Shown here one piece after another: positions 1 to 64,000 of a stretch of 64,000 nucleotides of DNA; the first letter of the stretch is position 1; the number at the start of each line of letters is the position of its first letter. The DNA is from Gordonia sp. PP30 (lineage in GTDB: Bacteria > Actinomycetota > Actinomycetes > Mycobacteriales > Mycobacteriaceae), in contig NZ_CP095864.1 of NCBI RefSeq assembly GCF_023100845.1, forward strand, positions 3,906,001 to 3,970,000, written 5' to 3'. A model generated the notes under the pieces. That model saw only the letters and a program-made list of their open reading frames with translations, searched no databases and had not been told where the DNA came from. The position numbers and the translations under genes are program-made.

Positions 1-1500
1 GGAGAGGCCCGTGTCGGTCGCGGTGGCCGTCGTACTGGGCCGGTCCACCGTCGCGTCCGGCACGCCACTGCCCGGCACTTCGAGCCGGGTCTGCGGTTCG
101 GGCTGGGTCTGCGGCTCGGGCTGGGGTTCGGGCGCGGGCTGCGGTTCGGGACTCGGCGCCGGCGCCGCGGGCGGCTCGGCGCGGTGGCGGCCCCGGTAGT
201 GGTCGCCGGGAGTCCCCCGGTCGGCCATCCGGTCCTGCCGGTGTTTGCCGATGTACGACGACGCGTCGTCCGTGCCGTCGCCGGCCGCCTGAATCTCGGA
301 GTCCGCCGCACCGGCCGACCGCAGCGACGCCGTCTGGGTCACCGGGGCGGCGGCGGTCGGGGCGGTGGCCTGCAGACCGCCGTTCCCGCCGTCGATCGAG
401 ATCCCGCCGTACGGTGTCTTGTCCTTGACGTCGGTCATCGGATAGAACGTCTCGGCGGCTTTGTCCCACTTCTCCAGGTCGGCCCGCGTGTACTCGATGC
501 CGAGACCGTCGTAGACCGTCGCCATCAGCAGCGCGAGCGGGTGGTATGTGTCGTAGACGGCATAGGCGGTCTTGCCGTCGGTGCTGTGCAGCATCTCCGG
601 ACCACCGGTCACCAGCACGATGCCGTTCTCGCCGGGGGTGCCGTCGAGGTGACCGTACGGGCCGTCGCCGGGCGAGTGGATCGTCAAAAAGCCGGCGGCG
701 TCGACCAGCAGCGACGACACCGGGCGATACCAGACCCACTGGAAGTCAGCGACCGGATCGCCCTGGACGATCACCGAGATCACCTGCACGTCACCGGTGT
801 CCGCAGGATTGCGCGCGCCGTTGTCGTCGATGCCGATCGCACCGAGGACCGGCGACAGCCACAGATTGCCGAGAGGCAGAGCGGCGGCCCAGCCCTTGAT
901 ACCCCACGGGCTGCGCGGGTCGGAGATAAGCAGGATCAGCGAATTGCCGCCGAGGGAGTCGTGAGCCGTCTCCGCCGCGTTGCCGACGGCCTCGGCGCCC
1001 TGCGAATAGCCGGTGTAGACGACGACGCCGTCGTACCCCGCCAGCTTCCGCATGACGTCGACGTTCGCGTCCTCGGCGACCTTCCGGGAGTCCTGGTAGG
1101 TCGGCGCGAAGAACGGCAGCCCGAGGAAGGCATCGGACTTGCCGCCGATGACGGGCCAGAACGACTCCGGGTACTGGACGTATCCGGCGGCGCGGCCGCC
1201 GACGATGCCGTCGATGCGCGGGTGCAGACCGGTGTCGTCGGTGCCGGGAGTGACGATGACGATCGCCTCTCTCCCGCCGGTCTCATCCAGCACCTGGCCG
1301 AGGAGACCGTTGCGCGGGGCCGCACTCCCCGTCTCCCAGGCGATGTTCGCGTTGCCGTTCAGCGCGGCCACCGGCGACGGCGTGGCGGCCGGCGCATACG
1401 GGGTGACCGCTCCCAGGCACAGCCCGCAGGCGACGGCGGAGGCGGCGAGACGGCGGCGGCGGGCCGGATTGTGCCGGGCGGGGTTCGGCCGAGAATTCAC
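1..1500 (-). CDS. PE-PPE domain serine hydrolase, secreted (3' end outside window)
   Basis: Reading leftwards from a GTG at 1500, preceded by AAAGAG, gives 500 codons open to the window edge. An Arg-rich N-terminus followed by a hydrophobic stretch (about residues 19-40) looks like a signal peptide. An alpha/beta-hydrolase body follows, with the nucleophile-elbow motif GYSQG at residues 164-168, typical of PE-PPE domain proteins (esterase or lipase-like in mycobacteria). The C-terminus becomes a low-complexity Pro/Glu/Gln tail with repeated PEPQ motifs and no recognisable fold. No PE or PPE N-terminal domain is present, so only the catalytic domain is shared with mycobacterial PE/PPE proteins. 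The substrate is unknown; lipid or cell-envelope esters are plausible. The gene is divergent from menA across 200 bp in which I see no other gene. Confidence 0.85.
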   Translation of the reverse strand, partial: MNSRPNPARHNPARRRRLAASAVACGLCLGAVTPYAPAATPSPVAALNGNANIAWETGSAAPRNGLLGQVLDETGGREAIVIVTPGTDDTGLHPRIDGIVGGRAAGYVQYPESFWPVIGGKSDAFLGLPFFAPTYQDSRKVAEDANVDVMRKLAGYDGVVVYTGYSQGAEAVGNAAETAHDSLGGNSLILLISDPRSPWGIKGWAAALPLGNLWLSPVLGAIGIDDNGARNPADTGDVQVISVIVQGDPVADFQWVWYRPVSSLLVDAAGFLTIHSPGDGPYGHLDGTPGENGIVLVTGGPEMLHSTDGKTAYAVYDTYHPLALLMATVYDGLGIEYTRADLEKWDKAAETFYPMTDVKDKTPYGGISIDGGNGGLQATAPTAAAPVTQTASLRSAGAADSEIQAAGDGTDDASSYIGKHRQDRMADRGTPGDHYRGRHRAEPPAAPAPSPEPQPAPEPQPEPQTQPEPQTRLEVPGSGVPDATVDRPSTTATATDTGLS

Positions 1501-1700
1501 GACAGCTCTTTCAACACGAGAAGCTGCGAGTCCGGTCACAGGGCTGATGAGACGTCGCGCAGCTGACGCGTCGAGCAAACCACCGACGTCACCAGGGCCG
1601 TAAGACCCCGAATGGATGAATTACCGGATTCGTCTCATCGGATGACACAAGAAGTCGGGGCGCGAGGACGGGCGCCCGGACACGGTGACAGGATTGTCGG

Positions 1701-2573
1701 GTGGCAACCGTGAGTCAGTGGATCGAAGGGGCCCGGCCCCGCACCCTTCCGAATGCGATCGCCCCCGTCGTCGTCGGCACCGGGGCGGCCGCCTATGTCG
1801 GCGAGGTGCAGTGGTGGAAGGCCGCGCTGGCCCTGGTGGTCGCGGTCGCGCTGATCCTCGGCGTCAACTTCGCCAACGACTACTCGGACGGCATCCGCGG
1901 CACCGACGACGACCGCGTCGGCCCCCTCCGCCTGGTCGGCTCCGGGGCGGCGAGCCCGCAAGCCGTCAAGACCGCCGCGTTCGTGTGCCTCGGCGTCGCC
2001 GCCGTGGCCGGTATCGCGGTCTCGGTGACCACCTCGTGGTGGCTGCTCGCGGTCGGCGCGCTCTGCATCCTGGGCGCGTGGTTCTACACCGGCGGCAGCC
2101 GCCCGTACGGCTACCTGGGCTTCGGCGAGATCGCGGTCTTCGTGTTCTTCGGCCTGGTCGCGGTGTGCGGCACGCAGTATGTGGTGGCCGGGAGCGTCGA
2201 CGGCGTCGGCGTCCTCTGCGCCGTCGCGATCGGCTGTTTCTCCAGCGCCGTGCTGGTCGCGAACAATCTGCGCGACATCCCGACCGACACCGAATCGGGC
2301 AAGGTGACGCTCGCCGTGCGGCTGGGTGATCGCCGGACCCGGATCCTGTTCGTCGTGCTGCTTGTCGTGCCGTTCGCGGTGACCGTGGGGATCGGCGCCG
2401 CCGCGACCTGGTGGGCGCTGTTCGGGCTGCTTGCGCTGCCCCTCGCGGCGGTCGCGGTCCGGCCGATCGTGACCGGCGGACAGGGTCGTGCGCTGATCCC
2501 TTCCCTCGCCACCACCGGTCTTGCGATGCTGGTATGGGCGATCGCGACGGGAGTCGCCGTCGGCCTGGCCTGA
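1701..2573 (+). CDS. menA: 1,4-dihydroxy-2-naphthoate polyprenyltransferase
   Basis: Integral membrane UbiA-superfamily prenyltransferase that attaches the polyprenyl tail to 1,4-dihydroxy-2-naphthoate in menaquinone synthesis. The first Asp-rich motif is at residues 59-69 ([11 protein letters not shown]) followed by DRVGP; the second is NNLRDIPTD with TESGK near residue 200. Several hydrophobic helices are spread over 290 residues, the usual MenA length. Translation starts at GTG 1701. The next gene follows after 28 bp, so the two may be cotranscribed. Menaquinone is the main respiratory quinone of this group and links functionally to the cytochrome c maturation genes at 10400-14542. Confidence 0.95.
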
Positions 2574-2601
2574 TCCGCGAGCCGACCCGGGAGGTACCAC
2601 G

Positions 2602-3360
2602 ATGACCGGAAACACCAAGCGCGTCGATCCGGGCGCGATCAGACATCCGGTGTGGACCGCGATCGGGGTGCTGATCGTGGTCGCGGCGATCGCCGCGGGT
2701 ATCGCGCTGTGGGTGATCGGCTCGCGCGACAAGGTGCAGATCACGTCGACCACGTTCAGCACGCAGGTCTGGCCCGTCGCCGAGGGCGCGACCTCCACAC
2801 CGCTCGACGTGGCCGTCCGCAATCACGGCGACGACCTGCGCACCACGTCGATCGACACGGCGGTTCTGGAGGCGTACAGCCTCGCGCCGTGCTTCGACTC
2901 GACGGCGCTCGACGCCCGCACGGCCGAACCCGCGGAGACGATCGACGGTGACTACACGATCAAGCTGTCCGCGGTCACCGACGCGTCCTCCGCCATGGCC
3001 GCGCAGACCGTCACCACGCCGTTCGACCACGCGGTACCCGGCGGCGGCGGGTCGACGTTCACCTTCTCGGTCGGCCCGAGCAGCCAGCCCGCGAACCGCG
3101 TTCAGGCTTTCGTCTTCCGGCCGACACTGAATCTGAACCGCGGGAATCTCGGTCTGCCGTCGGTCGCGCTCGCCACGACGCCGGAACTCGTGCGGGCGTA
3201 CCTCGACGGGATCGCCGCGCTGAGCCCGGACGCGCGGGCCGCCCAGGCGTCGTGCGCGCGGAGTCAGGTGAACCAGATCGACCGGCTGTTCGCGCTGAGC
3301 AGCCTGCGCAGCGCTCCACTGACCCAGCTGCACGACGCCTACGCCGCCCTCGCCGGCTGA
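2602..3360 (+). CDS. membrane-anchored protein of unknown function
   Basis: 252 residues from ATG 2602, which has a GGGAGG ribosome site 8 bases upstream; the longer frame from 2521 runs back into menA and is not used. One transmembrane helix (about residues 17-37, rich in Val, Ala and Ile) is followed by an extracytoplasmic domain of about 210 residues with two well-separated Cys, one in the SLAPCFDST stretch and one near the end (QASCARSQ), that could form a disulfide. I do not recognise a family. Its place directly behind menA suggests cotranscription but does not define a role. Confidence 0.75.
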   Translation: MTGNTKRVDPGAIRHPVWTAIGVLIVVAAIAAGIALWVIGSRDKVQITSTTFSTQVWPVAEGATSTPLDVAVRNHGDDLRTTSIDTAVLEAYSLAPCFDSTALDARTAEPAETIDGDYTIKLSAVTDASSAMAAQTVTTPFDHAVPGGGGSTFTFSVGPSSQPANRVQAFVFRPTLNLNRGNLGLPSVALATTPELVRAYLDGIAALSPDARAAQASCARSQVNQIDRLFALSSLRSAPLTQLHDAYAALAG

Positions 3361-3375
3361 GCCGATCGAGCCGAC

Positions 3376-3453
3376 CCGCCAGCTGAGCCGATCACGGCCA
3401 CCCGCCGACTGAGCCGACCGCGGCCACCCGCCGGTTGAGCCGACCGAGCCCGA
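3376..3453. repeat. 26-bp tandem repeat, three imperfect units
   Basis: After the stop at 3360 the motif GAGCCGAYC recurs at 3385, 3411 and 3437, exactly 26 bp apart, inside units of the form CCGCC-n3-TGAGCCGA. It belongs to the dispersed GAGCCGATC repeats seen elsewhere in the window and lies between convergent genes. Confidence 0.75.
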
Positions 3454-3464
3454 TAGGGCGAGAT

Positions 3465-3509
3465 CGAGTCGAAGCCACGCCCCGATCAAGGGAACCCGGC
3501 TTCGACTCG
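3465..3509. terminator. bidirectional hairpin between convergent genes
   Basis: Perfect 12-bp inverted repeat CGAGTCGAAGCC (3465-3476) and GGCTTCGACTCG (3498-3509) around a 21-base loop. It lies between the plus-strand gene ending at 3360 and the minus-strand gene ending at 3517. No clear T-run follows, as is common in high-GC actinobacteria. Confidence 0.6.
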
Positions 3510-3516
3510 ACGGGGA

Positions 3517-4335
3517 TCACGCGGTGGCGGGAACCTCGGGGAGGCTCGCCAGCACCGCGTCGCGCAGGGCTTCGACCGTGGTGGCCGAGGTGATCAGCGC
3601 GGTCGACGCCGGATCGGCGACGTCGAGGATCCCGAGGAGCACGTACTCCGCGCGGATGGTGCGGTCACCGCGCTCGCGGGCCAGCTGCACCGCGCCCCGA
3701 AGTGCGTCACGGGTGGCGCCGCCGAAGCGGGGGCGCCCACCGCGGCCGCGCGGGCCGCGCCGTCCACGACCGCCCTCCCACGGGCCGTCCTCGTCCGGGC
3801 CGAACCCGAAGCCGGGTCCGGCGCCGATCGGGCCGCCCTCGAACCCGGGCCCGAAGCCGCGGCCACGCCCGCCGGGGCCGAAACCCCCGCGTCCGCGACC
3901 GTGCGCATGTCCCCGACCGCGCCCGCGTCCGCGTTCGTCGCCCTCGCGGCCGCGGCCCCGGCCGCGTCGTTCGCCCCAGCTGTCGGAGAGGTCCTCGCCG
4001 AAGCGGTCGCCCACCGCGGCGCGGACCTTGTCGAGATCGATGCCGATGCTGGCGAGCGCCTCGCGGTCGGCCTCGTAGCGGTCGGCCGCGGTGGCAGCCT
4101 CGGCGTCGTCGAGGTCCTCGGTGTGCTCGGCGTGGTACTCGCGCACCGCCTCGCGGGCGGCGTCCAGGGTCAGGCCCTGCTCGCCGAGCAGCGTGAACAG
4201 CGGACTGCGCGCGTTGCCGAGCATGCCGAGGATCAGGTGGTCGTTGCCCAGGCCCCGGTGTCCGAGGTCGCGGGCTTCCTGCGTCGCGAACATCATCACG
4301 ACGCGGTCATCTGTGTTGAAACGGGCGTCAAACAT
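3517..4335 (-). CDS. Clp N-terminal-domain protein with Gly/Arg-rich linker
   Basis: 272 residues from ATG 4335. Residues 1-110 form a Clp-N repeat (FATQEARDLGHRGLGNDHLI and LLGEQGLTLDAAREAV are characteristic), and a second Clp-N half repeat occurs near 207-262 (LARERGDRTIRAEYVLLGIL). No AAA+ module follows, so this is a stand-alone Clp-N protein that may bind substrates or adaptors rather than unfold proteins. Residues 121-205 are an unusual linker made almost only of Gly, Arg, Pro and Phe with many RGRG and GFGPG motifs, probably disordered. The start overlaps the stop of the upstream HTH gene by 8 bp, which implies translational coupling and a common promoter. Similar HTH plus Clp-N pairs are known in actinobacteria. 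Confidence 0.85.
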   Translation of the reverse strand: MFDARFNTDDRVVMMFATQEARDLGHRGLGNDHLILGMLGNARSPLFTLLGEQGLTLDAAREAVREYHAEHTEDLDDAEAATAADRYEADREALASIGIDLDKVRAAVGDRFGEDLSDSWGERRGRGRGREGDERGRGRGRGHAHGRGRGGFGPGGRGRGFGPGFEGGPIGAGPGFGFGPDEDGPWEGGRGRRGPRGRGGRPRFGGATRDALRGAVQLARERGDRTIRAEYVLLGILDVADPASTALITSATTVEALRDAVLASLPEVPATA

Positions 4336-4648
4336 GACTGCCGTCCTTTCCGGCCTCATCGGCCGAGTCGGTATCGCGGTGGTCGCGCGGAGCGGCCTCG
4401 CGATAGGAGTGCTTCTGATGCACGGCCTGCCGGCTGATCTGCAGGATGTCGGCGATCGCCTGCCAGCTCCACCCTTGGGAGCGGGCATTCGCGACCTGGA
4501 CGTCCTCCAGTCGGTCGGCGAGAGTCCGCAGCGCCCGGACCGCGGCGAGGCCTACCGCCGGATCACCGCTCGCGGCGGCTCCGGCGACCTGGTCGCCCTC
4601 CGATACTCGGTGTTCGGGTGCTGCTGTCAACTTCTCGTCGTCGTGCAT
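4328..4648 (-). CDS. helix-turn-helix regulator paired with the Clp-N protein
   Basis: 106 residues. Residues about 57-85 carry a clear HTH (GWSWQAIADILQISRQAVHQ), the kind found in small actinobacterial HTH proteins that precede stand-alone Clp-N genes. The acidic N-terminus and the basic, polar C-terminus look disordered. It is the first gene of a two-gene operon. Two 16-bp palindromes lie directly upstream, one starting only three bases before the start codon, so autoregulation is likely. The predicted -10 hexamer at 4660-4655 puts the transcription start on or next to the ATG, suggesting a leaderless mRNA. Confidence 0.8.
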   Translation of the reverse strand: MHDDEKLTAAPEHRVSEGDQVAGAAASGDPAVGLAAVRALRTLADRLEDVQVANARSQGWSWQAIADILQISRQAVHQKHSYREAAPRDHRDTDSADEAGKDGSHV

Positions 4649-4651
4649 GTT

Positions 4652-4695
4652 GTCAGGTTATGTTGACGATCCATGCGTTGTCAAGATTTGTTGAC
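4652..4695 (-). promoter_or_regulatory. promoter with twin GTCAA-N6-TTGAC operators for the HTH/Clp-N operon
   Basis: On the minus strand GTCAACAAATCTTGAC (4695-4680) and GTCAACATAACCTGAC (4667-4652) are two related 16-bp inverted repeats 28 bp apart. They overlap a -35-like TTGACA (4684-4679) and a -10-like TAACCT (4660-4655). Spacing fits a sigma-A promoter with start near 4648. The region is AT-rich for this genome. The HTH protein encoded just downstream is the natural candidate ligand. Operator function is inference. Confidence 0.6.
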
Positions 4696-4699
4696 GAGG

Positions 4700-4745
4700 T
4701 CTCGACTTCGCTCGACCGGCATGGTGCTCCGCTGGACCATCATGG
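4700..4745. repeat. copy of the CTCGACTYCGCTCGA dispersed repeat
   Basis: The segment carries CTCGACTTCGCTCGACC followed by CATGGTGCTCCGCTGG and CCATCATGG, matching the arrangement at 19308-19355 (CTCGACTCCGCTCGA, then CATCATGCTCCGCTCGA). It sits between the HTH operon promoter and the end of the ABC permease gene. Confidence 0.5.
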
Positions 4746-4781
4746 AGTGCTTCCGCCCGACCGCCGTGTTCGGCGGCGGGC

Positions 4782-7334
4782 TCACTCCGAGAGGATCGAC
4801 TCGCTGATGTTCATCCGGGCGGCGCGTGCGGCGGGGACGATCGCGCCGAGCAGACACAGGGCGGCCGCGGTGGCGACGTAACCCGCCGACGACCACAGCG
4901 GGCGGTAGATGATGTCGATGGACGTGGTCTCGGCGAGGATCTTGTCGGCGATCACGTGCAGCCCCGTCCCCAGGACGACGCCGATCAGCGCGCCGACGAC
5001 GGCGACCGATCCGGCCTCGGCCAGGACCATCCGGGTGACGAACCGCCGCGACGCCCCCATGGCGCGGAGCACGCCGAGCTCGCGGCGTCGTTCCAGGACG
5101 GACAGCAGCAGCGTGTTGAGCAAAGCGATCGCGGCGGCTCCGGCGACGATCCACTGGATCGCGACGGTGAACGCCCCGGCCTGCTGCACCGACCGCTGCG
5201 TCGCCGCCAGGGCCTGGGCGCCGGTGTACACGTAGACCGGCCGGTCGCCCGCTCCCGGATACTTCGCGGCGATCTCACCGATCCGGGCCTTCGCCTGCGC
5301 GACGTCCGTATCCGGCTTCAGAAAGACCTGCAGGTACGTGCTGCCGGGCCGACCGAACCACTCGGCCATCAGCGTCGAGGAGATCGCTCCGGTCCCGGAG
5401 TCGATGGTCACGTAGTTGACCGTGTCGCGCACGACCAGCTCGTGGTAACCGGTCGGCGTCGCCAGCCGGAGCGTGTCGCCGACCTTCACATCCAGGGTCC
5501 GGGCAAGCACCCGGGAGAGCAGGATGCCCTCGCCGTCGAGCGTCTGCCGCACCGCCTCGGGTGACGCCTTGCGGATGAACGGCGCCGCCGAACCCGGTTC
5601 CAGCCCCTGCAGCAGAGCGCGCGCGTCGCCGAGGTTGACCGTGGCCCACTGCCCTCCGACCACCCGGTCGACGCCCGGCACCCGCGCCACCTGCTCGGCG
5701 ATCTCCGGGTTGAGGATCGGGCCGACGGGGACGTCGTTCGCGGCCCGCGACGACACGTAGATGTCCGGATCGCTCAGTCCGGCGAGCGAATTGGAGATGG
5801 AGCCGACCATGTTGCTGAGGGCACCCGAGATACCGATCCCGACGGCGATCGCCACGCCGACGGTCATCACCGTGGCCCAGACCCGGCGCGGCGCCCTCTC
5901 GGAGTTGACCGCGGCCAGCCGGCCGGGCCCGCGGAACCAGCGGGAGACCGCCACCACCCCGCGCACCATCGGCACCGTCAGACCGAAGCACACGACGATA
6001 CCGCCGATCGCGTAGACGACTCCGGCGAGGAGTGCGATCTGGCCCTGCGCCGTCCGCGCCATCACGAAGGCACCGATCACGGTCGCCGTGCCCGCCGCGA
6101 CCGCCCCGATCAGCAGGCGGCGATTCGGCGGTTCGGCGTCGGCGGCGGCCCCGGGGACCATCGCCTCGACCGGATCGACCGCGAACACCGACCGGGCCGC
6201 CAGGGCGGTGGCCCCGATACACGCCACCACGCAGGCCGCGACGGCGAGGGGCGCGGCATACCACGGCAGGTGGTAGGCCACCTGCAACGTCGTCGACCCG
6301 ACCGCGTTGGGCAGCCGTCCGACGGCCCAGCGCCCGGCGAGGACGCCGACCGGCACGCCGAGGAGACCGCCGGCCAGACCGAAGACCGCCGATTCGGCGA
6401 GCAGGTCGCCCACCAGGTGGCGGCGGCGCGCGCCGAGCGCACGGATCATGGCGAGGGACTGCCTCCGCGAGGCGACGGCCATGTTCATCGTGTTGAAGAC
6501 CAGGAAGCCCGCGATGATCAGCGACACGAGCGAGACCAGCAGGGTCGAATCGCGGGTCACCGAGCTCGCCACCTCGGCCTGCTTGACCCGGAAGTCCGGA
6601 TTCACCACGCTGGCCCGGCCGTCGACGACCCCCGCCACCTGCGTCCGCAGCGCCGCGTCGGACACCCCGGGCTTGGGCACGATCATGATGGAGTCGACCG
6701 CTCCCCCGAGACCGGCGAGACGCTGCGCCAGGCCGAGGTAGGCGAAGACGAAGCGTCCGCCGTTGAGGACGTCGGTGCCGGAATCGTCGATCACGTCGAG
6801 CACCCGGACGTCGACGCCGCTGATCGACAGGCGCTGGTCCTTGTGCAGTCCGGTGGCGCGGCCGGCGAAGATCCCGTCGTCGAGCGCGTTCAGGTCGATC
6901 GACCGGCCCGAGCCCATCGCGGCGCGCAGTTTCGGCGACAGCGAGGCGACGCGCGCATCCGAGCCGAGGAGCGTGGTCTGTCGGCCGTCGATCATCACGG
7001 TGCCGCGCACCAGCGGCACGACGGCCTTCGCGTCGGTGACCTTCTCGCGGAGTTCGCCGATGAGATCGTCGTCCACGCCGGTGTCGGCGATGGCGGCGAC
7101 CTCGACGGTGGCGTTCCCGGAGATCGCGGCATTGAACTGGCGCACCGTCTCCGACATCGAGCCGTATGCCCCGAGGACCGCGATCAGCAGACCGGACGAC
7201 ACCACGACCACGATCAGCGAGGTGATCACCCGCAGCCGATGCCCGGCCAGTTCACGCAGGTTGAGGACCCGGACCCGGGTCAGCGCGGCCCGGGCCCCGG
7301 CGAAGAACGAGAGGCGCGCCGGTGAGCGGGGCAC
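4782..7334 (-). CDS. ABC transporter permease, FtsX/MacB type, two-domain
   Basis: 850 residues with two FtsX-like halves. A first transmembrane helix at about 37-57 is followed by a long extracytoplasmic domain and a bundle of three helices (from LLVSLVSLIIAGFLVFN), then a second similar half ending in the C-terminal bundle (VAGAAAIALLNTLLLSVLERRRELGVLRAMGA region). The arginine-rich RRRELGVLRAMGAS stretch is the coupling segment of this family. It starts at GTG 7334, one base after the stop of the ATPase gene, so the two proteins form one exporter. MacB-like systems move lipoproteins, peptides or lipids; the substrate here is not evident. Confidence 0.9.
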   Translation of the reverse strand: MPRSPARLSFFAGARAALTRVRVLNLRELAGHRLRVITSLIVVVVSSGLLIAVLGAYGSMSETVRQFNAAISGNATVEVAAIADTGVDDDLIGELREKVTDAKAVVPLVRGTVMIDGRQTTLLGSDARVASLSPKLRAAMGSGRSIDLNALDDGIFAGRATGLHKDQRLSISGVDVRVLDVIDDSGTDVLNGGRFVFAYLGLAQRLAGLGGAVDSIMIVPKPGVSDAALRTQVAGVVDGRASVVNPDFRVKQAEVASSVTRDSTLLVSLVSLIIAGFLVFNTMNMAVASRRQSLAMIRALGARRRHLVGDLLAESAVFGLAGGLLGVPVGVLAGRWAVGRLPNAVGSTTLQVAYHLPWYAAPLAVAACVVACIGATALAARSVFAVDPVEAMVPGAAADAEPPNRRLLIGAVAAGTATVIGAFVMARTAQGQIALLAGVVYAIGGIVVCFGLTVPMVRGVVAVSRWFRGPGRLAAVNSERAPRRVWATVMTVGVAIAVGIGISGALSNMVGSISNSLAGLSDPDIYVSSRAANDVPVGPILNPEIAEQVARVPGVDRVVGGQWATVNLGDARALLQGLEPGSAAPFIRKASPEAVRQTLDGEGILLSRVLARTLDVKVGDTLRLATPTGYHELVVRDTVNYVTIDSGTGAISSTLMAEWFGRPGSTYLQVFLKPDTDVAQAKARIGEIAAKYPGAGDRPVYVYTGAQALAATQRSVQQAGAFTVAIQWIVAGAAAIALLNTLLLSVLERRRELGVLRAMGASRRFVTRMVLAEAGSVAVVGALIGVVLGTGLHVIADKILAETTSIDIIYRPLWSSAGYVATAAALCLLGAIVPAARAARMNISESILSE

Positions 7335-7335
7335 G

Positions 7336-8193
7336 TCATTCCGCCCGGTGCCGGCCGCTGTCGCCGACGCGGGGAATGGGGCCGGTCATCCACGGTGCGC
7401 CGGGGACCGGTAGCGCGTGATCTCGGCTCCGCGGGTCCTGAGCGCCCATGTCGGAGCTTGCGACGACGCGCGGTCGAAGCGGGTCCTGCGTCGCGGGGAT
7501 TGTCGCCCCCTCCTCGGACGGATCGATGACCTTGCCGTCGCGGACGGTGATCACCCGGTCGCTGAAGTCGGCGGCATGCGCGTCGTGCGTGACCATCAGC
7601 ACCAGGCGATCGGGCCGGTCGTGCGCGACCTCGGCGAGGAGTTCGAGCACGTCTTCGCCGGTCTTGGAGTCCAGGTTGCCGGTCGGCTCGTCGGCCAGCA
7701 CGATCTTCGGGTCCATGATCAGCGAGCGCGCGATGGCGACCCGCTGCATCTGTCCACCGGACAGTTCGGCCGGGCGATGATCGATGCGGCCCCCGAGCCC
7801 GACCCGCTCCATCAGCTCCACCGCGCGGGGTTTCGCGGCGGCCAGCGAGGTCGAGTCGAGCAGCTTCGGCAGGGCGACGTTCTCCCACGCCGACAGCGTC
7901 GGGACCAGGTTGAAGAACTGGAAGATGAACCCGACGCGGTGGCGCCGGAACTCGGAGGCGGCGTCGTCGTTCAGCGACCCCAGTTCCACCCCGTCGACGA
8001 CGATCGATCCGGAGGTGGGGGTGTCGAGCGCCCCGAGGATGTGCAGCAGCGTCGACTTGCCCGCCCCGGACGGGCCGATCACCGAGACGAACTGACCGCC
8101 GTCCAGCCGCAGGCTCGCTCCGTCGAGGGCCCGGACCGATTCGGTACCCATCCGGTACTCGCGAACCAGGTCGGTCGCCTCGACGAGCGCCAC
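7336..8193 (-). CDS. ABC transporter ATP-binding protein with repeat-derived C-terminal tail
   Basis: 285 residues from GTG 8193. Walker A GPSGAGKST, signature LSGGQMQR and Walker B IVLADEPTGNLD are intact, and the order and spacing are those of the LolD/MacB ATPase family. The ATPase core ends near residue 230. The last 50 or so residues have no counterpart in the family; the part around TQDPLRPRVVASSD is encoded by a dispersed repeat (7421-7488) also present at 19196-19261 and 60998-61056. It works with the permease immediately downstream and follows the DUF4229 gene after 2 bp. Confidence 0.92.
   Translation of the reverse strand: MALVEATDLVREYRMGTESVRALDGASLRLDGGQFVSVIGPSGAGKSTLLHILGALDTPTSGSIVVDGVELGSLNDDAASEFRRHRVGFIFQFFNLVPTLSAWENVALPKLLDSTSLAAAKPRAVELMERVGLGGRIDHRPAELSGGQMQRVAIARSLIMDPKIVLADEPTGNLDSKTGEDVLELLAEVAHDRPDRLVLMVTHDAHAADFSDRVITVRDGKVIDPSEEGATIPATQDPLRPRVVASSDMGAQDPRSRDHALPVPGAPWMTGPIPRVGDSGRHRAE
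7421..7488 (-). repeat. dispersed repeat (family A) inside the ABC ATPase gene
   Basis: This stretch matches 19196-19261 at most positions (shared blocks CTCCGCGGGTCCTGAGC, TTGCGACGACGCGCGGTC versus GTGCGACGACACGCGGTC) and, in the other orientation, 60998-61056. Here it is in frame and encodes the C-terminal tail of the ATPase. Confidence 0.7.
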
Positions 8194-8195
8194 GT

Positions 8196-8549
8196 CTACT
8201 GCCCGTCGCCGCGCAGCCGGGCGTGAAGGTCGGACTTGCGCGCGGCGCGGTCCGCGTCGATCTCGGTGATCTGCGCGTTGACTTTGAGACGCAGCGGCTT
8301 GAACAGCACCATGCCGAGCGGGATCGCGATCACCACGCCGAACGCGAGGGCGGCGACCACCCAGACCTTGACGCCGAAGAGCAGCCCGACGCCGATGATG
8401 AGTAAAGCGATCACCACCACCAGGCCCAGCCGGACCGCCGAGTACAGCGCGATCCAGCCGATCAGCGAGCCGATCGTCGCCTTCTTCGCGGGGGCTTCGT
8501 CGGTGCTCGAAAGGTCGCCGCGGGCGGATCCGGCCTGGTCGTCAGTCAT
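8196..8549 (-). CDS. DUF4229-like small membrane protein
   Basis: 117 residues from ATG 8549; the longer frame from 8717 would overlap the bldC start and is rejected. A charged N-terminus of about 27 residues is followed by two hydrophobic helices (about 29-52 and 58-80) and a basic, charged C-terminal helix (KVNAQITEIDADRAARKSDL). The layout matches the actinobacterial DUF4229 family, whose role is unknown. It is followed after 2 bp by the ABC exporter genes and probably cotranscribed with them. Confidence 0.75.
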   Translation of the reverse strand: MTDDQAGSARGDLSSTDEAPAKKATIGSLIGWIALYSAVRLGLVVVIALLIIGVGLLFGVKVWVVAALAFGVVIAIPLGMVLFKPLRLKVNAQITEIDADRAARKSDLHARLRGDGQ

Positions 8550-8728
8550 GCCCCTCAGCCTACGTCGCCGCGCTGCCGGGGCCGAAACAGAACCTCGCCA
8601 GTCGGACATTACCGACTCTTTACCGTTTACTGACCATTCGAGCACCTGGTACTTCGCGGTGTACTTATGGAGTCGACCAACAGAACGTCCCGACGGGACA
8701 TGTTCACGTCGAACCAATGGAGGCAGCG

Positions 8729-8935
8729 ATGACCATCGCCGAGAATCCCACCCAGATCACCCCGACCCTGGCACGCCAGCACAATCTGACGCCGGGTCAG
8801 GTCGCCGAGATGTTCAACGTGAATCCCAAGACCGTCGCCCGCTGGGCCAGCACCGGTGTGCTGCCCTCGATCCGGACGCCCGGCGGACATCGCCGCTTCC
8901 GCGAGGCCGACGTGGTGGCGCTGCTCAACCGCTGA
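8729..8935 (+). CDS. bldC: BldC-like MerR-type DNA-binding protein
   Basis: 68 residues from ATG 8729 with GGAGG seven bases upstream. An in-frame ATG at 8717 overlaps that ribosome site and is not used. It is a single winged helix-turn-helix domain: LTPGQVAEMFNVNPKTVARW, then LPSIRTPGGHRRFREADV, nearly the whole of Streptomyces BldC, a developmental regulator that binds direct repeats as head-to-tail oligomers. There is no effector domain. The gene stands alone on the plus strand, divergent from the DUF4229 gene. Confidence 0.9.
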   Translation: MTIAENPTQITPTLARQHNLTPGQVAEMFNVNPKTVARWASTGVLPSIRTPGGHRRFREADVVALLNR

Positions 8936-8974
8936 GCCGACCGTCCCCGCCGCCGCGACGGGTACCGTGGAGGA

Positions 8975-9118
8975 ATGCCTCTCGTGTACGTCCTCATCGT
9001 GGTGATCGCGGTGGCTTTCGTCGTCTGGCGGATCGCGCGGTCGCCCAAGGCCCCGACTCCGCGGCGCGATGCACCGCGCGGCCCGGACGACGATCCCGAG
9101 TTCCTGCGCAAGCTGTGA
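8975..9118 (+). CDS. small single-pass membrane protein
   Basis: 47 codons from ATG 8975 to TGA at 9116-9118. The product has one N-terminal hydrophobic helix (VYVLIVVIAVAFVVW) followed by a polar tail with Pro, Arg and Asp ending in PEFLRKL. GGAGG at 8969-8973 is too close to the ATG (one base between); the in-frame GTG at 8984 has better spacing and may be the true start (44 residues). The gene follows bldC by 39 bp and precedes a strong terminator, so the two probably share a transcript. No family is recognised with confidence. Confidence 0.6.
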   Translation: MPLVYVLIVVIAVAFVVWRIARSPKAPTPRRDAPRGPDDDPEFLRKL

Positions 9119-9123
9119 TCGCG

Positions 9124-9167
9124 ACGTGAAAGGGCGCCCACGGAGATCCGTGGGCGCCCTTTCACGT
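9124..9167. terminator. strong bidirectional terminator
   Basis: Perfect 20-bp arms (9124-9143 and 9148-9167) around the tetraloop AGAT, containing GGGCGCCCACGG and CCGTGGGCGCCC, with AAA before and TTT inside the right arm. It separates the plus-strand bldC operon from the minus-strand dehydrogenase gene ending at 9284. Confidence 0.9.
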
Positions 9168-9283
9168 GGTCGTCTTGTCCCGACTGTGACGTAGCGTCCG
9201 CGGCCGGCGGACCCGGCCTGGGCTTCCGGGGCGATGGCGGCGCCGCCGCCGGGGTGACGTCACGGTCAGGACAGATCCGGGAT

Positions 9284-10144
9284 CTACTTGGCGTAGTCGT
9301 AGAAGCCGCGACCGGTCTTGCGGCCCAGGTAGCCGGCATCGACCATGCGGCGCAGCAGCACCGGCGGAGCGTAGTGCGGCTGGCCGAACTCGGCGAACAG
9401 CGACTCGGCGACCGCCAGGCAGATGTCGAGGCCGACGGTGTCGCACAGGCGCAGCGGGCCCATCGGGTGGCCGCAGCCGTTGACCATGCCCGCGTCGATG
9501 TCCTCGGCGCTGGCGAAGCCCGACTCGTACATGCGGATCGCGTTGGTCAGGTACGGGATCAGCAGCGCGTTGACGATGAAGCCGGCCTGGTCCTTGGACT
9601 CGATGGTGCGCTTGCCGAGGGTGTCCGTCGCGAACGCGGCCACCTTGTCGACCACGGCGCGGTCCACCTTGAGGGTGGTGACGATCTCGACGAGCGGCAT
9701 CACCGGCACCGGGTTGAAGAAGTGCATGCCGAGCACGCGCTCGGGGTGCTTGGTGGCGTTCGCCAGACGGATCACCGGGATCGACGACGTGTTGGTCGCC
9801 AGGATCGCGTCCTGGCGGATGATCTCGTCGAGCTTGTGGAAGTACTCCAGCTTCAGCGACTCGATCTCCGGCATCGCCTCGATCACCAGGTCGCTGTCGG
9901 CGAAGGTGTCGATCTCGGTGGTGACGGTGACGCGCGCGAGGGCGGCGTCGGCGTCTTCCTGACTCAGCTTGCCGGCCTTCACGCCGCGCGCCAGGCTCTT
10001 GGCGATCCGCTCCTGGGCGGCGTCGACGGCCTCCGCGCGCTCCAGGACGCGGACGGTCGATCCGGCCTTGGCCAGGACCTCGGCGATACCGGCACCCATG
10101 GTGCCGCCGCCGATCACTCCGACATTCTTCAATTCATTCTCCAT
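9284..10144 (-). CDS. fadB2: 3-hydroxybutyryl-CoA dehydrogenase
   Basis: 286 residues. The N-terminal Rossmann fold has the NAD(P)-binding motif GVIGGGTMGAGIAE at residues 8-21. The catalytic histidine lies in LGMHFFNPVPVMPLVEIV, and SKDQAGFIVNALLIPYL with the C-terminal GLGRKTGRGFYDY-like end (YLGRKTGRGFYDY) are hallmarks of the family. It interconverts acetoacetyl-CoA and 3-hydroxybutyryl-CoA in fatty-acid or PHB metabolism. It is monocistronic by context. Its upstream region is filled with tandem repeats (10181-10390) rather than an obvious promoter. Confidence 0.93.
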   Translation of the reverse strand: MENELKNVGVIGGGTMGAGIAEVLAKAGSTVRVLERAEAVDAAQERIAKSLARGVKAGKLSQEDADAALARVTVTTEIDTFADSDLVIEAMPEIESLKLEYFHKLDEIIRQDAILATNTSSIPVIRLANATKHPERVLGMHFFNPVPVMPLVEIVTTLKVDRAVVDKVAAFATDTLGKRTIESKDQAGFIVNALLIPYLTNAIRMYESGFASAEDIDAGMVNGCGHPMGPLRLCDTVGLDICLAVAESLFAEFGQPHYAPPVLLRRMVDAGYLGRKTGRGFYDYAK

Positions 10145-10180
10145 TTCGGTTGGATCATTTCGACTCGATCTCGCCTAGCG

Positions 10181-10390
10181 GCTCGATCGGCTCAATGAGC
10201 TACAGGGGTCTCGATCTTTGCTTCGCGGCCCGACCGGCTCAATGAGCTATGGGGGTCTCGATCTTTGCTTGGCGGCCCGACCGGCTCAACGAGCTATAGG
10301 GGTCTCGCCCCTTCGACCGCTCAGGGCCAGGCACGATCTCGCCTATTGTCTCGATCGGCTCGACGAGCTTTGGGGTCTCGCCCCTTCGCG
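10181..10390. repeat. tandem 47-bp repeats with GCTCAATGAGC core
   Basis: The core GGCTCAAYGAGCTA followed by GGGGTCTCG(ATCTTTGCTT) starts near 10189, 10236 and 10283, 47 bp apart, with a fourth diverged copy near 10357 (GGCTCGACGAGCTTTGGGG). Each unit holds the short palindrome GCTCA-A-TGAGC. The array fills most of the gap between ccsB and the upstream side of the dehydrogenase gene. Confidence 0.85.
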
Positions 10391-10399
10391 GGTTCGGTG

Positions 10400-11404
10400 T
10401 CAGCTGACTCCGGCATACGAGTGCAGGCCGGAGACCACCAGGTTGATCGCGAACAGGTTGAACAGCAGGGTCGCGAAGCCGGCGACGTTGATCCAGGCGG
10501 CGGCGGTGCGCCAGCCTGCGGTCGCCCGGGCGTGCAGGTAGGCGGCGTAGACGATCCACGCGATGAAGCTCACGACCTCCTTCGGGTCCCAGCCCCAGAA
10601 CCGGCCCCAGGCCGACTCGGCCCAGATCGCTCCGAACACGACGCCCAGGCCGAACAGCGGGAACGCGACGACGACGCACTTGTAGGCGACGCGGTCCATC
10701 GCGGCGGCCGGGGGCAGGAAGTCGGTCCGCTCGGGCCAGCGCTCGCGCGCCAGGAACAACAGGCTCAGGACACCGGACACCAGCAGAATGCCGGACGAGA
10801 TCGAGATCACCGAGACGTGGATCGCCAGCCAGTACGACTTGAGCGACGGCACCACCGGTGCCGCCTGGGCGTACAGCCATTTACCCGCAATGAACATCAT
10901 CAGGCTGACGGGCACCAGCACCACGCCCATCAGCGGCCGGTACTCGGCCTTACGCAGGGCGACCAGTCCACCGACGACGACGGCGGCGCATGTCAGCGAG
11001 ATGAACTCGAACATGTTGCCCCACGGCATGCGTTCGGTCGCCAGGCCGCGCAACACGATCGACGCGATCTGCGCGGCGATACCGACGAAGACCACCGGGT
11101 ACGCGGCGGCGCTGAGCACCGCGGCGCGGGGGCGACGGAGCTTGCGTTCCGGCCCGGCGATCCGGCCCGGGGTGCGGTCCCCGGCGATGGGCACCGAACC
11201 GGCCGTGGAACCGGCGGCGGCACCGACGAGTTCCCGGTCGGCCACCGCCACCTCGGCGAACGCCTTCTTATTGGTGCTCTGCATGCCCAGCGCGATCAGG
11301 AACATCAGCATCGCGAGGATGTAGACGCCCAGTGCGGTCCCGTACAGCAGATCCGAGTAGCGGCCCAGCGTCTCGTTGACGTAGGCGGCCATGTCCGTGT
11401 TCAC
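10400..11404 (-). CDS. ccsB: cytochrome c biogenesis protein CcsB/CcsA (heme handling)
   Basis: 334 residues from GTG 11404. Multi-spanning membrane protein with the tryptophan-rich WAESAWGRFWGWDPKEV motif near residue 250, the heme-presenting WWD-like segment of System II cytochrome c synthetases. Conserved His residues in membrane segments flank it. Together with ResB it carries heme across the membrane and attaches it to apocytochrome c. It is the last gene of the resA-ccdA-resB-ccsB operon and follows resB after 38 bp. The corresponding M. tuberculosis gene is usually called ccsA. Confidence 0.93.
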   Translation of the reverse strand: MNTDMAAYVNETLGRYSDLLYGTALGVYILAMLMFLIALGMQSTNKKAFAEVAVADRELVGAAAGSTAGSVPIAGDRTPGRIAGPERKLRRPRAAVLSAAAYPVVFVGIAAQIASIVLRGLATERMPWGNMFEFISLTCAAVVVGGLVALRKAEYRPLMGVVLVPVSLMMFIAGKWLYAQAAPVVPSLKSYWLAIHVSVISISSGILLVSGVLSLLFLARERWPERTDFLPPAAAMDRVAYKCVVVAFPLFGLGVVFGAIWAESAWGRFWGWDPKEVVSFIAWIVYAAYLHARATAGWRTAAAWINVAGFATLLFNLFAINLVVSGLHSYAGVS

Positions 11405-11442
11405 GTGCCCGACTCCTCAGTTCTCCACTCGTGCCTCAAGAC

Positions 11443-13131
11443 TCACAACTTGCCGACGGCGGCACGGCCGCCCTCGACCAGCAGCCCGCGGGCCTGTTCC
11501 TCGAAGCCCTCGCCCCAGCCGGCCTGATCGGTCCGGGCCAGCCCGGCCACCTCTACTACAGTACGTCGCTGATCGCCCTGCGCTCCATCGTCGTCGACGG
11601 TTCCGGGAGCAATCGGGACAAGCCGGACCCAGATCCGGCGACGCCGGATCACCAGCGAGACCACCAGCCCGACCAGCATGACGATCGCCGAGACCAGCAC
11701 CCAGTCCTGGCCGGGGTCGTAGCTGACCTGCATGGAAACCCAGCGCTTGTAGCCGTCGAAGGTGACGACGGTGTCGCCGGAGGGACCCGGGATGGTGGTG
11801 GACTGTCCGACGGTCAGGTTGACCGAGGCCTTGCGGACCAGCCGGCCCTGGTCGATCAGGTCGCGGTCGAGAGTGTAGACGCTCTGCGCGCGGCCGGTGT
11901 CGAGTCCGGCGTCGCCCTCGTAGACGCGGATGGCGACGGCCGGGTCGTGCACGATCGCCGACTGCGACATCAGCAGCGTCGAGTGGTAGACGGGGTCCGG
12001 GGCGAACAGGCCGTCGATCGCGATCTGGTGCTTGCGGCGGGTGTCCTCATCCGGATACATCCCGGCCGGGGTGTCGAAGCGCATCGCCCCCTCCGACAGC
12101 ATGGTCTGGGTGGACTGCGGCAGGTAGGGGGCGGTCTGGGTGCGCTTCTCCCCGTTCGGGAAGGTCACCGTGAAGGTGGGGGCGAAGCCGTTGCCGAGCA
12201 CGTAGATGCGCTCGCCGTCCATCCGCAGCGGATGGTTCACCTTGATGGTGGTGCGCTTCCAGGTGTCCTCCGGCGCGTTGACGTCGGTCGTGTACGACAC
12301 CTTGGAGGTGTACATGTCCGGCTGGCCGTTGGGCAGGAAGGTGGCCTCGAAGTCGTCGACCTTGATGCAGAAGCCGCCCATGCCGGTGCCGTCGACCATG
12401 GCGCCGGAGCGGAACGAGTCGTACACGGCGGTGGAGGTGTTGCAGAGGACCTGGTCGTCGCCGGCGACGAGCGTGCGGGTGCCCTCGTAGCCCCACAGCT
12501 TGCCGAGGGCGATCGACACCAGCATGGCGACCAGCGCGATGTGGAACACCAGGTTCCCGGCCTCGCGCAGGTAGCCCTTCTCCGCGGATATCTCGACGGC
12601 GCCGTCCGGGTACTGCTTGTTCGGCTCGATGGTCCGGGTTCTCTTGCGCCAGCCGCGCAGGTTGGTGCCGATCCGGTCGGCCAGCTCGTCGGGGGTGCCG
12701 TCGACGGTCTCGGTGATGTGCCGCGGGAGCCGCTTGAGATTGCGTGGCGCGGGCACAGGCTGGGCGCGGAGTTGCTGGTAGAACTCCCAGATCCGCGGCG
12801 TGATGCAGCCGACGAGGGAGATGAACAGCAGCAGGTAGATGGCGGTGAACCAGGGCGACGAGAAGACGTGGAACAGGCCGGCGCGGTCCATCCAGACCCC
12901 GAAGGTGCCCTTGGCGGCGATGTAGCGCTCGGTCTTGGCCTCGTTCAGCTCGCGCTGCGGGAGCAGCGCGCCGGGAACCGCGGCGAGCGCGAGCAGGAAG
13001 AGCAGCGCCAGCGCGGTGCGCATCGAGGTCAGCTCGCGCCACGCCTTGCGCAGCGGGCGGATCACCCAGCGCACGACGGGATTCGGGCGGGCCGGGCCGG
13101 GGCGCGGCGGGGCCGGAAGAGTGGCGGTCAT
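11443..13131 (-). CDS. resB: cytochrome c biogenesis protein ResB
   Basis: 562 residues from ATG 13131; the open frame upstream of this lies inside ccdA. Transmembrane segments near residues 38-55, 90-115 and 180-200, a large extracytoplasmic domain, and a last helix near residue 500 (DWVLVSAIVMLVGLVVSLVI) fit ResB/Ccs1. It is the partner of CcsB in the heme lyase complex. It overlaps ccdA by four bases (ATGA), typical of translational coupling. Confidence 0.93.
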   Translation of the reverse strand: MTATLPAPPRPGPARPNPVVRWVIRPLRKAWRELTSMRTALALLFLLALAAVPGALLPQRELNEAKTERYIAAKGTFGVWMDRAGLFHVFSSPWFTAIYLLLFISLVGCITPRIWEFYQQLRAQPVPAPRNLKRLPRHITETVDGTPDELADRIGTNLRGWRKRTRTIEPNKQYPDGAVEISAEKGYLREAGNLVFHIALVAMLVSIALGKLWGYEGTRTLVAGDDQVLCNTSTAVYDSFRSGAMVDGTGMGGFCIKVDDFEATFLPNGQPDMYTSKVSYTTDVNAPEDTWKRTTIKVNHPLRMDGERIYVLGNGFAPTFTVTFPNGEKRTQTAPYLPQSTQTMLSEGAMRFDTPAGMYPDEDTRRKHQIAIDGLFAPDPVYHSTLLMSQSAIVHDPAVAIRVYEGDAGLDTGRAQSVYTLDRDLIDQGRLVRKASVNLTVGQSTTIPGPSGDTVVTFDGYKRWVSMQVSYDPGQDWVLVSAIVMLVGLVVSLVIRRRRIWVRLVPIAPGTVDDDGAQGDQRRTVVEVAGLARTDQAGWGEGFEEQARGLLVEGGRAAVGKL

Positions 13132-13931
13132 ATCGGCAGCTCCATGTCGAAGACGAGTCGCATCCGGATCCAGTCGATGATGTCGTTCCACCAGCCGAAC
13201 AACAGCAGCACCCCGACGACGATCATCAGGGCGCCGCCGACCAGCTGGATGACGCGGGCGTTGCGGCGCAGGAAGCCCAGGCTGCGGACCGCCCACGCCG
13301 ACGAGAACGCCAGGATAAGGAAGGGCAGGCCGAGGCCGAAGCAGTAGCCCGCCACCAGCAGGGTGCCGCGGAACACCGTCATGCCCTCGGTGCCCTGCGC
13401 GGTCAGCAGCACCGCGCTGAGGGTCGCGCTGCTGCAGGGGATCCAGCCGATCGCGAAGACGGCGCCGAGCAGCGGCGCGCCGATCCAGTTGGACATCTGC
13501 ATGATCGGCAGCTGCCGGTCCCGCATCGGGATGGCACCGAGGAAGATCAGGCCCATCAGGATGACGACGACGCCGCCGATCCGCTGCAACAGCAGCAGGC
13601 GGTCCTCGTTGTACAGGGCGCCGGTGAGCCCGAAGAAGGCCACCGTCATCAGCACGTAGACCACGGTGAACCCGAACACGAACAGCAGCGCCGCGCCGAG
13701 CACCCGCATCCGGCCCTTCTTGGGGGCCTCCCCCGGCACCACGGCCGGCGCCTCGGCGCCGACGAGTCCGGCCAGGTACGACAGGTAACCGGGCACCAGC
13801 GGCACCACGCACGGCGACGCGAACGACACCAGGCCGACGAGCACGCACACCCCCAGCGCGAGCAGCAGCGGCCCGGAGGACGCGGTGTTCGCGAAGGTGT
13901 CGGCGACGCTCGCCAGCGGGATCGACGTCAT
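13128..13931 (-). CDS. ccdA: thiol-disulfide transporter CcdA
   Basis: 267 residues with six or seven transmembrane helices. Two Cys-containing motifs, FASPCVVPLVPGY in the first helix and GWIPCSSATL in the fourth, are the redox pair of CcdA. It passes electrons from cytoplasmic thioredoxin to the exported thioredoxin-like ResA, keeping apocytochrome c haem-binding cysteines reduced. It overlaps both neighbours by four bases. Confidence 0.95.
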   Translation of the reverse strand: MTSIPLASVADTFANTASSGPLLLALGVCVLVGLVSFASPCVVPLVPGYLSYLAGLVGAEAPAVVPGEAPKKGRMRVLGAALLFVFGFTVVYVLMTVAFFGLTGALYNEDRLLLLQRIGGVVVILMGLIFLGAIPMRDRQLPIMQMSNWIGAPLLGAVFAIGWIPCSSATLSAVLLTAQGTEGMTVFRGTLLVAGYCFGLGLPFLILAFSSAWAVRSLGFLRRNARVIQLVGGALMIVVGVLLLFGWWNDIIDWIRMRLVFDMELPI

Positions 13932-14542
13932 TGCGCGGGCTGCTCCTCGGCGAGCACGCGGTCGATCGCGTCGCGCAGCTCGTCCGGGCCGACCGACTTC
14001 AGATAGACGACGGCCGGGCGCAACCGCCGATCCAGGACCACGGTGGTGGGGACGGCGCCGACCGGGACGCGCAGGGCCGCGAGGCTCCGCCCCCCGTAGT
14101 CGTAGATCGAGGGGTAGGTGAGGCCGCGGTCGCGGACGAAGTCCTGCGCGGAGCCCTTGTCGTCACGGAAGTTGATGCCCACGAACTGCACACCCTTGGC
14201 CTGCGTCTGGGTGAACACCTGCTCCAGGTCGGTCGCCTCCTTGCGGCACGGCGGGCACCAGGACGCCCACACGTTGACCACCACGACCTTGCCCCGGTAC
14301 GAGTCGAGGTCGATCGTCTGCCCGGTCAGCAGGTCGGGGCCGGAGACGTTGCCGATCGGCTTGCGATCCTTCGCGGCATAGGTGATCACCGTCTTACCGC
14401 CGGGGGCGACGATCTGGTTGCCCTGCCCCTGCACCACGGCGTCGTCGCCGGTGCTGCAGCCGCTGATCACCAGCGCGCCGCAGATCAGCGCCGTGAGCGC
14501 GACCAGGATGCGGCGCCCGGCAGCGGGATGCACGCCGTTCAC
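13928..14542 (-). CDS. resA: thioredoxin-like lipoprotein ResA
   Basis: 204 residues from GTG 14542, chosen because GTGA overlaps the stop of the upstream phosphatase gene by four bases; GTG 14533 is an alternative. A lipoprotein signal (ALICGALVISGC, lipobox ISGC) precedes an AhpC/TlpA thioredoxin fold with the CxxC motif in WASWCPPCRKEA. It reduces apocytochrome c outside the membrane with electrons from CcdA. The cis-Pro segment VGAVPTTVV is present. Second-last enzyme of the operon before resB and ccsB. Confidence 0.92.
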   Translation of the reverse strand: MNGVHPAAGRRILVALTALICGALVISGCSTGDDAVVQGQGNQIVAPGGKTVITYAAKDRKPIGNVSGPDLLTGQTIDLDSYRGKVVVVNVWASWCPPCRKEATDLEQVFTQTQAKGVQFVGINFRDDKGSAQDFVRDRGLTYPSIYDYGGRSLAALRVPVGAVPTTVVLDRRLRPAVVYLKSVGPDELRDAIDRVLAEEQPAQ

Positions 14543-15165
14543 GCGCCGGTGATCCGGGGATCGGAGGCGCCGGCCGGCTCGGTGTAGACGATGTCGACGA
14601 GCTCGTCGCCGTCGTAGATGAGGCTGGTCAGCGAGGCGAGCGAGCACTGCCGGACGCGGGGGTCGTGCCACAGACGACGGCCCTCGAGGAAGCGGCGCAG
14701 GGTGTAGACCGGCAGCTGGTGGCTGACACAGACCACCTCGTGGCCGGCGCCGGCCTCTCGCGCGACGTTGGCGGCCGACAGCATGCGATGCGCGATTTGG
14801 ATGTACGGCTCGCCCCACGACGGGGTGAACGGGTCGCGCAGCTTGGCCCAGTGCCGCGGCTTGCCGAGCGCGCCGTCGCCGACCGAGACCCGCAGGCCCT
14901 CGAACTGGTTGTCGGCCTCGATGAGGTCGTCGTTGGTGCGGATCGTCAGGCCGTGGCTCGACGCGATCGGGGTGGCCGTCTCCTGGGCGCGCTGCAGCGG
15001 CGACGCGAAGACGGCGGCGATGTCGTGGTCGGCGAGGGTGTCGGCGACCACCTGCGCCTGCGCGCGGCCGTTGTCGGCGAGCCGGAAGCCCGGCAGCCGG
15101 CCGTACAGGATCCCGTCGGGGTTGTAGACCTCGCCGTGGCGCATCATGTGGACGATCGTCTTCAT
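14539..15165 (-). CDS. histidine phosphatase family protein
   Basis: 208 residues from ATG 15165, preceded by AAGGAG. The RHG motif in MMRHGEVYNP near residue 8 and the later EADNQFEG and VCVSHQLP (second catalytic His) define a histidine-phosphatase (phosphoglycerate mutase-like) fold. It matches by position the M. tuberculosis gene between hemL and resA (Rv0525). The substrate is unknown. It sits 28 bp behind hemL and overlaps resA, linking the heme and cytochrome c genes in one transcription unit. Confidence 0.88.
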   Translation of the reverse strand: MKTIVHMMRHGEVYNPDGILYGRLPGFRLADNGRAQAQVVADTLADHDIAAVFASPLQRAQETATPIASSHGLTIRTNDDLIEADNQFEGLRVSVGDGALGKPRHWAKLRDPFTPSWGEPYIQIAHRMLSAANVAREAGAGHEVVCVSHQLPVYTLRRFLEGRRLWHDPRVRQCSLASLTSLIYDGDELVDIVYTEPAGASDPRITGA

Positions 15166-15193
15166 TTCGCTCCTTGTCGAGCCACTGGGCAGG

Positions 15194-16564
15194 TCATGAG
15201 GCCGCCGGTGGGACGGCGGCGGCAGCCGCTGCCGCGGCGGCCGGAAGGGCATCGGCGATGCGCGCGAAGGCGTCGTCGTCGAGTGCCGCGGATACGAACC
15301 ACGCCTCGAAGGCGCTCGGCGGCGGGTACACGCCCCCGGCCAGCAGGGCGTGGAAGAAGGGCGCGAAGCGCCAGGTCTGGGTGGCCTTCACCGACGCATA
15401 GTCGGCGATCTGGCCACCGCCCCCTGAGCCTGTCGAAGGGAACGACGCGTCGTCGAGGAAGAACACGCTGAACAGGTTGCCCGCGGCCTGCACGCGATGG
15501 GCCACGCCTGCCTTGGTCAGTTCCTCGCCCAGCAGCGCTTGCAGACGCAGCGAGTTGGCGTCGAGCGCGGCGTAGACCTCGGCGGTCGCGTGCTCGAGCG
15601 TGGCGAGGCCGGCGGCGACGGCCACCGGGTTCCCGGAGAGGGTGCCCGCCTGATAGACGGGACCGACCGGGGCGAGGTGATTCATGACGTCGGCGCGGCC
15701 GCCGAAGGCCGCGGCGGGCAGGCCGCCGCTCATCACCTTGCCGAAGGTGTAGAGGTCACCGGCCACGCCGTCGAGCCCGAAGTAGCCGGACGGGCTGACC
15801 CGGAACCCGGTCATCACCTCGTCCATGATCAGCAGTGCACCGTGACGGCGGGTGAGCTCGCGCAGGCCGGCGTTGAAGCCGGGCAGCGGGGCGACGGCGC
15901 CCATGTTTCCCGCGGCGGCCTCGGTGATCACCGCGGCGATGTCGTCGCCGTGCAGCTCGAAGGCCTGCGCCACCGCGTCGAGGTCGTTGTACGGCAGGAC
16001 GAGCGTGTCGTGCGCGGAGGCCCCGGTGACACCCGGCGAGGTCGGCAGGCCCAGGGTGGCGACACCCGAGCCGGCGTCGGCCAGCAGAGCGTCGACGTGG
16101 CCGTGGTAGCAGCCGGCGAACTTGATGATCTTGCTGCGGCCGGTGAAGCCGCGGGCGAGTCGTACCGCGGACATGGTGGCCTCGGTGCCCGAGTTGACCA
16201 GCCGGACGCGCTCGACTGGGTCGACGCGCCCGATGATCGCCTCGGCCAGGGCGATCTCCGCCTCGGTCGGGGCGCCGAAGCTGAGTCCGCTCGTCGCCGC
16301 CGTGCGCACCGCCTCCACGACCGCCGGGTGGGCGTGGCCGAGGATCATCGGCCCCCACGAGCACACCAGATCGACGTACCGATTGTCGTCGACGTCGGTC
16401 AGCGTGTATCCGGACGCGGACTTGATGAAGCGGGGTGTTCCGCCCACCGCGGAGAACGCGCGGACCGGCGAGTTCACCCCGCCCGGGATGGCGTCGCTCG
16501 CCCGGGCGAAGAGCCCGGCACTGGCGACGGTGGCCTGCTCGGGGAGGGCAGAAGGACGGACCAT
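15194..16564 (-). CDS. hemL: glutamate-1-semialdehyde 2,1-aminomutase
   Basis: 456 residues from ATG 16564. PLP-dependent class III aminotransferase that converts glutamate-1-semialdehyde to 5-aminolevulinate in the C5 heme pathway, acting after Hem[13 protein letters not shown] and the PLP lysine in [15 protein letters not shown] are present. Odd: the segment [10 protein letters not shown] near residue 381 is encoded by an 18-20 bp dispersed repeat (15421-15440) and is not expected in the family. The C-terminus is an unusually long run of alanines. The gene heads the hemL, phosphatase, resA, ccdA, resB, ccsB cluster. Confidence 0.95.
15421..15440 (-). repeat. CCTGAGCCTGTCGAAGGG repeat inside hemL
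   Basis: The 18-mer CCTGAGCCTGTCGAAGGG, a short dispersed element known to recur in many high-GC actinobacterial genomes, occurs inside hemL in frame and is read as part of FPSTGSGG. It lies where the protein should have a short surface loop before the [11 protein letters not shown] region. Confidence 0.7.
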
Positions 16565-16681
16565 GACCTCCAGTGTTCCAAATGTGCGCGCGGGCTCCCA
16601 ATCGCGCGCGACCGGAAGGCCAGCTCCGGGCGTTTTCGGGGGATGCATCTCACTGCGGAAGCCCCGGATCGCCGGCGCCCG

Positions 16682-17236
16682 TCACTCGTCGCGGACCCGC
16701 TCGGCGATCCTGTCGAACCACAGTTCTTGCGCACCGAATACCGAGACGTCGCCGCCGTAGAACCTCCGGACCGTCTGCTCGATCTGGTGCTCGTCGGAAA
16801 TCCCGAGGAGGCGGCAGAGTTCGGCGGCGTCCCGAAGGTCGCCGTCGGAGTGCCGCGTCGACATCGCCTTCATCGCGAGGACATACTCCGCGGAGGCGAT
16901 CTCGAAGGTGAGTGCCGGGCCGATCACCCGGGTGATCGGGTCTGGATCGGCGCGATCAGGCATGTGTATCTGCGTGACACCGTCGGATAGCCAGTGTTTC
17001 GGGAGGCCGCGCTCGGCGGCGACCGCATCCGCCGCCGCCAGTAGATCGTCGCGCGGGCGCAGAACACCGTCGATGTCGCCGGTCGATCGCGATGCGTTGT
17101 AGGCCAGCGCCATGGCGGCACCGCCGACGATGAAGATGATCCCCGCCAGACCGCGCCGACGCAGTTCCTCCTCCAGCGCACCGAGGAGTTCGTCGATCTG
17201 GTCCGCGGTGAATTCGATCTCGGGCACCTCGATCAC
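16682..17236 (-). CDS. nucleotidyltransferase-fold protein, possible toxin
   Basis: 184 residues from GTG 17236. Residues about 35-57 hold GGAAMALAYNASRSTGDID, the GG(x)A...R.T.DID signature of small nucleotidyltransferases of the DUF6036/AbiEii class. The C-terminal helical part (STRHSDGDLRDAAELCRLLG) also fits that class (DxxDa helix). It overlaps the upstream gene by four bases (GTGA). Members of this superfamily act as toxins in AbiE/MenA-type systems, but many are uncharacterised. The gene is followed by hemL without an obvious terminator. Confidence 0.75.
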   Translation of the reverse strand: MIEVPEIEFTADQIDELLGALEEELRRRGLAGIIFIVGGAAMALAYNASRSTGDIDGVLRPRDDLLAAADAVAAERGLPKHWLSDGVTQIHMPDRADPDPITRVIGPALTFEIASAEYVLAMKAMSTRHSDGDLRDAAELCRLLGISDEHQIEQTVRRFYGGDVSVFGAQELWFDRIAERVRDE

Positions 17237-17661
17237 ACCCCCTGCAGGTTACCGATGGACAAGATGACGTTCCGCTCACGAAGCGCGGCAGGCGTGCGGA
17301 GGCTTTCGAGAAGGAGATACTTCGCGGGCACGCCGAGGGGATCGAACAGTTCGCGACTCCATCGATCCGGCGATCGCGTCCAGTCCAGCACGCCACGCGA
17401 TACCCGGCCCGCACCGGTGAACACCGCCGCGCCGGCCACCAGCGCATCCCAGCCGGTCGAGCCGACGGTCGGCGGCTCGGCATGAAATCGGTCCAACTCC
17501 GGGCCGGGAGGCATTCGCTGAGCTTGCAGCACGCTCTCCCTCAGCACCCGGACGGCGAATGACGGGTCACCCCGAAGATCCGCACGAGCGCGCCACAGCC
17601 GCGCGAAATCCGCGTAGGTGGTGACCGCCGTCTCGGTCGACGGGTCCAGGCTCGTGCTCAT
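17233..17661 (-). CDS. unknown protein coupled to the nucleotidyltransferase
   Basis: 142 residues from ATG 17661. No recognised domain; it is mostly helical by composition, with Trp-rich segments (FARLWRARADLRGD, WDALVAGAAVFTGAGRVSRGVLDWTRSPDRW) and no HTH that I can see. The stop overlaps the start of the nucleotidyltransferase gene, so the two are translated together. The pair could be a toxin-antitoxin or housekeeping operon; the order (unknown first, nucleotidyltransferase second) fits antitoxin-toxin, but this is inference. Confidence 0.6.
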   Translation of the reverse strand: MSTSLDPSTETAVTTYADFARLWRARADLRGDPSFAVRVLRESVLQAQRMPPGPELDRFHAEPPTVGSTGWDALVAGAAVFTGAGRVSRGVLDWTRSPDRWSRELFDPLGVPAKYLLLESLRTPAALRERNVILSIGNLQGV

Positions 17662-17733
17662 AGGTCTAGGATCCTCCTTCCGGTCGTGCACGACCAGCCC
17701 GGCGTCACCGGCAGGCAGCCGCACCGGCCCGGA

Positions 17734-18627
17734 TCAGTGACCGGCCATCGCGGCGGCGACGGCGTCGGCCATGGCCGCCTGGCCCGCGGCGTTGGGGTGC
17801 ATCGAGCCGACCCCTTTGCCGACCGGGGTGATCCAGCGCGCCGGGCCCGCGCAGGCGTCGTGCCCAGCCGAGCGCCGCGACATGTCCACGTAGACCACTC
17901 CCGCGTCCTTCGCGGCCTCGCGCACGGCGTCGTTCAGCTGCCGCTGGACACCCCGCACGTACGACACGTCGCCGGCGGCGATCGGGATCACGTCAAAGCA
18001 GCCGCTCGCCGACAGCAGCCACGGGTATCCGACCACGAACACCCGCGCGCGGCGTGCGTGCGCGGCGATCTCCCGGAAACCGGAGGTCAGGGCGGGCCGC
18101 ACCTGTGTCGAGATCGCCGCGGTCAGGGTGTCGCCCAGGCTGCGGCGGCACGGGGCGCCCGACGGATCGGTGCGGCCGAGACGAGTGCACTCCCCGACCA
18201 CCGTGGAGAACAGCTTCGCGTCGTTGCCGCCGAGGGTGAGCGTGACGGTCTCGGTCTTCGGCGACAGGGCATCGAGTTGCGGGCCGACGCCCTCGTACTG
18301 GCCCTCCTGCAGGTTCGCCGTGGTGGCACCGGCGCAGGAGACGTCGGTCAGCGCCCAGCCGCGCCGCCGGGCCAGGAGTTCGCCGAAGTTCGCGGTGCCG
18401 CGCTGGCAGAGCAGCGACGAGTCGGGCACCAGCGGCTTCAACCCGGTGCCCGCGGCGTAGCTGTCGCCGAGGTGGGCGTGGACGGCCGCGGACGGCTCGC
18501 CGGTCTGGGAGGTCGACGGCGAAGCCTCGACCGGCTCGGCGGGCCGGCGGACCACCAGCACCACCGCGATCACGACCGGCACGACCAGCACCGCCGCCGA
18601 GAGCAGCATCCAGCGACGCCGGGTCAC
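17734..18627 (-). CDS. SGNH/GDSL-family secreted hydrolase
   Basis: 297 residues from GTG 18627, whose GTGA overlaps the stop of the DUF3093 gene. An N-terminal membrane anchor or uncleaved signal (MLLSAAVLVVPVVIAVVLVV) is followed by the SGNH blocks: HLGDSYAAGTG (Ser), LGGNDAKLF (Asn) and the C-terminal MHPNAAG (His). Several Cys suggest disulfides, as in extracytoplasmic actinobacterial GDSL lipases. Likely an envelope or secreted esterase. It is the last gene of a five-gene minus-strand run starting at hemB or 20415. Confidence 0.85.
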   Translation of the reverse strand: MTRRRWMLLSAAVLVVPVVIAVVLVVRRPAEPVEASPSTSQTGEPSAAVHAHLGDSYAAGTGLKPLVPDSSLLCQRGTANFGELLARRRGWALTDVSCAGATTANLQEGQYEGVGPQLDALSPKTETVTLTLGGNDAKLFSTVVGECTRLGRTDPSGAPCRRSLGDTLTAAISTQVRPALTSGFREIAAHARRARVFVVGYPWLLSASGCFDVIPIAAGDVSYVRGVQRQLNDAVREAAKDAGVVYVDMSRRSAGHDACAGPARWITPVGKGVGSMHPNAAGQAAMADAVAAAMAGH

Positions 18628-19370
18628 GACCGCTTCTTCGGCTCCAGGCCCATCTTCACCGCGAGATGCGCCTCGGTGAGCTCGGTCCGGAAGCGGTCGA
18701 CGTCGCGCGCCCAGGCCTGCGCCAGCTTCCCGTTCTTCAGCTTCACTCCGACGCCCTTGCGCCGGCGCGGCACGCCGGGAAGCTCGCCGAGAGCGCGGGC
18801 GCTCTCCCACTTCTGGTGCTCACCGCCCCGGTTCTCCGGGTACACCTCGGCGATCGCGCTGAGCGGGATGGTCTGCGCGCCCTGGCGCAGCGTGGTCTCC
18901 GTCAGCCGCACGCTGACGTGCTGGCGCGCGGCCACCACCTGCAATGCCGAGAAGCCCACCAGGATGACGAAGAAGATCGACAGGACCGGCCAATGCACCT
19001 GTCCCTTGCCGAATATCTCCATGATGAGGATCGCGCCGATCAGGACCGGACCGATCGCGACTACCCGCCAGCTGCCGCCCGGCTCGTAGAACAGGACCTC
19101 GCCCTCGTCGACGACCGGTTCGTCGGCGACGGCGTCGGGCTCTTCCGATCTCGCCTCTTCGGGCCCCCGGCGGGCTTTCGCTCGATCGGCGCGGGTCGAT
19201 CTCGACTCCGCGGGTCCTGAGCATGCGTGGCGGAGCGTGCGACGACACGCGGTCGAAGGGCGACCATCGAGGGGCGGCTCTGCTCGATCGGCGTCGTCTG
19301 ATCTCGACTCCGCTCGATCATCATGCTCCGCTCGATCATCATGCTCGGCGCGATCGGCGTCGTCCGCCAC
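18624..19370 (-). CDS. DUF3093-like membrane protein with repeat-derived N-terminus
   Basis: 248 residues from GTG 19370, which overlaps the preceding TAG by one base (TAGTG). Residues about 110-248 are an ordinary protein with two transmembrane helices (VVAIGPVLIGAILIMEIF and WPVLSIFFVILVGFSALQVV) and a PH-like soluble end. The first 100 residues are repetitive and charged (DRAEHDDRAEHDDRAE, then ESRSTRADRAKA) and are the translation of dispersed DNA repeats. No other in-frame start codon lies between them and the first helix, so the repeats must be translated or a non-standard start used. Family assignment is moderate. Confidence 0.7.
   Translation of the reverse strand: MADDADRAEHDDRAEHDDRAESRSDDADRAEPPLDGRPSTACRRTLRHACSGPAESRSTRADRAKARRGPEEARSEEPDAVADEPVVDEGEVLFYEPGGSWRVVAIGPVLIGAILIMEIFGKGQVHWPVLSIFFVILVGFSALQVVAARQHVSVRLTETTLRQGAQTIPLSAIAEVYPENRGGEHQKWESARALGELPGVPRRRKGVGVKLKNGKLAQAWARDVDRFRTELTEAHLAVKMGLEPKKRS
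19146..19366 (-). repeat. cluster of dispersed repeats read as coding sequence
   Basis: Contains a family A copy (19196-19261, CTCCGCGGGTCCTGAGC and GTGCGACGACACGCGGTC) and tandem units of the CTCGACTCCGCTCGATCATCATG type (19308-19355, with GCTCGATCATCATGCTC duplicated back to back). All of it lies within the open frame of the DUF3093-like gene. Confidence 0.75.
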
Positions 19371-19822
19371 TACTCGTCCTTCCCGGACTCGGCGGCGGCC
19401 GCCAGGCGGTTCAGCCGGCAGTTGAACCACGCATCGGCATCCGGCCGGTAGGCCAGGATCGACCCGGCCAGACCGACCACCGCGGCGGCGAGGACCACGG
19501 CCAGCCCGGGCGACTGATAGCCGATGGTCAGCACCAGCACCATGATCACGACCACCACGGTCAACGCGGCCAGCGAGCCCCGCCACTGGGGCTGGCAGTA
19601 GGCCTTGCGCGCGAGCGACGCGTACACCAGGCCGATACCGACGACGATCACCGCGACCGCCAGATCACCGAGATGCCAGCCCGCACCGAACGCGGACGTG
19701 ATGATCGAGATCACGCCGAGGATCATCAGCAGGACACCGGAGGTCAGCCACAGCCGCAGCGCCCACCGCACCGTGTTCGGCCGTCGCGCGGGATCCGGCT
19801 TCGCCGCCGCCGCATCGGTCAT
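19370..19822 (-). CDS. small multi-pass membrane protein
   Basis: 150 residues from ATG 19822, overlapping the upstream gene by four bases. Four hydrophobic segments (around WLTSGVLLMILGVISIITSAF, LAVAVIVVGIGLVYASL, LAALTVVVVIMVLVLTIGY and LAVVLAAAVVGLAGSILAY) and a polar tail. No family is recognised. It sits in a run of overlapping membrane-protein genes downstream of hemB, as in other Mycobacteriales. Confidence 0.75.
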   Translation of the reverse strand: MTDAAAAKPDPARRPNTVRWALRLWLTSGVLLMILGVISIITSAFGAGWHLGDLAVAVIVVGIGLVYASLARKAYCQPQWRGSLAALTVVVVIMVLVLTIGYQSPGLAVVLAAAVVGLAGSILAYRPDADAWFNCRLNRLAAAAESGKDE

Positions 19823-20415
19823 GATCGACTCCCTCGTCCTGAACTGGTGGTGCGGCCGCGCCGCTTGGCCAGCGTATCGACATAGCGCATGGTATCCGGG
19901 TGCATCGCGGCCACCGCGATACCGATCGCGGCCACTCCGCCGACGATCTGGGCCACCGTCGCCCAGGCGGGCAGCGGCACATCGGCAGCACCGTTCGACA
20001 GCCCGAAATCGATGCCGGCCACGTCGAACACCATCGTCACCGCGGTCACCGCGCCGAGCAGCCCGACGAGCATCCGCGCCCACCGATGGCCGCGCAGCAT
20101 CATCGTGAGCCCCACCGCCACCACGCCGAGGACGATGACCGCCGAGACCACCATGCTGCCGAGCGCCAGCATCGTCTGGTAGCCGTCGACCGACTCCGGT
20201 CTGCCCTGCTGCGCGGCGTACTTCTGCGCGGACTCGCGCGCCTGCGCCCGCACCGACGGGTAGTCGCCGATGAACGCGACCAGCCCCGCGACGATCGAGA
20301 CCGGCGCCAGCTGCAGGACCGCGGTCACGCTCTCCGGGCGGGCCGGGCGTTCCCCCGGGCCGGCCGACGGCACCGGCGGCGCCGGGGCGCGTGGAGGCAG
20401 CGACGGAACGGTCAT
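19819..20415 (-). CDS. Pro-rich membrane protein of unknown function
   Basis: 198 residues. A proline-rich cytoplasmic N-terminus of about 30 residues (PPRAPAPPVPSAGPG) precedes four predicted helices. The soluble loop after the first helix (DYPSVRAQARESAQKYAAQQ) is helical and charged. The start is three bases from the end of hemB and the stop overlaps the next gene by ATGA, so it is expressed with hemB. Function unknown. Confidence 0.75.
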   Translation of the reverse strand: MTVPSLPPRAPAPPVPSAGPGERPARPESVTAVLQLAPVSIVAGLVAFIGDYPSVRAQARESAQKYAAQQGRPESVDGYQTMLALGSMVVSAVIVLGVVAVGLTMMLRGHRWARMLVGLLGAVTAVTMVFDVAGIDFGLSNGAADVPLPAWATVAQIVGGVAAIGIAVAAMHPDTMRYVDTLAKRRGRTTSSGRGSRS

Positions 20416-20418
20416 GAT

Positions 20419-21420
20419 TTACAGGTTAGTCAGGTGGATGGCGGAGAGTCGGCCGGCGAGTTCGACCGCGGCATAGGTCAGCACGATCGACGCACCGGCC
20501 CGCACGATCGACAGCACGGCCTCGTCGAGGGCGGCCTCCCGGTCGATCCAGCCGCGCTCGGCGGCGGCACAGATCATCGAGTACTCACCGGAGATCTGAT
20601 AGGCCGCGACGGGCCGGTCCGACAGGTCGGCGACGTCGCGCACGATGTCCAGGTAGCTCATCGCCGGCTTCACCATCACCATGTCGGCGCCCTCGTCGAG
20701 GTCGGCGAGCAGTTCGCGCACCGCCTCGCTGCGGTTGGCCGGATCCTGCTGGTAGGTACGACGATCCCCCTCCAGCGACGACCCGACGGCCTCGCGGAAC
20801 GGGCCGTAGAAGGCCGACGCGTACTTGGCGGTGTACGCGAGGATCGAGACGCCGGAGAACCCGGCGGTGTCGAGCGCGTCCCGGATCGCGGCGACCTGGC
20901 CGTCCATCATGCCGCTCGGGGCGACGACGTGCGCCCCGGCGCGCGCCTGGGAGACCGCCAGTTCGCGGTACAGCTCCAGCGTCGCGTCGTTGTCGACGCG
21001 GCCGTCGGCGTCGAGCACGCCGCAGTGGCCGTGATCGGTGAACTCGTCCAGGCAGGTGTCGGCCATCAGGACCGTAGTGTCGCCGAGGTCCGCCCGCAGC
21101 ACGCTCAGCGCGCGGTTCAGGATGCCGTCCGGGCGCGCCCCGCACGACCCGCTCGCGTCCTTGTCCTCGGGTTTCGGCACGCCGAACAGCATCAGGCCGC
21201 CGACACCGGCGTCGACGGCCGCACGGGCGGCGACGCGGAGCGAGTCGAGCGTGTGGTTCACCACGCCGGGCATCGAGACGATGGCCCGCGGCGCGTCGAT
21301 GCCGTCGGCGACGAACATCGGCAGCACCAGCTGCGCCGGATCGAGCCGGGTCTGCGCGACGAGCCGCCGCATGGCGGGGGTGCCGCGCAGGCGGCGGGGA
21401 CGAATCACGGGACGATCCAT
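20419..21420 (-). CDS. hemB: delta-aminolevulinic acid dehydratase (porphobilinogen synthase)
   Basis: 333 residues. Condenses two 5-aminolevulinate molecules to porphobilinogen. The Schiff-base lysines are in YTAKYASAFYGPFREA and MVMVKPAMSYLDIV. In the metal site ADTCLDEFTDHGHCG the first and third cysteines of the zinc triad are present but the middle one is Asp, so metal use may be mixed zinc/magnesium. Gene order hemA-hemC-hemD-hemB is conserved in Mycobacteriales. Confidence 0.96.
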   Translation of the reverse strand: MDRPVIRPRRLRGTPAMRRLVAQTRLDPAQLVLPMFVADGIDAPRAIVSMPGVVNHTLDSLRVAARAAVDAGVGGLMLFGVPKPEDKDASGSCGARPDGILNRALSVLRADLGDTTVLMADTCLDEFTDHGHCGVLDADGRVDNDATLELYRELAVSQARAGAHVVAPSGMMDGQVAAIRDALDTAGFSGVSILAYTAKYASAFYGPFREAVGSSLEGDRRTYQQDPANRSEAVRELLADLDEGADMVMVKPAMSYLDIVRDVADLSDRPVAAYQISGEYSMICAAAERGWIDREAALDEAVLSIVRAGASIVLTYAAVELAGRLSAIHLTNL

Positions 21421-21471
21421 GCCCTCAATCGTACGAAGTCGACACTGAGAGCGGGCTGAACGGGCCCGGGA

Positions 21472-23094
21472 TCAGGACCGCGAGCGGCGCGACTTCTTCC
21501 GCGGCGGCGGCAGCGCCCCCTCGGCACGCAGCGCGGCGGCGTGCGCGGCGAGCGCGTCGACCAGATCCGGGATCGAGGCGTTCTCCGGGCGCACGTCCAC
21601 GCGCAGCCCGAACTCGATGGCCGTCTCGGCGGTCTTCGGGCCGATGCAGGCGACGATGGTGCGCGCGTGCGGCTTGCCCGCGATGCCGACCAGGTTCCGG
21701 ACCGTCGAACTCGAGGTGAAGCAGACCGCGTCGAAACCGCCGGTCTTGATCATCTCGCGGGTCTCGGCGGGCGGCGGGGCCGCCCGCACGGTGCGGTACG
21801 CGGTGACGTCGTCGATCTCCCAGCCGCGCTCACGCAGGCCCTCGGACAGCGTCTCGGTGGCGATGTCGGCACGCGGCAGCAGGATTCGGTCGACCGGGTC
21901 GAAGATCTCGTCGTAGGGCGGGAAGACCTCCAGCAGGCCGAGCGACGACTGCTCGCCGGTCGGCAGCAGCTCGGGTTCGACGCCGAAGGAGCGGACCTTG
22001 GCGGCGGTCGCCTCGCCGACGCAGGCGATCTTGACGCCGGAGAAGGCGCGGGCGTCCAGGCCGAATTCGGCGAACTTCTCCCAGACCGCGCGGACGGCGT
22101 TGGTGGAGGTGAAGACGATCCACTGGTAGCGGCCGTCGACCAGGCCCTTGACCGCGCGCTCCATCTGGGCCGGGCTGCGCGGCGGCTCGACGGCGATGGT
22201 CGGGACCTCGCGCGGGATGGCGCCGTGCCCGATCAGCCGCTCGCTCATGTCGGCGGCCTGGTCCTTGGTGCGCGGCACCAGCACGGTCCAGCCGTACAGG
22301 GCCCGCGACTCCCACCAGGAGAACTTGGCGCGCTGGCCGACGAGCTTGCCGACGGTCAGGATCAGCGAGCCGGCCAGGCCGGCCGCCTGCTCGGTGAGCG
22401 CCGCGAGGGTGGTCTCCACGGTGCGCTGCTGGCAGGTGGTGCCGTTGACGGTGACGGCGACCGGCGTCTGCGCGGCGAGGCCGTGCTCGGTCAGCGCGCT
22501 CGCGACCTCGCCGAGGTGACCGTCGGTGGCGTGCAGCACCAGGGGGCCCGGCGCGGCGGCCAGCGCCGCCCAGTCGACCTCGCCGCGCACATCGGCGACG
22601 GTGTGGCCGGAGCCGAGCGGCAGGCCCGCGAAACCCGGCACGACGGCCGCGTGCGGCAGTCCGGGAAGCACCTCGAAGGCGACGGTGGTGCGGGCCACGG
22701 CGGTGATCTCGGCGAGCACCACGTCGGTGGTCATCGGATCACCGGACACCACGCGCACCACGTCGACGCCGGTGCGCGCCGTGGTGACGAGGGTCTTGGC
22801 GACCTGCGCCGGGTCGCCCAGTGCCGGTCGCACCACCTGCTCGGCCTCCTCGACCGGGGCCGGCGGCTCGGTGTCGGCGGCGGCCTTGCGGCCGGCGCGT
22901 TCGGGGACCTCGGCGGCGACGCTCTGCGCGGAGCCGATCAGGCCCACGATCGAGGCGGGCACGTCGGGATCGACGAAGGCGACCGTCGCGTTGACCAGTA
23001 CTTCTTTGCCGCGCACAGTCAGCAGATCCGGGTTACCGGGACCCGACCCCACGAACAGAATCCGGCCGGGATTAGCATTCTTGGTACGGCTCAT
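21472..23094 (-). CDS. hemD: fused tetrapyrrole methylase-like / uroporphyrinogen-III synthase
   Basis: 540 residues. Residues 1-250 resemble the SAM-dependent uroporphyrinogen-III C-methyltransferase fold (ILFVGSGPGNPDLLTVRG at 12-29 and VRVVSGDPM); residues about 265-520 are the HemD synthase (LVPRTKDQAADMSERL, VFTSTNAVRAVWEKF, CFTSSSTVRNL). The N-terminal half is diverged and has an insert rich in Pro and Glu (EPPAPVEEAEQVV), so its methylase activity is uncertain. A basic tail KKSRRSRS ends the protein. This fusion is standard in the group. Confidence 0.93.
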   Translation of the reverse strand: MSRTKNANPGRILFVGSGPGNPDLLTVRGKEVLVNATVAFVDPDVPASIVGLIGSAQSVAAEVPERAGRKAAADTEPPAPVEEAEQVVRPALGDPAQVAKTLVTTARTGVDVVRVVSGDPMTTDVVLAEITAVARTTVAFEVLPGLPHAAVVPGFAGLPLGSGHTVADVRGEVDWAALAAAPGPLVLHATDGHLGEVASALTEHGLAAQTPVAVTVNGTTCQQRTVETTLAALTEQAAGLAGSLILTVGKLVGQRAKFSWWESRALYGWTVLVPRTKDQAADMSERLIGHGAIPREVPTIAVEPPRSPAQMERAVKGLVDGRYQWIVFTSTNAVRAVWEKFAEFGLDARAFSGVKIACVGEATAAKVRSFGVEPELLPTGEQSSLGLLEVFPPYDEIFDPVDRILLPRADIATETLSEGLRERGWEIDDVTAYRTVRAAPPPAETREMIKTGGFDAVCFTSSSTVRNLVGIAGKPHARTIVACIGPKTAETAIEFGLRVDVRPENASIPDLVDALAAHAAALRAEGALPPPRKKSRRSRS

Positions 23095-23167
23095 GCGTCA
23101 GCACTCTCCTGCCCCGCCCGCGGGGCTGCAGTTCGTTCACGCGGGAGCCGTCAGGCGGGGTCGTAGG

Positions 23168-24109
23168 TCACGACTCCGGTCCGACGAGTGCGGCGGCACC
23201 GAGCTCCAGCAGTTCGGCGGCGAGATCCCTGCCCAGCTCGGCGGCCCGATCGACCGGACCCACCGCCGAAGCGCGGATCACTTCTGATCCGTCCTCGGCC
23301 GCCACCACCGCGCGCAGCGACAGTTCGGCGAAGATGCGCCCGGCGTCATCGAGCGATTCGACCACCTCGGCGATGGCGCCGACCGGTGCCGTGCACCCGG
23401 CCTCCAGGGCCGCGAGCACCGCGCGTTCGGCGTCGACCGCCGCTCGGGTGGACGGGTCGTCCAACTCAGCGAGGATTCTCACCAGTTCGGCATCGTCGGC
23501 GCGGCACTCGACGGCCAGTGCCCCCTGCGCCGGCGCGGGCACCATGACCACGGGGTCCAGTGCCTCGGTGACGACATCGGCGCGGCCGATGCGTACCAGT
23601 CCGGCTCGGGCGACGACCACCGCGTCCAGTTCACCGTTCGCGACTTTGCCCAACCGAGAATCAAGGTTGCCTCGAAGGGGGCGAATTTCCAAACCGAGAC
23701 CCAGTGCTCTAAGCTGCGCGGCCCGACGCGGCGACGACGTCCCGATCACCGAGCCCACCGGCAACTCACCGAGGACCATGCCATCCCGGCTGACCAGCGC
23801 ATCTCGCGGATCCACCCGCTCGGGAACCGCGGCCATCGCCAGGTCGGATTCCGGCGCGGTGGGCAGGTCCTTGTAGGAGTGGATCGCGACGTCACAGTCG
23901 CGTTCGCGCAGCGCGACGCGGATCGCGGTGGTGAAGACGCCGACCCCGATCTGCTCCACCGGTGCGGCCGACAGGTCGCCGGGCGTCTTGATGATCACCA
24001 GTTCGGCGGGATGCCCGAGCGCGGCGAGCCGGTCGGCGACGCCCTGCGCCTGGGTGGTGGCCAGCAGCGAGCCGCGGGTACCGATACGGATGGGAGCAGG
24101 GTCGGACAC
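23168..24109 (-). CDS. hemC: porphobilinogen deaminase (hydroxymethylbilane synthase)
   Basis: 313 residues from GTG 24109. Polymerises four porphobilinogens to hydroxymethylbilane. [15 protein letters not shown] opens the protein, HSYKDLPT and [10 protein letters not shown] supply substrate-binding residues, and the dipyrromethane cofactor cysteine is in [11 protein letters not shown]. Lies between hemA and hemD. Confidence 0.96.
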
Positions 24110-24144
24110 GAATCTCCTCGGGGTTCACCCGGCCCTGGGGCCGG

Positions 24145-25473
24145 TTACGACAGTCCGGAATCCGGGGCCGCCACCTGTTCGGCGGTGCCCGGCTTGAGCT
24201 CGAACAGCTCGCGCAGCGCCTCGGCGTAGTGATCACCGTTCCCGGCGGAGGCGAGCTGTTTGACGCGCACGGTCGGCGCGTGCAGCAGTTTGTCGGCGAC
24301 GCGGCGCACCGTCTTGGCCACCTCGTCGCGCTGGGCGGCGTCCAGGTCGGGCAGGCGGCTCTCCAGGCGCAGGATCTCGGCCTCGACGACGTCCGCGGCC
24401 CGCTGGCGCAGTGCGGCGACGGTGGGCGTGACCTGGGCCTGTCGCTGCGCGGCCAGATAGTCGGCCAGTTCGGCGGCGACGATGGTGCGCGCCGCGGCGG
24501 CGTCGTCGACGGCCGCCTTGGCCTCGGAGACCCCGCGCAGGCTCTCGATGTCGATCACGTGCACACCGGGCAGCCGGGCCGCGGCGGTGTCGACGTTCCG
24601 GGGCAGGCCGAGGTCGCAGATCATCAGGGGCACCATCGACTGGCGCCGGATCAGCGCCTGGTGCACGTCGCCCACCTGGAGCACCGGGGTGACCGAACCG
24701 GTCGCGGTCACCACGATGTCGGCGTCGGCCATCGCCGCGGCGACGTCGTCGAAGCCGACGCCGCGGGCGCTGACGCCGTAGCGTTCGGCGACACCGGCCG
24801 CGAGTTCGGCGGCCCGGTCGGCGGTGCGGTTCACGACGATCATCTCGGTGACGCCCTCGCGCGCCAGCTGGCTGGTGGCCAGCGAGCCCATCGCGCCGGC
24901 GCCGATCACCACGGCGCGGCGCATCGGCGGCCGGCCTTCGCCGCGGACGGCGCGGGCCCGCTGAATCGCCACCGACACCACGGAGGCGCCGGCCCGGTCG
25001 ATGCCGGTCTCGGTGTGGACGCGCTTGCCGACGCGGAGGGCCTGCTGCGCGAGTTCGTGGAGGGTGCTGCCGGCCGAGCGGCATTCGTCGGCGACGGTGT
25101 AGGCGCTGCGGATCTGCCCGAGGATCTGCTGTTCGCCGACCACCATGGAGTCCAGTCCGGCGGCCACCGTGAACAGGTGCTCCACCGCGGCCTCGGAGTA
25201 GTGGACGTAGGCGTGATCGGTCATCTCGCCGACCGCCATCCCGGAATGGTCACCGAGCACCTGGCCGACGGCCTCGAGGGCGGGGTGGAAGGCGTCGACC
25301 ACCGCGTAGACCTCGATGCGGTTGCAGGTGGAGACGAGCATGGCCTCGGACACGGCGCGGCTCTGCATGAGCGATTCGACCACTTTGGGGCGATCGAAGT
25401 CGGAGACGGCGAGTCGTTCGAGCACCGGGACGGGTGCACTCCGATGGGAGAACCCGAACAACAAAAGACTCAC
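24145..25473 (-). CDS. hemA: glutamyl-tRNA reductase
   Basis: 442 residues from GTG 25473. First enzyme of the C5 heme pathway, making glutamate-1-semialdehyde from glutamyl-tRNA. The catalytic Cys is in [12 protein letters not shown] near residue 50; GAGAMGSLA is the NADPH site. First gene of hemA-hemC-hemD-hemB; HemL at 15194-16564 uses its product. Confidence 0.97.
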
Positions 25474-25604
25474 GCTGTCACCGTTCCTCGTACTTGCGCG
25501 GCACCGATTTCACGCCGCGTTCACGTCCCCGAGGCGAGCACATGTACTACACAGATTAGTTCACGCCGCGCGAAAGACACCATGTGCCTGGTGAACCGGC
25601 CCGT

Positions 25605-25910
25605 TCACCCCTCCGCGGCGGCGCCTGGGACCGGTCCGAGACGGGCCTCCAGGTCGGCCCGCAGCCGCGGTTCGTCGACCTCCCAGTAGCCGTGTTCGGC
25701 GCCGTCGAGCAGGATCACCGGAACCCGGTCGCCGTACTCGGCGCGCGGCTCGGGGTCGCCGGCGGCGGCCGCCGCATCGACGTCGACGATCTCGGCGGTC
25801 AGTCCGTAGCCGGCGAGAATCGCGGACAGCTGGTCGTGCGCGGTGGCGCACGCGTGGCATCCGGCACGGGTCATCAGGGTCACGACCGGGCGATTCTTCG
25901 AGGCTTCCAC
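25605..25910 (-). CDS. glutaredoxin-family thiol protein
   Basis: 101 residues from GTG 25910. Thioredoxin-like fold of the DUF836/glutaredoxin type: [18 protein letters not shown] with the CxxC pair CHAC near residue 18 and the cis-Pro segment [11 protein letters not shown]. In M. tuberculosis the corresponding gene (Rv0508) lies just upstream of hemA, as here. A mycothiol- or NADPH-linked thiol reductase role is plausible. The longer open frame to 26006 has no better start signal. Confidence 0.82.
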
Positions 25911-26029
25911 GACCGGCGAGTCTACCCACGCGGCGTGACGTACGACGCGCCCTCGCGCGCGGGCCGCCGTCGGTTCCCCGCGATAGGCTGGGGGCATCCG
26001 CTTCACCCGACTGCCCGAGGAGGTGGCTC

Positions 26030-27217
26030 GTGAGCCGCAACGCGCCCGAACCCGACGACGAGTTCACCCCGTCGCCCGAATCCACCGACCCCGAGCCCGG
26101 GGCCAGCGTGGACGACGACGCCGAACTCGCCGCGTCGGTGCGCGAGGCGCAGGAGCTGGCGGTGGAGCAGTTCGGCGAGCATGTGACGGACGCCGAGATC
26201 GACGCCGCCGAGGCCGAGCTCGGCGAAGAGCTGAGCGAGGCCGCGGAGGCCGCGCTCCGCGAAGAGGAGGAGAGCCGCCGCGTCGCCGCGTGGCTGTCCG
26301 ACCGGGCCGGCCGGTTCCGGCAGAGCGCGGCCGAACTGCGGCAGGTGCTCGCCGGTGAAGCATCGGCCACCGCCGCGATCGAATCGCTGCGGGCCCGCAT
26401 CCCGGACGAGGCGGCCACCGCAGACGGGCAGATCACCGACCTGACCGCGGCCGCGTTCTTCGACGTCGACAACACGCTGGTGCACGGCGCGTCGATCGTG
26501 CTGTTCGCCCGCGGCCTGGCCGCGCACAAGTACTTCTCGTACAGCGACATCATGTCGGCGGTCTGGCAGCAGGCGAAGTTCCGGCTGACCGGCCGGGAGA
26601 ACATGGACGACGTCGCACAGGGCCGCGACAAGGCCCTCAGCTTCATCGCCGGACGCCCCACCGAGGAACTGGTGCAGCTCGGCGAGGAGATCTACGACGA
26701 CTACATCGCCGACAAGATCTGGCCCGGCACACAGGCCCTCGCCCAGCGCCATCTGGCGGCCGGACAGCAGGTGTGGCTGGTCACCGCGACCCCGGTGGAG
26801 CTCGCGCAGGTGATCGCCAAGCGCCTCGGCCTGACCGGCGCCCTCGGCACGGTCGCCGAGAGCGAGGACGGCATCTTCACCGGCCGGCTGGTCGGCGACA
26901 TCCTGCACGGCCCAGGCAAGGCGCACGCCATCCGCTCGCTCGCCGTCCGGGAGGGCCTGAACCTCAAGCGGTGCACCGCGTATTCGGACTCCTACAACGA
27001 CGTCCCGATGCTCTCGCTGGTCGGCACCGCGGTCGCGATCAACCCCGACGCCGACCTACGCGACGTCGCGAAGGTCCGCGGCTGGGAGTCGTACGACTTC
27101 CGCACGGCACGCAAGGCCGCCAAATACGGCCTGGGCAGCGCGATGGTCCTGGGCGCGGCGACCGGCGGCGCGTTCATCGTCGGGCACCTCCTGCGCGAGC
27201 GGCTCGCCCACCGATAG
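26030..27217 (+). CDS. HAD-IB phosphatase (SerB-like) with acidic N-terminus
   Basis: 395 residues from GTG 26030, preceded by GAGGAGG. Residues 1-140 are acidic, Glu/Ala-rich and probably coiled or disordered. The HAD domain follows: [11 protein letters not shown] with nucleophile Asp145, [10 protein letters not shown] (motif II) and [12 protein letters not shown] (motif IV). A hydrophobic C-terminal segment ([21 protein letters not shown]) may anchor it to the membrane. HAD-IB members include phosphoserine phosphatase and envelope-lipid phosphatases; M. tuberculosis has SerB1 in this neighbourhood. Substrate uncertain. Confidence 0.9.
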
Positions 27218-27271
27218 GCCGCGCACGGGGACGTCGTCGACGACGACGCCGGCATGTCTCCCGCACGCCGC

Positions 27272-27301
27272 CGTTCTTCCACGACGCGGGCGCTACCCGA
27301 C
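27272..27301 (+). repeat. fragment resembling the 3' end of the next gene
   Basis: GCCGTTCTTCC-n2-GACGCGGGCGCTACC here matches 28048-28076, the last codons (FFRDAGAT) of the oxidase-like gene downstream. The copy is read as FFHDAGAT in the same frame but lacks any gene in front of it; it may be a remnant of a duplicated paralog. Confidence 0.45.
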
Positions 27302-27406
27302 CCGCCTGATCCGGATTCGCCCGCGGCGCGCGACTACGCCGGTATCGCCACCACCCGCCGGAAATTCGGTTGCCGACGGCGGCCCGCGCGGCGAGGATGA
27401 GTCGCC

Positions 27407-28078
27407 ATGGTCACCGAACCGGACATCCTCGGCTCCCTGAAGCGGAAACGCGACCGCCGGGGCGATCGCGAGCTGCTCGACGAGATCCTCGATTCGACGT
27501 GGGTCGGCACGCTGTCGACCGTCGTCGACGGCTTCCCCTGGTCGGTCCCGATGATCTTCGCCCGTGTCGGCGACGACGTCCTGGTGCACGGCTCCACCGG
27601 CGCGGGCGCGCTGCGCCATGTCGCGGCCGGTGCACCGGTGACACTGACCGTCACCCTGGTCGACGGGCTCGTCGTGGCCGACACGCTGATGGACCACTCG
27701 GCGAACTACCGCTCGGCGGTTCTGCGGGGACACCTGACGGCCTGCGACGACCCCGCCGCCGCCCTGATCGCTCTCACCGACGCGATCCTTCCCGGACGGT
27801 CCGCCGAGTTGCCGCCACCGACCGCCAAGGACTTGGCCGCCACGGCGATCCTGCGGCTGCCGATCGTCGACGACCACTGGATCGCCAAGGCCCGACGCGG
27901 CGGTCCGAGCTCCGACTCCGCCGAGTGGACCGGCGTCGTGGACGTCGTCTCGGGTTTCGGACAGGCTCGCCGGTACACCGGTGGCGAGACCCCCGCCTCG
28001 GTGCGTCGTATCGCGTCGGGTCCGGTGGATCCGGACGCGGGGCCGCTGGCGTTCTTCCGTGACGCGGGCGCTACCTAG
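27407..28078 (+). CDS. pyridoxamine 5'-phosphate oxidase-like flavin protein
   Basis: 223 residues from ATG 27407. A split-barrel FMN-binding fold of the Pyridox_ox_2/NimA type: VGTLSTVVDGFPWSVPMIF, VLVHGSTGAGALRHVAAGAPVTLTVTLVDGLVVADTLMDHSANYRSAVLRG, WIAKARRGGP. Proteins of this type bind flavin, F420 or heme. The function is unassigned. It is monocistronic; 180 bp of unassigned sequence follow before the next gene. Confidence 0.8.
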   Translation: MVTEPDILGSLKRKRDRRGDRELLDEILDSTWVGTLSTVVDGFPWSVPMIFARVGDDVLVHGSTGAGALRHVAAGAPVTLTVTLVDGLVVADTLMDHSANYRSAVLRGHLTACDDPAAALIALTDAILPGRSAELPPPTAKDLAATAILRLPIVDDHWIAKARRGGPSSDSAEWTGVVDVVSGFGQARRYTGGETPASVRRIASGPVDPDAGPLAFFRDAGAT

Positions 28079-28259
28079 CTGTACTAGCCCGCGCCGTCCA
28101 GATCCGCCAGCAGCGCGGACGACGCCAGCGGCCCGGCGGATCAGCGCCGGCTCCTCACGGATTGACCAGTACCGTGGCGTATCCCACCGTCGGGGTTGAC
28201 GAAACCCCAGGTCATCACCGAACGCGCCGACCGGGTCGTCCCGGCCCGTCACGCTTGGG

Positions 28260-28802
28260 TCAAACCGCTCCATGACGGCCGAGGGGCGGGGCGGCTAGGC
28301 GGCCGCGGTCATCGATCGCGACCTGCGGGGCGACCGTCGCGATGTACGCGAGCACCCGGGCGGGTTTGGGGCGGACGCCGGGCCTGAAGTCCAGGGTCGG
28401 CGCGTACGGATACGACATGTGGAAACTCATCTCCGGGACGTCCCACTGCCGCCGGGCGCCCCGCACCACCAGGCTCACCTGCCTGACCTCGGACCAGCGC
28501 AGACTCACGACCTGCGGATCGAGGCCCGAGATGACGATGCCGCCGGGGTCCAGGACCGCGATCTGGCGCCTGAGTAGCCGCAGAATGCCTGTGAATGCGG
28601 CGGCGATGACCAGACCGACGACGATCAGAGCCCCACCGGCCCCCGGCGCCGAATCACCGGCGCCGACCAGCGCCTTGACCACATTCTCAGCGCCCGTCCC
28701 TAGACAGATGACGACCACGAAAGCGACCACGATCCCGGCCAGGATCTTCGGGACGCTGAGCCAGGCGTGGACGACGAGCCTGCCGTCCGCCGTTCCACTC
28801 AT
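28260..28802 (-). CDS. membrane protein with PH-like domain
   Basis: 180 residues. Two hydrophobic helices (about 17-40 and 57-78, ILAGIVVAFVVVICLG and GGALIVVGLVIAAAFTGIL) precede a soluble beta-rich part (DPGGIVISGLDPQVVSLRWSEV) like the bacterial PH domains of actinobacterial membrane proteins. It follows the acyltransferase gene after 13 bp. No function is known. Confidence 0.7.
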   Translation of the reverse strand: MSGTADGRLVVHAWLSVPKILAGIVVAFVVVICLGTGAENVVKALVGAGDSAPGAGGALIVVGLVIAAAFTGILRLLRRQIAVLDPGGIVISGLDPQVVSLRWSEVRQVSLVVRGARRQWDVPEMSFHMSYPYAPTLDFRPGVRPKPARVLAYIATVAPQVAIDDRGRLAAPPLGRHGAV

Positions 28803-28815
28803 CCCGCCGAACCGG

Positions 28816-29889
28816 TCAGCCGAGATAGACGCTGCCGCGGCGCGAAAGCATCCGGAACAGCGTCTGCTGGATCTCCTCGCGGACGTGGTCGGTGAGGTCG
28901 AACACCACCATCGGGTCGTCGGCGGCGCTCACGTCGTACGACGACGTGTCGATCGGCCGGCCGAAGTGGATGTGCCACTTGGACGGCAGCGGAATCAGGC
29001 CGAGAGGCCCGAGCAGCGGGAACAGCGGTGTCACCGGGAAGTACGGCAGGCCGAGCGCCTTGGCGAGCGGCTTGAGGTCGGCGACCATCGGGTAGATCTC
29101 CTCCGAGCCGACGATCGACATCGGGATGATCGGCGCCCCGGTGCGGATCGCCGTCGTCACGAACCCGCCGCGGCCGAAGCGCTGCAGCTTGTAGCGGTCC
29201 TTGTACATCTTGCCGATGCCCTTGAAGCCCTCCGGCCACACCGCGGTCAGTTCGCCCTGACGCAGCAGCGCCTCGGCGTCGTCGGTGCAGGCCAGCGTGG
29301 CACCGATGCGGCGCGCGATGTCGCTGATCACCGGGGTGTCGAAGGCCATGTCCGCCGCGAGCGGCCGCAGGTACCGCTGGTTCGGGTGGTTGTCGCGCAC
29401 GGCGAGCGAGCAGATGATCGCGTCGACCGGGATGGTCCCCGCGTGGTTGGCGACGAGCAGCGCCGCCCCCTCCGCGGGCAGGTTCTCCACGCCGGAGACC
29501 TCCACCCGGAACCACTTCTGGTACAGCTGCCGCACGGCCGGGAACCAGACCGTCTCGGTGAAGTGCGGGTCGAAGCCGAAGTCGTCGACGGCGTAGTCAC
29601 CGGTCATCCGTTCGCGGATGAAGCCGGACGTGGCGATCAGGGTGTCGGCGACCGCGGACCGCAGGCCGCCGAGGCTGAAGAGCGGCGAGTTCCGAACCGG
29701 ATCGATCGTCTGCGACGGCTCGTCGGGCAGCAGGATCTCGTTACTGATCGGGACGACGTCCGCCGCCGGACGGCCGAAGCCGTCGGTGTTCGGATGCCCC
29801 TGCGCCATGCCGGCCGCGCGGGCGCCGGAAGTGTACAGCGAGATCACCTTCGCGGTGCGCGCGTCCGCTGGTTTGTCGATCGAGGCCAT
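28816..29889 (-). CDS. 1-acyl-glycerol-3-phosphate acyltransferase-like (PlsC family)
   Basis: 357 residues. Block I is NHAGTIPVDAIIC with the catalytic His and a downstream Asp; block III is VWPEGFKGIGK and block IV PIIPMSIVG. A 110-residue N-terminal extension without clear motifs precedes the catalytic domain. It corresponds to Rv0502 of M. tuberculosis by sequence type and neighbourhood (next to the SDR gene). It probably acylates a lysophospholipid or envelope lipid at the membrane. Confidence 0.88.
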   Translation of the reverse strand: MASIDKPADARTAKVISLYTSGARAAGMAQGHPNTDGFGRPAADVVPISNEILLPDEPSQTIDPVRNSPLFSLGGLRSAVADTLIATSGFIRERMTGDYAVDDFGFDPHFTETVWFPAVRQLYQKWFRVEVSGVENLPAEGAALLVANHAGTIPVDAIICSLAVRDNHPNQRYLRPLAADMAFDTPVISDIARRIGATLACTDDAEALLRQGELTAVWPEGFKGIGKMYKDRYKLQRFGRGGFVTTAIRTGAPIIPMSIVGSEEIYPMVADLKPLAKALGLPYFPVTPLFPLLGPLGLIPLPSKWHIHFGRPIDTSSYDVSAADDPMVVFDLTDHVREEIQQTLFRMLSRRGSVYLG

Positions 29890-29952
29890 TGCGGATGTAC
29901 CCCCTCTCCCGGTATCGGTGCCGATCTGCGATCCCTCATCGTAGTGCCCTGT

Positions 29953-31008
29953 TCACAACAGCGCAGTGGCGGCCGACACTGCCCGACGTTCCAGCGAACG
30001 CCACGCGGAGGCGCCGATGGCGGGTTCGGTGCGGCCGCGTTCGATGAAGTCGTCGAGCGTCTGCAGCGTCGTGTAGCGCGGCTCGAATCCCAGCTCACCA
30101 CGCATGCGGGTGGTGTCGAGCACCCGGCCGAAGGCGAGGTAGCTCTCCTGTTCGCCGCGGATCACCGGCACGCGACCGTCCTTGAGGACACCGATCAGCG
30201 AGGTCAGCAGCGGCGCGGGCACCGGCAGTTGCAGATGTCCGGCGCGGTGCACCGCCTGCGACAGACTGACGACGCCGTCACCGGCCAGATTGAAGGTGCC
30301 CGGGATGCGGCGCAGCGTGGCGTGCTCCAGCGCCGCCAGCGCGTCCTCCTCGTGCAGGAATTGCAGTCGTGCCTGATGCCCGAAGGCCACCGGCACCACC
30401 GGCATCGCGAGGTAGGCGCTCATCCGCGTCGCGATCCGCGGACCGAGGATCGCCTGCGGACGCAGGATGGTCACGGCGATGTCCTGGCGGCGCCGGGCCA
30501 GACCGCGCGCGTAACCCTCGACGTCGAGCATGTCCCGGCCGTAGCCGCGGCGCGGCTCGCGACGCGCGGGCGTCCCCTCGGCGAAGTACGCCGGGTCACC
30601 GGAACTGGCGCCGTAGATCATCGCGGTGGACCGCAGAATCAGCCGTTTGACGCTGGGGGTGCGCTGGCAGGCCGCGCACACCTGCATGGAGCCGACGACG
30701 TTCAGCTCCTTGATGGCCGGGGAATGACCGGCCGAATCCATGAGCGACGGCGCCGCATGGACGACGGTGTCGACCTCGTAGCTGGCGAGCGCCTTGGCGA
30801 TGGCCGGGCGCCGGATGTCCAGGCGCAGGAACTCCGCGCGCCCCATCCGCCGCATCAGCGACTTGGTGGGCACCCGGGAGTCGACGGCCACCACGCGCTC
30901 GATGTCCGGGTTCTCGGCCAGCCGCGACACCAGGTAGCCGCCCATGAAACTGGAGGCGCCGGTGACGAGCACCGACCGCGGCGGAGTGATCGGCGCTGCC
31001 TCAGACAT
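29953..31008 (-). CDS. NAD-dependent epimerase/dehydratase (extended SDR)
   Basis: 351 residues. The Rossmann motif VLVTGASSFMGGYL at 13-26 and the downstream AMIYGASSG and GYGRDMLDVEGYA segments (Tyr and following Lys position changed, since the usual YxxxK is not clear) place it in the extended SDR family. It matches the protein annotated GalE2 (Rv0501) in the same gene order. The catalytic triad is not canonical, so epimerase activity is not certain. Confidence 0.85.
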   Translation of the reverse strand: MSEAAPITPPRSVLVTGASSFMGGYLVSRLAENPDIERVVAVDSRVPTKSLMRRMGRAEFLRLDIRRPAIAKALASYEVDTVVHAAPSLMDSAGHSPAIKELNVVGSMQVCAACQRTPSVKRLILRSTAMIYGASSGDPAYFAEGTPARREPRRGYGRDMLDVEGYARGLARRRQDIAVTILRPQAILGPRIATRMSAYLAMPVVPVAFGHQARLQFLHEEDALAALEHATLRRIPGTFNLAGDGVVSLSQAVHRAGHLQLPVPAPLLTSLIGVLKDGRVPVIRGEQESYLAFGRVLDTTRMRGELGFEPRYTTLQTLDDFIERGRTEPAIGASAWRSLERRAVSAATALL

Positions 31009-31027
31009 GACATCAGGTTAACGAACG

Positions 31028-31059
31028 AAGAGACCCGCCCGGGATCGGGCGGGTCTCTT
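31028..31059. terminator. hairpin behind the bS22 gene
   Basis: Perfect 14-bp arms AAGAGACCCGCCCG (31028-31041) and CGGGCGGGTCTCTT (31046-31059) around GGAT. It lies between the bS22 gene and the SDR gene on the minus strand, so it ends the short ribosomal transcript. Confidence 0.85.
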
Positions 31060-31070
31060 TCACATGATCG

Positions 31071-31172
31071 TCACTTGCCGAGCTTGCGACGCTGAACGCG
31101 CGTGCGGCGCAGCAGCTTGCGGTGCTTCTTCTTCGACATGCGCTTGCGGCGCTTCTTGATCACTGAACCCAT
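31071..31172 (-). CDS. 30S ribosomal protein bS22
   Basis: A 33-codon gene starting [17 protein letters not shown] and ending RRKLGK, almost entirely Lys and Arg. This is the short basic protein (AURKAIP1/COX24 domain) found in mycobacterial ribosomes as bS22 and matching Rv0500B in position. It binds rRNA in the small subunit. It is flanked downstream by a strong terminator. Confidence 0.93.
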
Positions 31173-31417
31173 GGGGGTCTCCTCACGATCGGTGCTGATG
31201 GTCCGTAGGCCACCACGGCGTCAAGCGACGACGAACGGCGGCGCTCCAGTCCCGCTCAGCAGCGACCGGGACCCGAGTGTTCATTCTAGCGATTACCCGA
31301 CTTCATGGCGAAATCGGCTGCGCCTTCCATGCCGATCGAGCGGAGTCTAGGCCACACATCTGCCGTGTGGTCTCGACTCCGCTCGACCGTCACGAACTCG
31401 GCGAAGGACCCGGTCGA

Positions 31418-31663
31418 CTAGCCGGCGTCGAAGTAGGAGGTCTCCAGGTAGTCGTGCACAGCCTTGGCGTGCACACGGAACGAGCGGCCCACGCGGACGG
31501 CGGGCAGCTCACCATTGTGCACCAGGCGGTACACGGTCATCTTGGAGACGCGCATCAGCGCGGCGACCTCGGCGACGGTGAGGAACTGCGACGCCGAACT
31601 GGCGCCCGCGGTGCGGGCGTCGGCGAAGTCGTTCCTATCTCCAGGCTTATCTGCAGCAGCCAT
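31418..31663 (-). CDS. excisionase-family HTH protein (Rv0500A-like)
   Basis: 81 residues from ATG 31663, preceded by GGAGG. The MerR/Xis-type winged HTH FLTVAEVAALMRVSKMTVYRLVHNGELPAVRVGRSFRVH covers most of the protein, in the order typical of BldC/excisionase-like DNA-binding proteins. It is not part of a mobile element: the proC, HTH, bS22, SDR order is conserved across Mycobacteriales. The short AT-rich stretch just upstream (ATATATAAA) may hold its promoter or leader. Confidence 0.88.
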   Translation of the reverse strand: MAAADKPGDRNDFADARTAGASSASQFLTVAEVAALMRVSKMTVYRLVHNGELPAVRVGRSFRVHAKAVHDYLETSYFDAG

Positions 31664-31844
31664 GAATATATAAACCTCCGGTGCACGCATCGCGGCCACC
31701 GGCTTCCCCTCCGGCGGACATAGACACGTACGTGCTGCCAGCAGCTTAACGTGGCGGATGTGAAATATGCGACGTGAGTGGCTAAAACCTGCCGATCGGC
31801 GTCGGTTCACACCGGAAAAGCGGAAGAAATCGCAGGTAGCGGCG

Positions 31845-32723
31845 TCAGTGCTCGTCGGCGCCCAAATCGGCGTTCGACGCACCCGACCCGCGAGAACCCT
31901 CAATGTCGACTCGACGTGTCGCCTGACGGCTGACCTCGGCGGCCGCCCGGGCGGCCTCGCTCGCCGCGTGCCGGAGCCCGAATCGCTCGAACTCGCGCAG
32001 CGCCGCGGCCGTCGTGCCGCCGGGCGAGGTGACCGCGGCCCGCAGGTCGACCGGCGAGAGTCCCGACTCGCTGAGCAGCAGTCCCGAACCGCGCAGCGTC
32101 TGCGCGGCCAGTTCCAGCGCCTGCGGCCGGGCCAGCCCGAGTCCGACGCCCGCGTCGGTGAGCGCCTCGACGAGCAGGAAGAAGTAGGCGGGGCCGGAAC
32201 CGGAGATCGCGGTCACCGCGTCCATCTGCTTCTCCGGGACCACCATCACCTTGCCGACGGTCTCCATCAGCCGGACCGCGACGGCCACCTGGTCGTCGTT
32301 CGCGTACCGCCCGCCGCTGACGGCGCTCATCGCCTCGTTCACGAGCATCGGCGTATTGGGCATCACACGGACCACCGGAGAGCCGGCCGGGAGCGCGGCC
32401 TCGTAACGCGCCGTCGGGATCCCGGCGACCAGGGTCACCGTGATGCGCTCGCTCTCCCCGTGATCCTCCGCGCGCGCCAGGTCGCGCAGGACATCGTCGA
32501 CACCGTCCGGTTTGACGGCCAGGAACACCACCTGCGCGCTCTCAGCGGCGTCGCGGGTGTCCGTGGTGACCCGCACGCCGTACTCGTCCGCCAGCTCCGC
32601 CGACCGCGCGGGCAGCTTCTCGACCACCACCAGGTCCCGCACCGGCTTCCCCGCGTTGATCAGCCCGGCCAGCAGGGCCTCGCCGATCTTGCCGCCGCCG
32701 ATGATCGCAATGCGCTCTGTCAT
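31845..32723 (-). CDS. proC: pyrroline-5-carboxylate reductase
   Basis: 292 residues. Last step of proline synthesis. IAIIGGGKIGEALLAGL is the NAD(P) site; VRVMPNTPMLV, AISGSGPAYFFLLVEALTDAGVGLGL and SPGGTTAAAL are family signatures. A polar C-terminal tail of about 30 residues is extra. It is translated from ATG 32723, 51 bp downstream of the thioesterase gene. Confidence 0.96.
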   Translation of the reverse strand: MTERIAIIGGGKIGEALLAGLINAGKPVRDLVVVEKLPARSAELADEYGVRVTTDTRDAAESAQVVFLAVKPDGVDDVLRDLARAEDHGESERITVTLVAGIPTARYEAALPAGSPVVRVMPNTPMLVNEAMSAVSGGRYANDDQVAVAVRLMETVGKVMVVPEKQMDAVTAISGSGPAYFFLLVEALTDAGVGLGLARPQALELAAQTLRGSGLLLSESGLSPVDLRAAVTSPGGTTAAALREFERFGLRHAASEAARAAAEVSRQATRRVDIEGSRGSGASNADLGADEH

Positions 32724-32774
32724 GTCTCCACTCTCGTTCTCGTCACGGAAAATCGCCCTGGACTCCCGGGCCGG

Positions 32775-33647
32775 TCAGCGCCGCGCCGGAATCAGTGCCA
32801 GCTGCCGGGACTGCGCCACCAACGCACCGGCGGCGTCGACGACGACGTGATCCTCGGCGAACATGCCCCGGCCCACCTCGGTGCTGGTCGCCGCGAAGCG
32901 CAGCCAGCCCGGTTCCGGAACGCGCCGCAGATAGGTGGTGAGCTGCACGGTCGGCGCCCAGCCGAACAGTCCCAGGTTCATCACCACCGGCGGCGAGATG
33001 TCGCAGACCAGCACCGGGAAGTCGAGAGCCATCGTCTCCGGCTGCGCCGCCGCGTCCCGCGGCCGGGTCCACCCGCGGATCGCGGGTTCACCGGTCCCGC
33101 CGCGCAGCACCGGGAACCAGTCCGGGTCGAGCGACAGGTCGAGCGCCGGCGCCAGGTGCATCACCTCGCCGAGCGGCGAGTCGCCGATAGCCACGGCTCC
33201 GGGCACCGGTTCGGCCGGCAGGTCGTCGACCGGGGTGGCGCCACGATGGTGCGGTTCCCCGGTGTCCAGGCGCCCGAGAGTGACCGTCGACGACACCATG
33301 AGCCTGCCGCGCTGGGTCACCTCGACGTGGGCCAGCGACACCGTCCGGCCCCGTTTGACGATCCGTACCGCCAGGTCCACCTCGTCCGGATCGGGTGCGG
33401 CCAGGTAGTCGCTGGCCAGCGCGAGCGACGACACCCCGTCGAGCAACGCCGGATCGGCGTCGGGCTCGGCCAGGTCGCTCAGCGCTCGCCGGGCCGCGGC
33501 GGCCACCATCATCTGCAGGCTTCCGCCGTGTACCTTCGGCCCGATCGTGAACACCGCGGAGATACTCCCCCGGTACCCGATCGCACTGGAATCCGGCGCC
33601 CGGTCGGTCACCGTCAGATCGAGCAGGTCACCAAGTGCGGTCGACAT
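32775..33647 (-). CDS. thioesterase-like hotdog protein (Rv0499-like)
   Basis: 290 residues, two hotdog-type halves as in acyl-CoA thioesterase II-like proteins: IGPKVHGGSLQMMVAAAARRAL and DYLAAPDPDEVDLAVRIVKRGRTVSLAHVEVTQ in the first, FAEDHVVVDAAGALVAQSRQLALI in the second. The usual catalytic residues are not clearly assignable. It overlaps the upstream isomerase gene by 20 bp, so the pair is coupled. The position between the isomerase and proC matches M. tuberculosis. Confidence 0.8.
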   Translation of the reverse strand: MSTALGDLLDLTVTDRAPDSSAIGYRGSISAVFTIGPKVHGGSLQMMVAAAARRALSDLAEPDADPALLDGVSSLALASDYLAAPDPDEVDLAVRIVKRGRTVSLAHVEVTQRGRLMVSSTVTLGRLDTGEPHHRGATPVDDLPAEPVPGAVAIGDSPLGEVMHLAPALDLSLDPDWFPVLRGGTGEPAIRGWTRPRDAAAQPETMALDFPVLVCDISPPVVMNLGLFGWAPTVQLTTYLRRVPEPGWLRFAATSTEVGRGMFAEDHVVVDAAGALVAQSRQLALIPARR

Positions 33648-34509
33648 CGGTCTCCTCCGCGGTACTGCGATCGGTATGGCGCCGGGCGAATTCCAGCGAA
33701 CGCGTCAGCATCGCGGTGCGCTCGGCCTTGCTCTTGGCCGATCCGGTGTGCACCTCCAGCACCACCGACCCGGTGAAATCACCGGCCGCCAGGTGACGGC
33801 AGACCTCGACGCAGGGCTGACCGCCGTCGCCGGGGATCAGATGCTCGTCGGTCGCGGCGCCGGTCCCGTCGGTCAGGTGCAGGTGGGCCAGCGCGCCGCC
33901 CATCCGCTCCACCATCGCAAGCGCGTCGACGCCGGCCGCGGCCGCATGCGACAGGTCGAGCGTGTAGCTGTCGTATCCGTGATCGGTCGGGTCGATCGAC
34001 TTCCCGAAGGCCGATGCGGCGAGTCCCGGCCCGCCGCCGCGGTTGGCCATCCGCTGCGCCGATCGGGTGCCGCTGCCGAACAGCCGGTCCGCCCGCATCG
34101 GGAACATGTTCTCCACGGCCACCCGGACGTCGGACTCGGCTTCGAGGCGTCGTACCAGCCGGTCGAAGCCACGCACGTACTCGCGCTGCCAGCGGAACGG
34201 CGGATGCACCACGACGGTGTCGGCGCCCAGGTCCTCCGCCGCCTGCACCGAACGCACCAGCTTGGCCGACGGATCACGGCCCCACACCCGCTGGCTGATC
34301 AGCAGACACGGCGCATGGATCGAGAGCACCGGCACCTGGTACTTCTGCGACAGGTGCGCGACATGCGAGACGTCCTGGCTGACCGGATCGGACCAGACCA
34401 TCAGTTCGACGCCGTCGTAGCCAATCTCCGCCGCGTAGGCGAACGCCGCCTCGGTGTTCTGCGGATAGACCGAGGCCGTGGACAGGCCGATCGGGATCTC
34501 GGGGCGCAC
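33628..34509 (-). CDS. sugar phosphate isomerase/epimerase, TIM barrel
   Basis: 293 residues. AP-endonuclease-2/xylose isomerase-like TIM barrel: IGLSTASVYP at the N-terminus, GYDGVELMVWSDPVSQD, VVHPPFRW, VAVENMFPM, LDLSHAAAAG and VVLEVHTG carry the metal-binding His/Glu/Asp positions of the family. Matches Rv0498 by context. Substrate unknown. Confidence 0.85.
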   Translation of the reverse strand: MRPEIPIGLSTASVYPQNTEAAFAYAAEIGYDGVELMVWSDPVSQDVSHVAHLSQKYQVPVLSIHAPCLLISQRVWGRDPSAKLVRSVQAAEDLGADTVVVHPPFRWQREYVRGFDRLVRRLEAESDVRVAVENMFPMRADRLFGSGTRSAQRMANRGGGPGLAASAFGKSIDPTDHGYDSYTLDLSHAAAAGVDALAMVERMGGALAHLHLTDGTGAATDEHLIPGDGGQPCVEVCRHLAAGDFTGSVVLEVHTGSAKSKAERTAMLTRSLEFARRHTDRSTAEETDVDRTW

Positions 34510-34525
34510 GGCCGTTCCCTCGACG

Positions 34526-35362
34526 CTAGACCAGCAGGACGAGCGGGCCGATCGTCACGATCAGACCCACCGCCAGCGCCAGCAGGGTGGTCGGCAGGTC
34601 GCGCTTGCGCAGCACGTACGCGAAGGTCACGATCGCGAAGATCACCAGCACGGCCAGGACCAGGGCGAAGTACACGTACTCCCTCCAGAGCACGGTGAAG
34701 CCCCAGAACAGGCCGGCACCGATCGCCAGACCGAGGATCACCTCGCCGATCAGGCCGAGCCAGCCCCAGACCGGCGAGCGCCGGTGTTCGCCGGTGTCGC
34801 CCGCGGCCTCCACCGCGTCGTCGTCGGCCCGCTGCGCCGCGGCGAGTTCACTCGGGCTCGCGAGGTGGTCGGCATCCTCGTCGGCGACGATCGTGGCGAC
34901 CGTCTCGGTGTCGCTCGCCGTCCCGGTCTCATCGTCGTAGGCGAAAGCGGCGGTGGTGGTGACGACGGGCTGTTCACCGGTCGGCAGGTCTTCGCCGAGC
35001 AGGTCGTCGCGTTCGACGGCCCGCAGGCTCCCGGTGTCGATCGGCGCGAAGTCGTCCTCGTCGCCGGAGACCACCGGGATGATGCCGGTGACCACGTTCG
35101 CCGACTCGCCGCCGACCTGCGTCGACGGCGCGGGCACGTAGGCCGGCATTCCGCTCGCGCCGACCACGCGGGCCGTCGGGGTCTTGGCCGGCGGCGTGTA
35201 GCCGGGCATCCCCGAGGCGGTCGGCGCCGCCGCGTCGTCGGCCGGGTGGTCGCGGTGGACCGACGGCGATCCGGCGCGCGGGAAGGCGGCCTCGTCGGAG
35301 GTACGGGCGATCAACTCGTCGACCGTGATCGGTCGGGAATCGGGATCCGGCTCCTGCGCCAT
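34526..35362 (-). CDS. membrane protein with long acidic cytoplasmic domain (Rv0497-like)
   Basis: 278 residues from ATG 35362 (an ATG five codons earlier at 35377 is also possible). The first 190 residues are acidic, Pro/Thr-rich and probably disordered, with two similar segments GMPGYTPPAKTPTARV and GMPAYVPAPSTQV. Three helices follow (about 205-275: LGLIGEVILGLAIGAGLFWGF, YVYFALVLAVLVIFAIVTFAY, LLALAVGLIVTIGPLVLLV). It lies between ppx and the isomerase gene as in M. tuberculosis. Confidence 0.8.
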   Translation of the reverse strand: MAQEPDPDSRPITVDELIARTSDEAAFPRAGSPSVHRDHPADDAAAPTASGMPGYTPPAKTPTARVVGASGMPAYVPAPSTQVGGESANVVTGIIPVVSGDEDDFAPIDTGSLRAVERDDLLGEDLPTGEQPVVTTTAAFAYDDETGTASDTETVATIVADEDADHLASPSELAAAQRADDDAVEAAGDTGEHRRSPVWGWLGLIGEVILGLAIGAGLFWGFTVLWREYVYFALVLAVLVIFAIVTFAYVLRKRDLPTTLLALAVGLIVTIGPLVLLV

Positions 35363-35425
35363 CAGCGGCCACTCCATCCTGCTCGCGCGGCCCGCGAGTG
35401 CTTCCCCCGCGGGTTTCCGACAATC

Positions 35426-36376
35426 CTAGTGGTCGGTGGTCATCGGTCCCGCAGGCTCACTGTCGAGTCGTCGGAGAATGACGCCCTCGCGCAGCGCCCA
35501 CGGACATATCTCGAGTCTATCCACACCCAGTGCCCGCATCGTCGCCTCGGCCACCAGTGCGCCGGCCACGATCTGGGGCGCCCGGTCCGCACTGACCCCC
35601 TCCAGCTCGGCCCGGTCGGCCGTCGTCATCCGGGAGATGAACGAGATCAGCTGACGGATGCCGTCCTGGGTCACCGAGCGCTGCACGCGCGGGCCGGCGC
35701 TCGACGGCGCGGCACCGGTGAGCCGGGCCAGGGAGCGGAAGGTCTTGGACGAGCCGACCGCCAGACTGGGCTTGCCGGGTGCGCGGAGTTCCTTGGCCGG
35801 CCCTTTGAGTTCGGCATCGAGCCAGTCGCGCAGCACCGCGATCCGGCGCCTGTCCGGCGGGTCGTCCTGGATCCACTCGCGGGTCACGCGGCCGGCGCCG
35901 AGCGGCAGCGAGATCGCGATGTCGGGCTCCTCGTCGACGCCGTTCGACATCTCCAGCGACCCGCCGCCGATGTCGAGGGCCAGGATCCGGCCAGCCTGCC
36001 AACCGTACCAGCGGCGCACCGCGAGCGAGGTCAGCCGGGCCTCGTCGACGCCGCTGAGCACCACGACGTCGAGCCCCGAGGTCTTCTTGACGCGGCGCAG
36101 CACCTCGTCGGAGTTGGTCGCGTCGCGGGTGGCCGAGGTGGCGAACGCCATGATCTCGCCGCAACCGGACGACTCGGCGATCCGGGTGAAGTCCTCGATC
36201 GTGCTGACCAGCGAGTCGGCGCCCGCCTTGGTCATCCGGCCGTCGTCGTCGATCTGCTCCGCCAGACGCAGCACCGCCTTGGTCGAACTCATCGCGGTCG
36301 GTGCGCCGCCCGCCTTCGCATCCACGACGAGCATGTGCACCGTATTACTGCCCACATCGAGCACTCCGAGTCTCAC
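35426..36376 (-). CDS. ppx1: Ppx/GppA exopolyphosphatase
   Basis: 316 residues from GTG 36376. Sugar-kinase/actin-fold phosphatase: [18 protein letters not shown] (phosphate 1), [32 protein letters not shown] (phosphate 2). It hydrolyses polyphosphate or pppGpp. The short form with only the catalytic domain corresponds to Rv0496. It is divergent from the plus-strand gene at 36438 across about 60 bp. Confidence 0.93.
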
Positions 36377-36437
36377 CCGCTCAAATTACTGTGTCAGCGG
36401 CGCTCGTGTGAACTGCGCGCGACTACCGTGGATCGTT

Positions 36438-37277
36438 GTGTCCCCCGATCAACCGCGCCGGCCCGCGCCCGAGGTTCCGCTCGACTTCCCGCACGAGTGG
36501 TACGACTTCTTCGATCCCGCCGATCCCGAGCACCTGATCAGCGCCGATCTGACCTGGCTGCTGTCGAGGTGGTCGTGCGTGTTCGGCACCCCGGCCTGCC
36601 AGGGGATCATCGCCGGACGGCCGGACGACGGCTGCTGCTCGCACGGCGCGTATCTCACCGACGACGAGGACCGCGAACGACTGGCGGCCGGGATGGCGCT
36701 GCTGACCGCGGACGACTGGCAGTTCTTCAAGAAGGGCTCCGGGGCCGATCCGCTGGGCGAGCGCGGCTATCTGGAGGAGAGCGATCTGGACGACGAGCCC
36801 GCGCTGAAGACCCGCACCGTCAAGGGCGCGTGCATCTTCCTGAACCGTCCCGGCTTCGCCGCCGGACCCGGCTGCGCGCTGCATTCGATGGCCCTGCGCC
36901 GCGGCCTGGAGCCGCTGACCGTGAAGCCGGACGTCTGCTGGCAGTTGCCGGTGCGCCGCGAGCAGGAGTGGGTCACCCGGCCCGACGGCACCGAGATCCT
37001 GAAGACCACGATCACCGAATACGACCGCCGCGGCTGGGGCGAGGGCGGGCACGACCTGCAGTGGTACTGCTCGGGTTCCCCCGACGCGCACGTCGGCGCG
37101 ACGCCGGTCTTCGAGTCGTACGCGCCGGAGCTCACCGAACTGCTCGGCGCCCCCGCCTACGAGGTGCTGGCCGCCGCGTGCCGGCAGCGCACCCGCCTGG
37201 GCATCGTGGCGGTCCACCCGGCCACCGCCGCCGCCACGACCCGCCTGGATCGCGACCTCAAATACGAGCAGCTGTAG
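36438..37277 (+). CDS. cysteine-rich protein, Rv0495c-like (DUF3109 type)
   Basis: 279 residues from GTG 36438. Conserved throughout Mycobacteriales at this position. Cys-rich segments [37 protein letters not shown] and [11 protein letters not shown] could bind a metal or Fe-S cluster, and together look like the YkgJ/DUF3109 class of putative zinc- or iron-binding proteins. The C-terminus ([11 protein letters not shown]) is helical. No enzymatic role is established from sequence. Confidence 0.85.
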
Positions 37278-37338
37278 CCACCGTCACGAAGCGACGTTTC
37301 GACACCGCCCTCGGCTATCGCCTCGGCCGGGCTCAACG

Positions 37339-37414
37339 GGCTGAACGGACACCCCGACCCTCCGGCCCCGGACCCAACAGGCTGAACGGACACCCCGACC
37401 CTCCGGCCCCGGAC
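37339..37414. repeat. 35-bp direct repeat, two identical copies
   Basis: Identical 35-bp copies at 37339-37373 and 37380-37414, both starting GGCTGAACGGACACCCCGAC, separated by six bases. They lie behind the plus-strand gene ending at 37277. Confidence 0.85.
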
Positions 37415-37439
37415 GCAGCGAAGCGAGTCCGCGGCCGGA

Positions 37440-37498
37440 CCAGGTGAAGGAATGCGGCAGCACGAGCGCAGCGAGTCCTACCGCATTCCTTCACCTGG
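37440..37498. terminator. long hairpin between convergent genes
   Basis: Perfect 18-bp arms CCAGGTGAAGGAATGCGG (37440-37457) and its complement (37481-37498) around a 23-base loop. It separates the Rv0495c-like gene from regX3 and can serve both. No T-tract is seen. Confidence 0.7.
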
Positions 37499-37561
37499 GC
37501 GAGCGCAGCGAGCAGCCCCGAAAAAGACAGTCTTCAGTCGAAAGACGTCGCGCAGCGACCG

Positions 37562-38251
37562 TCAGGGCTCGAACTTGTAGCCGAGACCGCGCAGGGTGAT
37601 GAGGTGACGCGGCTGTGACGGATCGGGCTCGATCTTGGAGCGCAGCCGCTTGACGTGCACGTCGAGGGTCTTGGTGTCGCCGACGTAGTCGGCGCCCCAC
37701 ACCCGATCGATCAGCTGGCTGCGGGTGAGCACCCGGCCGGCGTTGCGGAGCAGATACTCCAGGAGGTCGAACTCCTTGAGCGGGAGGGTCACCTCGTTGC
37801 CGGCGGCCGTCACCGTGTGCCGCTGCACGTCCATCCGGACGGGCCCGACCTCGAGGACACCGATCGCCGCATCATCGTCGTCCGCGACCACGCCGCCGCG
37901 GCGCAGCACGGCCCGGATGCGGGCGATCAGCTCGCGCGCCGAGTACGGCTTGGTGATGTAGTCGTCGGCGCCGAGTTCCAGGCCGACCACCTTGTCGATC
38001 TCGCTGTCCCGGGCGGTCACCATGATGACCGGCACGGAACTCTTGGCGCGGATCACCTTGCAGATCTCGGTGCCCGACATGCCGGGCAGCATGAGGTCGA
38101 GCAGGACGATGTCGGGGCTGAGCCGTTCGAAGGCGCCGACGGCCTCGGAGCCGTCGTTGATGATGCTGGCCTCGAAGCCTTCCTTGCGGAGCAGGAAGGC
38201 CAGCGGGTCGGCGAGGGCTTCCTCGTCTTCGACGATCAATACGTGCGTCAA
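37562..38251 (-). CDS. regX3: response regulator RegX3
   Basis: 229 residues. Receiver domain with the acidic pair EDEE near residue 8, the phospho-acceptor Asp in IVLLDLMLPG (about residue 52) and Lys in YITKPYSARELI, followed by an OmpR-type winged helix (LPLKEFDLLEYLLRNAGRVLTRSQLIDRVWG; recognition region VKRLRSKIE). Controls phosphate-starvation genes with SenX3. The gap to senX3 is only 12 bp, without the MIRU-type repeats that separate the genes in M. tuberculosis. Confidence 0.96.
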   Translation of the reverse strand: MTHVLIVEDEEALADPLAFLLRKEGFEASIINDGSEAVGAFERLSPDIVLLDLMLPGMSGTEICKVIRAKSSVPVIMVTARDSEIDKVVGLELGADDYITKPYSARELIARIRAVLRRGGVVADDDDAAIGVLEVGPVRMDVQRHTVTAAGNEVTLPLKEFDLLEYLLRNAGRVLTRSQLIDRVWGADYVGDTKTLDVHVKRLRSKIEPDPSQPRHLITLRGLGYKFEP

Positions 38252-38263
38252 GGCGTGGGTTCC

Positions 38264-39421
38264 TTATGTTTCTGGGGACGGCTGGATGGGGAGATACAGG
38301 GTGAAGGTCGATCCGGTGCCGGGCCGGCTCCACAGTCCGATGTGGCCGCCGTGGCTCGCCGCCACGTGTTTGACGATCGCCAGGCCCAGCCCGGTACCGC
38401 CGGTGGCGCGCGACCGGGCCTTGTCGACGCGGAAGAAGCGCTCGAACACGCGCTGCTGATCGACCGGCGCGATGCCGATGCCGCGGTCGGTGATCGCGAT
38501 CGACGCCATCGTCTGACCGTCGACCTCGACCAGCTTCCGGCTGATCGAGACGACGTCGCCGGGCTGCGAGTGGTTGATGGCGTTGACCAGCAGATTGTTG
38601 AGCGCGGTGAGCAGCAGGGTGCGGTCGCCGGGTACCACGTAACCGGCCCGCCGGTCACTGACCAGCTCGATCTGCCCCACCTCGGCGCTCACCGCCGCGG
38701 ACGAGAGCGCGTCGTCGATGAGGGCGTCGACGTCGACCTCGGTGAACTCCTCGATCCGGCCCTCCTGCAGACGGGACAGACCGATCAGCTCGTTGATCAG
38801 CGTGCTCATCCGGGTGGCCTCGTGCAGCACGCGGTGCCCGAAGTGCTCGACGGCGGCCGGGTCGTCGCGCGACTCGAGCATCGCCTCGGCCATCAGGCTG
38901 ATCGCCCCGAGCGGGGTCTTCAGCTCGTGCGAGACGTTCGCGGCGAAGTCGCGGCGGGTGGCCTCGACACGGAGGTTGGTGGAGTCGTCGTCGCCGTAGA
39001 CGAGCGCGTACCGGGACGTCCCGTGCTCGGCGAGGCGCACCACGCAGCGCACGTTCTCGATGGTCCGCGGCATGGTGCGCCCGGTGGAGACGAAGCCCAT
39101 GGTGGACACCGGCGGCACGAACTCGAAGTGCCGGTCGACACCGGTCGCGAAGACCTCGGTGACCACTTCGGCGACCGGATCGGCGAGCACGTCGCGCAGC
39201 AACCCGAGTTCGACGGCCCGCTGGTTGAACAGCACGATGTTGTGGTCCACATCGACCACGGCCAGTCCCGACTCCGAGTGGGTGACCAGCAGATTCAGCA
39301 GGCCACCGCGGCTCACCGAGCCGTCGGAGTTGTAGGTGACGGCACCCTCGTCGACGAAGGCCGGACCCGACAGCCCGGCCGCATGATCGGGCACGCGCGG
39401 GCTAGCGGTGGACTCGGACAC
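38264..39421 (-). CDS. senX3: sensor histidine kinase SenX3, without transmembrane segments
   Basis: 385 residues from GTG 39421. A PAS-like domain (about 40-150) precedes HisKA/HATPase: phosphoacceptor His in FAANVSHELKTPLGA, N-box NNLLVNAINHS, G1 DRGIGI, F-box FERFFRVD, G2 GTGLGLAIV. Partner of RegX3. Unusual: M. tuberculosis SenX3 has an N-terminal membrane hairpin, but here the residues before the PAS domain are polar and no hydrophobic segment exists in the frame up to its upstream limit. The protein looks cytosolic. Confidence 0.92.
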   Translation of the reverse strand: MSESTASPRVPDHAAGLSGPAFVDEGAVTYNSDGSVSRGGLLNLLVTHSESGLAVVDVDHNIVLFNQRAVELGLLRDVLADPVAEVVTEVFATGVDRHFEFVPPVSTMGFVSTGRTMPRTIENVRCVVRLAEHGTSRYALVYGDDDSTNLRVEATRRDFAANVSHELKTPLGAISLMAEAMLESRDDPAAVEHFGHRVLHEATRMSTLINELIGLSRLQEGRIEEFTEVDVDALIDDALSSAAVSAEVGQIELVSDRRAGYVVPGDRTLLLTALNNLLVNAINHSQPGDVVSISRKLVEVDGQTMASIAITDRGIGIAPVDQQRVFERFFRVDKARSRATGGTGLGLAIVKHVAASHGGHIGLWSRPGTGSTFTLYLPIQPSPET

Positions 39422-39526
39422 AACCGGCAGTCTACGACCAGTCAACCCGCAGGGGCGACCTGAGACGAGCCGGTTAGCGCGCTGTTCACGGAAGATTCGC
39501 GCGAGTGTCCACGAGGTGAACCGCGC

Positions 39527-39856
39527 TCAGGAGCTGGAGCTGACGACGAGGTCGTCGTACTCGGGGTGCTGGCCGAGGTACTTGATGACGTAGGAGCAGA
39601 CCGGGATCACCTTGTTGCCGTCGGCGCGGATCTGGTCGAAGACCTGCTGGACGAGCTGGCCGGCGTAACCGCGCCCGCCGTACTGCGCGAAGACGACGGT
39701 GTGGGTGAGCGCCAGATGGTCTCCGTCGGAGTGTCCGCTGTCGCGCGTGTAGTCGAGGTAGCCGACCTCGGTCGGCACACCGTCCTCGTCGAGAATCTCC
39801 GCGCGGAACCGCTCGCGCTCGTCCAGATGCGTCACCGTGATTGCCCCGTCACTCAT
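39527..39856 (-). CDS. small GNAT-type N-acetyltransferase
   Basis: 109 residues from ATG 39856. YjdJ-like small GNAT domain: ALTHTVVFAQYGGRGYAGQLVQQVFDQIR contains the acetyl-CoA site (QYGGRGYAG), followed by VIPVCSYVIKYLGQHPEY with the typical Cys-Ser-Tyr segment. Substrate unknown. Located between gpmA and senX3. Confidence 0.88.
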   Translation of the reverse strand: MSDGAITVTHLDERERFRAEILDEDGVPTEVGYLDYTRDSGHSDGDHLALTHTVVFAQYGGRGYAGQLVQQVFDQIRADGNKVIPVCSYVIKYLGQHPEYDDLVVSSSS

Positions 39857-39872
39857 GCCCTCCAATGTAGCC

Positions 39873-39914
39873 GAGCCCACCCGGTCGCGCAGTGGCGTGC
39901 GACGGGTGGGCTCG
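39873..39914. terminator. hairpin behind gpmA
   Basis: GAGCCCACCC and GGGTGGGCTC form a 10-bp stem that continues through GTCGC/GCGAC with one bulged base. It lies downstream of gpmA on the minus strand, just before the GNAT gene start. Confidence 0.65.
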
Positions 39915-39949
39915 GCGATACGGGCCGGGCACGGCGGGCCGTGTTCGAA

Positions 39950-40693
39950 CTACTTGCTGCCCTGTGCGGCGACCGCGGCGGCACCGGCGGCGGCCGCCTC
40001 CGGGTCCAGGTAGGTGCCGCCCGGGTTGATCGGACGGAGGTTCGCATCGAGCTCGTAGACCAGCGGATTGCCGGTCGGGATGTTCAGGCCCGCGATGTCG
40101 GTGTCCGAGATGTTGTCCAGGGTCTTGACCAGGGCGCGCAGCGAGTTTCCGTGCGCCGCGATCAGAACGGTCTTGCCTTCCCGCAGGTCGGCCGCGATGG
40201 TGTCGATGAAGTACGGGATCAGCCGCTTCACCACGTCGAGCAGGCACTCGGTCAGCGGCACCTCGATTCCGGCGTAGCGGGGGTCGCCGACCTGGCTGTA
40301 CTCGGTGTCCGGGTCGATCGCCGGCGGCGGCGTGTCGTAGCTGCGGCGCCACAGCATGAACTGGTCGTCGCCGTACTTCTCCTTGGTCTCCGCCTTGTTC
40401 AGCCCCTGCAGCGCACCGTAGTGGCGCTCGTTGAGCCGCCAGTCGCGGTGCACCGGAATCCAGTGACGGTCGGCCTTGTCCAGCGCGATGTTCGCGGTGG
40501 TGATCGCGCGGCGCAGCAGTGAGGTGTACAGGACGTCGGGCAGCAGGCCGTTCTCGGCGAGCAACTCGCCGGCGCGCACCGCCTCGGAGCGTCCCTTCTC
40601 GGTGAGGTCGACGTCGACCCACCCGGTGAACTGGTTGGAGGCGTTCCACTCGGACTCGCCGTGCCGCATAAGAATCAGCTTGCCGTTGCTCAT
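39950..40693 (-). CDS. gpmA: 2,3-bisphosphoglycerate-dependent phosphoglycerate mutase
   Basis: 247 residues from ATG 40693. [12 protein letters not shown] carries the phospho-His, and [33 protein letters not shown] and [14 protein letters not shown] are standard for the glycolytic enzyme. In M. tuberculosis the gene (gpm1) lies between the mshA region and senX3; here the integrated element separates it from mshA. Confidence 0.96.
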
Positions 40694-40770
40694 GGTCACA
40701 GTTTCGCACATCGTCGGCGAGCCGCAGGCCGAGCCGCCAGACCGCGCCGGACCGCATCGCCGGACGACGC

Positions 40771-40808
40771 GGGCCGGCGCCCTGCGGGAGTCGCAGGGGC
40801 ACCGGCCC
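40771..40808. terminator. hairpin, probably the displaced terminator of the acyl-CoA ligase gene
   Basis: GGGCCGGCGCCCTGCG (40771-40786) pairs with CGCAGGGGCACCGGCCC (40792-40808). It stands just outside the left attachment repeat. Before integration it would have followed the stop codon of the acyl-CoA ligase gene by about 18 bp on the minus strand, where a terminator is expected. Confidence 0.6.
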
Positions 40809-40826
40809 GGGGGTCGTCGTCCGTAC

Positions 40827-40852
40827 GACTACTTGCGCAGATCCTTGCGCAG
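40827..40852. other. left attachment site
   Basis: 26-bp copy of the acyl-CoA ligase 3' end, starting GACTACTTGCGCAG and containing CTTGCGCAG twice, separated by ATC. It joins element sequence on its right and chromosomal sequence (terminator, gpmA) on its left. Confidence 0.88.
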
Positions 40853-41013
40853 TATGGCCGCATGAACGCTGTGCGGACGAGGCAATAGCCCAGTAGACAG
40901 ACTAGCGCTGTCCGCGAAATATCCTTGCCTGGCGATTCGGTGTCACAACTGAGACGGCCCCGACAGGTGTTCACGCACCGGCCAGGGCCTCGGACACACC
41001 GGAGGACATTCCG

Positions 41014-41139
41014 ATGCACCGTCATCACATCCTATCCGCGGCCCTGATCGGGGTCGGCACGCTCGCCGTCTATGGCGCGTTCCTGCTGCTCGCTCACCTG
41101 GTGTTCGCACTCGGCTGGTACGCCGGAGCACCGTCATGA
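41014..41139 (+). CDS. short membrane protein at the left end of the element
   Basis: 41 codons from ATG 41014 with GGAGG eight bases upstream. One transmembrane helix fills most of it (LSAALIGVGTLAVYGAFLLLA). The stop overlaps the start of the next gene (ATGA). It is first of three coupled plus-strand genes, opposite in direction to the element's main operon. No family is recognised. Confidence 0.65.
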   Translation: MHRHHILSAALIGVGTLAVYGAFLLLAHLVFALGWYAGAPS

Positions 41140-41453
41140 GCGCCCCGACCACAACGCTGACGGTCGAGCAGGCCGCCGAAGCGCAGACGATCCGCGAGTT
41201 GCATGACGCCACGCGGGCGCGGCTCAACGCGGCCCGCGAGCGTGGGCTGACCGCCGACGACCTGGCGGCCTATGACGACGCGTGCCGGGAGATCCGGTGC
41301 CGGGAGCAGGCGATGCGGGCGCGGTGGTGGCCGACGTCGGTGACGATCTCGGTCGCGCAGTTATCCGACGAGGTGCAGGTGATTGTGTGGCCGACGACCG
41401 ATCCGGCAGACGGGTACATGCTCGACGCGGCCGTGATCGGCGGTGCAGCATGA
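41136..41453 (+). CDS. unknown protein of the left-end operon
   Basis: 105 residues. A helical first half (VEQAAEAQTIRELHDATRARLNAARERGLTADDL) with charged heptad-like spacing and a beta-like C-terminal half (TSVTISVAQLSDEVQVIVWPT). No known domain. Overlaps both neighbours by four bases. Confidence 0.65.
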   Translation: MSAPTTTLTVEQAAEAQTIRELHDATRARLNAARERGLTADDLAAYDDACREIRCREQAMRARWWPTSVTISVAQLSDEVQVIVWPTTDPADGYMLDAAVIGGAA

Positions 41454-41866
41454 GCAGCGGCGAGGCGTTCGACCGGCACGGGCATTGCAGCAGCTTCTGT
41501 CAGGGTGCGATCAACGGCGACCATCCCCGATCCGGCACGACCAACGAGGACCACGGGGCGTTCTGCCTCGGCGTGTCCCTCGGCGGCCTCGGCTGCGGGC
41601 CGCGCGGGGAACGCACCCGGCTCTGGCTCAACCCGGTCAGGCCGTACTTCCACGGCGCCCAGACACGCGAGCAGTGGCGCGCGTTCGACGAACTCGAACG
41701 ACACTCCGGCATCGGATTGTTCATCGAGACCGGGCCCGAATGCAGTCTGATCCCTGACGTTCTGCTCTCACCGGCCGAGGCGCGGCAACTCGCCGCCGAA
41801 CTCACCTGGCTCGCCGACGTCGCCTCCGGTATCGACGGCCCGCACCCGCGGATCGGCAACGCTTAA
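41450..41866 (+). CDS. unknown protein, DUF6907-like
   Basis: 138 residues from ATG 41450. The N-terminus has a Cys/His cluster (HGHCSSFCQGAINGDH) and a further Cys pair (AFCLGV, GLGCGP); the C-terminal part ends with LLSPAEARQLAAELTWLAD, which resembles the end of DUF6907 proteins found on actinobacterial mobile elements. The metal-binding reading is inference. Last coding gene before the tRNA-like structure and the repeat array. Confidence 0.65.
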   Translation: MSSGEAFDRHGHCSSFCQGAINGDHPRSGTTNEDHGAFCLGVSLGGLGCGPRGERTRLWLNPVRPYFHGAQTREQWRAFDELERHSGIGLFIETGPECSLIPDVLLSPAEARQLAAELTWLADVASGIDGPHPRIGNA

Positions 41867-41873
41867 CCGATCG

Positions 41874-41950
41874 GCCCTGACGGTCCGCTCGAAGTCGGTG
41901 ACACCTTGTCCCTGACTTCGAGTGCGCGGGTTCGATTCCCGCGCAGGGCA
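41874..41950 (+). other. 77-nt tRNA-like fold
   Basis: Acceptor-like strands GCCCTGA (41874-41880) and GCAGGGC (41943-41949) pair at six of seven positions, with A41950 as discriminator. A perfect T-arm GCGGG-TTCGATT-CCCGC (41926-41942) directly precedes the 3' strand, exactly as in tRNA. Instead of D and anticodon arms there is one 11-bp hairpin (41886-41896 with 41914-41924, one G-U pair, arms CTCGAAGTC and GACTTCGAG) and a 17-base loop. No encoded CCA (CGC follows). Total length equals a tRNA. Either a tRNA-derived remnant or a functional tRNA mimic such as a tmRNA-like domain. Confidence 0.5.
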
Positions 41951-42263
41951 CGCACGCAACCGTTCCGACCGCGTTGCCGTCGCTATCCGCAGGGTCCGAC
42001 GTAAACCGACCAGCAGCACGTAGCCCAGTCCCATGCCGTGCTCATGGGCCACCGTAGACACGCCTGATCAACGCGCTATCGGTGCCATTACCCAGACACG
42101 TCCCAACGGGCCGGGTCCATTCGGTGATGGCCTGACGCGATAGGTAGGCAAGGCTCGTGGGTCGAACGGCGATGGGGCAACGACACCGGCACCCTTGGGT
42201 TCGACTGGCTTGGAAGTGAACGTAGACCGGGCGTGTCGCACCGATCAGTCCAGCTCGGGAAGT

Positions 42264-42473
42264 GTCCGGCCCGCGCGCATGGGAGGAGAACTTGGGGAGT
42301 TCTTCTTAACCTGGTCAACAGGAAGTCCGGCCCGTGCGCAGCGGAGAGCACCGGGATGGTCTCCTTCAGAAGAAGACCATCAAGGTCCGGCCCGCGCGCA
42401 GCGGGAGAGCACCGTCTTCTGCAGACCATGTTCCCTGTCCGGGGGTCCGGCCCGTGCACAACGGAGAGCACCG
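42264..42473 (-). CRISPR. four-repeat array resembling a cas-less type I-E mini-CRISPR
   Basis: Repeats of 28-30 bp begin with GTCCGGCCCG at 42264, 42325, 42385 and 42445 (plus strand), i.e. every 60-61 bp, and end in GAGAGCAC(CG). Read on the minus strand they start GTGCTCTCC, like type I-E repeats (GTGCTCCCC...), and the best copy has a CCCGC/GCGGG hairpin. The copy at 42264-42291 is degenerate at its distal end, as terminal repeats often are. Spacers are 33, 31 and 30 bp and unrelated. A possible fifth eroded repeat starts in phase at 42506 (GTCCAGCC). Against a CRISPR: the middle spacer is nearly a palindrome and no cas gene is in the window. Confidence 0.5.
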
Positions 42474-42693
42474 AGCGGGGCTGGGGCATTGATCCCCCGC
42501 GAAGGGTCCAGCCGCCGTCCAGGGCATAGGCGGTATCTCTCTCTGATCCCCCCTCCCCCAGGAGGCCGAAATCCCCAGACCCGTGCAGAACCTGAGCACG
42601 TATGACCAACGGGCCCGTCTGACCCCGGGGGCGGAGGGGGCAATGTCCCACCCCTCTGTTTGTGCTGGTGGTCGCGCGTGTCGCAGAAAGGGT
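42474..42693. other. non-coding stretch behind the capsid operon
   Basis: The sequence between the array and the terminator holds no gene that I can support. It contains pyrimidine- and purine-rich runs (TCTCTCTCTGATC followed by CCCCTCCCCC) and a possible degenerate array repeat from 42506. The 41951-42263 stretch on the other side of the array likewise shows no gene or clear signal. Confidence 0.4.
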
Positions 42694-42735
42694 GAGACCC
42701 GGCCGGCAGTAACCAGAAACTGCGGGCCGGGTCTC
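42694..42735. terminator. terminator of the capsid operon
   Basis: GAGACCCGGCCGGCAG (42694-42709) pairs at 15 of 16 positions with CTGCGGGCCGGGTCTC (42720-42735) around a 10-base loop. It lies 49 bp behind the capsid stop on the minus strand. Confidence 0.85.
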
Positions 42736-42783
42736 GGTTCGGGCGGTCAGGCGACCAAGCGTGATCCGCCCGGGTCTTGTGTG

Positions 42784-43635
42784 TCAGCCTTCGCCGTCGT
42801 CGATGGTGAACTTCCCGATTCGGTCGGGGCGGGGCAGGACGTGGCCGGTTCGCCAGGTTGCCCGGATTCCGATTGAGTCGTGGGCGAAGTAGGCGGACGG
42901 GTCGGTGGTGACGGTGACGGGTCCAGCAGCGGTGAGGATCGCGGACTGGTCGAGGAGGACACCGGAGCCGCTGGGGATCGCGGGGTTGACCTTGACGGGG
43001 ATGCCCAGCAGGAGTGGCTGGGCGTTCTCGGTGCCGGCGCCGAGCAGGTTCTGGTTGCTGGCCGCGGCCGTCTTGAACTTTCGGATCTCGGCCCACGTCG
43101 CGGGCGCGAGTACCCACGCGGTGGGGTTGGCGCCAGCCGCGCGGACGGACGCTTCGAGGTCGATCAGCGCGTCGAGGTTGCCGTCTTCGACGACTTCGAC
43201 CGACAAGCCGGTGGTGTTCAGGATCCCGGCGACGGGTGCGACTGCGGGTGCGGTCGGTGCTGCCTGTGCCAGCAGTGCCTGGTCGGCTTTGCGGGTGAGT
43301 GCTCGGGAGACGCTGCGGGCGAGCTCGGCCGGGGTGTTGTTCTGCCGGTACTGCTCGCTGGTGAGGCGGATCAGTTGGGCGATTTTGCGGCTGTAGATGG
43401 TGGCTGCGGCGAGTCCGGGTTCGCCTTCGGGGATCTCGTCTCCTTCGGCGACGAACTGCGCGTCGTCGTCGACGACGTAGGCAACCTCTATGACGGGCTG
43501 GTCGCCTTCGATCGCGCCGACAGCGAGCGTGTCGGTGAGGATCAGCGCGTCCGGCAGGACGTCGCCGGCGTCGAACACGTGCTGATCTGGGCGCCAGGGG
43601 CTGGCGGAATTGCTGGTGGTGGCGGTGTGTGCCAT
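42784..43635 (-). CDS. HK97-type phage major capsid protein
   Basis: 283 residues from ATG 43635. Typical order for an HK97-fold capsid protein: N-terminal arm (PWRPDQHVFDAGDVLPDALIL), E-loop-like region with FVAEGDEIPEGEPGLAAATIY followed by KIAQLIRLTSEQYRQN, spine helix (ELARSVSRALTRKADQALL), then the A-domain (VLAPATWAEIRKFK, LLGIPVKVNPAIPSG) and C-terminal P-domain strands (SIGIRATWRTGHVL). No delta domain or protease gene is visible; scaffolding comes from the gene at 44127. Preceded by a partial duplicate of its own 5' end. Confidence 0.87.
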   Translation of the reverse strand: MAHTATTSNSASPWRPDQHVFDAGDVLPDALILTDTLAVGAIEGDQPVIEVAYVVDDDAQFVAEGDEIPEGEPGLAAATIYSRKIAQLIRLTSEQYRQNNTPAELARSVSRALTRKADQALLAQAAPTAPAVAPVAGILNTTGLSVEVVEDGNLDALIDLEASVRAAGANPTAWVLAPATWAEIRKFKTAAASNQNLLGAGTENAQPLLLGIPVKVNPAIPSGSGVLLDQSAILTAAGPVTVTTDPSAYFAHDSIGIRATWRTGHVLPRPDRIGKFTIDDGEG

Positions 43636-43662
43636 GAGTGCTCCAGGTGTGATGAAAAGGGC

Positions 43663-43998
43663 TTAGGGGATCCGGTGCCGTCCTGCGGTCTGCCGGGTGC
43701 CCACCTGGGGCGTGCGGGCCGGAACCGTTGGGGCGTCTCGCCTGTGCCGGTCCCGGCCCTCACAGTTTATCGCGTGCGCCAGTCGAACGCGGCTTCGAGC
43801 GTGCCCTTCGGCGACGAACTGGGCGTCGTCGTCGACGATGTAGGCGACTTCGATCACCGGCTGGTCGCCTTCGATCGCTCCGACCGTGAGCGTGTCGGTG
43901 AGGATCAGCGCGTCCGGCAGGACTTCGCCGGCGTCGAACACGTGCTGGTCGGGACGCCACGGGGTAGCGGCGGCGGCGGTGGAGATGGTGTGCGGCAT
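43663..43998 (-). pseudogene. truncated second major capsid gene
   Basis: Starts like the full capsid gene and matches it for 65 residues (PWRPDQHVFDAGEVLPDA, AIEGDQPVIEVAYIVDDDAQ). It then runs out of homology at the duplication junction and continues 46 codons out of frame through a scaffold remnant and intergenic sequence. A made product would be only a capsid N-arm fragment with an unrelated Arg-rich tail. Confidence 0.8.
43716..43759 (-). promoter_or_regulatory. hairpin before the capsid gene (copy 1)
   Basis: GGGCCGGAACCG pairs with CGGTCCCGGCCC (one mismatch). The same structure occurs at 44078-44118 in the duplicate. Its place between scaffold and capsid genes suggests a partial terminator or RNA-processing site that adjusts expression ratio; this is inference. 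Confidence 0.5.
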
Positions 43999-44077
43999 TG
44001 GATTGCTCCCAGGTTGGAGTGTCGGGGTTCCGGTGTCCGCGTCACGCGGTGCGTCGGTTGCCCTCCTGGGGCGATCG

Positions 44078-44118
44078 GGCCGGGACCGTGGGGCCTCTCG
44101 CCTCGGCTGGTCCCGGCC
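44078..44118 (-). promoter_or_regulatory. hairpin between scaffold and truncated capsid gene (copy 2)
   Basis: Perfect 10-bp arms GGCCGGGACC and GGTCCCGGCC. Conserved with the copy at 43716-43759 despite sequence drift, which argues for function. Confidence 0.5.
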
Positions 44119-44126
44119 CTCTCAGT

Positions 44127-44603
44127 TTATCGGCCCTGCTGGCGGTAGTCGAACGCCGCTTCGAGAGTGCCGCGGGGCCGGTGAGACGGTAGCCCTTGCT
44201 GCGGGTTGGGACGTGGCCCGCCGAGCCCGAGTTCAGTCTTGATCGCCTGGGCGCGTTCGGTGAGGGCGGTCAGGTTGAGGTGGCCGTCGTCGTCGCGGAA
44301 GTCGTCGAGCTTCTGCTCGGATACCTCCCAGAGACGCGGGTCGAGGTTCGCCGTGGCCAGGGCGTGGCCGAGCAGTTTGGTCTCGACCGCTTCCAGGCGT
44401 GCGGCGAGTTCGTCGCGTTCGGTGCGGGCCTGGTTGCGCTGGTGCCGGAGCTTGGCGGCCTCACGGTTGCCGTTGCCCTTGTCCTCCGGTGCTTCGCTCT
44501 CCTGTTCGTCGGATCCGTCGTCGACCTGTTCGTCGATGGTGTCCTCGGGCTCGACGGTCGGGTCGTCGATGCGCTGGTCTTCGGTGCTGGTCTGCTCGGT
44601 CAT
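44127..44603 (-). CDS. capsid scaffolding protein
   Basis: 158 residues from ATG 44603. Strongly acidic N-terminus (DPTVEPEDTIDEQVDDGSDEQ), a charged coiled-coil centre (REAAKLRHQRNQARTERDELAARLEAVETKLL) and a polar C-terminus. This composition and position directly before the capsid gene are typical of phage scaffolding proteins. Overlaps the upstream gene by four bases. Confidence 0.75.
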   Translation of the reverse strand: MTEQTSTEDQRIDDPTVEPEDTIDEQVDDGSDEQESEAPEDKGNGNREAAKLRHQRNQARTERDELAARLEAVETKLLGHALATANLDPRLWEVSEQKLDDFRDDDGHLNLTALTERAQAIKTELGLGGPRPNPQQGLPSHRPRGTLEAAFDYRQQGR

Positions 44604-44929
44604 TGCTGGCCTTCCTGGTCGGTGGTGATGGTGGGTAGTTGGTCGATGTCGGCGAGGGTGACCATCACGTGTGCTTCCTGCTGCCACAGGGCGTCGATCA
44701 CTGCCTCGGGTGTGCTGCCGGTGAGCTCGGCGAAACTGCGGACCACCGACAGCAGCATCGCGGTGGCGCCGGCGAGGAGTTCGTCGACGGTCCCGCTCGT
44801 CTGCTCGTGCCGATAGAGCATGTCCGCCTCTTCGGGCTCGTTCCAGTGGATCTTGGCGGCGATGTCCAACGCTTGGAGGCGGCCGCGGCGGACCCGGATT
44901 TCGTCTTTCACGGTGGGTTCAGTGGTCAT
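44600..44929 (-). CDS. unknown protein of the capsid operon
   Basis: 109 residues, mainly helical (LQALDIAAKIHWNEPEEADMLYRHE, LLAGATAMLLSVVRSFAELTG). No HTH or catalytic motif is apparent. Overlaps both neighbours (shares one base with the WhiB stop and four with the scaffold start). Could be a head-completion or regulatory protein; not assignable. Confidence 0.65.
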   Translation of the reverse strand: MTTEPTVKDEIRVRRGRLQALDIAAKIHWNEPEEADMLYRHEQTSGTVDELLAGATAMLLSVVRSFAELTGSTPEAVIDALWQQEAHVMVTLADIDQLPTITTDQEGQQ

Positions 44930-45216
44930 CAGGGTGTTTTCCTTTCATGGGGGCGGCCCGGTCGGGCCTGGGGGATGATCTCGGCGAGGACGCCGGGAGG
45001 TCGGTGCTTCGGCGGGATCCGCTCGGCCCAGTCCCGGCAGGCGGCCAGCGCTGGGCACCTCGAGCAGATGGCGGCGGCGCGATGGTGTCGTGCTTCGACC
45101 TCGGCGTGGTCCTCGTCCTCGGCGGCCGGATCGAACAGCGCCCATTGCCCTCGGCAGGCGGCCTCGGTGAGGTCGGGCTGGTCGGCCAGCAGCTCGGCGA
45201 GCTTCCGGGCGCTCAC
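44929..45216 (-). CDS. WhiB-family iron-sulfur regulator
   Basis: 95 residues from GTG 45216. Four cysteines in the WhiB pattern: C21 (EAACRG), C51 and C54 (AICSRCPAL), C60 (LAACRDWA). They should hold a [4Fe-4S] cluster. The WhiB turn is weak: the GGxxxxER motif is replaced by WAERIPPKHRPPGVL. The C-terminus has basic residues for DNA contact. Phage WhiB proteins in mycobacteriophages can block host WhiB2 or affect superinfection. The gene is coupled on both sides. Confidence 0.85.
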   Translation of the reverse strand: MSARKLAELLADQPDLTEAACRGQWALFDPAAEDEDHAEVEARHHRAAAICSRCPALAACRDWAERIPPKHRPPGVLAEIIPQARPGRPHERKTP

Positions 45217-45431
45217 AGCTCGACCCCGCGATCGGCGGCGTCATGCAGGGCGTCGGCGAGACGGCGGGCCTGCCCGGCTGTGAGCGTGATCCCCTCCAGC
45301 GACACCATGCCGTCGCCGAGCAGGTGCACGACCGGGATCAGCTGATCGGGCCGGCAGTTCCGGCAGTACCGGGTCGCTGAACGGGTGACCTTCGGACACG
45401 ATCTGCATCGGACACCGCGACGTTTCTTCAT
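45213..45431 (-). CDS. small zinc-ribbon-like protein
   Basis: 72 residues from ATG 45431. Basic N-terminus with two CxxC-type knuckles (RCRSCPKV and RYCRNCRPD), likely one zinc site, then a strand and the helix LTAGQARRLADALHDAADRG, which resembles the C-terminal motif of small actinobacterial mobile-element proteins. Function unknown. Four-base overlaps with both neighbours. Confidence 0.65.
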   Translation of the reverse strand: MKKRRGVRCRSCPKVTRSATRYCRNCRPDQLIPVVHLLGDGMVSLEGITLTAGQARRLADALHDAADRGVEL

Positions 45432-45850
45432 CGGACTACCTCCAACCGTGGAGGGGCGATGTACCTGACCGACCCGGTGAAGGTCACCGGGCACCAGCGC
45501 ACCACCGCGTACCCGCGATCCCCGTGCCGGGCGTGCGGCGCCAGGGCGGTCGGCAGTTCCTCCCAGGCCTCGGTAGGCAGGTTCGCCGGATCGGCCGGCC
45601 ACAGGTGCTCGAACTCCATGCCGTCGCCGTCGACGCGGACCGTCGAGCAGATCGGGCGGCCGTCGCTGTACCGCGTGAACGGGTCCGGCGGCATGGCGAT
45701 CAGCGCGGCGGTGAACGCCTCGGCAGGCTCGCTACAGCAGTCGTCGCTATGGCCGTGATCGGACAGTTCCTGGAGCAACCACGTGCTGGTGCGAACCAGG
45801 CGGCGCGCGGCGTGGATCAGGCGATCAGTATCGCGGTCAGGAGAGATCAT
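45428..45850 (-). CDS. unknown protein downstream of the replication ATPase
   Basis: 140 residues from ATG 45850. A helical N-terminus (LIHAARRLVRTSTWLLQELSDHG) with DDCCSEPAEAF, then a beta-rich part with FEHLWPADPANLPTEAWEELPTALAP. No domain recognised. Coupled to the ATPase gene by an ATGA overlap. Confidence 0.6.
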   Translation of the reverse strand: MISPDRDTDRLIHAARRLVRTSTWLLQELSDHGHSDDCCSEPAEAFTAALIAMPPDPFTRYSDGRPICSTVRVDGDGMEFEHLWPADPANLPTEAWEELPTALAPHARHGDRGYAVVRWCPVTFTGSVRYIAPPRLEVVR

Positions 45851-47109
45851 CGGTCGGCCTCCTTCTGTGCGTTGGCGAGGGCGGCGGCGACGCGGTCGGT
45901 TTGCCCCGGCGAGTCGGGTGTGAGACCGCCCGGCGGTGGCGCGCACATGGCGTGGCGGCCTAGCGGAGCGTCCTCGGCGTCGAGCGGTCCGTATCCGCAC
46001 ACTGAGCAGTCGACATCGGGTGTTGAAACCGTTGAAAGTGTGTAATTGCCTGGTGAGAGGCCCTGTTCGGTTTCAACATTGCCGAGGGGGAGTGTTGAAA
46101 CGCGGTCATGGTCGGCATCCGAGTGTTCGTCGGTTTCAACACTTTCAACACTTTCAACAGGGGTATAGACGCCCCGGCCTGCCTTCATGATCCGGCCCGC
46201 CTTGGACAGGCGACCGAGATACGTTCCGGCCGATTCGGCCGTGATCGGAGGATCCAGGGCCTCGGCGACGGCGGTCGGTCCGATGCCCCCGGGGTGCTCG
46301 GTGACGACGTTCAGGATCTCGATCGCCCGGTCTCCCAGCCCTGCCGAGGCTCGCGCGGTCTGCGCCTTGCTCGCGGCCTCGGCGAGCACCTCCCCATCGA
46401 GCACCCAGCGCCCCTCTCGGGACGTCACCGCATACTCAGACTCGGGAACGTCGCGGCCCGTGACCCGGATGATCCCGGCGTCATCGTTGCGACTGCGCGA
46501 TAGGTTGAGCGTGAAGTCCGCGGCCCCGTTGAGCCCGTTCGTGCCGCTGGTCGAGTCCATCCAGTCATCCGATGCCGCCTTCCGGACGTGGTGAACGACC
46601 AGGACACATGCGCCCGGATGCTCGTCGGCGTACGCCTTCAACTTCGAGCCGATCCGGTAGTCCCGCTGATACGCCGACTCGCCCGGTGCGCTATCCGGTG
46701 CGACCTTCCCGAGCGTGTCCAGAATGACCAGGGGCGCAGCACTTCCGTGCTCGTACAGCCACGCTCCCATCTCGTCCCACACATGCGCCGGCGGGATCCT
46801 GGTGATGTAGTGCAGCAGCGGCGGGATCGGTTCCCCGTCGAGCAGCGCGCGACAGCGACCCTGGAGGCGGCGTTCCCCATCTTCGAGTGCCATCAGCAGG
46901 GTCGGCCGCGCGTGTCCGGTCGGCACCTTCCCGAGCGCACGACCACCTGAGGCCACCGCCAGGGCGATACCGAGTGCGGCCCAGGACTTGCCGGCCTTGG
47001 GCGCGCCGGTGAGAAGTCCCATACCTTCGGGGATGAGGCCGGGCACGGCCCAGCGCAGCGGCGGGAACACCTGAGCGTCGAGCTGATCGCCCGTCTTCAC
47101 GTACGTCAT
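45847..47109 (-). CDS. RepA-like AAA/RecA-fold ATPase (replication initiator or helicase loader)
   Basis: 420 residues. Walker A GAPKAGKS at 35-42, Walker B-like APLVILDTLGKV near 126, and VLVVHHVRKAASDDWMDSTSG (sensor/hexamer contact) identify the RecA-like AAA_25 class found as RepA in plasmids and phage elements. A winged-helix-like domain follows (RAIEILNVVTEHPGGIGPTAV). The C-terminal part has a Cys/His cluster (DCSVCGYG...HAMC). Between them the repeated VES/VST/VET segment is encoded by iteron-like DNA. It starts directly after the previous stop. Presumed to drive replication of the excised element. Confidence 0.82.
   Translation of the reverse strand: MTYVKTGDQLDAQVFPPLRWAVPGLIPEGMGLLTGAPKAGKSWAALGIALAVASGGRALGKVPTGHARPTLLMALEDGERRLQGRCRALLDGEPIPPLLHYITRIPPAHVWDEMGAWLYEHGSAAPLVILDTLGKVAPDSAPGESAYQRDYRIGSKLKAYADEHPGACVLVVHHVRKAASDDWMDSTSGTNGLNGAADFTLNLSRSRNDDAGIIRVTGRDVPESEYAVTSREGRWVLDGEVLAEAASKAQTARASAGLGDRAIEILNVVTEHPGGIGPTAVAEALDPPITAESAGTYLGRLSKAGRIMKAGRGVYTPVESVESVETDEHSDADHDRVSTLPLGNVETEQGLSPGNYTLSTVSTPDVDCSVCGYGPLDAEDAPLGRHAMCAPPPGGLTPDSPGQTDRVAAALANAQKEADR
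46021..46160. repeat. iteron-like GTTGAAA repeats within the ATPase gene
   Basis: Seven copies of GTTGAAA in both orientations (about 46022, 46031, 46071, 46094, 46133, 46142, 46151), three of them back to back with 9-bp spacing as GTTGAAAGT on the minus strand. The segment is clearly richer in A/T than its surroundings. Encoded protein here reads VESVESVET, RVST, NVET, TLSTVSTPD. Confidence 0.7.
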
Positions 47110-47481
47110 CTAGCTCACCCCGCTCTCAGCTCGCGGAATGTATGCCGCAGACGCGCGGTCGGACAAGAATTTCGCCTCGGCCGACCAGTCCCGGGCGGCG
47201 GAGACAGCGACGGATGCGGCCTTCATCGCCTCGGCCCGCTGCAGACGTTCACGCTCCCGGTCGAGCGCGCCGCGCACGAGGCACGTGAGCGCGTCCGTCC
47301 AGAGCTCGGGATCAACTGCCGGCGGCGGGACGATCGCCCGGAGCCTGGAACGGACGACCAGTGCTTCCTGGTAGCTGCAGGGTCGGCGCTTCGTTTTCGG
47401 ATCCGAGCTACTATCGAGGTGATCCGCCCGATCATTCTGGAGAGCCCCGGTCTGCACGCCGGGGTTTTCTTCTGTCTGCAT
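47110..47481 (-). CDS. unknown protein before the replication ATPase
   Basis: 123 residues. Polar N-terminus, then helices with RSRLRAIVPPPAVDPELWTDALTCLVRGALDRERERLQRAEAMKAASVAVSAAR. No motif recognised. Its start shares a base with the upstream stop and its stop abuts the ATPase start codon, so it belongs to the replication-capsid operon. Confidence 0.6.
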   Translation of the reverse strand: MQTEENPGVQTGALQNDRADHLDSSSDPKTKRRPCSYQEALVVRSRLRAIVPPPAVDPELWTDALTCLVRGALDRERERLQRAEAMKAASVAVSAARDWSAEAKFLSDRASAAYIPRAESGVS

Positions 47482-47837
47482 CAGACCTCACCGCCGATCC
47501 GGTCGGCCTGGTGATCGGTGAGTCCCAGATCAGCGTGCTCTGCCTGGGCGAGCTCGCGTTCGGCCGCAGCGGCGGTCTCGGCGAACTCTCGGGACTTGCG
47601 ACGAGCCTGCGCCGACTTGAGTGCGAGCCGCTTGAAGTACGCTTTGCGGGCGTGCTCAGCGCGGCGTGCGCGTTCGGCCGGCGGCAGGGTGCCGTCTGGG
47701 TCCACCTGCTTCTCGAACCGGTCGAGAGCGGCTTTACGGGCCGGTGCGGTGCGCGCGGCGCGGTCGGGAGTGCGTGCCCATGATTCGTGGGCGGCGATTT
47801 CGGCGCGAAGTGCGCGCTCTGTAGGTGTGAGAGCCAT
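47481..47837 (-). CDS. helical basic protein, first gene of the replication-capsid operon
   Basis: 118 residues, nearly all charged helix (TERALRAEIAAHESWARTPDRAARTAPARKAALDRFEKQV, AERARRAEHARKAYFKRLALKSAQARRKSREFAETAAAAERELAQ). Composition suggests a coiled coil or nucleic-acid binder. Similar small proteins are frequent in actinobacterial plasmids and phages. The 137 bp upstream hold the likely promoter. Confidence 0.6.
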   Translation of the reverse strand: MALTPTERALRAEIAAHESWARTPDRAARTAPARKAALDRFEKQVDPDGTLPPAERARRAEHARKAYFKRLALKSAQARRKSREFAETAAAAERELAQAEHADLGLTDHQADRIGGEV

Positions 47838-47922
47838 GACTTACCTCGGGGTACGTCGAGGTGGACTACTTGTGGTGAAGCAGTCCTGTAGTGGCTCACA
47901 CCCGGTGGGTGCTGCGCTCGGG

Positions 47923-47962
47923 ATAATCACGAGTCCCAAGCTCCCGGAGTACCTATGTACTC
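47923..47962 (-). promoter_or_regulatory. candidate promoter and palindromic operator of the main operon
   Basis: GAGTAC-CTAT-GTACTC (47947-47962) is a perfect 6-bp inverted repeat with a 4-base centre, extended imperfectly by flanking C/G runs. On the minus strand a -10-like GATTAT lies at 47928-47923. The operator would overlap the -35 region. It lies in the only sizeable gap between the integrase pair and the replication genes. Confidence 0.4.
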
Positions 47963-47974
47963 GGGCACAGCGTA

Positions 47975-48559
47975 TCAGCGCGCGCGAGTGACCAGTGTGC
48001 GCAACACGCCGGAGTCGATCAGAATCGCAGTTCCGTCGATTCGGATCCCGGCAGGCAGTTCAGTTCCGTGCTCGGCGGCATCGCAGAGCCCGTTGAAGAT
48101 CTGATAGAACAGCCGCGCGCGAGCACGCGGCACCCCGCCACCGAGATCCCAGGTCTCCTGACCGATCTGCACCGGACCGCCTGGTGCCTTCCGCGCCGAG
48201 TGAGTGCGCCCGACGTCCCGGCGGCGCGCGATGGTCTTACTCGGATCCACGCTATCGAGCGCGTCCTTCTGGCGCTCGGGCCCGCTCTTGCCGGTCGGCG
48301 GTTCCCAGAAACTGAAGTTCTGCAGGTGAGCGCGCGCGTCGGTTTGCTCCTGCTCGCGGGCCTTGTCCATCGCCTTGACGACGGCGAACGGGTCATCGGC
48401 TCGTGTGCGGACGTTGCCGGGCTCGCGGGTGTATCCGTCGCGCCGGTCCTGCTGTGCCGACTGCGGTGTGTCGATGTCCCAGCGCTGGCCAGCGGACCCG
48501 GCCCGGCGAAGGGTGTGCAGCATCTTGCGGCCGTCCACGACGACAACGGTGTCGATCAC
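47975..48559 (-). CDS. unknown protein coupled to the integrase
   Basis: 194 residues from GTG 48559; GTGA overlaps the integrase stop. N-terminus VVVVDGRKMLHTLRRAG, a charged centre (DDPFAVVKAMDKAREQEQTDARAHLQNFSFWEPP), C-terminus YQIFNGLCDAAEHGTELPAGIRIDG. No HTH or known domain seen. Coupling to the integrase suggests a role in recombination or its control, but there is no direct evidence. Confidence 0.6.
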   Translation of the reverse strand: MIDTVVVVDGRKMLHTLRRAGSAGQRWDIDTPQSAQQDRRDGYTREPGNVRTRADDPFAVVKAMDKAREQEQTDARAHLQNFSFWEPPTGKSGPERQKDALDSVDPSKTIARRRDVGRTHSARKAPGGPVQIGQETWDLGGGVPRARARLFYQIFNGLCDAAEHGTELPAGIRIDGTAILIDSGVLRTLVTRAR

Positions 48560-49461
48560 AGATCCCCCAGGTTCAGACGGCGCGCCTCATCGGCGGCGCG
48601 CATCGACTTGGTGTGTGCGGCGTATCGGTCGACCATCTCGCGGCTGTGCCATCCGGCGACGCTCATCAGGCCGCCTTCGGATCCGCCGGCGGCCAGCCAC
48701 CGGGACGCCGCGGTGTGTCGGAGTACATGCGGGTGAAAGTTGGAGATTCCCGCGGCGGTCGCTCTGCGTTCCAGTGCGCGATAGAGACCCATGTACTCGA
48801 AGGTGCGCCCCCGCTCCCCGAGCCACAGGCGCGGAGACTCGGCGAGTCGGTGCTTACGGCGGGCTCGGATCCAGCGGTCGAGGGCTTGCACGGCTTCGGG
48901 TCCGATCGGCACTATGCGGCCGCGCTTGGACTTCGAGCGGCGGACCGTGACGAGCCCCTTCGCGAGGTCGATGTCGTCGAGGGTGAGCCCGGCGACTTCA
49001 CCGGCTCTCATTCCGGTTTCCAGCATGACGCGCACGATCGCCTCGTCGCGGCGATCGGTCCACTCTTTGCCTTGGCACGCCTTCACGAGGGCGGCGAGTT
49101 GAGTGTCGTCGAGGGTCTCGACGACCTTCACGTCGATCTTCGGCGCTTTGCTGTTGAGGAGTTGGTCGGCGTCGATCTCGTCCTCGGCGGCGAGCCAGGC
49201 CGAGAATCGGCGCAGCGCCAGATGTCGGGTGGCGGCAGTCGCCGGTTCCGCCCCGTTGTCGAGCAGGTGAGTCATGAACGCCGCGACGGTGGTGCGGTCG
49301 AGGTTCGGCGGCGTCCCGGTCTCGTCGGCCCAGGCCAGGAACTGTGAGACGCCGGTGGTGTAGCCCTTGAGCGTGTTCGCGGACTTGCGTTCGGCGCGCA
49401 GGTGAAGCACCCAGGAGGCCATGAGGTCTCTCAGGTCGTCAGTGGTGAACTCGCCGGACAT
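48556..49461 (-). CDS. tyrosine recombinase (integrase)
   Basis: 301 residues. N-terminal SAM-like core-binding domain (SWVLHLRAERKSANTLKGYTTGVSQFLAW) and catalytic domain with Arg in TGMRAGEVAGL, the HxLR motif in FHPHVLRHTAASRWL, a His/Trp position in AGWHSREMVDRY and the nucleophile Tyr in DRYAAHT. It has the XerC/D-like short form without an obvious arm-binding domain. It lies 98 bp from the right attachment repeat, as usual for integrases reading inward. Confidence 0.95.
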   Translation of the reverse strand: MSGEFTTDDLRDLMASWVLHLRAERKSANTLKGYTTGVSQFLAWADETGTPPNLDRTTVAAFMTHLLDNGAEPATAATRHLALRRFSAWLAAEDEIDADQLLNSKAPKIDVKVVETLDDTQLAALVKACQGKEWTDRRDEAIVRVMLETGMRAGEVAGLTLDDIDLAKGLVTVRRSKSKRGRIVPIGPEAVQALDRWIRARRKHRLAESPRLWLGERGRTFEYMGLYRALERRATAAGISNFHPHVLRHTAASRWLAAGGSEGGLMSVAGWHSREMVDRYAAHTKSMRAADEARRLNLGDL

Positions 49462-49559
49462 GCCCTATATCTTGCCACACAGCGCTGTACTCAGATACAG
49501 TGAAGGCCGGTGGTCAACGTTTCCGCTGATCACCGGCCAAAACTGAATCGCTGAGCGAG

Positions 49560-49585
49560 GACTACTTGCGCAGATCCTTGCGCAG
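49560..49585. other. right attachment site within the acyl-CoA ligase gene
   Basis: Identical 26-bp repeat to 40827-40852. It encodes the last residues (LRKDLRK and stop) of the acyl-CoA ligase, so the element supplies or preserves an intact gene end after insertion. Two CTTGCGCAG 9-mers three bases apart are the repeated Leu-Arg-Lys codons. Confidence 0.88.
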
Positions 49586-51166
49586 GATCTTGCCGGAGGC
49601 CGACTTCGGGATCGCGGCGATGAACTCCACCTGGCGGACCTTCTTGTACGGGGCCACCCGCTCGGCGGTGAAGGCCATCACCTCGTCCGCGGTCAGCTCC
49701 TGGCCCTCCTGGAGCACGACGAACGCCTTCGGCACCTCTTCACCCTCGTCGTCGTGCGAGCCGACGACGGCGACGTCGGCGATCTTCGGATGGGTCAGCA
49801 GCAGGGCCTCCAGCTCGGCCGGCGGCACCTGGTAGCCCTTGTACTTGATCAGTTCCTTGAGGCGGTCGACGATCGTGATGCAGCCGCTCGCATCGACGGT
49901 CGCCATGTCGCCGGTGTGCAGCCAGCCGTCGGCGTCGATGGTCTCGGCGGTGGCCTTGTCGTTGTTCAGGTAGCCGGCCATCACGTTGGGGCCGCGCACC
50001 CACAGCTCACCCGGCTCCGAAACACCCTCGGCGGGGATGTCGATGTCGTCGCCGGTACCCGGGTCGACCAGCCGGTTCTCGGTGTTCGGCACCGGCCAGC
50101 CCACCGACGACAGGGGAGCCAGCACGCCGCGGGTGTTCTCGCCGCCGTCGAACGGGATGATGTGACTGACCGGCGACAGCTCGCTCATGCCGTAGCCCTG
50201 CAGCATCCGCAGGTTCAGGCGCTCGGCGACGGCGTGGCCCAGCTCGGCGTCGAGCGGTGCCGCGCCGGAGAGCATGGTGTGCACCGACGACAGGTCGTAC
50301 TTGTCGACGATCGGGTGCTTGGCGAGGGCGACGGCCACCGGCGGCGCGATGAACGCGTAGGTGATCTTGTGGGTCTGGATGCCCTCGAGGAACTCGATCA
50401 TGTCGAAGCGCGGCATCACGAAGAGCGAGGCCCGCGCCTTGAGCGCCGCGTTGAGCAGCACGGTCATGCCGTAGATGTGGAAGAAGGGCAGCACCGCGAG
50501 GACCACGTCGTCCGGGGTCATCCCGTTGAGCGGCTCGATCTGCGCCACGTTGGCCACCAGGTTGCGGTGGGTGAGCATGACGCCCTTGGGGTTGCCGGTG
50601 GTACCGGAGCTGTACGGCAGGACCGCGAGGTGGGTGGCCGCGTCGAACGACACGTCCGGGGCGCGCAGCCCGGCGCCGAGCAGGTCGGCGGCGTTCGGGT
50701 GACCGCTCGCGGCCTGCCCCTCGCCGTCGAGAACGATGATGTTCGCGTCGTCGATGCCGACCTCGCGCGCGGCCTCGATGGCCTGCGGCGACAGCAGCGA
50801 GATGGTGACGATCATCTTGGCCTTGGAGTCGACCAGCTGCTTGGCGATGTCCTTCTCGGTGAACAGCGCGTTGAGCGTGGTCGCGGTGCCGCCGCTGCGG
50901 AGGATGCCGTGGAACACGGTGGCGAACGCCGGGATGTTCGGCGACAGCACGGCGACCACGTCGCCCACGCCGATGCCGCGGGCGGCGAGCGCACCGGCGG
51001 CCGCGTCGATCTGGCCGATCAGCTGGCGGTAGGTGGTGGTGGCGCCGGTCTTGGCGTCGATCAGGGCGACTCGGTCGAGATCACTCTCGGCGATCGAGCC
51101 GAAGAGGAAGTCGTAGACGCTGACATTCGGGATCTCGACGTCGTCGTACGGATTGCGAAAGCTCAT
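49562..51166 (-). CDS. acyl-CoA / 4-coumarate-CoA ligase family protein
   Basis: 534 residues from ATG 51166, with GGAGG upstream. Adenylate-forming enzyme: AMP-binding motif LPYSSGTTGNPKGVMLTHRN, MLQGYGMSELSP, WLHTGDMATVD, VDRLKELIKYKGYQV and the C-terminal catalytic Lys in PKSASGKILRKDL. Probably activates fatty or aryl acids as CoA thioesters. Its 3' end is the attachment site of the element; the reading frame is intact. Confidence 0.93.
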   Translation of the reverse strand: MSFRNPYDDVEIPNVSVYDFLFGSIAESDLDRVALIDAKTGATTTYRQLIGQIDAAAGALAARGIGVGDVVAVLSPNIPAFATVFHGILRSGGTATTLNALFTEKDIAKQLVDSKAKMIVTISLLSPQAIEAAREVGIDDANIIVLDGEGQAASGHPNAADLLGAGLRAPDVSFDAATHLAVLPYSSGTTGNPKGVMLTHRNLVANVAQIEPLNGMTPDDVVLAVLPFFHIYGMTVLLNAALKARASLFVMPRFDMIEFLEGIQTHKITYAFIAPPVAVALAKHPIVDKYDLSSVHTMLSGAAPLDAELGHAVAERLNLRMLQGYGMSELSPVSHIIPFDGGENTRGVLAPLSSVGWPVPNTENRLVDPGTGDDIDIPAEGVSEPGELWVRGPNVMAGYLNNDKATAETIDADGWLHTGDMATVDASGCITIVDRLKELIKYKGYQVPPAELEALLLTHPKIADVAVVGSHDDEGEEVPKAFVVLQEGQELTADEVMAFTAERVAPYKKVRQVEFIAAIPKSASGKILRKDLRK

Positions 51167-51289
51167 GGGCCCTCCATCGGTGGTGTGCGGAGCAATGGTA
51201 GCAATGGTGATTGTCACGGTTTCGGTGACGGCGGCCACCCGGCGCCGCGGCAGATCATCGGGTATGTCCGATTCTGCCTCGGGGTGGTT

Positions 51290-51889
51290 CTACTCGTCGT
51301 CGGCGGCGTCCCCGCCGGGTGACGCCTCCTCGATCCCGGCCGGAGCCGCACCGTCGAGCGGGCCGATCTCGGGCAGTTTGTCCTCGTCGATCAGATGCTC
51401 GAAGGCGAGCAGATTGACCATCGACTCGCCGCGCGCCTTGCGCCAGGCCCACTCGCGGTGGATCGAGGTGAGGAAGCCGATCTCCAGCAGCTTGTTGAAG
51501 TCGCCGTCGGCGGACTGCAAGACCTGACCGAGCACCCGGTCCACCTCGTCGCGGGTCAGCGCGTCGGTGGAGATCCGGCCGACCAGATACACGTCGCCGA
51601 TGTTGTCGAGGGTGTAGGCGACGCCGTACATGCGCCGGTTCTGCAGGAGCAGATAGTGATAGAACGACGCGAAGTTCTCGTCGGCCCGCCGGCACACGAA
51701 GGCCTCCACCCGCACCCCGTGCACACCAGCGGTCAGCAGCACCGTGGTCTTGAGTTTGCGTTCGCCGGGCAGTTCCACGACGACGTGTTCGGCGCGCGCG
51801 CTGCCGGAGTCCTTGCGCACATAGTCGATGCCGGATTCGGTGAGCGCGGCCTCGAGCGCCGCCAGGTTCTGTTGCGCGGTTGCGGTCAT
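51290..51889 (-). CDS. YbjN domain-containing protein (Rv0487-like)
   Basis: 199 residues from ATG 51889, overlapping mshA's stop by four bases. YbjN-type fold related to type III secretion chaperones: [62 protein letters not shown]. Acidic disordered tail. In Mycobacteriales it always follows mshA. Role unknown, possibly chaperone-like. Confidence 0.88.
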
Positions 51890-53208
51890 CCTGCCATCCT
51901 CGGTCGGTTCTTGAGCCAGCTCCGCCGCAGCCGTCCGGTCGGAGTCCAGCGGGGGCCCGGGCGGAACCCGGAGAGCGCGGCGCTGTACGAATTCAGCAGC
52001 GCGTCGGTGGTGTGCTCCCAGGAGAAGCGGGCGGCGTGCCCGGCGGCGGCCGCGCCGAAGCGGGTCAGCCGCGCCGGGTCGCCGAGCAGGTCGGCCAGCT
52101 GCGCCGTCCACTCGTCGATGTCGTGCCCGGCGACGAGCCGGCCGGTCACCCCGTCGTCGACGGCGACGCCCAGGCCGCCGACGTTCGCCGCGATCACCGG
52201 CACCCCGCACGCTTGCGCCTCGACGGCCACGAGCCCGAAACTCTCCGAGAAACTGGGCACCGCGACGAGATCCGACGCGCGGTACACCTGCGCGAGCACC
52301 GCCGGCGACTGCGGCGGACGGAAGATCACCCGGTCGGCGACACCCAGGTCACGGGCGAGTTCAGTCAGCACCGTCGGCCGCTCCAGCCCGGTGCCGGACG
52401 GCCCGCCCACGATCAGCAGTTTCCGCCGCCCGGTCGGATCGGACCTGATCAGCGGGGCCATCGCGGCGAGCAGCACGTCGGGAGCCTTCAGCGGCTGGAT
52501 GCGCCCGACGAAGGTCACCAGGACATCGTCGTCGTCCAGACCCAGCGCGGCCCGCGCCGCCGACTTGTCTCCCGGGGAATAGCAGTCCAGGTCCGCGCCG
52601 GGCACCACCACGTCGATCTTGTCCGGGTCGGCCCCGTAGTGATCGACGAGTTCGGCGAACTCGGTGGCGGTGTTGGCGATCAGCCGGTCGGCCTCGTCCA
52701 CCACCTGCTGCTCGCCGATCACCCGGCCCATCGGCTCGGCGGTGTCACCCCCCGCGAGAGACGCGTTCTTCACCGCGGCGAGGGTGTGCGCGGTGTGCAC
52801 CAGCGGAACCTTCCAGCGATCCCGCGCCAGCCATCCGACCTGGCCGGAGAGCCAGTAGTGCGAATGGATCAGGTCGTAGTAGCCGCCGGGTTCCGCGGCC
52901 TCGGCGCGCAGCACGTTGGCCGAGAAAGCGCACAGCTGGCCGGGCAGATCACGCTTGTCGAGGCCGTCGAACGGCCCGGCCACCACGTGCCGGACCAGCA
53001 CGCCCGGGGCGGCGTGCACCACCGGCGCATCATCGGACGACGTCGCCCGCGTGAAGATCTCGACCTCGATCCCGCGGCGCGCCAGGCGGGTCGCGGTCTG
53101 CCACACGTAGACGTTCATCCCACCGGCATCGCCGATACCCGGCTGCGCGAGGGGCGAGGTGTGCACTGAGATCAGCGCGAGGCGTCGCGGCCGCAGTCCA
53201 CCGGTCAT
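51886..53208 (-). CDS. mshA: D-inositol-3-phosphate glycosyltransferase, first enzyme of mycothiol synthesis
   Basis: 440 residues. GT-B retaining glycosyltransferase (GT4): acceptor-side [36 protein letters not shown], and donor-side [12 protein letters not shown] and [18 protein letters not shown] (the E-x7-E motif). Transfers GlcNAc from UDP-GlcNAc to 1L-myo-inositol-1-phosphate. Coupled to the YbjN gene. Confidence 0.96.
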
Positions 53209-53341
53209 GGATCCAGCCTATGGCATGTCGCCCAAGTCTCTTTCCGGTCCTCGGCGCCCCGGCCCCACCGCGAACGTCTTCCCCGGGCACATCTATGCAC
53301 GGTTGGAGATTAGTGGTGCACCGCACCTCTCCCTAGACTGC

Positions 53342-53363
53342 TGTCAGCAACGATTGTCATTAT
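53342..53363 (+). promoter_or_regulatory. candidate Zur box before znuACB
   Basis: The segment ends AACGATTGTCATTA, matching 13 of 14 bases of the right half of the actinobacterial zinc-uptake-regulator site (AACGATTTTCATTA); the left half (TGTCAGC) is weaker. It lies 20 bp before the znuA ATG, just behind a -10-like TAGACT (53334-53339), so a bound repressor would block initiation. Confidence 0.5.
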
Positions 53364-53383
53364 CGGAAGGTTCGGACTCGCTG

Positions 53384-54364
53384 ATGAAAGCCACCCTTAC
53401 CCGGCGCGTCGCGCTGCGTCGTCTCGCCGCCACCACCCTGATCGCCGCGACCGGCTTCGCCGCCGTCGCCTGCGGCAGCGACAGCGAGGTCCCGAAGGAG
53501 ACCGACAACCCGACCGTCGTCGCCTCCACCGACGTCTGGGGATCGGTGGCGAGCGCGGTGGTCGGCGACCACGGCACCGTCACCTCGCTGTTCCACTCGC
53601 CCGGCTCCGACCCCCACGAGTTCGAGCCGTCGATGGCCGACACCGCCAAGATCGAGGACGCCGATGTCCTGGTGTTCAACGGCCTCGACTACGACGCCTA
53701 CATGGAGACGGCCGCCAAGAACTCCAAGGCGTACAAGGTGAACGCCGTCTCGCTGCTCCCCGGCGGCGCGGGTGACGCCACCCAGGAAGATCACGACCAC
53801 GACCACGGCGACGAGGGCCATCACCACGACCACGGCGGTGTGAACGAGCACGTCTTCTACGACCTCACCGTCGTCGGGAAGGTGGCGGACCAGACCGCCG
53901 AGAAGCTCGGCAAGGTCTCCCCCAAGAACGCCCAGTACTACAAGGACAACGCCGCCAAGTTCAACACCGGGATCACCGGCCTGCGCGATCGGCTGGCCGC
54001 GATCAAGGCCCGCCACGACGGCGCGAAGGTCGCCGCCACCGAGCCGCTGGCGGGCTACCTGCTGACCGAGGCCGGCCTGGTCGACGTCGCCCCGGCGTCG
54101 TTCACCGCCGCCGTCGAGGACGGTCAGTCGCCGTCGGCCGCCGACGTCGCCAAGTTCAACGATCTGCTGACCGGCCGCCAGGTCCGCGCCCTGATCTACA
54201 ACACGCAGGCCGTCGATCCGGCGACCGAAGCGCTGCTGAAGGTGGCGCGCACGTCGAACGTTCCGGTGGTCCAGGTGACCGAGTCGCTGCCGGCCGGCGT
54301 CACCGACTATCTTGCGTGGCAGTCCGCGCAGATTCAGCAACTGGAGCAAGCACTCAACGCATGA
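53384..54364 (+). CDS. znuA: zinc ABC transporter substrate-binding lipoprotein
   Basis: 326 residues from ATG 53384. Lipoprotein signal with lipobox FAAVACG. Cluster A-I metal-binding protein: HSPGSDPHEFEPS, NGLDYDAYM, ATEPLAGYLL, and a His-rich loop between the lobes (DHDHDHGDEGHHHDH) typical of zinc rather than manganese carriers. Coupled to the ATPase gene by ATGA. The putative Zur site upstream fits repression by zinc. Confidence 0.92.
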   Translation: MKATLTRRVALRRLAATTLIAATGFAAVACGSDSEVPKETDNPTVVASTDVWGSVASAVVGDHGTVTSLFHSPGSDPHEFEPSMADTAKIEDADVLVFNGLDYDAYMETAAKNSKAYKVNAVSLLPGGAGDATQEDHDHDHGDEGHHHDHGGVNEHVFYDLTVVGKVADQTAEKLGKVSPKNAQYYKDNAAKFNTGITGLRDRLAAIKARHDGAKVAATEPLAGYLLTEAGLVDVAPASFTAAVEDGQSPSAADVAKFNDLLTGRQVRALIYNTQAVDPATEALLKVARTSNVPVVQVTESLPAGVTDYLAWQSAQIQQLEQALNA

Positions 54365-55173
54365 ACCCCGTCATCGAGTTCTCCGGGGCCACCCTGGCCA
54401 TCGGCGACCGCGTCCTCTGGCACGACCTGAACCTGGACGTGCGACCCGGCGAGTTCATCGCCGTGCTCGGCCCCAACGGCTCGGGCAAGACCACTCTCCT
54501 GCGGGCGATCCTGGGGCGGCTGCCGCTGACCTCGGGATCGCTCGCGGTGCACGGCCGACTCGGGTACGTGCCGCAGCAGCACGCCGACGACTCCGACACG
54601 ATGGCGCTGCGCGGCCGCGACCTGGTCGGCTTCGGCGTCGACGGCGCGTCGTGGGGCATCGGTCTGCTGCGCCGCACCGACCGGCGCCGGCGGATCGACG
54701 CCGCCGTCGCCGAGGTCCACGCACAGGACTTCGTGGATCGCCCGTTCGGGCTGCTCTCCGGCGGCGAGCAGCAGCGTCTGCGTATCGCGCAGGCGCTCAC
54801 CGACGATCCGGCGGTCCTGCTGTGCGACGAGCCGCTGGCCAGCCTCGATCTGCGGAATCAGCGCACGGTCGTCGATCTGCTGGACGAACGCCGGCGCCGC
54901 CGCGACACCGCGGTGCTGTTCGTGACGCACGAGATCAATCCGGTCCTGCCGTTCGTGGACCGCGTCCTCTACCTGGTCGACGGCCGGTTCCGGATCGGTA
55001 CCGTCGCCGAGGTGATGAACTCGGCGACGCTCTCCGAGTTGTACGGCAGCCGCGTCGAGGTGATCGAGGTGGCCGGCCGCCTGGTGGTGGTCGGCGGCGA
55101 GGGCGAGCACTATCACTGCGAGGAACACCCCTACGACGAGAACACGGAGGAGCCCCGGGTGATCACCCGATGA
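54361..55173 (+). CDS. znuC: zinc ABC transporter ATP-binding protein
   Basis: 270 residues from ATG 54361. Walker A LGPNGSGKTT, signature LLSGGEQQRLRI, Walker B VLLCDEPLASLDL, switch His in FVTHEINPVL. The C-terminus has a second His/Cys segment (GEHYHCEEHPY). Works with ZnuA and ZnuB; start and stop overlap both neighbours by four bases. Confidence 0.93.
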   Translation: MNPVIEFSGATLAIGDRVLWHDLNLDVRPGEFIAVLGPNGSGKTTLLRAILGRLPLTSGSLAVHGRLGYVPQQHADDSDTMALRGRDLVGFGVDGASWGIGLLRRTDRRRRIDAAVAEVHAQDFVDRPFGLLSGGEQQRLRIAQALTDDPAVLLCDEPLASLDLRNQRTVVDLLDERRRRRDTAVLFVTHEINPVLPFVDRVLYLVDGRFRIGTVAEVMNSATLSELYGSRVEVIEVAGRLVVVGGEGEHYHCEEHPYDENTEEPRVITR

Positions 55174-56024
55174 CCACGTACACGGTGGCCGCCCAGATGG
55201 GCCAGTTCTGGAACTTCTCGCAGACCGGCGATCTCCTCTCCCGCACCTTCGTCCAGCAGTCGCTGCTGGCACTGGCTCTCCTCGGACTGGTCGGCGGCCT
55301 GCTCGGGCCGATGATCGTGTCCCGGCAGATGAGCTTCGCCGTGCACGGCGCCTCGGAGCTGAGCTTCACCGGCGCGGCCGCGGCCCTGCTCGTCGGGATC
55401 AACGTGAACCTGGGCGGCGTGATCGGCGCGGTCGTGGCCGCCGCCGTCTTCGGCTGGCTGGGCAACCGTGCGCGTGAACGCGACTCGGTGATCGGCGTGG
55501 TGATGGCCTTCGGGCTCGGTCTCGGCGTGCTGTTCCTGCACCTGCACGGCCGTACCGGCACCGGTTTCGCACTGCTGACCGGCCAGGTGGTCAGCGTCGG
55601 CTCCGGCGGCCTGCTGGCGGTCGCCGTCACCGCGGCGGTGGTGGTCGCGGTTCTCGCGGTGATCTATCGCCCGCTGCTGTTCGCCAGCCTCGATCCCCGG
55701 GTGGCGACCGCGTCGGGTGTCCCGATGCGCGGCCTGTCGGTGGTCTTCGCCGTGCTGGTCGGCCTCGCCGCCGCGCAGGGCGTGCAGATCATCGGCGCGC
55801 TGCTGGTGATGTCGCTGCTGATCACCCCGGCCGCCGCGGCCGCACGCCTCACCGCTTCGCCGGCCAAGCAGGTCGGTCTGTCGGTGCTGTTCGCGCTGAT
55901 CGCCTCGGTCGGCGGCCTGATCCTGTCGCTGGCGCCGGAACTGCCGGTGTCGGTGCTGGTCACGACCATCTCGTTCGTGATCTATCTGCTCTGCCGCGCG
56001 GTGGGCATGCGCGCCCGCGACTGA
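55170..56024 (+). CDS. znuB: zinc ABC transporter permease
   Basis: 284 residues from ATG 55170; the longer upstream frame is a shadow of znuC. ABC-3 family permease with about eight helices: FVQQSLLALALLGLVGGLLGPMIVSRQMSFAVHGASELSFTG, ASLDPRVATASGVP (cytoplasmic coupling loop), GALLVMSLLITPAAAA. Last gene of the zinc operon. Confidence 0.93.
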   Translation: MTTYTVAAQMGQFWNFSQTGDLLSRTFVQQSLLALALLGLVGGLLGPMIVSRQMSFAVHGASELSFTGAAAALLVGINVNLGGVIGAVVAAAVFGWLGNRARERDSVIGVVMAFGLGLGVLFLHLHGRTGTGFALLTGQVVSVGSGGLLAVAVTAAVVVAVLAVIYRPLLFASLDPRVATASGVPMRGLSVVFAVLVGLAAAQGVQIIGALLVMSLLITPAAAAARLTASPAKQVGLSVLFALIASVGGLILSLAPELPVSVLVTTISFVIYLLCRAVGMRARD

Positions 56025-56139
56025 ACCGAGTAGCGGGCCCGGCTGACCGTACTGTGACGTCCAGGCAGTACCGGCACTCTCGCCACCCGCACCGACCACG
56101 GCGTTTCCGTTCGGGTCGGCCGTCCGCGGCGAAGTTACG

Positions 56140-56673
56140 TCACGGTTGGGACAGATTCGTCAGGCGCTCCTCGGCGAAGCCGGGATTGCAGCGGGTGGCG
56201 ATCATCTCGGCCACCCCGACCACCGGCCGGTTCGGCTCCAGATTCCAGCTCGCCTTGTTCGGATCGACGAGCCGGGCGAACACCCAGTGGCAGTCGAACT
56301 GCGCCCGCATACCCGGGCCGCCGCCGTCCGGAGCGAGCGCCAGCACCTCGCGCCACGCCGCATCCGGGACGCCCCAGCCCGTCGCACGGCGGCCGGCCGC
56401 GGTGGGACGGATCTGCAGGCTCGGCCCGGTCGGCAGCGTCACCCACGTGACGGCGGCGACGTAGGGACCGGGACGGGTGGCCGGCCACGGCAGACCGGCG
56501 AAACCGCGCTCCCCGGAGTTCCCGGCCCGGTAGGCGTCGAACTCGGCGGCCAGATCGCGCTGCTGCTGGGTCCGCGGAACGGCAGCGGCGGGCGCGCCGA
56601 CCACCACCGGCACGCCCACGAGCAGCCCGCAGGCGAGAAGGCCGCTCACCACGCGGCCGGACAAGGTTCGCAT
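56140..56673 (-). CDS. DUF2599 secreted protein
   Basis: 177 residues from ATG 56673 (GTG 56682 possible). A cleavable signal (VSGLLACGLLVGVPVVVGAPAAA) and a C-terminal DUF2599 domain: LQIRPTAAGR, AWREVLALAP, MRAQFDCHWVFARLVDPNKASWNLEPNRP, MIATRCNPG. Two conserved Cys may form a disulfide. Same domain as the next gene, 77% or so identical in the core motif by eye. Function unknown; typical of Mycobacteriales envelope proteins. Confidence 0.82.
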   Translation of the reverse strand: MRTLSGRVVSGLLACGLLVGVPVVVGAPAAAVPRTQQQRDLAAEFDAYRAGNSGERGFAGLPWPATRPGPYVAAVTWVTLPTGPSLQIRPTAAGRRATGWGVPDAAWREVLALAPDGGGPGMRAQFDCHWVFARLVDPNKASWNLEPNRPVVGVAEMIATRCNPGFAEERLTNLSQP

Positions 56674-56772
56674 CGATCTCACTTCGTCCCCACATCGTCC
56701 ACCAGGAAAATCTGCAGAAACGGTCTCACGGCCGGGCGGTCGACACGCGGGATTCGGCCGAACCGCCGGCCG

Positions 56773-57291
56773 TCACTCCTCGGCGAAACCGGGGTTGCAC
56801 CGGGTGGCGATCATCTCGCTCTGCGACACCACCGGCCGGCCCGGTTCCAGATTCCAGCTGGGCTTGTTCGGATCGACCAGCCGCGCGAAGGTCCAGTGAC
56901 AGTCGAACTGGGCGCGCATACCCGGGGTGTCGGCGTTCGGTGACAGTTTCAGCACCTCGGACCAGGCCTCGTCCTGCGTGCCGTCCCCGGTGACCGTGCG
57001 GCCGGCCTGCGTCGGGTGGATCTGCAGGCTCGGGCCGACGGCGGTCTGCACCCACTCGGTGTAGTCGATGTACGGCGGCGGGAGACTGGGCGGCGTCGAC
57101 GTGGACGGATACTCCTCGGACTCGGCAGCACTCGTCTCGGACGACGGCGCGACGGCGCTCGTCGACGACGTGGCGGGCGACGATGCCGGCGCCGAAACCG
57201 GGCCGGAGTCCGACCCGCAGCCGGCCAGCAGTGCGGCCGCCGCGGCGAGTGGCACCGCGACGGCGACGAACCTCGACCGGCGCACGTTCAC
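56773..57291 (-). CDS. DUF2599 lipoprotein
   Basis: 172 residues from GTG 57291, whose GTGA overlaps the carboxylesterase stop. Lipobox ALLAGCGSD, a Ser/Thr-rich linker, then the DUF2599 domain (LQIHPTQAGRTV, AWSEVLKLSP, MRAQFDCHWTFARLVDPNKPSW, MIATRCNPGFAEE). Paralog of the gene at 56140; this one is membrane-anchored, the other is secreted. Confidence 0.85.
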   Translation of the reverse strand: MNVRRSRFVAVAVPLAAAAALLAGCGSDSGPVSAPASSPATSSTSAVAPSSETSAAESEEYPSTSTPPSLPPPYIDYTEWVQTAVGPSLQIHPTQAGRTVTGDGTQDEAWSEVLKLSPNADTPGMRAQFDCHWTFARLVDPNKPSWNLEPGRPVVSQSEMIATRCNPGFAEE

Positions 57292-58844
57292 GAGTTCCGC
57301 AGTTCCAGGTGGACTCGTTCCCAGGCGGCGCGGCGGGCGCCGTCCGGGTCGTCCTCGACGGTCACCGGGTGATCCAGCACCAGCACGCGGCGGTCGTCCG
57401 CGCTGTATCGCGGCCAGTTCTCCGCGGGCACTCCGGTCCGGGCGAACCACGTCCACATCGACTGCATGGTGCCGGTGATGCGCTTGGTGGAGAACCAGCT
57501 TCCGGCGGCGGCCAGCCCGATGCCGATCGGGTGCCGGTAGACGCCGAAGATCGCGAGCAGTTCGGTGGCGTGCGTGGCCCCGATTCCGGTGAGTTTGAGC
57601 GCGCGGACGGCGTAGTCGTACCGGTAGACGTACGTCGGCGAGTGCTTGGCGTGGTTCTCGGCGAAGATCATCGTCGGGATCCAGAACACCGCATCCGCCG
57701 ACAGCCGCACCTGATCGCGGGTGCCCGGATAGAGCCTGGTCAGCTCCTCGCGGACCTCCGGGTCGTGCACACCGACCAGGTAGTGCGTGGGCTCGGGCAG
57801 GATGCTCCAGAACCGCGCGAACAGCTCGCCCTCGTCGCGGTTGCTGCCGGCGATCAGCGGCACGCGGTGCGTCGTCCCGGCGCGGGCGGCGTCGACCGGG
57901 GCCAGCGGCAGATAGTCGCCGTCGACGGCCGGCGCGAACGGCATCGGGTCGGACAGTTCGGCGTGCTTGGTGAACCCGAGGAGCCGGTTCCCGGCGGCGA
58001 GCAGCGCGTACGGGTCGGCATCGTCGATGAGCGCGGCCACCTTCTCCGGGGACATCGGCGGCTCGGTGCGCTGCGGCCCGCTGCGCCGCCCCGGGTTCTC
58101 CAGCTGACGCACGAATTCGTCGGCGAGGACGGCGCGGTTCTCCTCGTGCACGACGAGCTCGGCGGCCGGGCTCTGCGCGATCGCCCGCGAGAAGAGCCCC
58201 TCGGCGGCCGGGGTGGACAGCAGGGTCAGCACCGCCGCACCGCCCGCGCTCTCGCCGAAGACGGTCACCCGGTCCGGGTCACCGCCGAAGGCCGCGATGT
58301 TACGCTGCACCCACTCCAGCGCGGCGACCATGTCGCGCAGGCCGCAGTTGCTGTCGAACCTGCGCTCGGGCGTCGAGTACTCGGACAGGTCGAGGAAGCC
58401 GAACGGCCCGAAACGGTAGTTCACGGTCACCACGATCACGTCGCGGGCCCGGGCCAGGAACGACCCGTCGTAGATGGGCGTCGACGATCCGCCCAGCACG
58501 TAGGCGCCGCCGTAGTTGAAGACCATCACCGGCCGCGGCGTCGCCGACACCGTGTCCGGCGCGAAGACGTTGACCGTCAGGCAGTCCTCGCTGCGCGGCT
58601 GGAACGTCCCGTCGGCGCGGGCCGTGAAGAGCTTGTCCTGGATCGGCGAGAAGCCGTAGTCGAAGCACTCGAGCACGCCGTCCCACGGCTGCACCGGCTG
58701 CGGGGCGCGCAGCCGCAACGGCCCGACCGGCGGCGCCGCGTACGGGATGCCCAGCCACGACACCGTGCCGCGCCTGCTGCGCCGGCCCCGCTTGCCGTCG
58801 ACCGTGCCCTCGACCGTGTCGACCGTCGTGTCCATCTGCGTCAT
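57288..58844 (-). CDS. type-B carboxylesterase
   Basis: 518 residues from ATG 58844 (GTG 58850 possible). Carboxylesterase/cholinesterase fold: SEDCLTVNVFAP, FNYGGAYVLG (oxyanion hole), nucleophile Ser in TVFGESAGGAAV, and downstream Glu/His of the triad (RDEGELFARF, GIGATHATELLAIFG). No signal peptide. Broad ester substrates possible. Coupled to the DUF2599 lipoprotein gene. Confidence 0.92.
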   Translation of the reverse strand: MTQMDTTVDTVEGTVDGKRGRRSRRGTVSWLGIPYAAPPVGPLRLRAPQPVQPWDGVLECFDYGFSPIQDKLFTARADGTFQPRSEDCLTVNVFAPDTVSATPRPVMVFNYGGAYVLGGSSTPIYDGSFLARARDVIVVTVNYRFGPFGFLDLSEYSTPERRFDSNCGLRDMVAALEWVQRNIAAFGGDPDRVTVFGESAGGAAVLTLLSTPAAEGLFSRAIAQSPAAELVVHEENRAVLADEFVRQLENPGRRSGPQRTEPPMSPEKVAALIDDADPYALLAAGNRLLGFTKHAELSDPMPFAPAVDGDYLPLAPVDAARAGTTHRVPLIAGSNRDEGELFARFWSILPEPTHYLVGVHDPEVREELTRLYPGTRDQVRLSADAVFWIPTMIFAENHAKHSPTYVYRYDYAVRALKLTGIGATHATELLAIFGVYRHPIGIGLAAAGSWFSTKRITGTMQSMWTWFARTGVPAENWPRYSADDRRVLVLDHPVTVEDDPDGARRAAWERVHLELRNS

Positions 58845-58972
58845 GGACACCAACCTTATCGCCGGACGATGACAGCCTCCCAGCCGTCTCCGGCGTTCGT
58901 GATACGCGCCGCACGACACCGCCCGCGGGACGCACGGCACCGTCCCGATCGGGGCGGGCCTACCATGATGCA

Positions 58973-59713
58973 ATGGCCATCACCAGCGTCGATCTGAACG
59001 CGGATCTCGGCGAAGGCATCGGCGACGACGCCGCCATGGTCGCCCTCGTGACCAGCGCGAACGTCGCCTGCGGCTTCCACGCCGGCACCCCTTCCCTGCT
59101 GCGCCGCACCTGCGCGGAAGCGGTCGCCGCCGGGGTGCGGATCGGCGCGCAGGTGTCCTATCCGGACCGGGACGGATTCGGCCGCCGCTTCATGGAGATC
59201 GAGCCCGACGACCTGGTCGCCGATGTGCTGTTCCAGATCGGCGCGCTGTCGGAGATCGCCCGCTCGGTGGGCGGCACCGTCGACTACGTGAAACCGCACG
59301 GCGCGCTCTACAACGCGATCGTCGGGCACCGGGAGCAGGCCCGGGCCGTGGTGTCCGCGGTGGCGCAGGCCGGGCTGCCGCTGATGAACCTGCCTGGGTC
59401 GGTGGCACTGGAGTTCGCGGTGGCCGCGGGCGTCCCGATCCTGACCGAGGCCTTCGCCGATCGCGCGTACACCCCGCAGGGCACGCTGGTGCCGCGGACG
59501 ACGCCCGGTGCGGTGCTGACCGACACCTCCGCGATCGCCGAGCGGGTGGTGCGGCTGGTGACCACCGGCGAGGTCACCGCCATCGATGGCACCGACGTGG
59601 CCGTGCACGCGGACTCGGTCTGCCTGCACGGCGACACCCCCGGCGCCGTCGAGCACGCCCGCGCGGTACGGGCCGCGCTGGAGGCCGCGGGCATCGACGT
59701 GCGCGCCCGATGA
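58973..59713 (+). CDS. pxpA: 5-oxoprolinase subunit A (LamB/YcsF family)
   Basis: 246 residues. VDLNADLGEGIGDDAAM, SANVACGFHAGTP, IGAQVSYPDRDGFGRR, YVKPHGALYNAI and CLHGDTPGAVEHA are diagnostic of PxpA, which with PxpBC hydrolyses 5-oxoproline to glutamate using ATP. The pxpB and pxpC partners are not in the window. Coupled to rarD by an ATGA overlap. Confidence 0.93.
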   Translation: MAITSVDLNADLGEGIGDDAAMVALVTSANVACGFHAGTPSLLRRTCAEAVAAGVRIGAQVSYPDRDGFGRRFMEIEPDDLVADVLFQIGALSEIARSVGGTVDYVKPHGALYNAIVGHREQARAVVSAVAQAGLPLMNLPGSVALEFAVAAGVPILTEAFADRAYTPQGTLVPRTTPGAVLTDTSAIAERVVRLVTTGEVTAIDGTDVAVHADSVCLHGDTPGAVEHARAVRAALEAAGIDVRAR

Positions 59714-60642
59714 GGGCCGAACGGGCGACGGCGGGCATCGCCGCCGGGTTCGCCGCGTACGGCATCTGGGGTGTCTTCCCGATCTACTTCGACGCCCTGC
59801 GCCCGACCGGCCCGTGGGAGATCCTCGCCAACCGCATCGTCTGGACCGCGGTCTTCTGCCTGATCGTGCTGGCGCTCTCCCGCGACTGGGCGTGGCTGCC
59901 GCCGCTCGTGCGCCAGCGCAGGCTGATGATCGGCGTGACCTTGGCCGCGCTCCTGATCGCCGTGAACTGGGTGGTCTACGTCGCCGCGGTGACGTCCGGG
60001 CACACCAGCGATGCCGCCCTCGGCTACTTTCTGAATCCGCTGGTCACCGTGGCGCTCGGGGTGGTCGTGCTGCGCGAGCGATTGCGGATGCTGCAGTGGA
60101 TCGCGGTCGGGATCGGCCTGATCGCGGGCGTCTATCTGTCGGTGGCGGGCGGGTCGTTCCCGGCGACGGCGCTGACCCTGGCGACGTCGTTCGCCCTCTA
60201 CGGTCTGGTGAAGAACCGGGTCGGCGCGACGCTGCCCGCGCTGCACAGCCTGAGCCTGGAGACCTTCATCCTGCTGCCGATCGCCGCGGGCATCCTCGTC
60301 TTCATCGCGGCCGACACCGGGCTCGACTTCGGCCGTCACGGGCCGGTCCACGCCGGGCTGCTCGTGTTCAGCGGCGTCGCGACCGCCGTCCCGCTGCTGC
60401 TGTTCGCCGCCGCGGCCCGCCGGATTCCCCTGACCACCGTCGGCCTGATCCAGTTCATCACCCCGGTGATCCAGCTGATATGCGCGGTGACCGTCCTCGG
60501 TGAGCACGTCACCACGGCTCGCTGGATCGGCTTCGCGATCGTCTGGGTGGCGCTGGTGGTGCTGACCGCCGACGCCCTGCTGGCCGGTCGTCGACGCTCC
60601 CGCGCCCGCCGGATCTCCGAGTGCGAGGAACTGCCGGGCTGA
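59710..60642 (+). CDS. rarD: EamA/RarD-type transporter
   Basis: 310 residues with about ten helices in two EamA halves. GFAAYGIWGVFPIYFDAL and EILANRIVWT at the N-terminus and LIQFITPVIQLICAVTVLGEH in the second half are typical of RarD. Presumed drug/metabolite permease; substrate unknown. Follows pxpA in the same operon. Confidence 0.9.
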   Translation: MRAERATAGIAAGFAAYGIWGVFPIYFDALRPTGPWEILANRIVWTAVFCLIVLALSRDWAWLPPLVRQRRLMIGVTLAALLIAVNWVVYVAAVTSGHTSDAALGYFLNPLVTVALGVVVLRERLRMLQWIAVGIGLIAGVYLSVAGGSFPATALTLATSFALYGLVKNRVGATLPALHSLSLETFILLPIAAGILVFIAADTGLDFGRHGPVHAGLLVFSGVATAVPLLLFAAAARRIPLTTVGLIQFITPVIQLICAVTVLGEHVTTARWIGFAIVWVALVVLTADALLAGRRRSRARRISECEELPG

Positions 60643-60655
60643 GCGCGCGGCGCGT

Positions 60656-61077
60656 CGAGCTTTCGACCAGGTCAGGCGATCCGTTCGACACGGGGGCTGT
60701 CAGACGGCCCATTGAGCCGTCCCGAGCCCGCAGGGCGCCCTTCGACGCCGCGTCGTCGCGTGCGGTTCCCGAGTATGACAACGGCACTGTGGGCGGTCAC
60801 GCGGGCATATATGGATCGTGGCTCGCTATGGTGCCGTTGTCGTGTGAGGCCCCCGTCCACCTCCTGGGTCCCTCCGACTCGTTCCAGCCCGATGAGTCGT
60901 TCCCGAACCCGCCCATCCCCTTGAGCCGATCCGAGCCCGTCCGGCCCGTTGCGTCGTTCCGGGCCCCGTCCAGCCCGTTGAGCCGATTCGAGCCCGCAAG
61001 GGCGCCCTTCGGCGCCGCGTCGTCGCACGCTCCGCCGCGCCAGCTCAGGACCCGGAGCGTGTCGAAACGCCCCCGGG
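60656..61077. repeat. gene-free region of dispersed repeats
   Basis: 435 bp between rarD and rlmB without a supported gene. It carries a family A repeat copy (60998-61056: TCGTCGCACGCTCCGCC, CAGCTCAGGACCCGGAG), partial copies near 60731 (GCAGGGCGCCCTTCGACGCC) and several TTGAGCCGATYCGAGCCCG units (near 60711, 60921, 60979). Terminator function for rarD and rlmB is possible but no single hairpin stands out. Confidence 0.75.
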
Positions 61078-62043
61078 TCAGGCGGAGGCGATCCGGCGCT
61101 GACGGGCGAACTCGGCGAGGACCACGCCCGCGGCGACCGAGGCGTTGAGGCTCTCCACATCGCCGGCCATCGGGATCGACAGGATCGAGTCGCAGTTCTC
61201 CCGGACCAGGCGAGACAGGCCCTTGCCTTCCGAGCCCACGACCACCACGGTCGGGCCGGTGCCGTCGTAGTCGTCGAGGGTCACATCGCCGTCGGCGTCG
61301 AGTCCGACGATCTGGCAGCCGGCCTTGGCCCACTCCACCAGGGTGCGGGTCAGATTCGGGGCCTGGGCGACGGGCAGCCGCGCGGCCGCGCCGGCGCTGG
61401 TCCGCCAGGCCACGGCGGTCACGCTGGCGCTGCGCCGCTGCGGGATCAGCACGCCCTGGCCGCCGAACGCGGCGACGCTGCGGATGACCGCGCCGAGGTT
61501 GCGCGGGTCGGTGATGTTGTCCAGCGCCACCAGCAGCGGCGGAGTCGGCGAGGCGAACGCGTCGGCCAGCAGGTCGTCGGGATGAGCGTAGGTGTACTCG
61601 GGCACCTGGAGCGCGAGCCCCTGGTGCAGTCCGTTGGTGGTGAGCCGGTCGAGTTCGAGCTTGCTCGCCTCCAGGATCGCGATGCCCATGTCGCCGGCGG
61701 TGGCGACGGCTTCGCGGACCCGGTCGTCAGCGTCGATCGTGGTCATCACGTAGAGCGCGGTGGCCGGGACGTCCGCACGCAGGCACTCGACCACGGGATT
61801 GCGGCCGACCACGTACTCCGGGCCGCCCTCGCCGCGCCGGCTGGTCTTGCGATTGGCGACGGTCTTCGTCTTGGCCGCGGCCTTCGCCTTCTTGTGGGCG
61901 GGGTGATAGGTGCGGTCGACGGCCTTCGGCGTCGCGCCGCGGGCTTCCAGACCGCGACGACGCTGGCCGCCGGAACCGACGACCTGCCCCTTCTTGGAGC
62001 CACCCTTGCGGACGGCTCCCTTGCGCTGCGAGTTGCCTGCCAT
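61078..62043 (-). CDS. rlmB: 23S rRNA (guanosine-2'-O-)-methyltransferase RlmB
   Basis: 321 residues. SpoU/TrmH knot methylase with a basic N-terminal extension of about 75 residues. [14 protein letters not shown] opens the substrate-binding domain; the knot motifs are [42 protein letters not shown] and [20 protein letters not shown]. It methylates a guanosine of 23S rRNA. One base separates it from cysS. Confidence 0.93.
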
Positions 62044-62044
62044 G

Positions 62045-63454
62045 TCAGGAGTCCTTCTCTGCCAGCACCCACTGGGCGCCGTCGGGGGTGTCGGTCACTT
62101 CCACGCCGGCCGCGGCGAGGCGATCGCGCACCTCGTCGGCGACCGCCCAGTCCTTCGCCGCGCGCGCGGCGGCGCGTCGTTCCAGTTCGGCGCCGACCAG
62201 CACGTCGAGCGCGGCGGTCGCGGCCTCGTCCACGCCCGCCGACGCCCAGTGCGGGTCGAGCGGGTCGGTGCCCAGGATCGCCGCCATACCGCGGACCTGC
62301 GCGGCCAGTTCCCGCGCCCGCTCACCGTCGCCGGCCTCCAGCGCGGTATTGCCCTCACGCACCGTGTTGTGCACGACGGCCAGCGCGGCGGGCACACCCA
62401 GGTCGTCGTCCAGGGCCGCGGCGAAATCGGCGGCGACACCGCCGATCCCGACCTCACCCACCCGGTCGACGACGCGCTGGACGAACGACTCGATGCGCCG
62501 GTAGCCCGCGGCGGCCTCGTGCAGCGCGGCATCGGAGTACTCCAGCATCGAGCGGTAGTGCGCGCTGCCGAGGTAGTAGCGCAGTTCCACCGGGCGGACC
62601 TTCTTGAGCATCTCCGGGATCGCGACCACGTTGCCGAGCGACTTGCTCATCTTCTCGCCGCTCATCGTCACCCAGCCGTTGTGCAGCCAGTAGCGCGCGA
62701 AAGCGTCGCCGGCGCCGTGCGCCTGGGCGATCTCGTTCTCGTGGTGCGGGAAGATGAGATCCATTCCGCCACAGTGGATGTCGAACTCACCGCCGAGCAG
62801 CGACGTGGCCATCGCGGAGCATTCGAGATGCCATCCCGGCCGGCCCGGACCCCACGGCGTCGGCCACGACGGCTCCCCGGGTTTGGCTGCCTTCCAGAGC
62901 GTGAAATCGCGCAGGTCCCGCTTGCCGGTGCCTGCGCTCTCGCCCTGATGAACGTCGTCGAGCTTGAAGCGCGAGAGGCTGCCGTAGTCCGGCTGGCTGC
63001 GGACGTCGAAATACACGTTGCCGTCGGCGGCGTAGGCGTGCCCGCGCTCGATCAGGCGCTCCATGTATTCGACCATCTGCGTGACGAAGCCGGTGGCGCG
63101 CGGCTCGGCCGACGGCGGCAGCACACCGAGGGCGTCGTACGCGGCGGTGAACTCGCGCTCGTGCGTGGCCGCCCATTCCCACCAGGGCCGGTCGTGCTCG
63201 GCGGCCTTGCGGAGGATCTTGTCGTCGATGTCGGTGACGTTCCGGACGAACAGCACGTCCAGGCCGCCGTCCGCGCGATCGGGCGAGGCCAGCCAGCGCC
63301 GCAGCACGTCGAAGGCGATACCGCTGCGCACGTGGCCGATGTGCGGAACGCCCTGCACGGTGGCACCGCAGAGGTACACGGTCGCGATGCCGGGCCGGAG
63401 CGGAACGAAGTCGCGGACCTCGCGGGACGCGGAGTCGTACAGGCGGAGAGTCAC
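62045..63454 (-). CDS. cysS: cysteinyl-tRNA synthetase
   Basis: 469 residues from GTG 63454 (TTG 63463 possible). Class I synthetase: HIGH-type motif [10 protein letters not shown], zinc ligands in [17 protein letters not shown] and [15 protein letters not shown] motif [10 protein letters not shown]. It has the full C-terminal anticodon-binding DALR-type region, which separates it from the shorter mycothiol enzyme MshC. Gene order ispD-ispF-cysS-rlmB is that of M. tuberculosis. Confidence 0.95.
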
Positions 63455-63465
63455 GACCTGCAATG

Positions 63466-63930
63466 TTACTTCAGGGCCACCAGTGCCGTCGCCACCGCGG
63501 CGATGCCCTCGCCGCGGCCGGTCAGCCCCAGGCCGTCGGTGGTGGTCGCGGACACCGAAACCGGCGCACCGAGCAATCCGGACAGCGTGTCCTGGGCTTC
63601 GACGCGCCGCGGGCCGATCTTCGGCCGGTTCCCGATCACCTGCACGGCGCCGTTGACCGGGACCATGCCGTTCTCGTCGAGGAGACGGGCGACGTGGGTG
63701 AGCATCTGCGCGCCGGTCACCCCCCGCCATTCGGCGCGATCGACGCCGAACACCGAACCGAGGTCGCCGAGCCCGGCCGCCGACAGCAGGGCGTCACAGA
63801 GCGCGTGCACGCCGACGTCGCCGTCGGAGTGGCCCGAGCAGCCGTCCTCGCCCTCGAAGAGCAACCCGACCATCCAGCACTCCCGGCCAGGTTCGATCAC
63901 ATGCACATCGGTGCCGATACCGGTTCTCAC
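63466..63930 (-). CDS. ispF: 2-C-methyl-D-erythritol 2,4-cyclodiphosphate synthase
   Basis: 154 residues from GTG 63930, overlapping the ispD stop by [13 protein letters not shown] with the metal-binding Asp and His, [32 protein letters not shown] and [22 protein letters not shown] are standard. Fifth step of the MEP isoprenoid pathway, which supplies the prenyl chain used by MenA. Confidence 0.96.
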
Positions 63931-64000
63931 GACGACTGCTCCTCCGGGTCGGGTTCGACGACATCCGGTGTGCCGCACAGCAATTCGGCCAGCCGCAGGT
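63927..64000 (-). CDS. ispD: 3' end of 2-C-methyl-D-erythritol 4-phosphate cytidylyltransferase (partial)
   Basis: Only the last 24 or so codons lie in the window, ending [20 protein letters not shown] and a stop that overlaps ispF by four bases. The ending and the context (ispD-ispF-cysS) support IspD; the catalytic part is outside the window. Confidence 0.75.

Follow-up and report, generated by a model that had tools for sequence, protein, structure and literature searches.

A putative phage satellite with its own capsid gene and a conserved structured RNA in Gordonia sp. PP30

Small integrated elements that combine an integrase with a capsid gene have been described in Mycobacterium as candidate PICIs, which are defined by these two genes and include phiRv1 and phiRv2 (mSystems 2023, PMC10654092). 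According to the passages of that paper that describe them, some also carry helicase and scaffold genes, and dependence on a helper was proposed, not shown. The cf-PICIs, as presented in the relevant part of another study (PMC10690885), have their own major capsid gene and, in addition, genes for protease, portal, connectors, HNH and the two terminase subunits.

The window analysed here, 64,000 nucleotides of Gordonia sp. PP30 (NZ_CP095864.1, positions 3,906,001 to 3,970,000), contains an element that resembles the Mycobacterium candidate PICIs, as described in those passages, in being small and integrated and in carrying an integrase and a major capsid gene (PMC10654092). Integration and capsid genes lie in one phage-like region that is not an intact prophage, which is how the candidate PICIs were recognised. 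The differences are the Gordonia host, the focal element in which no terminase was found, and the insertion site, a protein gene here but a tRNA gene in each of the three examples given there with a tyrosine integrase. The passages on candidate PICIs make no mention of a structured RNA like that of the window element, which is set beside phiRv1 and phiRv2 by published description (PMC10654092). The original prediction of an undescribed satellite family was therefore too strong, since the integrase-plus-capsid kind is already known from the Mycobacterium candidates, as far as they are described there (PMC10654092). What is new here is the ~330-nt RNA without an Rfam family.

Gene content and insertion site

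The element (40827-49588, ~8.7 kb) is bounded by exact 26-bp repeats (GACTACTTGCGCAGATCCTTGCGCAG; 40827-40852 and 49560-49585) at the 3' end of an acyl-CoA synthetase gene (Table 1). No other copy of GACTACTTGCGCAGATCCTTGCGCAG was found in the window at up to three mismatches (shuffle mean 0.00, 100 shuffles), and ungapped extension lengthens the repeat to 29 bp with one mismatch. The right copy is made up of the final codons and stop of the synthetase gene (49562-51238, minus strand), which is left intact by the element. Empty-site comparison showed the synthetase gene and gpm at most 1.2 kb apart at 11 of the 19 other Gordonia loci compared, with the gpm start 43-1190 bp past the synthetase stop, indicating that the window element is an insertion. 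Judged from the sequence, this insertion is site-specific, at the synthetase 3' end.

Table 1. Features of the element (window coordinates)
Feature	Position	Strand	Evidence and remarks
attL-like repeat	40827..40855	.	26 bp identical, 29 bp if one mismatch is allowed; displaced copy of synthetase 3' end
Putative membrane protein, 41 aa	41014..41139	+	gene also present in L100 and the two sister elements
105-aa protein	41136..41453	+	79% identical over 92 aa to sister element L060
138-aa protein	41450..41866	+	relatives in L059 and L099
Conserved structured RNA, ~330 nt	41874..42205	+	covariation; no Rfam family at gathering score
Four ~28-bp repeats, 60-61 bp spacing	42264..42472	-	CRISPR-like in form only
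HK97-type major capsid protein, 283 aa	42784..43635	-	PF05065 7.4e-23; TIGR01554 9.4e-21; without N-terminal delta domain
Capsid 5' partial duplication, 111-aa ORF	43663..43998	-	first ~65 codons, protein 83-85% identical
Putative scaffold	44127..44687	-	start 44687 or 44603; based on place, composition and conservation, not family
109-aa protein	44600..44929	-	no family (Pfam, PHROGs)
WhiB-like protein	44929..45216	-	PF02467 1.2e-5
72-aa protein	45213..45431	-	relative in sister L059 within 129-aa reading, 88% identical
140-aa protein	45428..45850	-	common to all three resident elements and L088, L099, L101
RepA-like AAA_25 ATPase, 420 aa	45847..47109	-	PF13481 4e-24
123-aa protein	47110..47481	-	sub-threshold DUF2742 match
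118-aa protein	47481..47837	-	phrog_2842, a PHROG of unknown function
194-aa protein	47975..48559	-	no family
Tyrosine integrase, 301 aa	48556..49461	-	PF00589 1.1e-31
attR-like repeat	49560..49588	.	inside 3' end of acyl-CoA synthetase gene

The integrase, RepA-like ATPase, WhiB-like protein and HK97-type capsid predicted between perfect 26-bp repeats were borne out by the repeat scan and family matches, and the layout is that of an operon ending in the putative scaffold and capsid genes. Three plus-strand genes (41014-41866), the structured RNA, the 28-bp repeat array and the capsid 5' duplication had been overlooked. The expectation that terminase, portal, protease, tail and lysis genes would be missing also held: none was matched among the 10 focal proteins compared with Pfam and the 10 compared with PHROGs, so that the terminase, portal and tail genes of a complete prophage were not found, and the same searches detected no head-tail connectors. 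Small terminase and HNH endonuclease gave no Pfam or PHROGs match, and small ORFs without a family are present in the element. Four small products outside the Pfam and PHROGs sets (140, 72, 41 and 105 aa) had no match in other family searches, and thus an unrecognised small gene, such as a small terminase, may be among the focal ORFs.

The host genome also contains two sister elements (L059 and L060) and two likely prophages. Large terminase matches (phrog_9) were found in this genome only at 3.054 and 3.439 Mb, a portal match (PF04860) only at 3.438 Mb and a protease match (PF04586) only within a prophage, at 3.437 Mb. The PF03354 profile missed both terminase sites, and phrog_9 was therefore adopted as the terminase profile. 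The two likely prophages, both terminase-bearing, are possible helper candidates. Comparison of the three resident elements with the two prophage regions yielded only two short matches, of 27 and 37 bp (L060/L144), and none with the window element.

The capsid, its relatives and competing explanations

The element is probably (at roughly 0.7) an integrated phage satellite, one that produces a shell of its own but depends on a helper for portal, terminase and tail. Upon helper phage infection or induction it would excise and replicate with its own ATPase; its scaffold and capsid would then build its own shell, probably small and uncleaved, and the helper would supply portal, terminase, connector and tail. 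We infer mobility and packaging, along with the smaller capsid and the borrowed portal, terminase and tail that had been proposed.

The capsid gene is intact. The scaffold prediction stands as regards position, directly upstream of the capsid gene, and conservation as a neighbour, with relatives beside the capsid in at least 12 of 20 related loci, but no family in Pfam or PHROGs matches the protein well. Its N-terminal part is acidic by eye, and a role as scaffold is plausible for this product. A search of 50,697 phage records (E 1e-5) found no relative of the capsid, which leaves it with no link to any known portal or tail, and none was confirmed by peptide patterns in IMG/VR and named genomes.

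Capsid and scaffold could alternatively be weapons that poison or redirect the head assembly of an infecting phage, to the benefit of the element or its host, the element itself not being packaged in them. The failure to find a portal or large terminase to fill the shell is in keeping with such a role, and the truncated capsid copy could be dominant-negative. However, the result from the phage records makes co-assembly with a known phage capsid unlikely, the operon brings its own putative scaffold, and PADLOC gave no match in the 10 proteins submitted (capsid and scaffold not among them), so that we regard the weapon role as improbable.

Twenty related capsid loci, with capsids 30-53% identical, were found in 19 of 300 other genomes of the family. 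The search for similarly laid-out relatives without packaging genes, put forward with the original prediction, was thus positive, no terminase or portal having been found near these capsids. A large terminase (PF03354, phrog_9) was not detected within 20 kb on the same contig at any of the 20 loci, the nearest lying at 24 kb (G195); more than 11 kb of sequence is available on both sides at 15 loci, and the contigs are short at five. Neither a PF04860 portal nor an S78 protease was found near them, although PF04860 matched in 3 of 20 genomes as against 9 for phrog_9, indicating that it misses portals. A tyrosine integrase was detected with our own profile in only 9 of the 20 (a lower bound), and a head-tail adaptor is present in three, so not all are strictly shell-only. 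Gene counts around the relatives are lower bounds, as our gene caller misses low-bias genes.

As a control, 12 more distant capsids were taken from the other capsid hits in the phrog_9-searched genomes, setting aside the resident elements and RNA-bearing loci. Seven (G157:C106, G008:C24, G202:C57, G202:C44, G228:C11 and two in G086) lie 2.1-3.1 kb from a phrog_9 match. The remaining five (G300:C1:2439177, G288:C2:3879689, G215:C96, G176:C11 and G282:C109) gave no terminase match; either phrog_9 misses some or these five are also satellites.

These relatives bear on whether the element is a decayed prophage, an inert remnant from which terminase, portal and tail were deleted. The partly duplicated 5' end of the capsid gene and an insertion sequence inside the integrase of sister L060 would fit such decay. 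Against it, the reading frames of the focal genes are open, the two repeats have stayed nearly identical, the flanking genes are adjacent in relatives, and different shell modules reach the same state (see below). The same genes are absent, as far as tested, from the 20 relatives; the element is hence no unique deletion product, the case named as refuting the prediction, and decay appears an unlikely origin.

A host-domesticated compartment, encapsulin-like or part of a gene transfer agent, is very improbable: the HK97 fold without packaging genes would fit, and two of the capsid's 14 weak PDB matches (E 0.033) are named Rcc01687 or its relative, which we take to be a gene-transfer-agent capsid, but the better matches are phage capsids by name, none is named encapsulin, and the integrase, repeats and patchy presence indicate a mobile element.

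The structured RNA and the repeat array

The RNA beside the capsid operon opens with a D-armless tRNA-like domain (41874-41951); two covarying H-type pseudoknots (41977-42053) follow, and the 3' part is conserved. It matched no Rfam family at gathering score; RF04354 gave one weak antisense match over the tRNA-like part (E 0.26), and in other loci this family matches antisense to real tRNA genes, so we read no more than a tRNA-like shape into the match. A tRNA gene was rejected, with no ARAGORN prediction and no Rfam match at gathering score, as was a tmRNA, which neither ARAGORN nor the Rfam tmRNA models recognised. A simple promoter and terminator scan of the RNA gave nothing above chance (one promoter-like site against 0.2 expected, located on the opposite strand; one terminator-like site against 0.9).

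The same RNA is common to elements with other shell genes and to some complete Gordonia and Rhodococcus phages. The shell genes of these other elements encode HK97 capsids of 403-406 aa, a protease-capsid fusion of 572 aa, or a PF25209 capsid with a cement protein; in L087 the fusion of protease to capsid was identified by Pfam. No terminase was found near them in tests that included tblastn, a weak test that, with a prophage protease query, missed the L087 protease visible to Pfam. Of 72 ORFs in the vicinity of the RNA, one encodes a small terminase, which, like the fused protease of L087, departs from a strictly shell-only content. The conserved block is not readily a cos or pac site, being mid-genome in Nedarya and RGL3 and 1.3-1.6 kb from the record end in GRU3. 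An attP site is likewise unsupported, because the Nedarya copy adjoins parAB, and no integrase gene lies in the surrounding stretch examined.

The best reading is that of a separate conserved gene common to satellites and some phages. More tentatively, this RNA, and not a packaging gene, might be the hallmark of a large actinobacterial satellite class in which different shell cassettes (short or long HK97, a protease-capsid fusion, or PF25209 with cement) can be exchanged beside it, and might act in satellite-phage exchange itself, for example in packaging, late-expression takeover or immunity; taken jointly, we hold this to be doubtful. The covarying RNA offers a handle for finding such elements and is a candidate new phage RNA family.

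Within the host genome, the 28-bp repeats occur at up to three mismatches only in the window element and sister L059, and none was found at up to six mismatches in the other stretches scanned. Two apparent blastn hits, both in other genomes, lay in no array and were put down to chance, and the array part of the query had no phage match at E 0.01. A CRISPR array was rejected, as no Cas1 (PF01867) match was found in the host genome (0/1). Some stretches between the repeats appear self-complementary by eye, in the window element and L059.

Comparison with known satellites

The following comparisons rest on the parts of PMC10690885 that describe each system. Like cf-PICIs, the element is an integrated satellite, on our reading, with its own major capsid gene (PF05065 7.4e-23), whereas searches for a protease, a portal, connectors and a large terminase found none in it. 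It shares with MulchRoom and MiniFlayer, satellites of Streptomyces phages, an actinobacterial host and its own capsid with a putative scaffold. These two are described as lacking an obvious replicase but encoding a portal, an adaptor and the two terminase subunits; the window element, in contrast, carries an ATPase of the replication type, and searches found none of those packaging genes in it. As in P4/SaPI-type satellites, packaging and tail would come from the helper, but scaffold-like proteins in the latter redirect helper capsid assembly, while the window element itself encodes a major capsid protein (PMC10690885).

To have shell genes but neither portal nor large terminase, a condition reached with several different shell modules, makes the mating of a foreign portal and terminase to a satellite's shell a testable question, and suggests an intermediate type that recurs, between satellites remodelling the helper capsid and those carrying the whole head.

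Gene content and insertion of the element

The integrated element (window element) is framed by 26-bp repeats that are identical, as the original prediction held, and that have no further copy in the window at up to 3 mismatches; on extension they reach 29 bp with one mismatch, and they bound ~8.7 kb. The right copy coincides with the 3' terminus of an acyl-CoA synthetase gene, and a phosphoglycerate mutase gene lies on the outer side of the left copy. The synthetase 3' end was compared across 20 loci, one of them the window's own; the phosphoglycerate mutase gene starts 43-1190 bp past the synthetase stop in 11 of the 19 other Gordonia loci, and lies outside the stretch examined in the remaining eight. 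Since the flanking genes are often adjacent in other Gordonia loci, the window element is, judged by sequence comparison, an insertion between two often-neighbouring genes.

Clear family matches were obtained for the predicted integrase, RepA-like ATPase (AAA_25), WhiB-like protein and HK97 capsid, and the claimed absence of terminase, portal, protease and tail genes was borne out, with no match to these families among the window-element proteins scanned. The gene preceding the capsid gene likely encodes a scaffold. A 17-capsid profile matched solved phage capsids (best 9lbm, 5.1e-9), including 1ohg (profile 57-277 against chain 55-277, E 1.5e-4); by this alignment, the window capsid is of mature HK97 gp5 length, without the delta domain. 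The element also contains a partial duplication of its capsid gene and a short repeat array; live CRISPR was rejected as an identity for this array and for a similar one in the sister element L059.

Coordinates of features in the window and in related loci
Feature	Locus	Position	Description
Integrated element	window	40827-49588	
Conserved block (structured RNA)	window	41874-42205 (+)	beside capsid operon
RNA centre	window	41977-42053	
Repeat array	window	42264-42472	four ~28-bp repeats, 60-61 bp spacing; intervening sequences unrelated, partly self-complementary
Capsid gene duplication	window	43663-43998	~360-bp tandem partial duplication of leader and first ~65 codons, diverged to ~85%; yields 111-aa ORF
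Bounding repeat	L059 (884-904 kb stretch)	copies at 2106, 12022	24 bp, one mismatch, resembling tRNA 3' end
Protein at capsid position	L059	7511-8362	283 aa, no significant family match
Repeat array	L059	10563-10770	same kind as in window; single inverted copy at 9869
Bounding repeat	L060 (1044-1064 kb stretch)	copies at 8711, 17916	32 bp
Insertion sequence	L060	15799-16986	interrupts integrase gene
Scaffold-like gene	L088	9577-10059	160 aa, retains just the scaffold-like C-terminal portion of a Mu-type protease/scaffold; adjoins PF25209 capsid and cement protein
Protein at capsid position	L099	9295-10200	301 aa, no significant family match

Related capsid loci and sister elements

A search of 301 family genomes (300 besides the window's own) with the window capsid gave matches at E <=1e-3 in 84, own included. 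Twenty capsid loci in 19 genomes were compared, namely the 19 best outside the window's genome, plus the one in genome G118; two matches of intermediate rank, on contigs G008:C24 and G070:C57, which span residues 58-275 only, were left out. The relatives agree in part with the layout sought: the phrog_9 profile showed no large terminase closer than 20 kb to any of the 20 capsids along their contigs, the nearest being 24 kb away (G195), but an integrase (tyrosine type) was present in only 9/20 loci and a putative scaffold in 12/20, and a head-tail adaptor family occurred in three, two of them checked individually. Contigs were short on one side in G152, G282, G157:C120, G200 and G019, and breaks elsewhere could also hide neighbours. 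A replication gene was found in 12 loci (10 by profile, plus L036 and L051), a WhiB-like protein in 10 and the structured RNA in three. Large terminases matching phrog_9 are present in 9 of 20 genomes (19 relatives and the window's own). Neither portal PF04860, which matches only 3/20 genomes and so misses portals, nor protease PF04586 was found near these capsids. The 121 called ORFs around them included integrases, primases, helicases and the three head-tail adaptors among the most frequent 25 of 92 PHROG and 25 of 63 Pfam families, beyond which single tail or portal genes could lie.

The control comprised 12 more distant capsid matches in phrog_9-searched genomes, excluding own elements and RNA-bearing loci. 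Seven had a phrog_9 match 2.1-3.1 kb away (G157:C106, G008:C24, G202:C57, G202:C44, G228:C11 and G086 twice), and five had none nearby (G300:C1:2439177, G288:C2:3879689, G215:C96, G176:C11 and G282:C109).

The window's own genome carries two sister elements, L059 and L060. Common to all three elements are two genes of 41 and 140 aa, the noncoding block and stretches of the left end, whereas their replication and shell genes differ; the L060 capsid is HK97, of 403 aa. The proteins at the capsid position of L059 and L099 could be unrecognised shell or assembly proteins. Large terminase regions lie at ~3.05 and ~3.44 Mb of the same genome, the second with portal and capsid (PHROGs) and protease (Pfam), the first regarded as a probable prophage solely on its succession of ORFs; the elements share just two short matches with these regions, both in L060.

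A structured RNA beside the capsid operon

The noncoding block is strongly conserved across the three resident elements, each with one copy, and iterated nhmmer found further copies in phages and in other loci, most of the latter chosen for blastn similarity to the block. Its centre consists of two successive H-type pseudoknots. This structure pairs 88.5% of cells over 24 distinct sequences, and 18/23 pairs change on both sides, with compensatory changes in 2/5 pairs of helix 1, 7/7 of helix 2, 4/5 of helix 3 and 5/6 of helix 4; one helix 2 pair is broken (A-A) in the window copy. Its covariation score, 0.497, compares with a mean of 0.151 for shuffles (0/500 as high) and with at most 0.100 for slid partners. 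The structure was drawn by eye from the same sequences, which gives it an advantage over the slid versions, and relatedness inflates the shuffle test. Two coarser measures were reached by 1/500 and 11/500 shuffles. Such a score gap and such compensatory changes are hard to get from by-eye drawing and relatedness alone.

The 5' part of the window RNA folds, at -47.3 kcal/mol, into an acceptor stem, a 13-bp hairpin and a T-arm whose loop reads TTCGATT; not all relatives reproduced this minimum, in part owing to truncation of the pieces folded. T-arms of 5-8 bp with varying stems occur in 15/24 sequences, including phage GRU3, and were not found in the other nine, Nedarya and RGL3 among them. On the + strand the block folds more stably than its shuffles (z -2.97), on the - strand it does not (z -0.53), and it matches no Rfam family at gathering score.

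A model of the RNA centre matched 48/401 genomes in 11/31 genera at E <=1e-4, these E-values being rough and the weakest matches perhaps due to chance. Phages with the RNA comprise GRU3, RGL3 and those of 28 Gordonia phage records, Nedarya and Soups among them, in which some phages appear twice; two other RNA copies as queries matched no phage, and plasmids gave no match. In IMG/VR, one stricter RNA pattern matched nothing and another matched one contig of 14656 bases, L111, which from its translations looks like a very small, apparently complete tailed phage. In L111 the RNA lies upstream of the terminase operon.

Shell genes on the operon side of the RNA in 24 loci (window and 23 others)
Shell gene	Loci	Members
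Window-type HK97 capsid	7/24	window, L034, L036, L037, L089, L090, L093
HK97 capsid, 403-406 aa	3/24	L060, L098, L104
Protease-capsid fusion	1/24	L087
PF25209 capsid and PF09956-type cement protein	3/24	L088, L095, L101 (L088 and L101 99% alike)
283/301-aa protein without family	2/24	L059, L099
Nothing recognised	8/24	L091, L092, L094, L096, L097, L100, L102, L103

The operon side covers less than 3 kb in L096, L100 and L102. The other five loci with nothing recognised showed no capsid over more than 5 kb, and are possibly elements without shell genes or with capsids missed by the searches. By tblastn, a weak test, five queries (three for terminase, two for portal) hit 0/23 RNA loci. Large terminases matching phrog_9 are present in 11 of the 18 genomes of L087-L104, never near the RNA, lying on other contigs or at least 36 kb off, with several of those contigs short. 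Among 72 called operon-side ORFs, one matches small terminase families (best 25 of 47 families). One Gordonia genome, G360, has 27 large terminase family matches, many on small contigs.

Proposed helper dependence and known satellites

The structure, insertion and recurrence of the element are observed. Because it is inserted, has its own replication-type ATPase and shell genes, and yielded no head-filling or tailing gene, the simplest account is that it would be a satellite relying on a helper for its portal, terminase and tail; its excision, helper, particle and capsid size are what we infer.

Judged by title, the open-access literature searched offered nothing relevant on an RNA like this one from satellites or actinophages, and that on actinobacterial capsid satellites included no Gordonia satellite. 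The suggestion of an undescribed family goes too far, since Mycobacterium candidate PICIs (PMC10654092) already cover "integrase plus capsid" elements. PMC10690885 describes capsid-forming PICIs (cf-PICIs) and Streptomyces satellites, and PMC10023795 raises the possibility that small prophage elements of actinobacteria are satellites.
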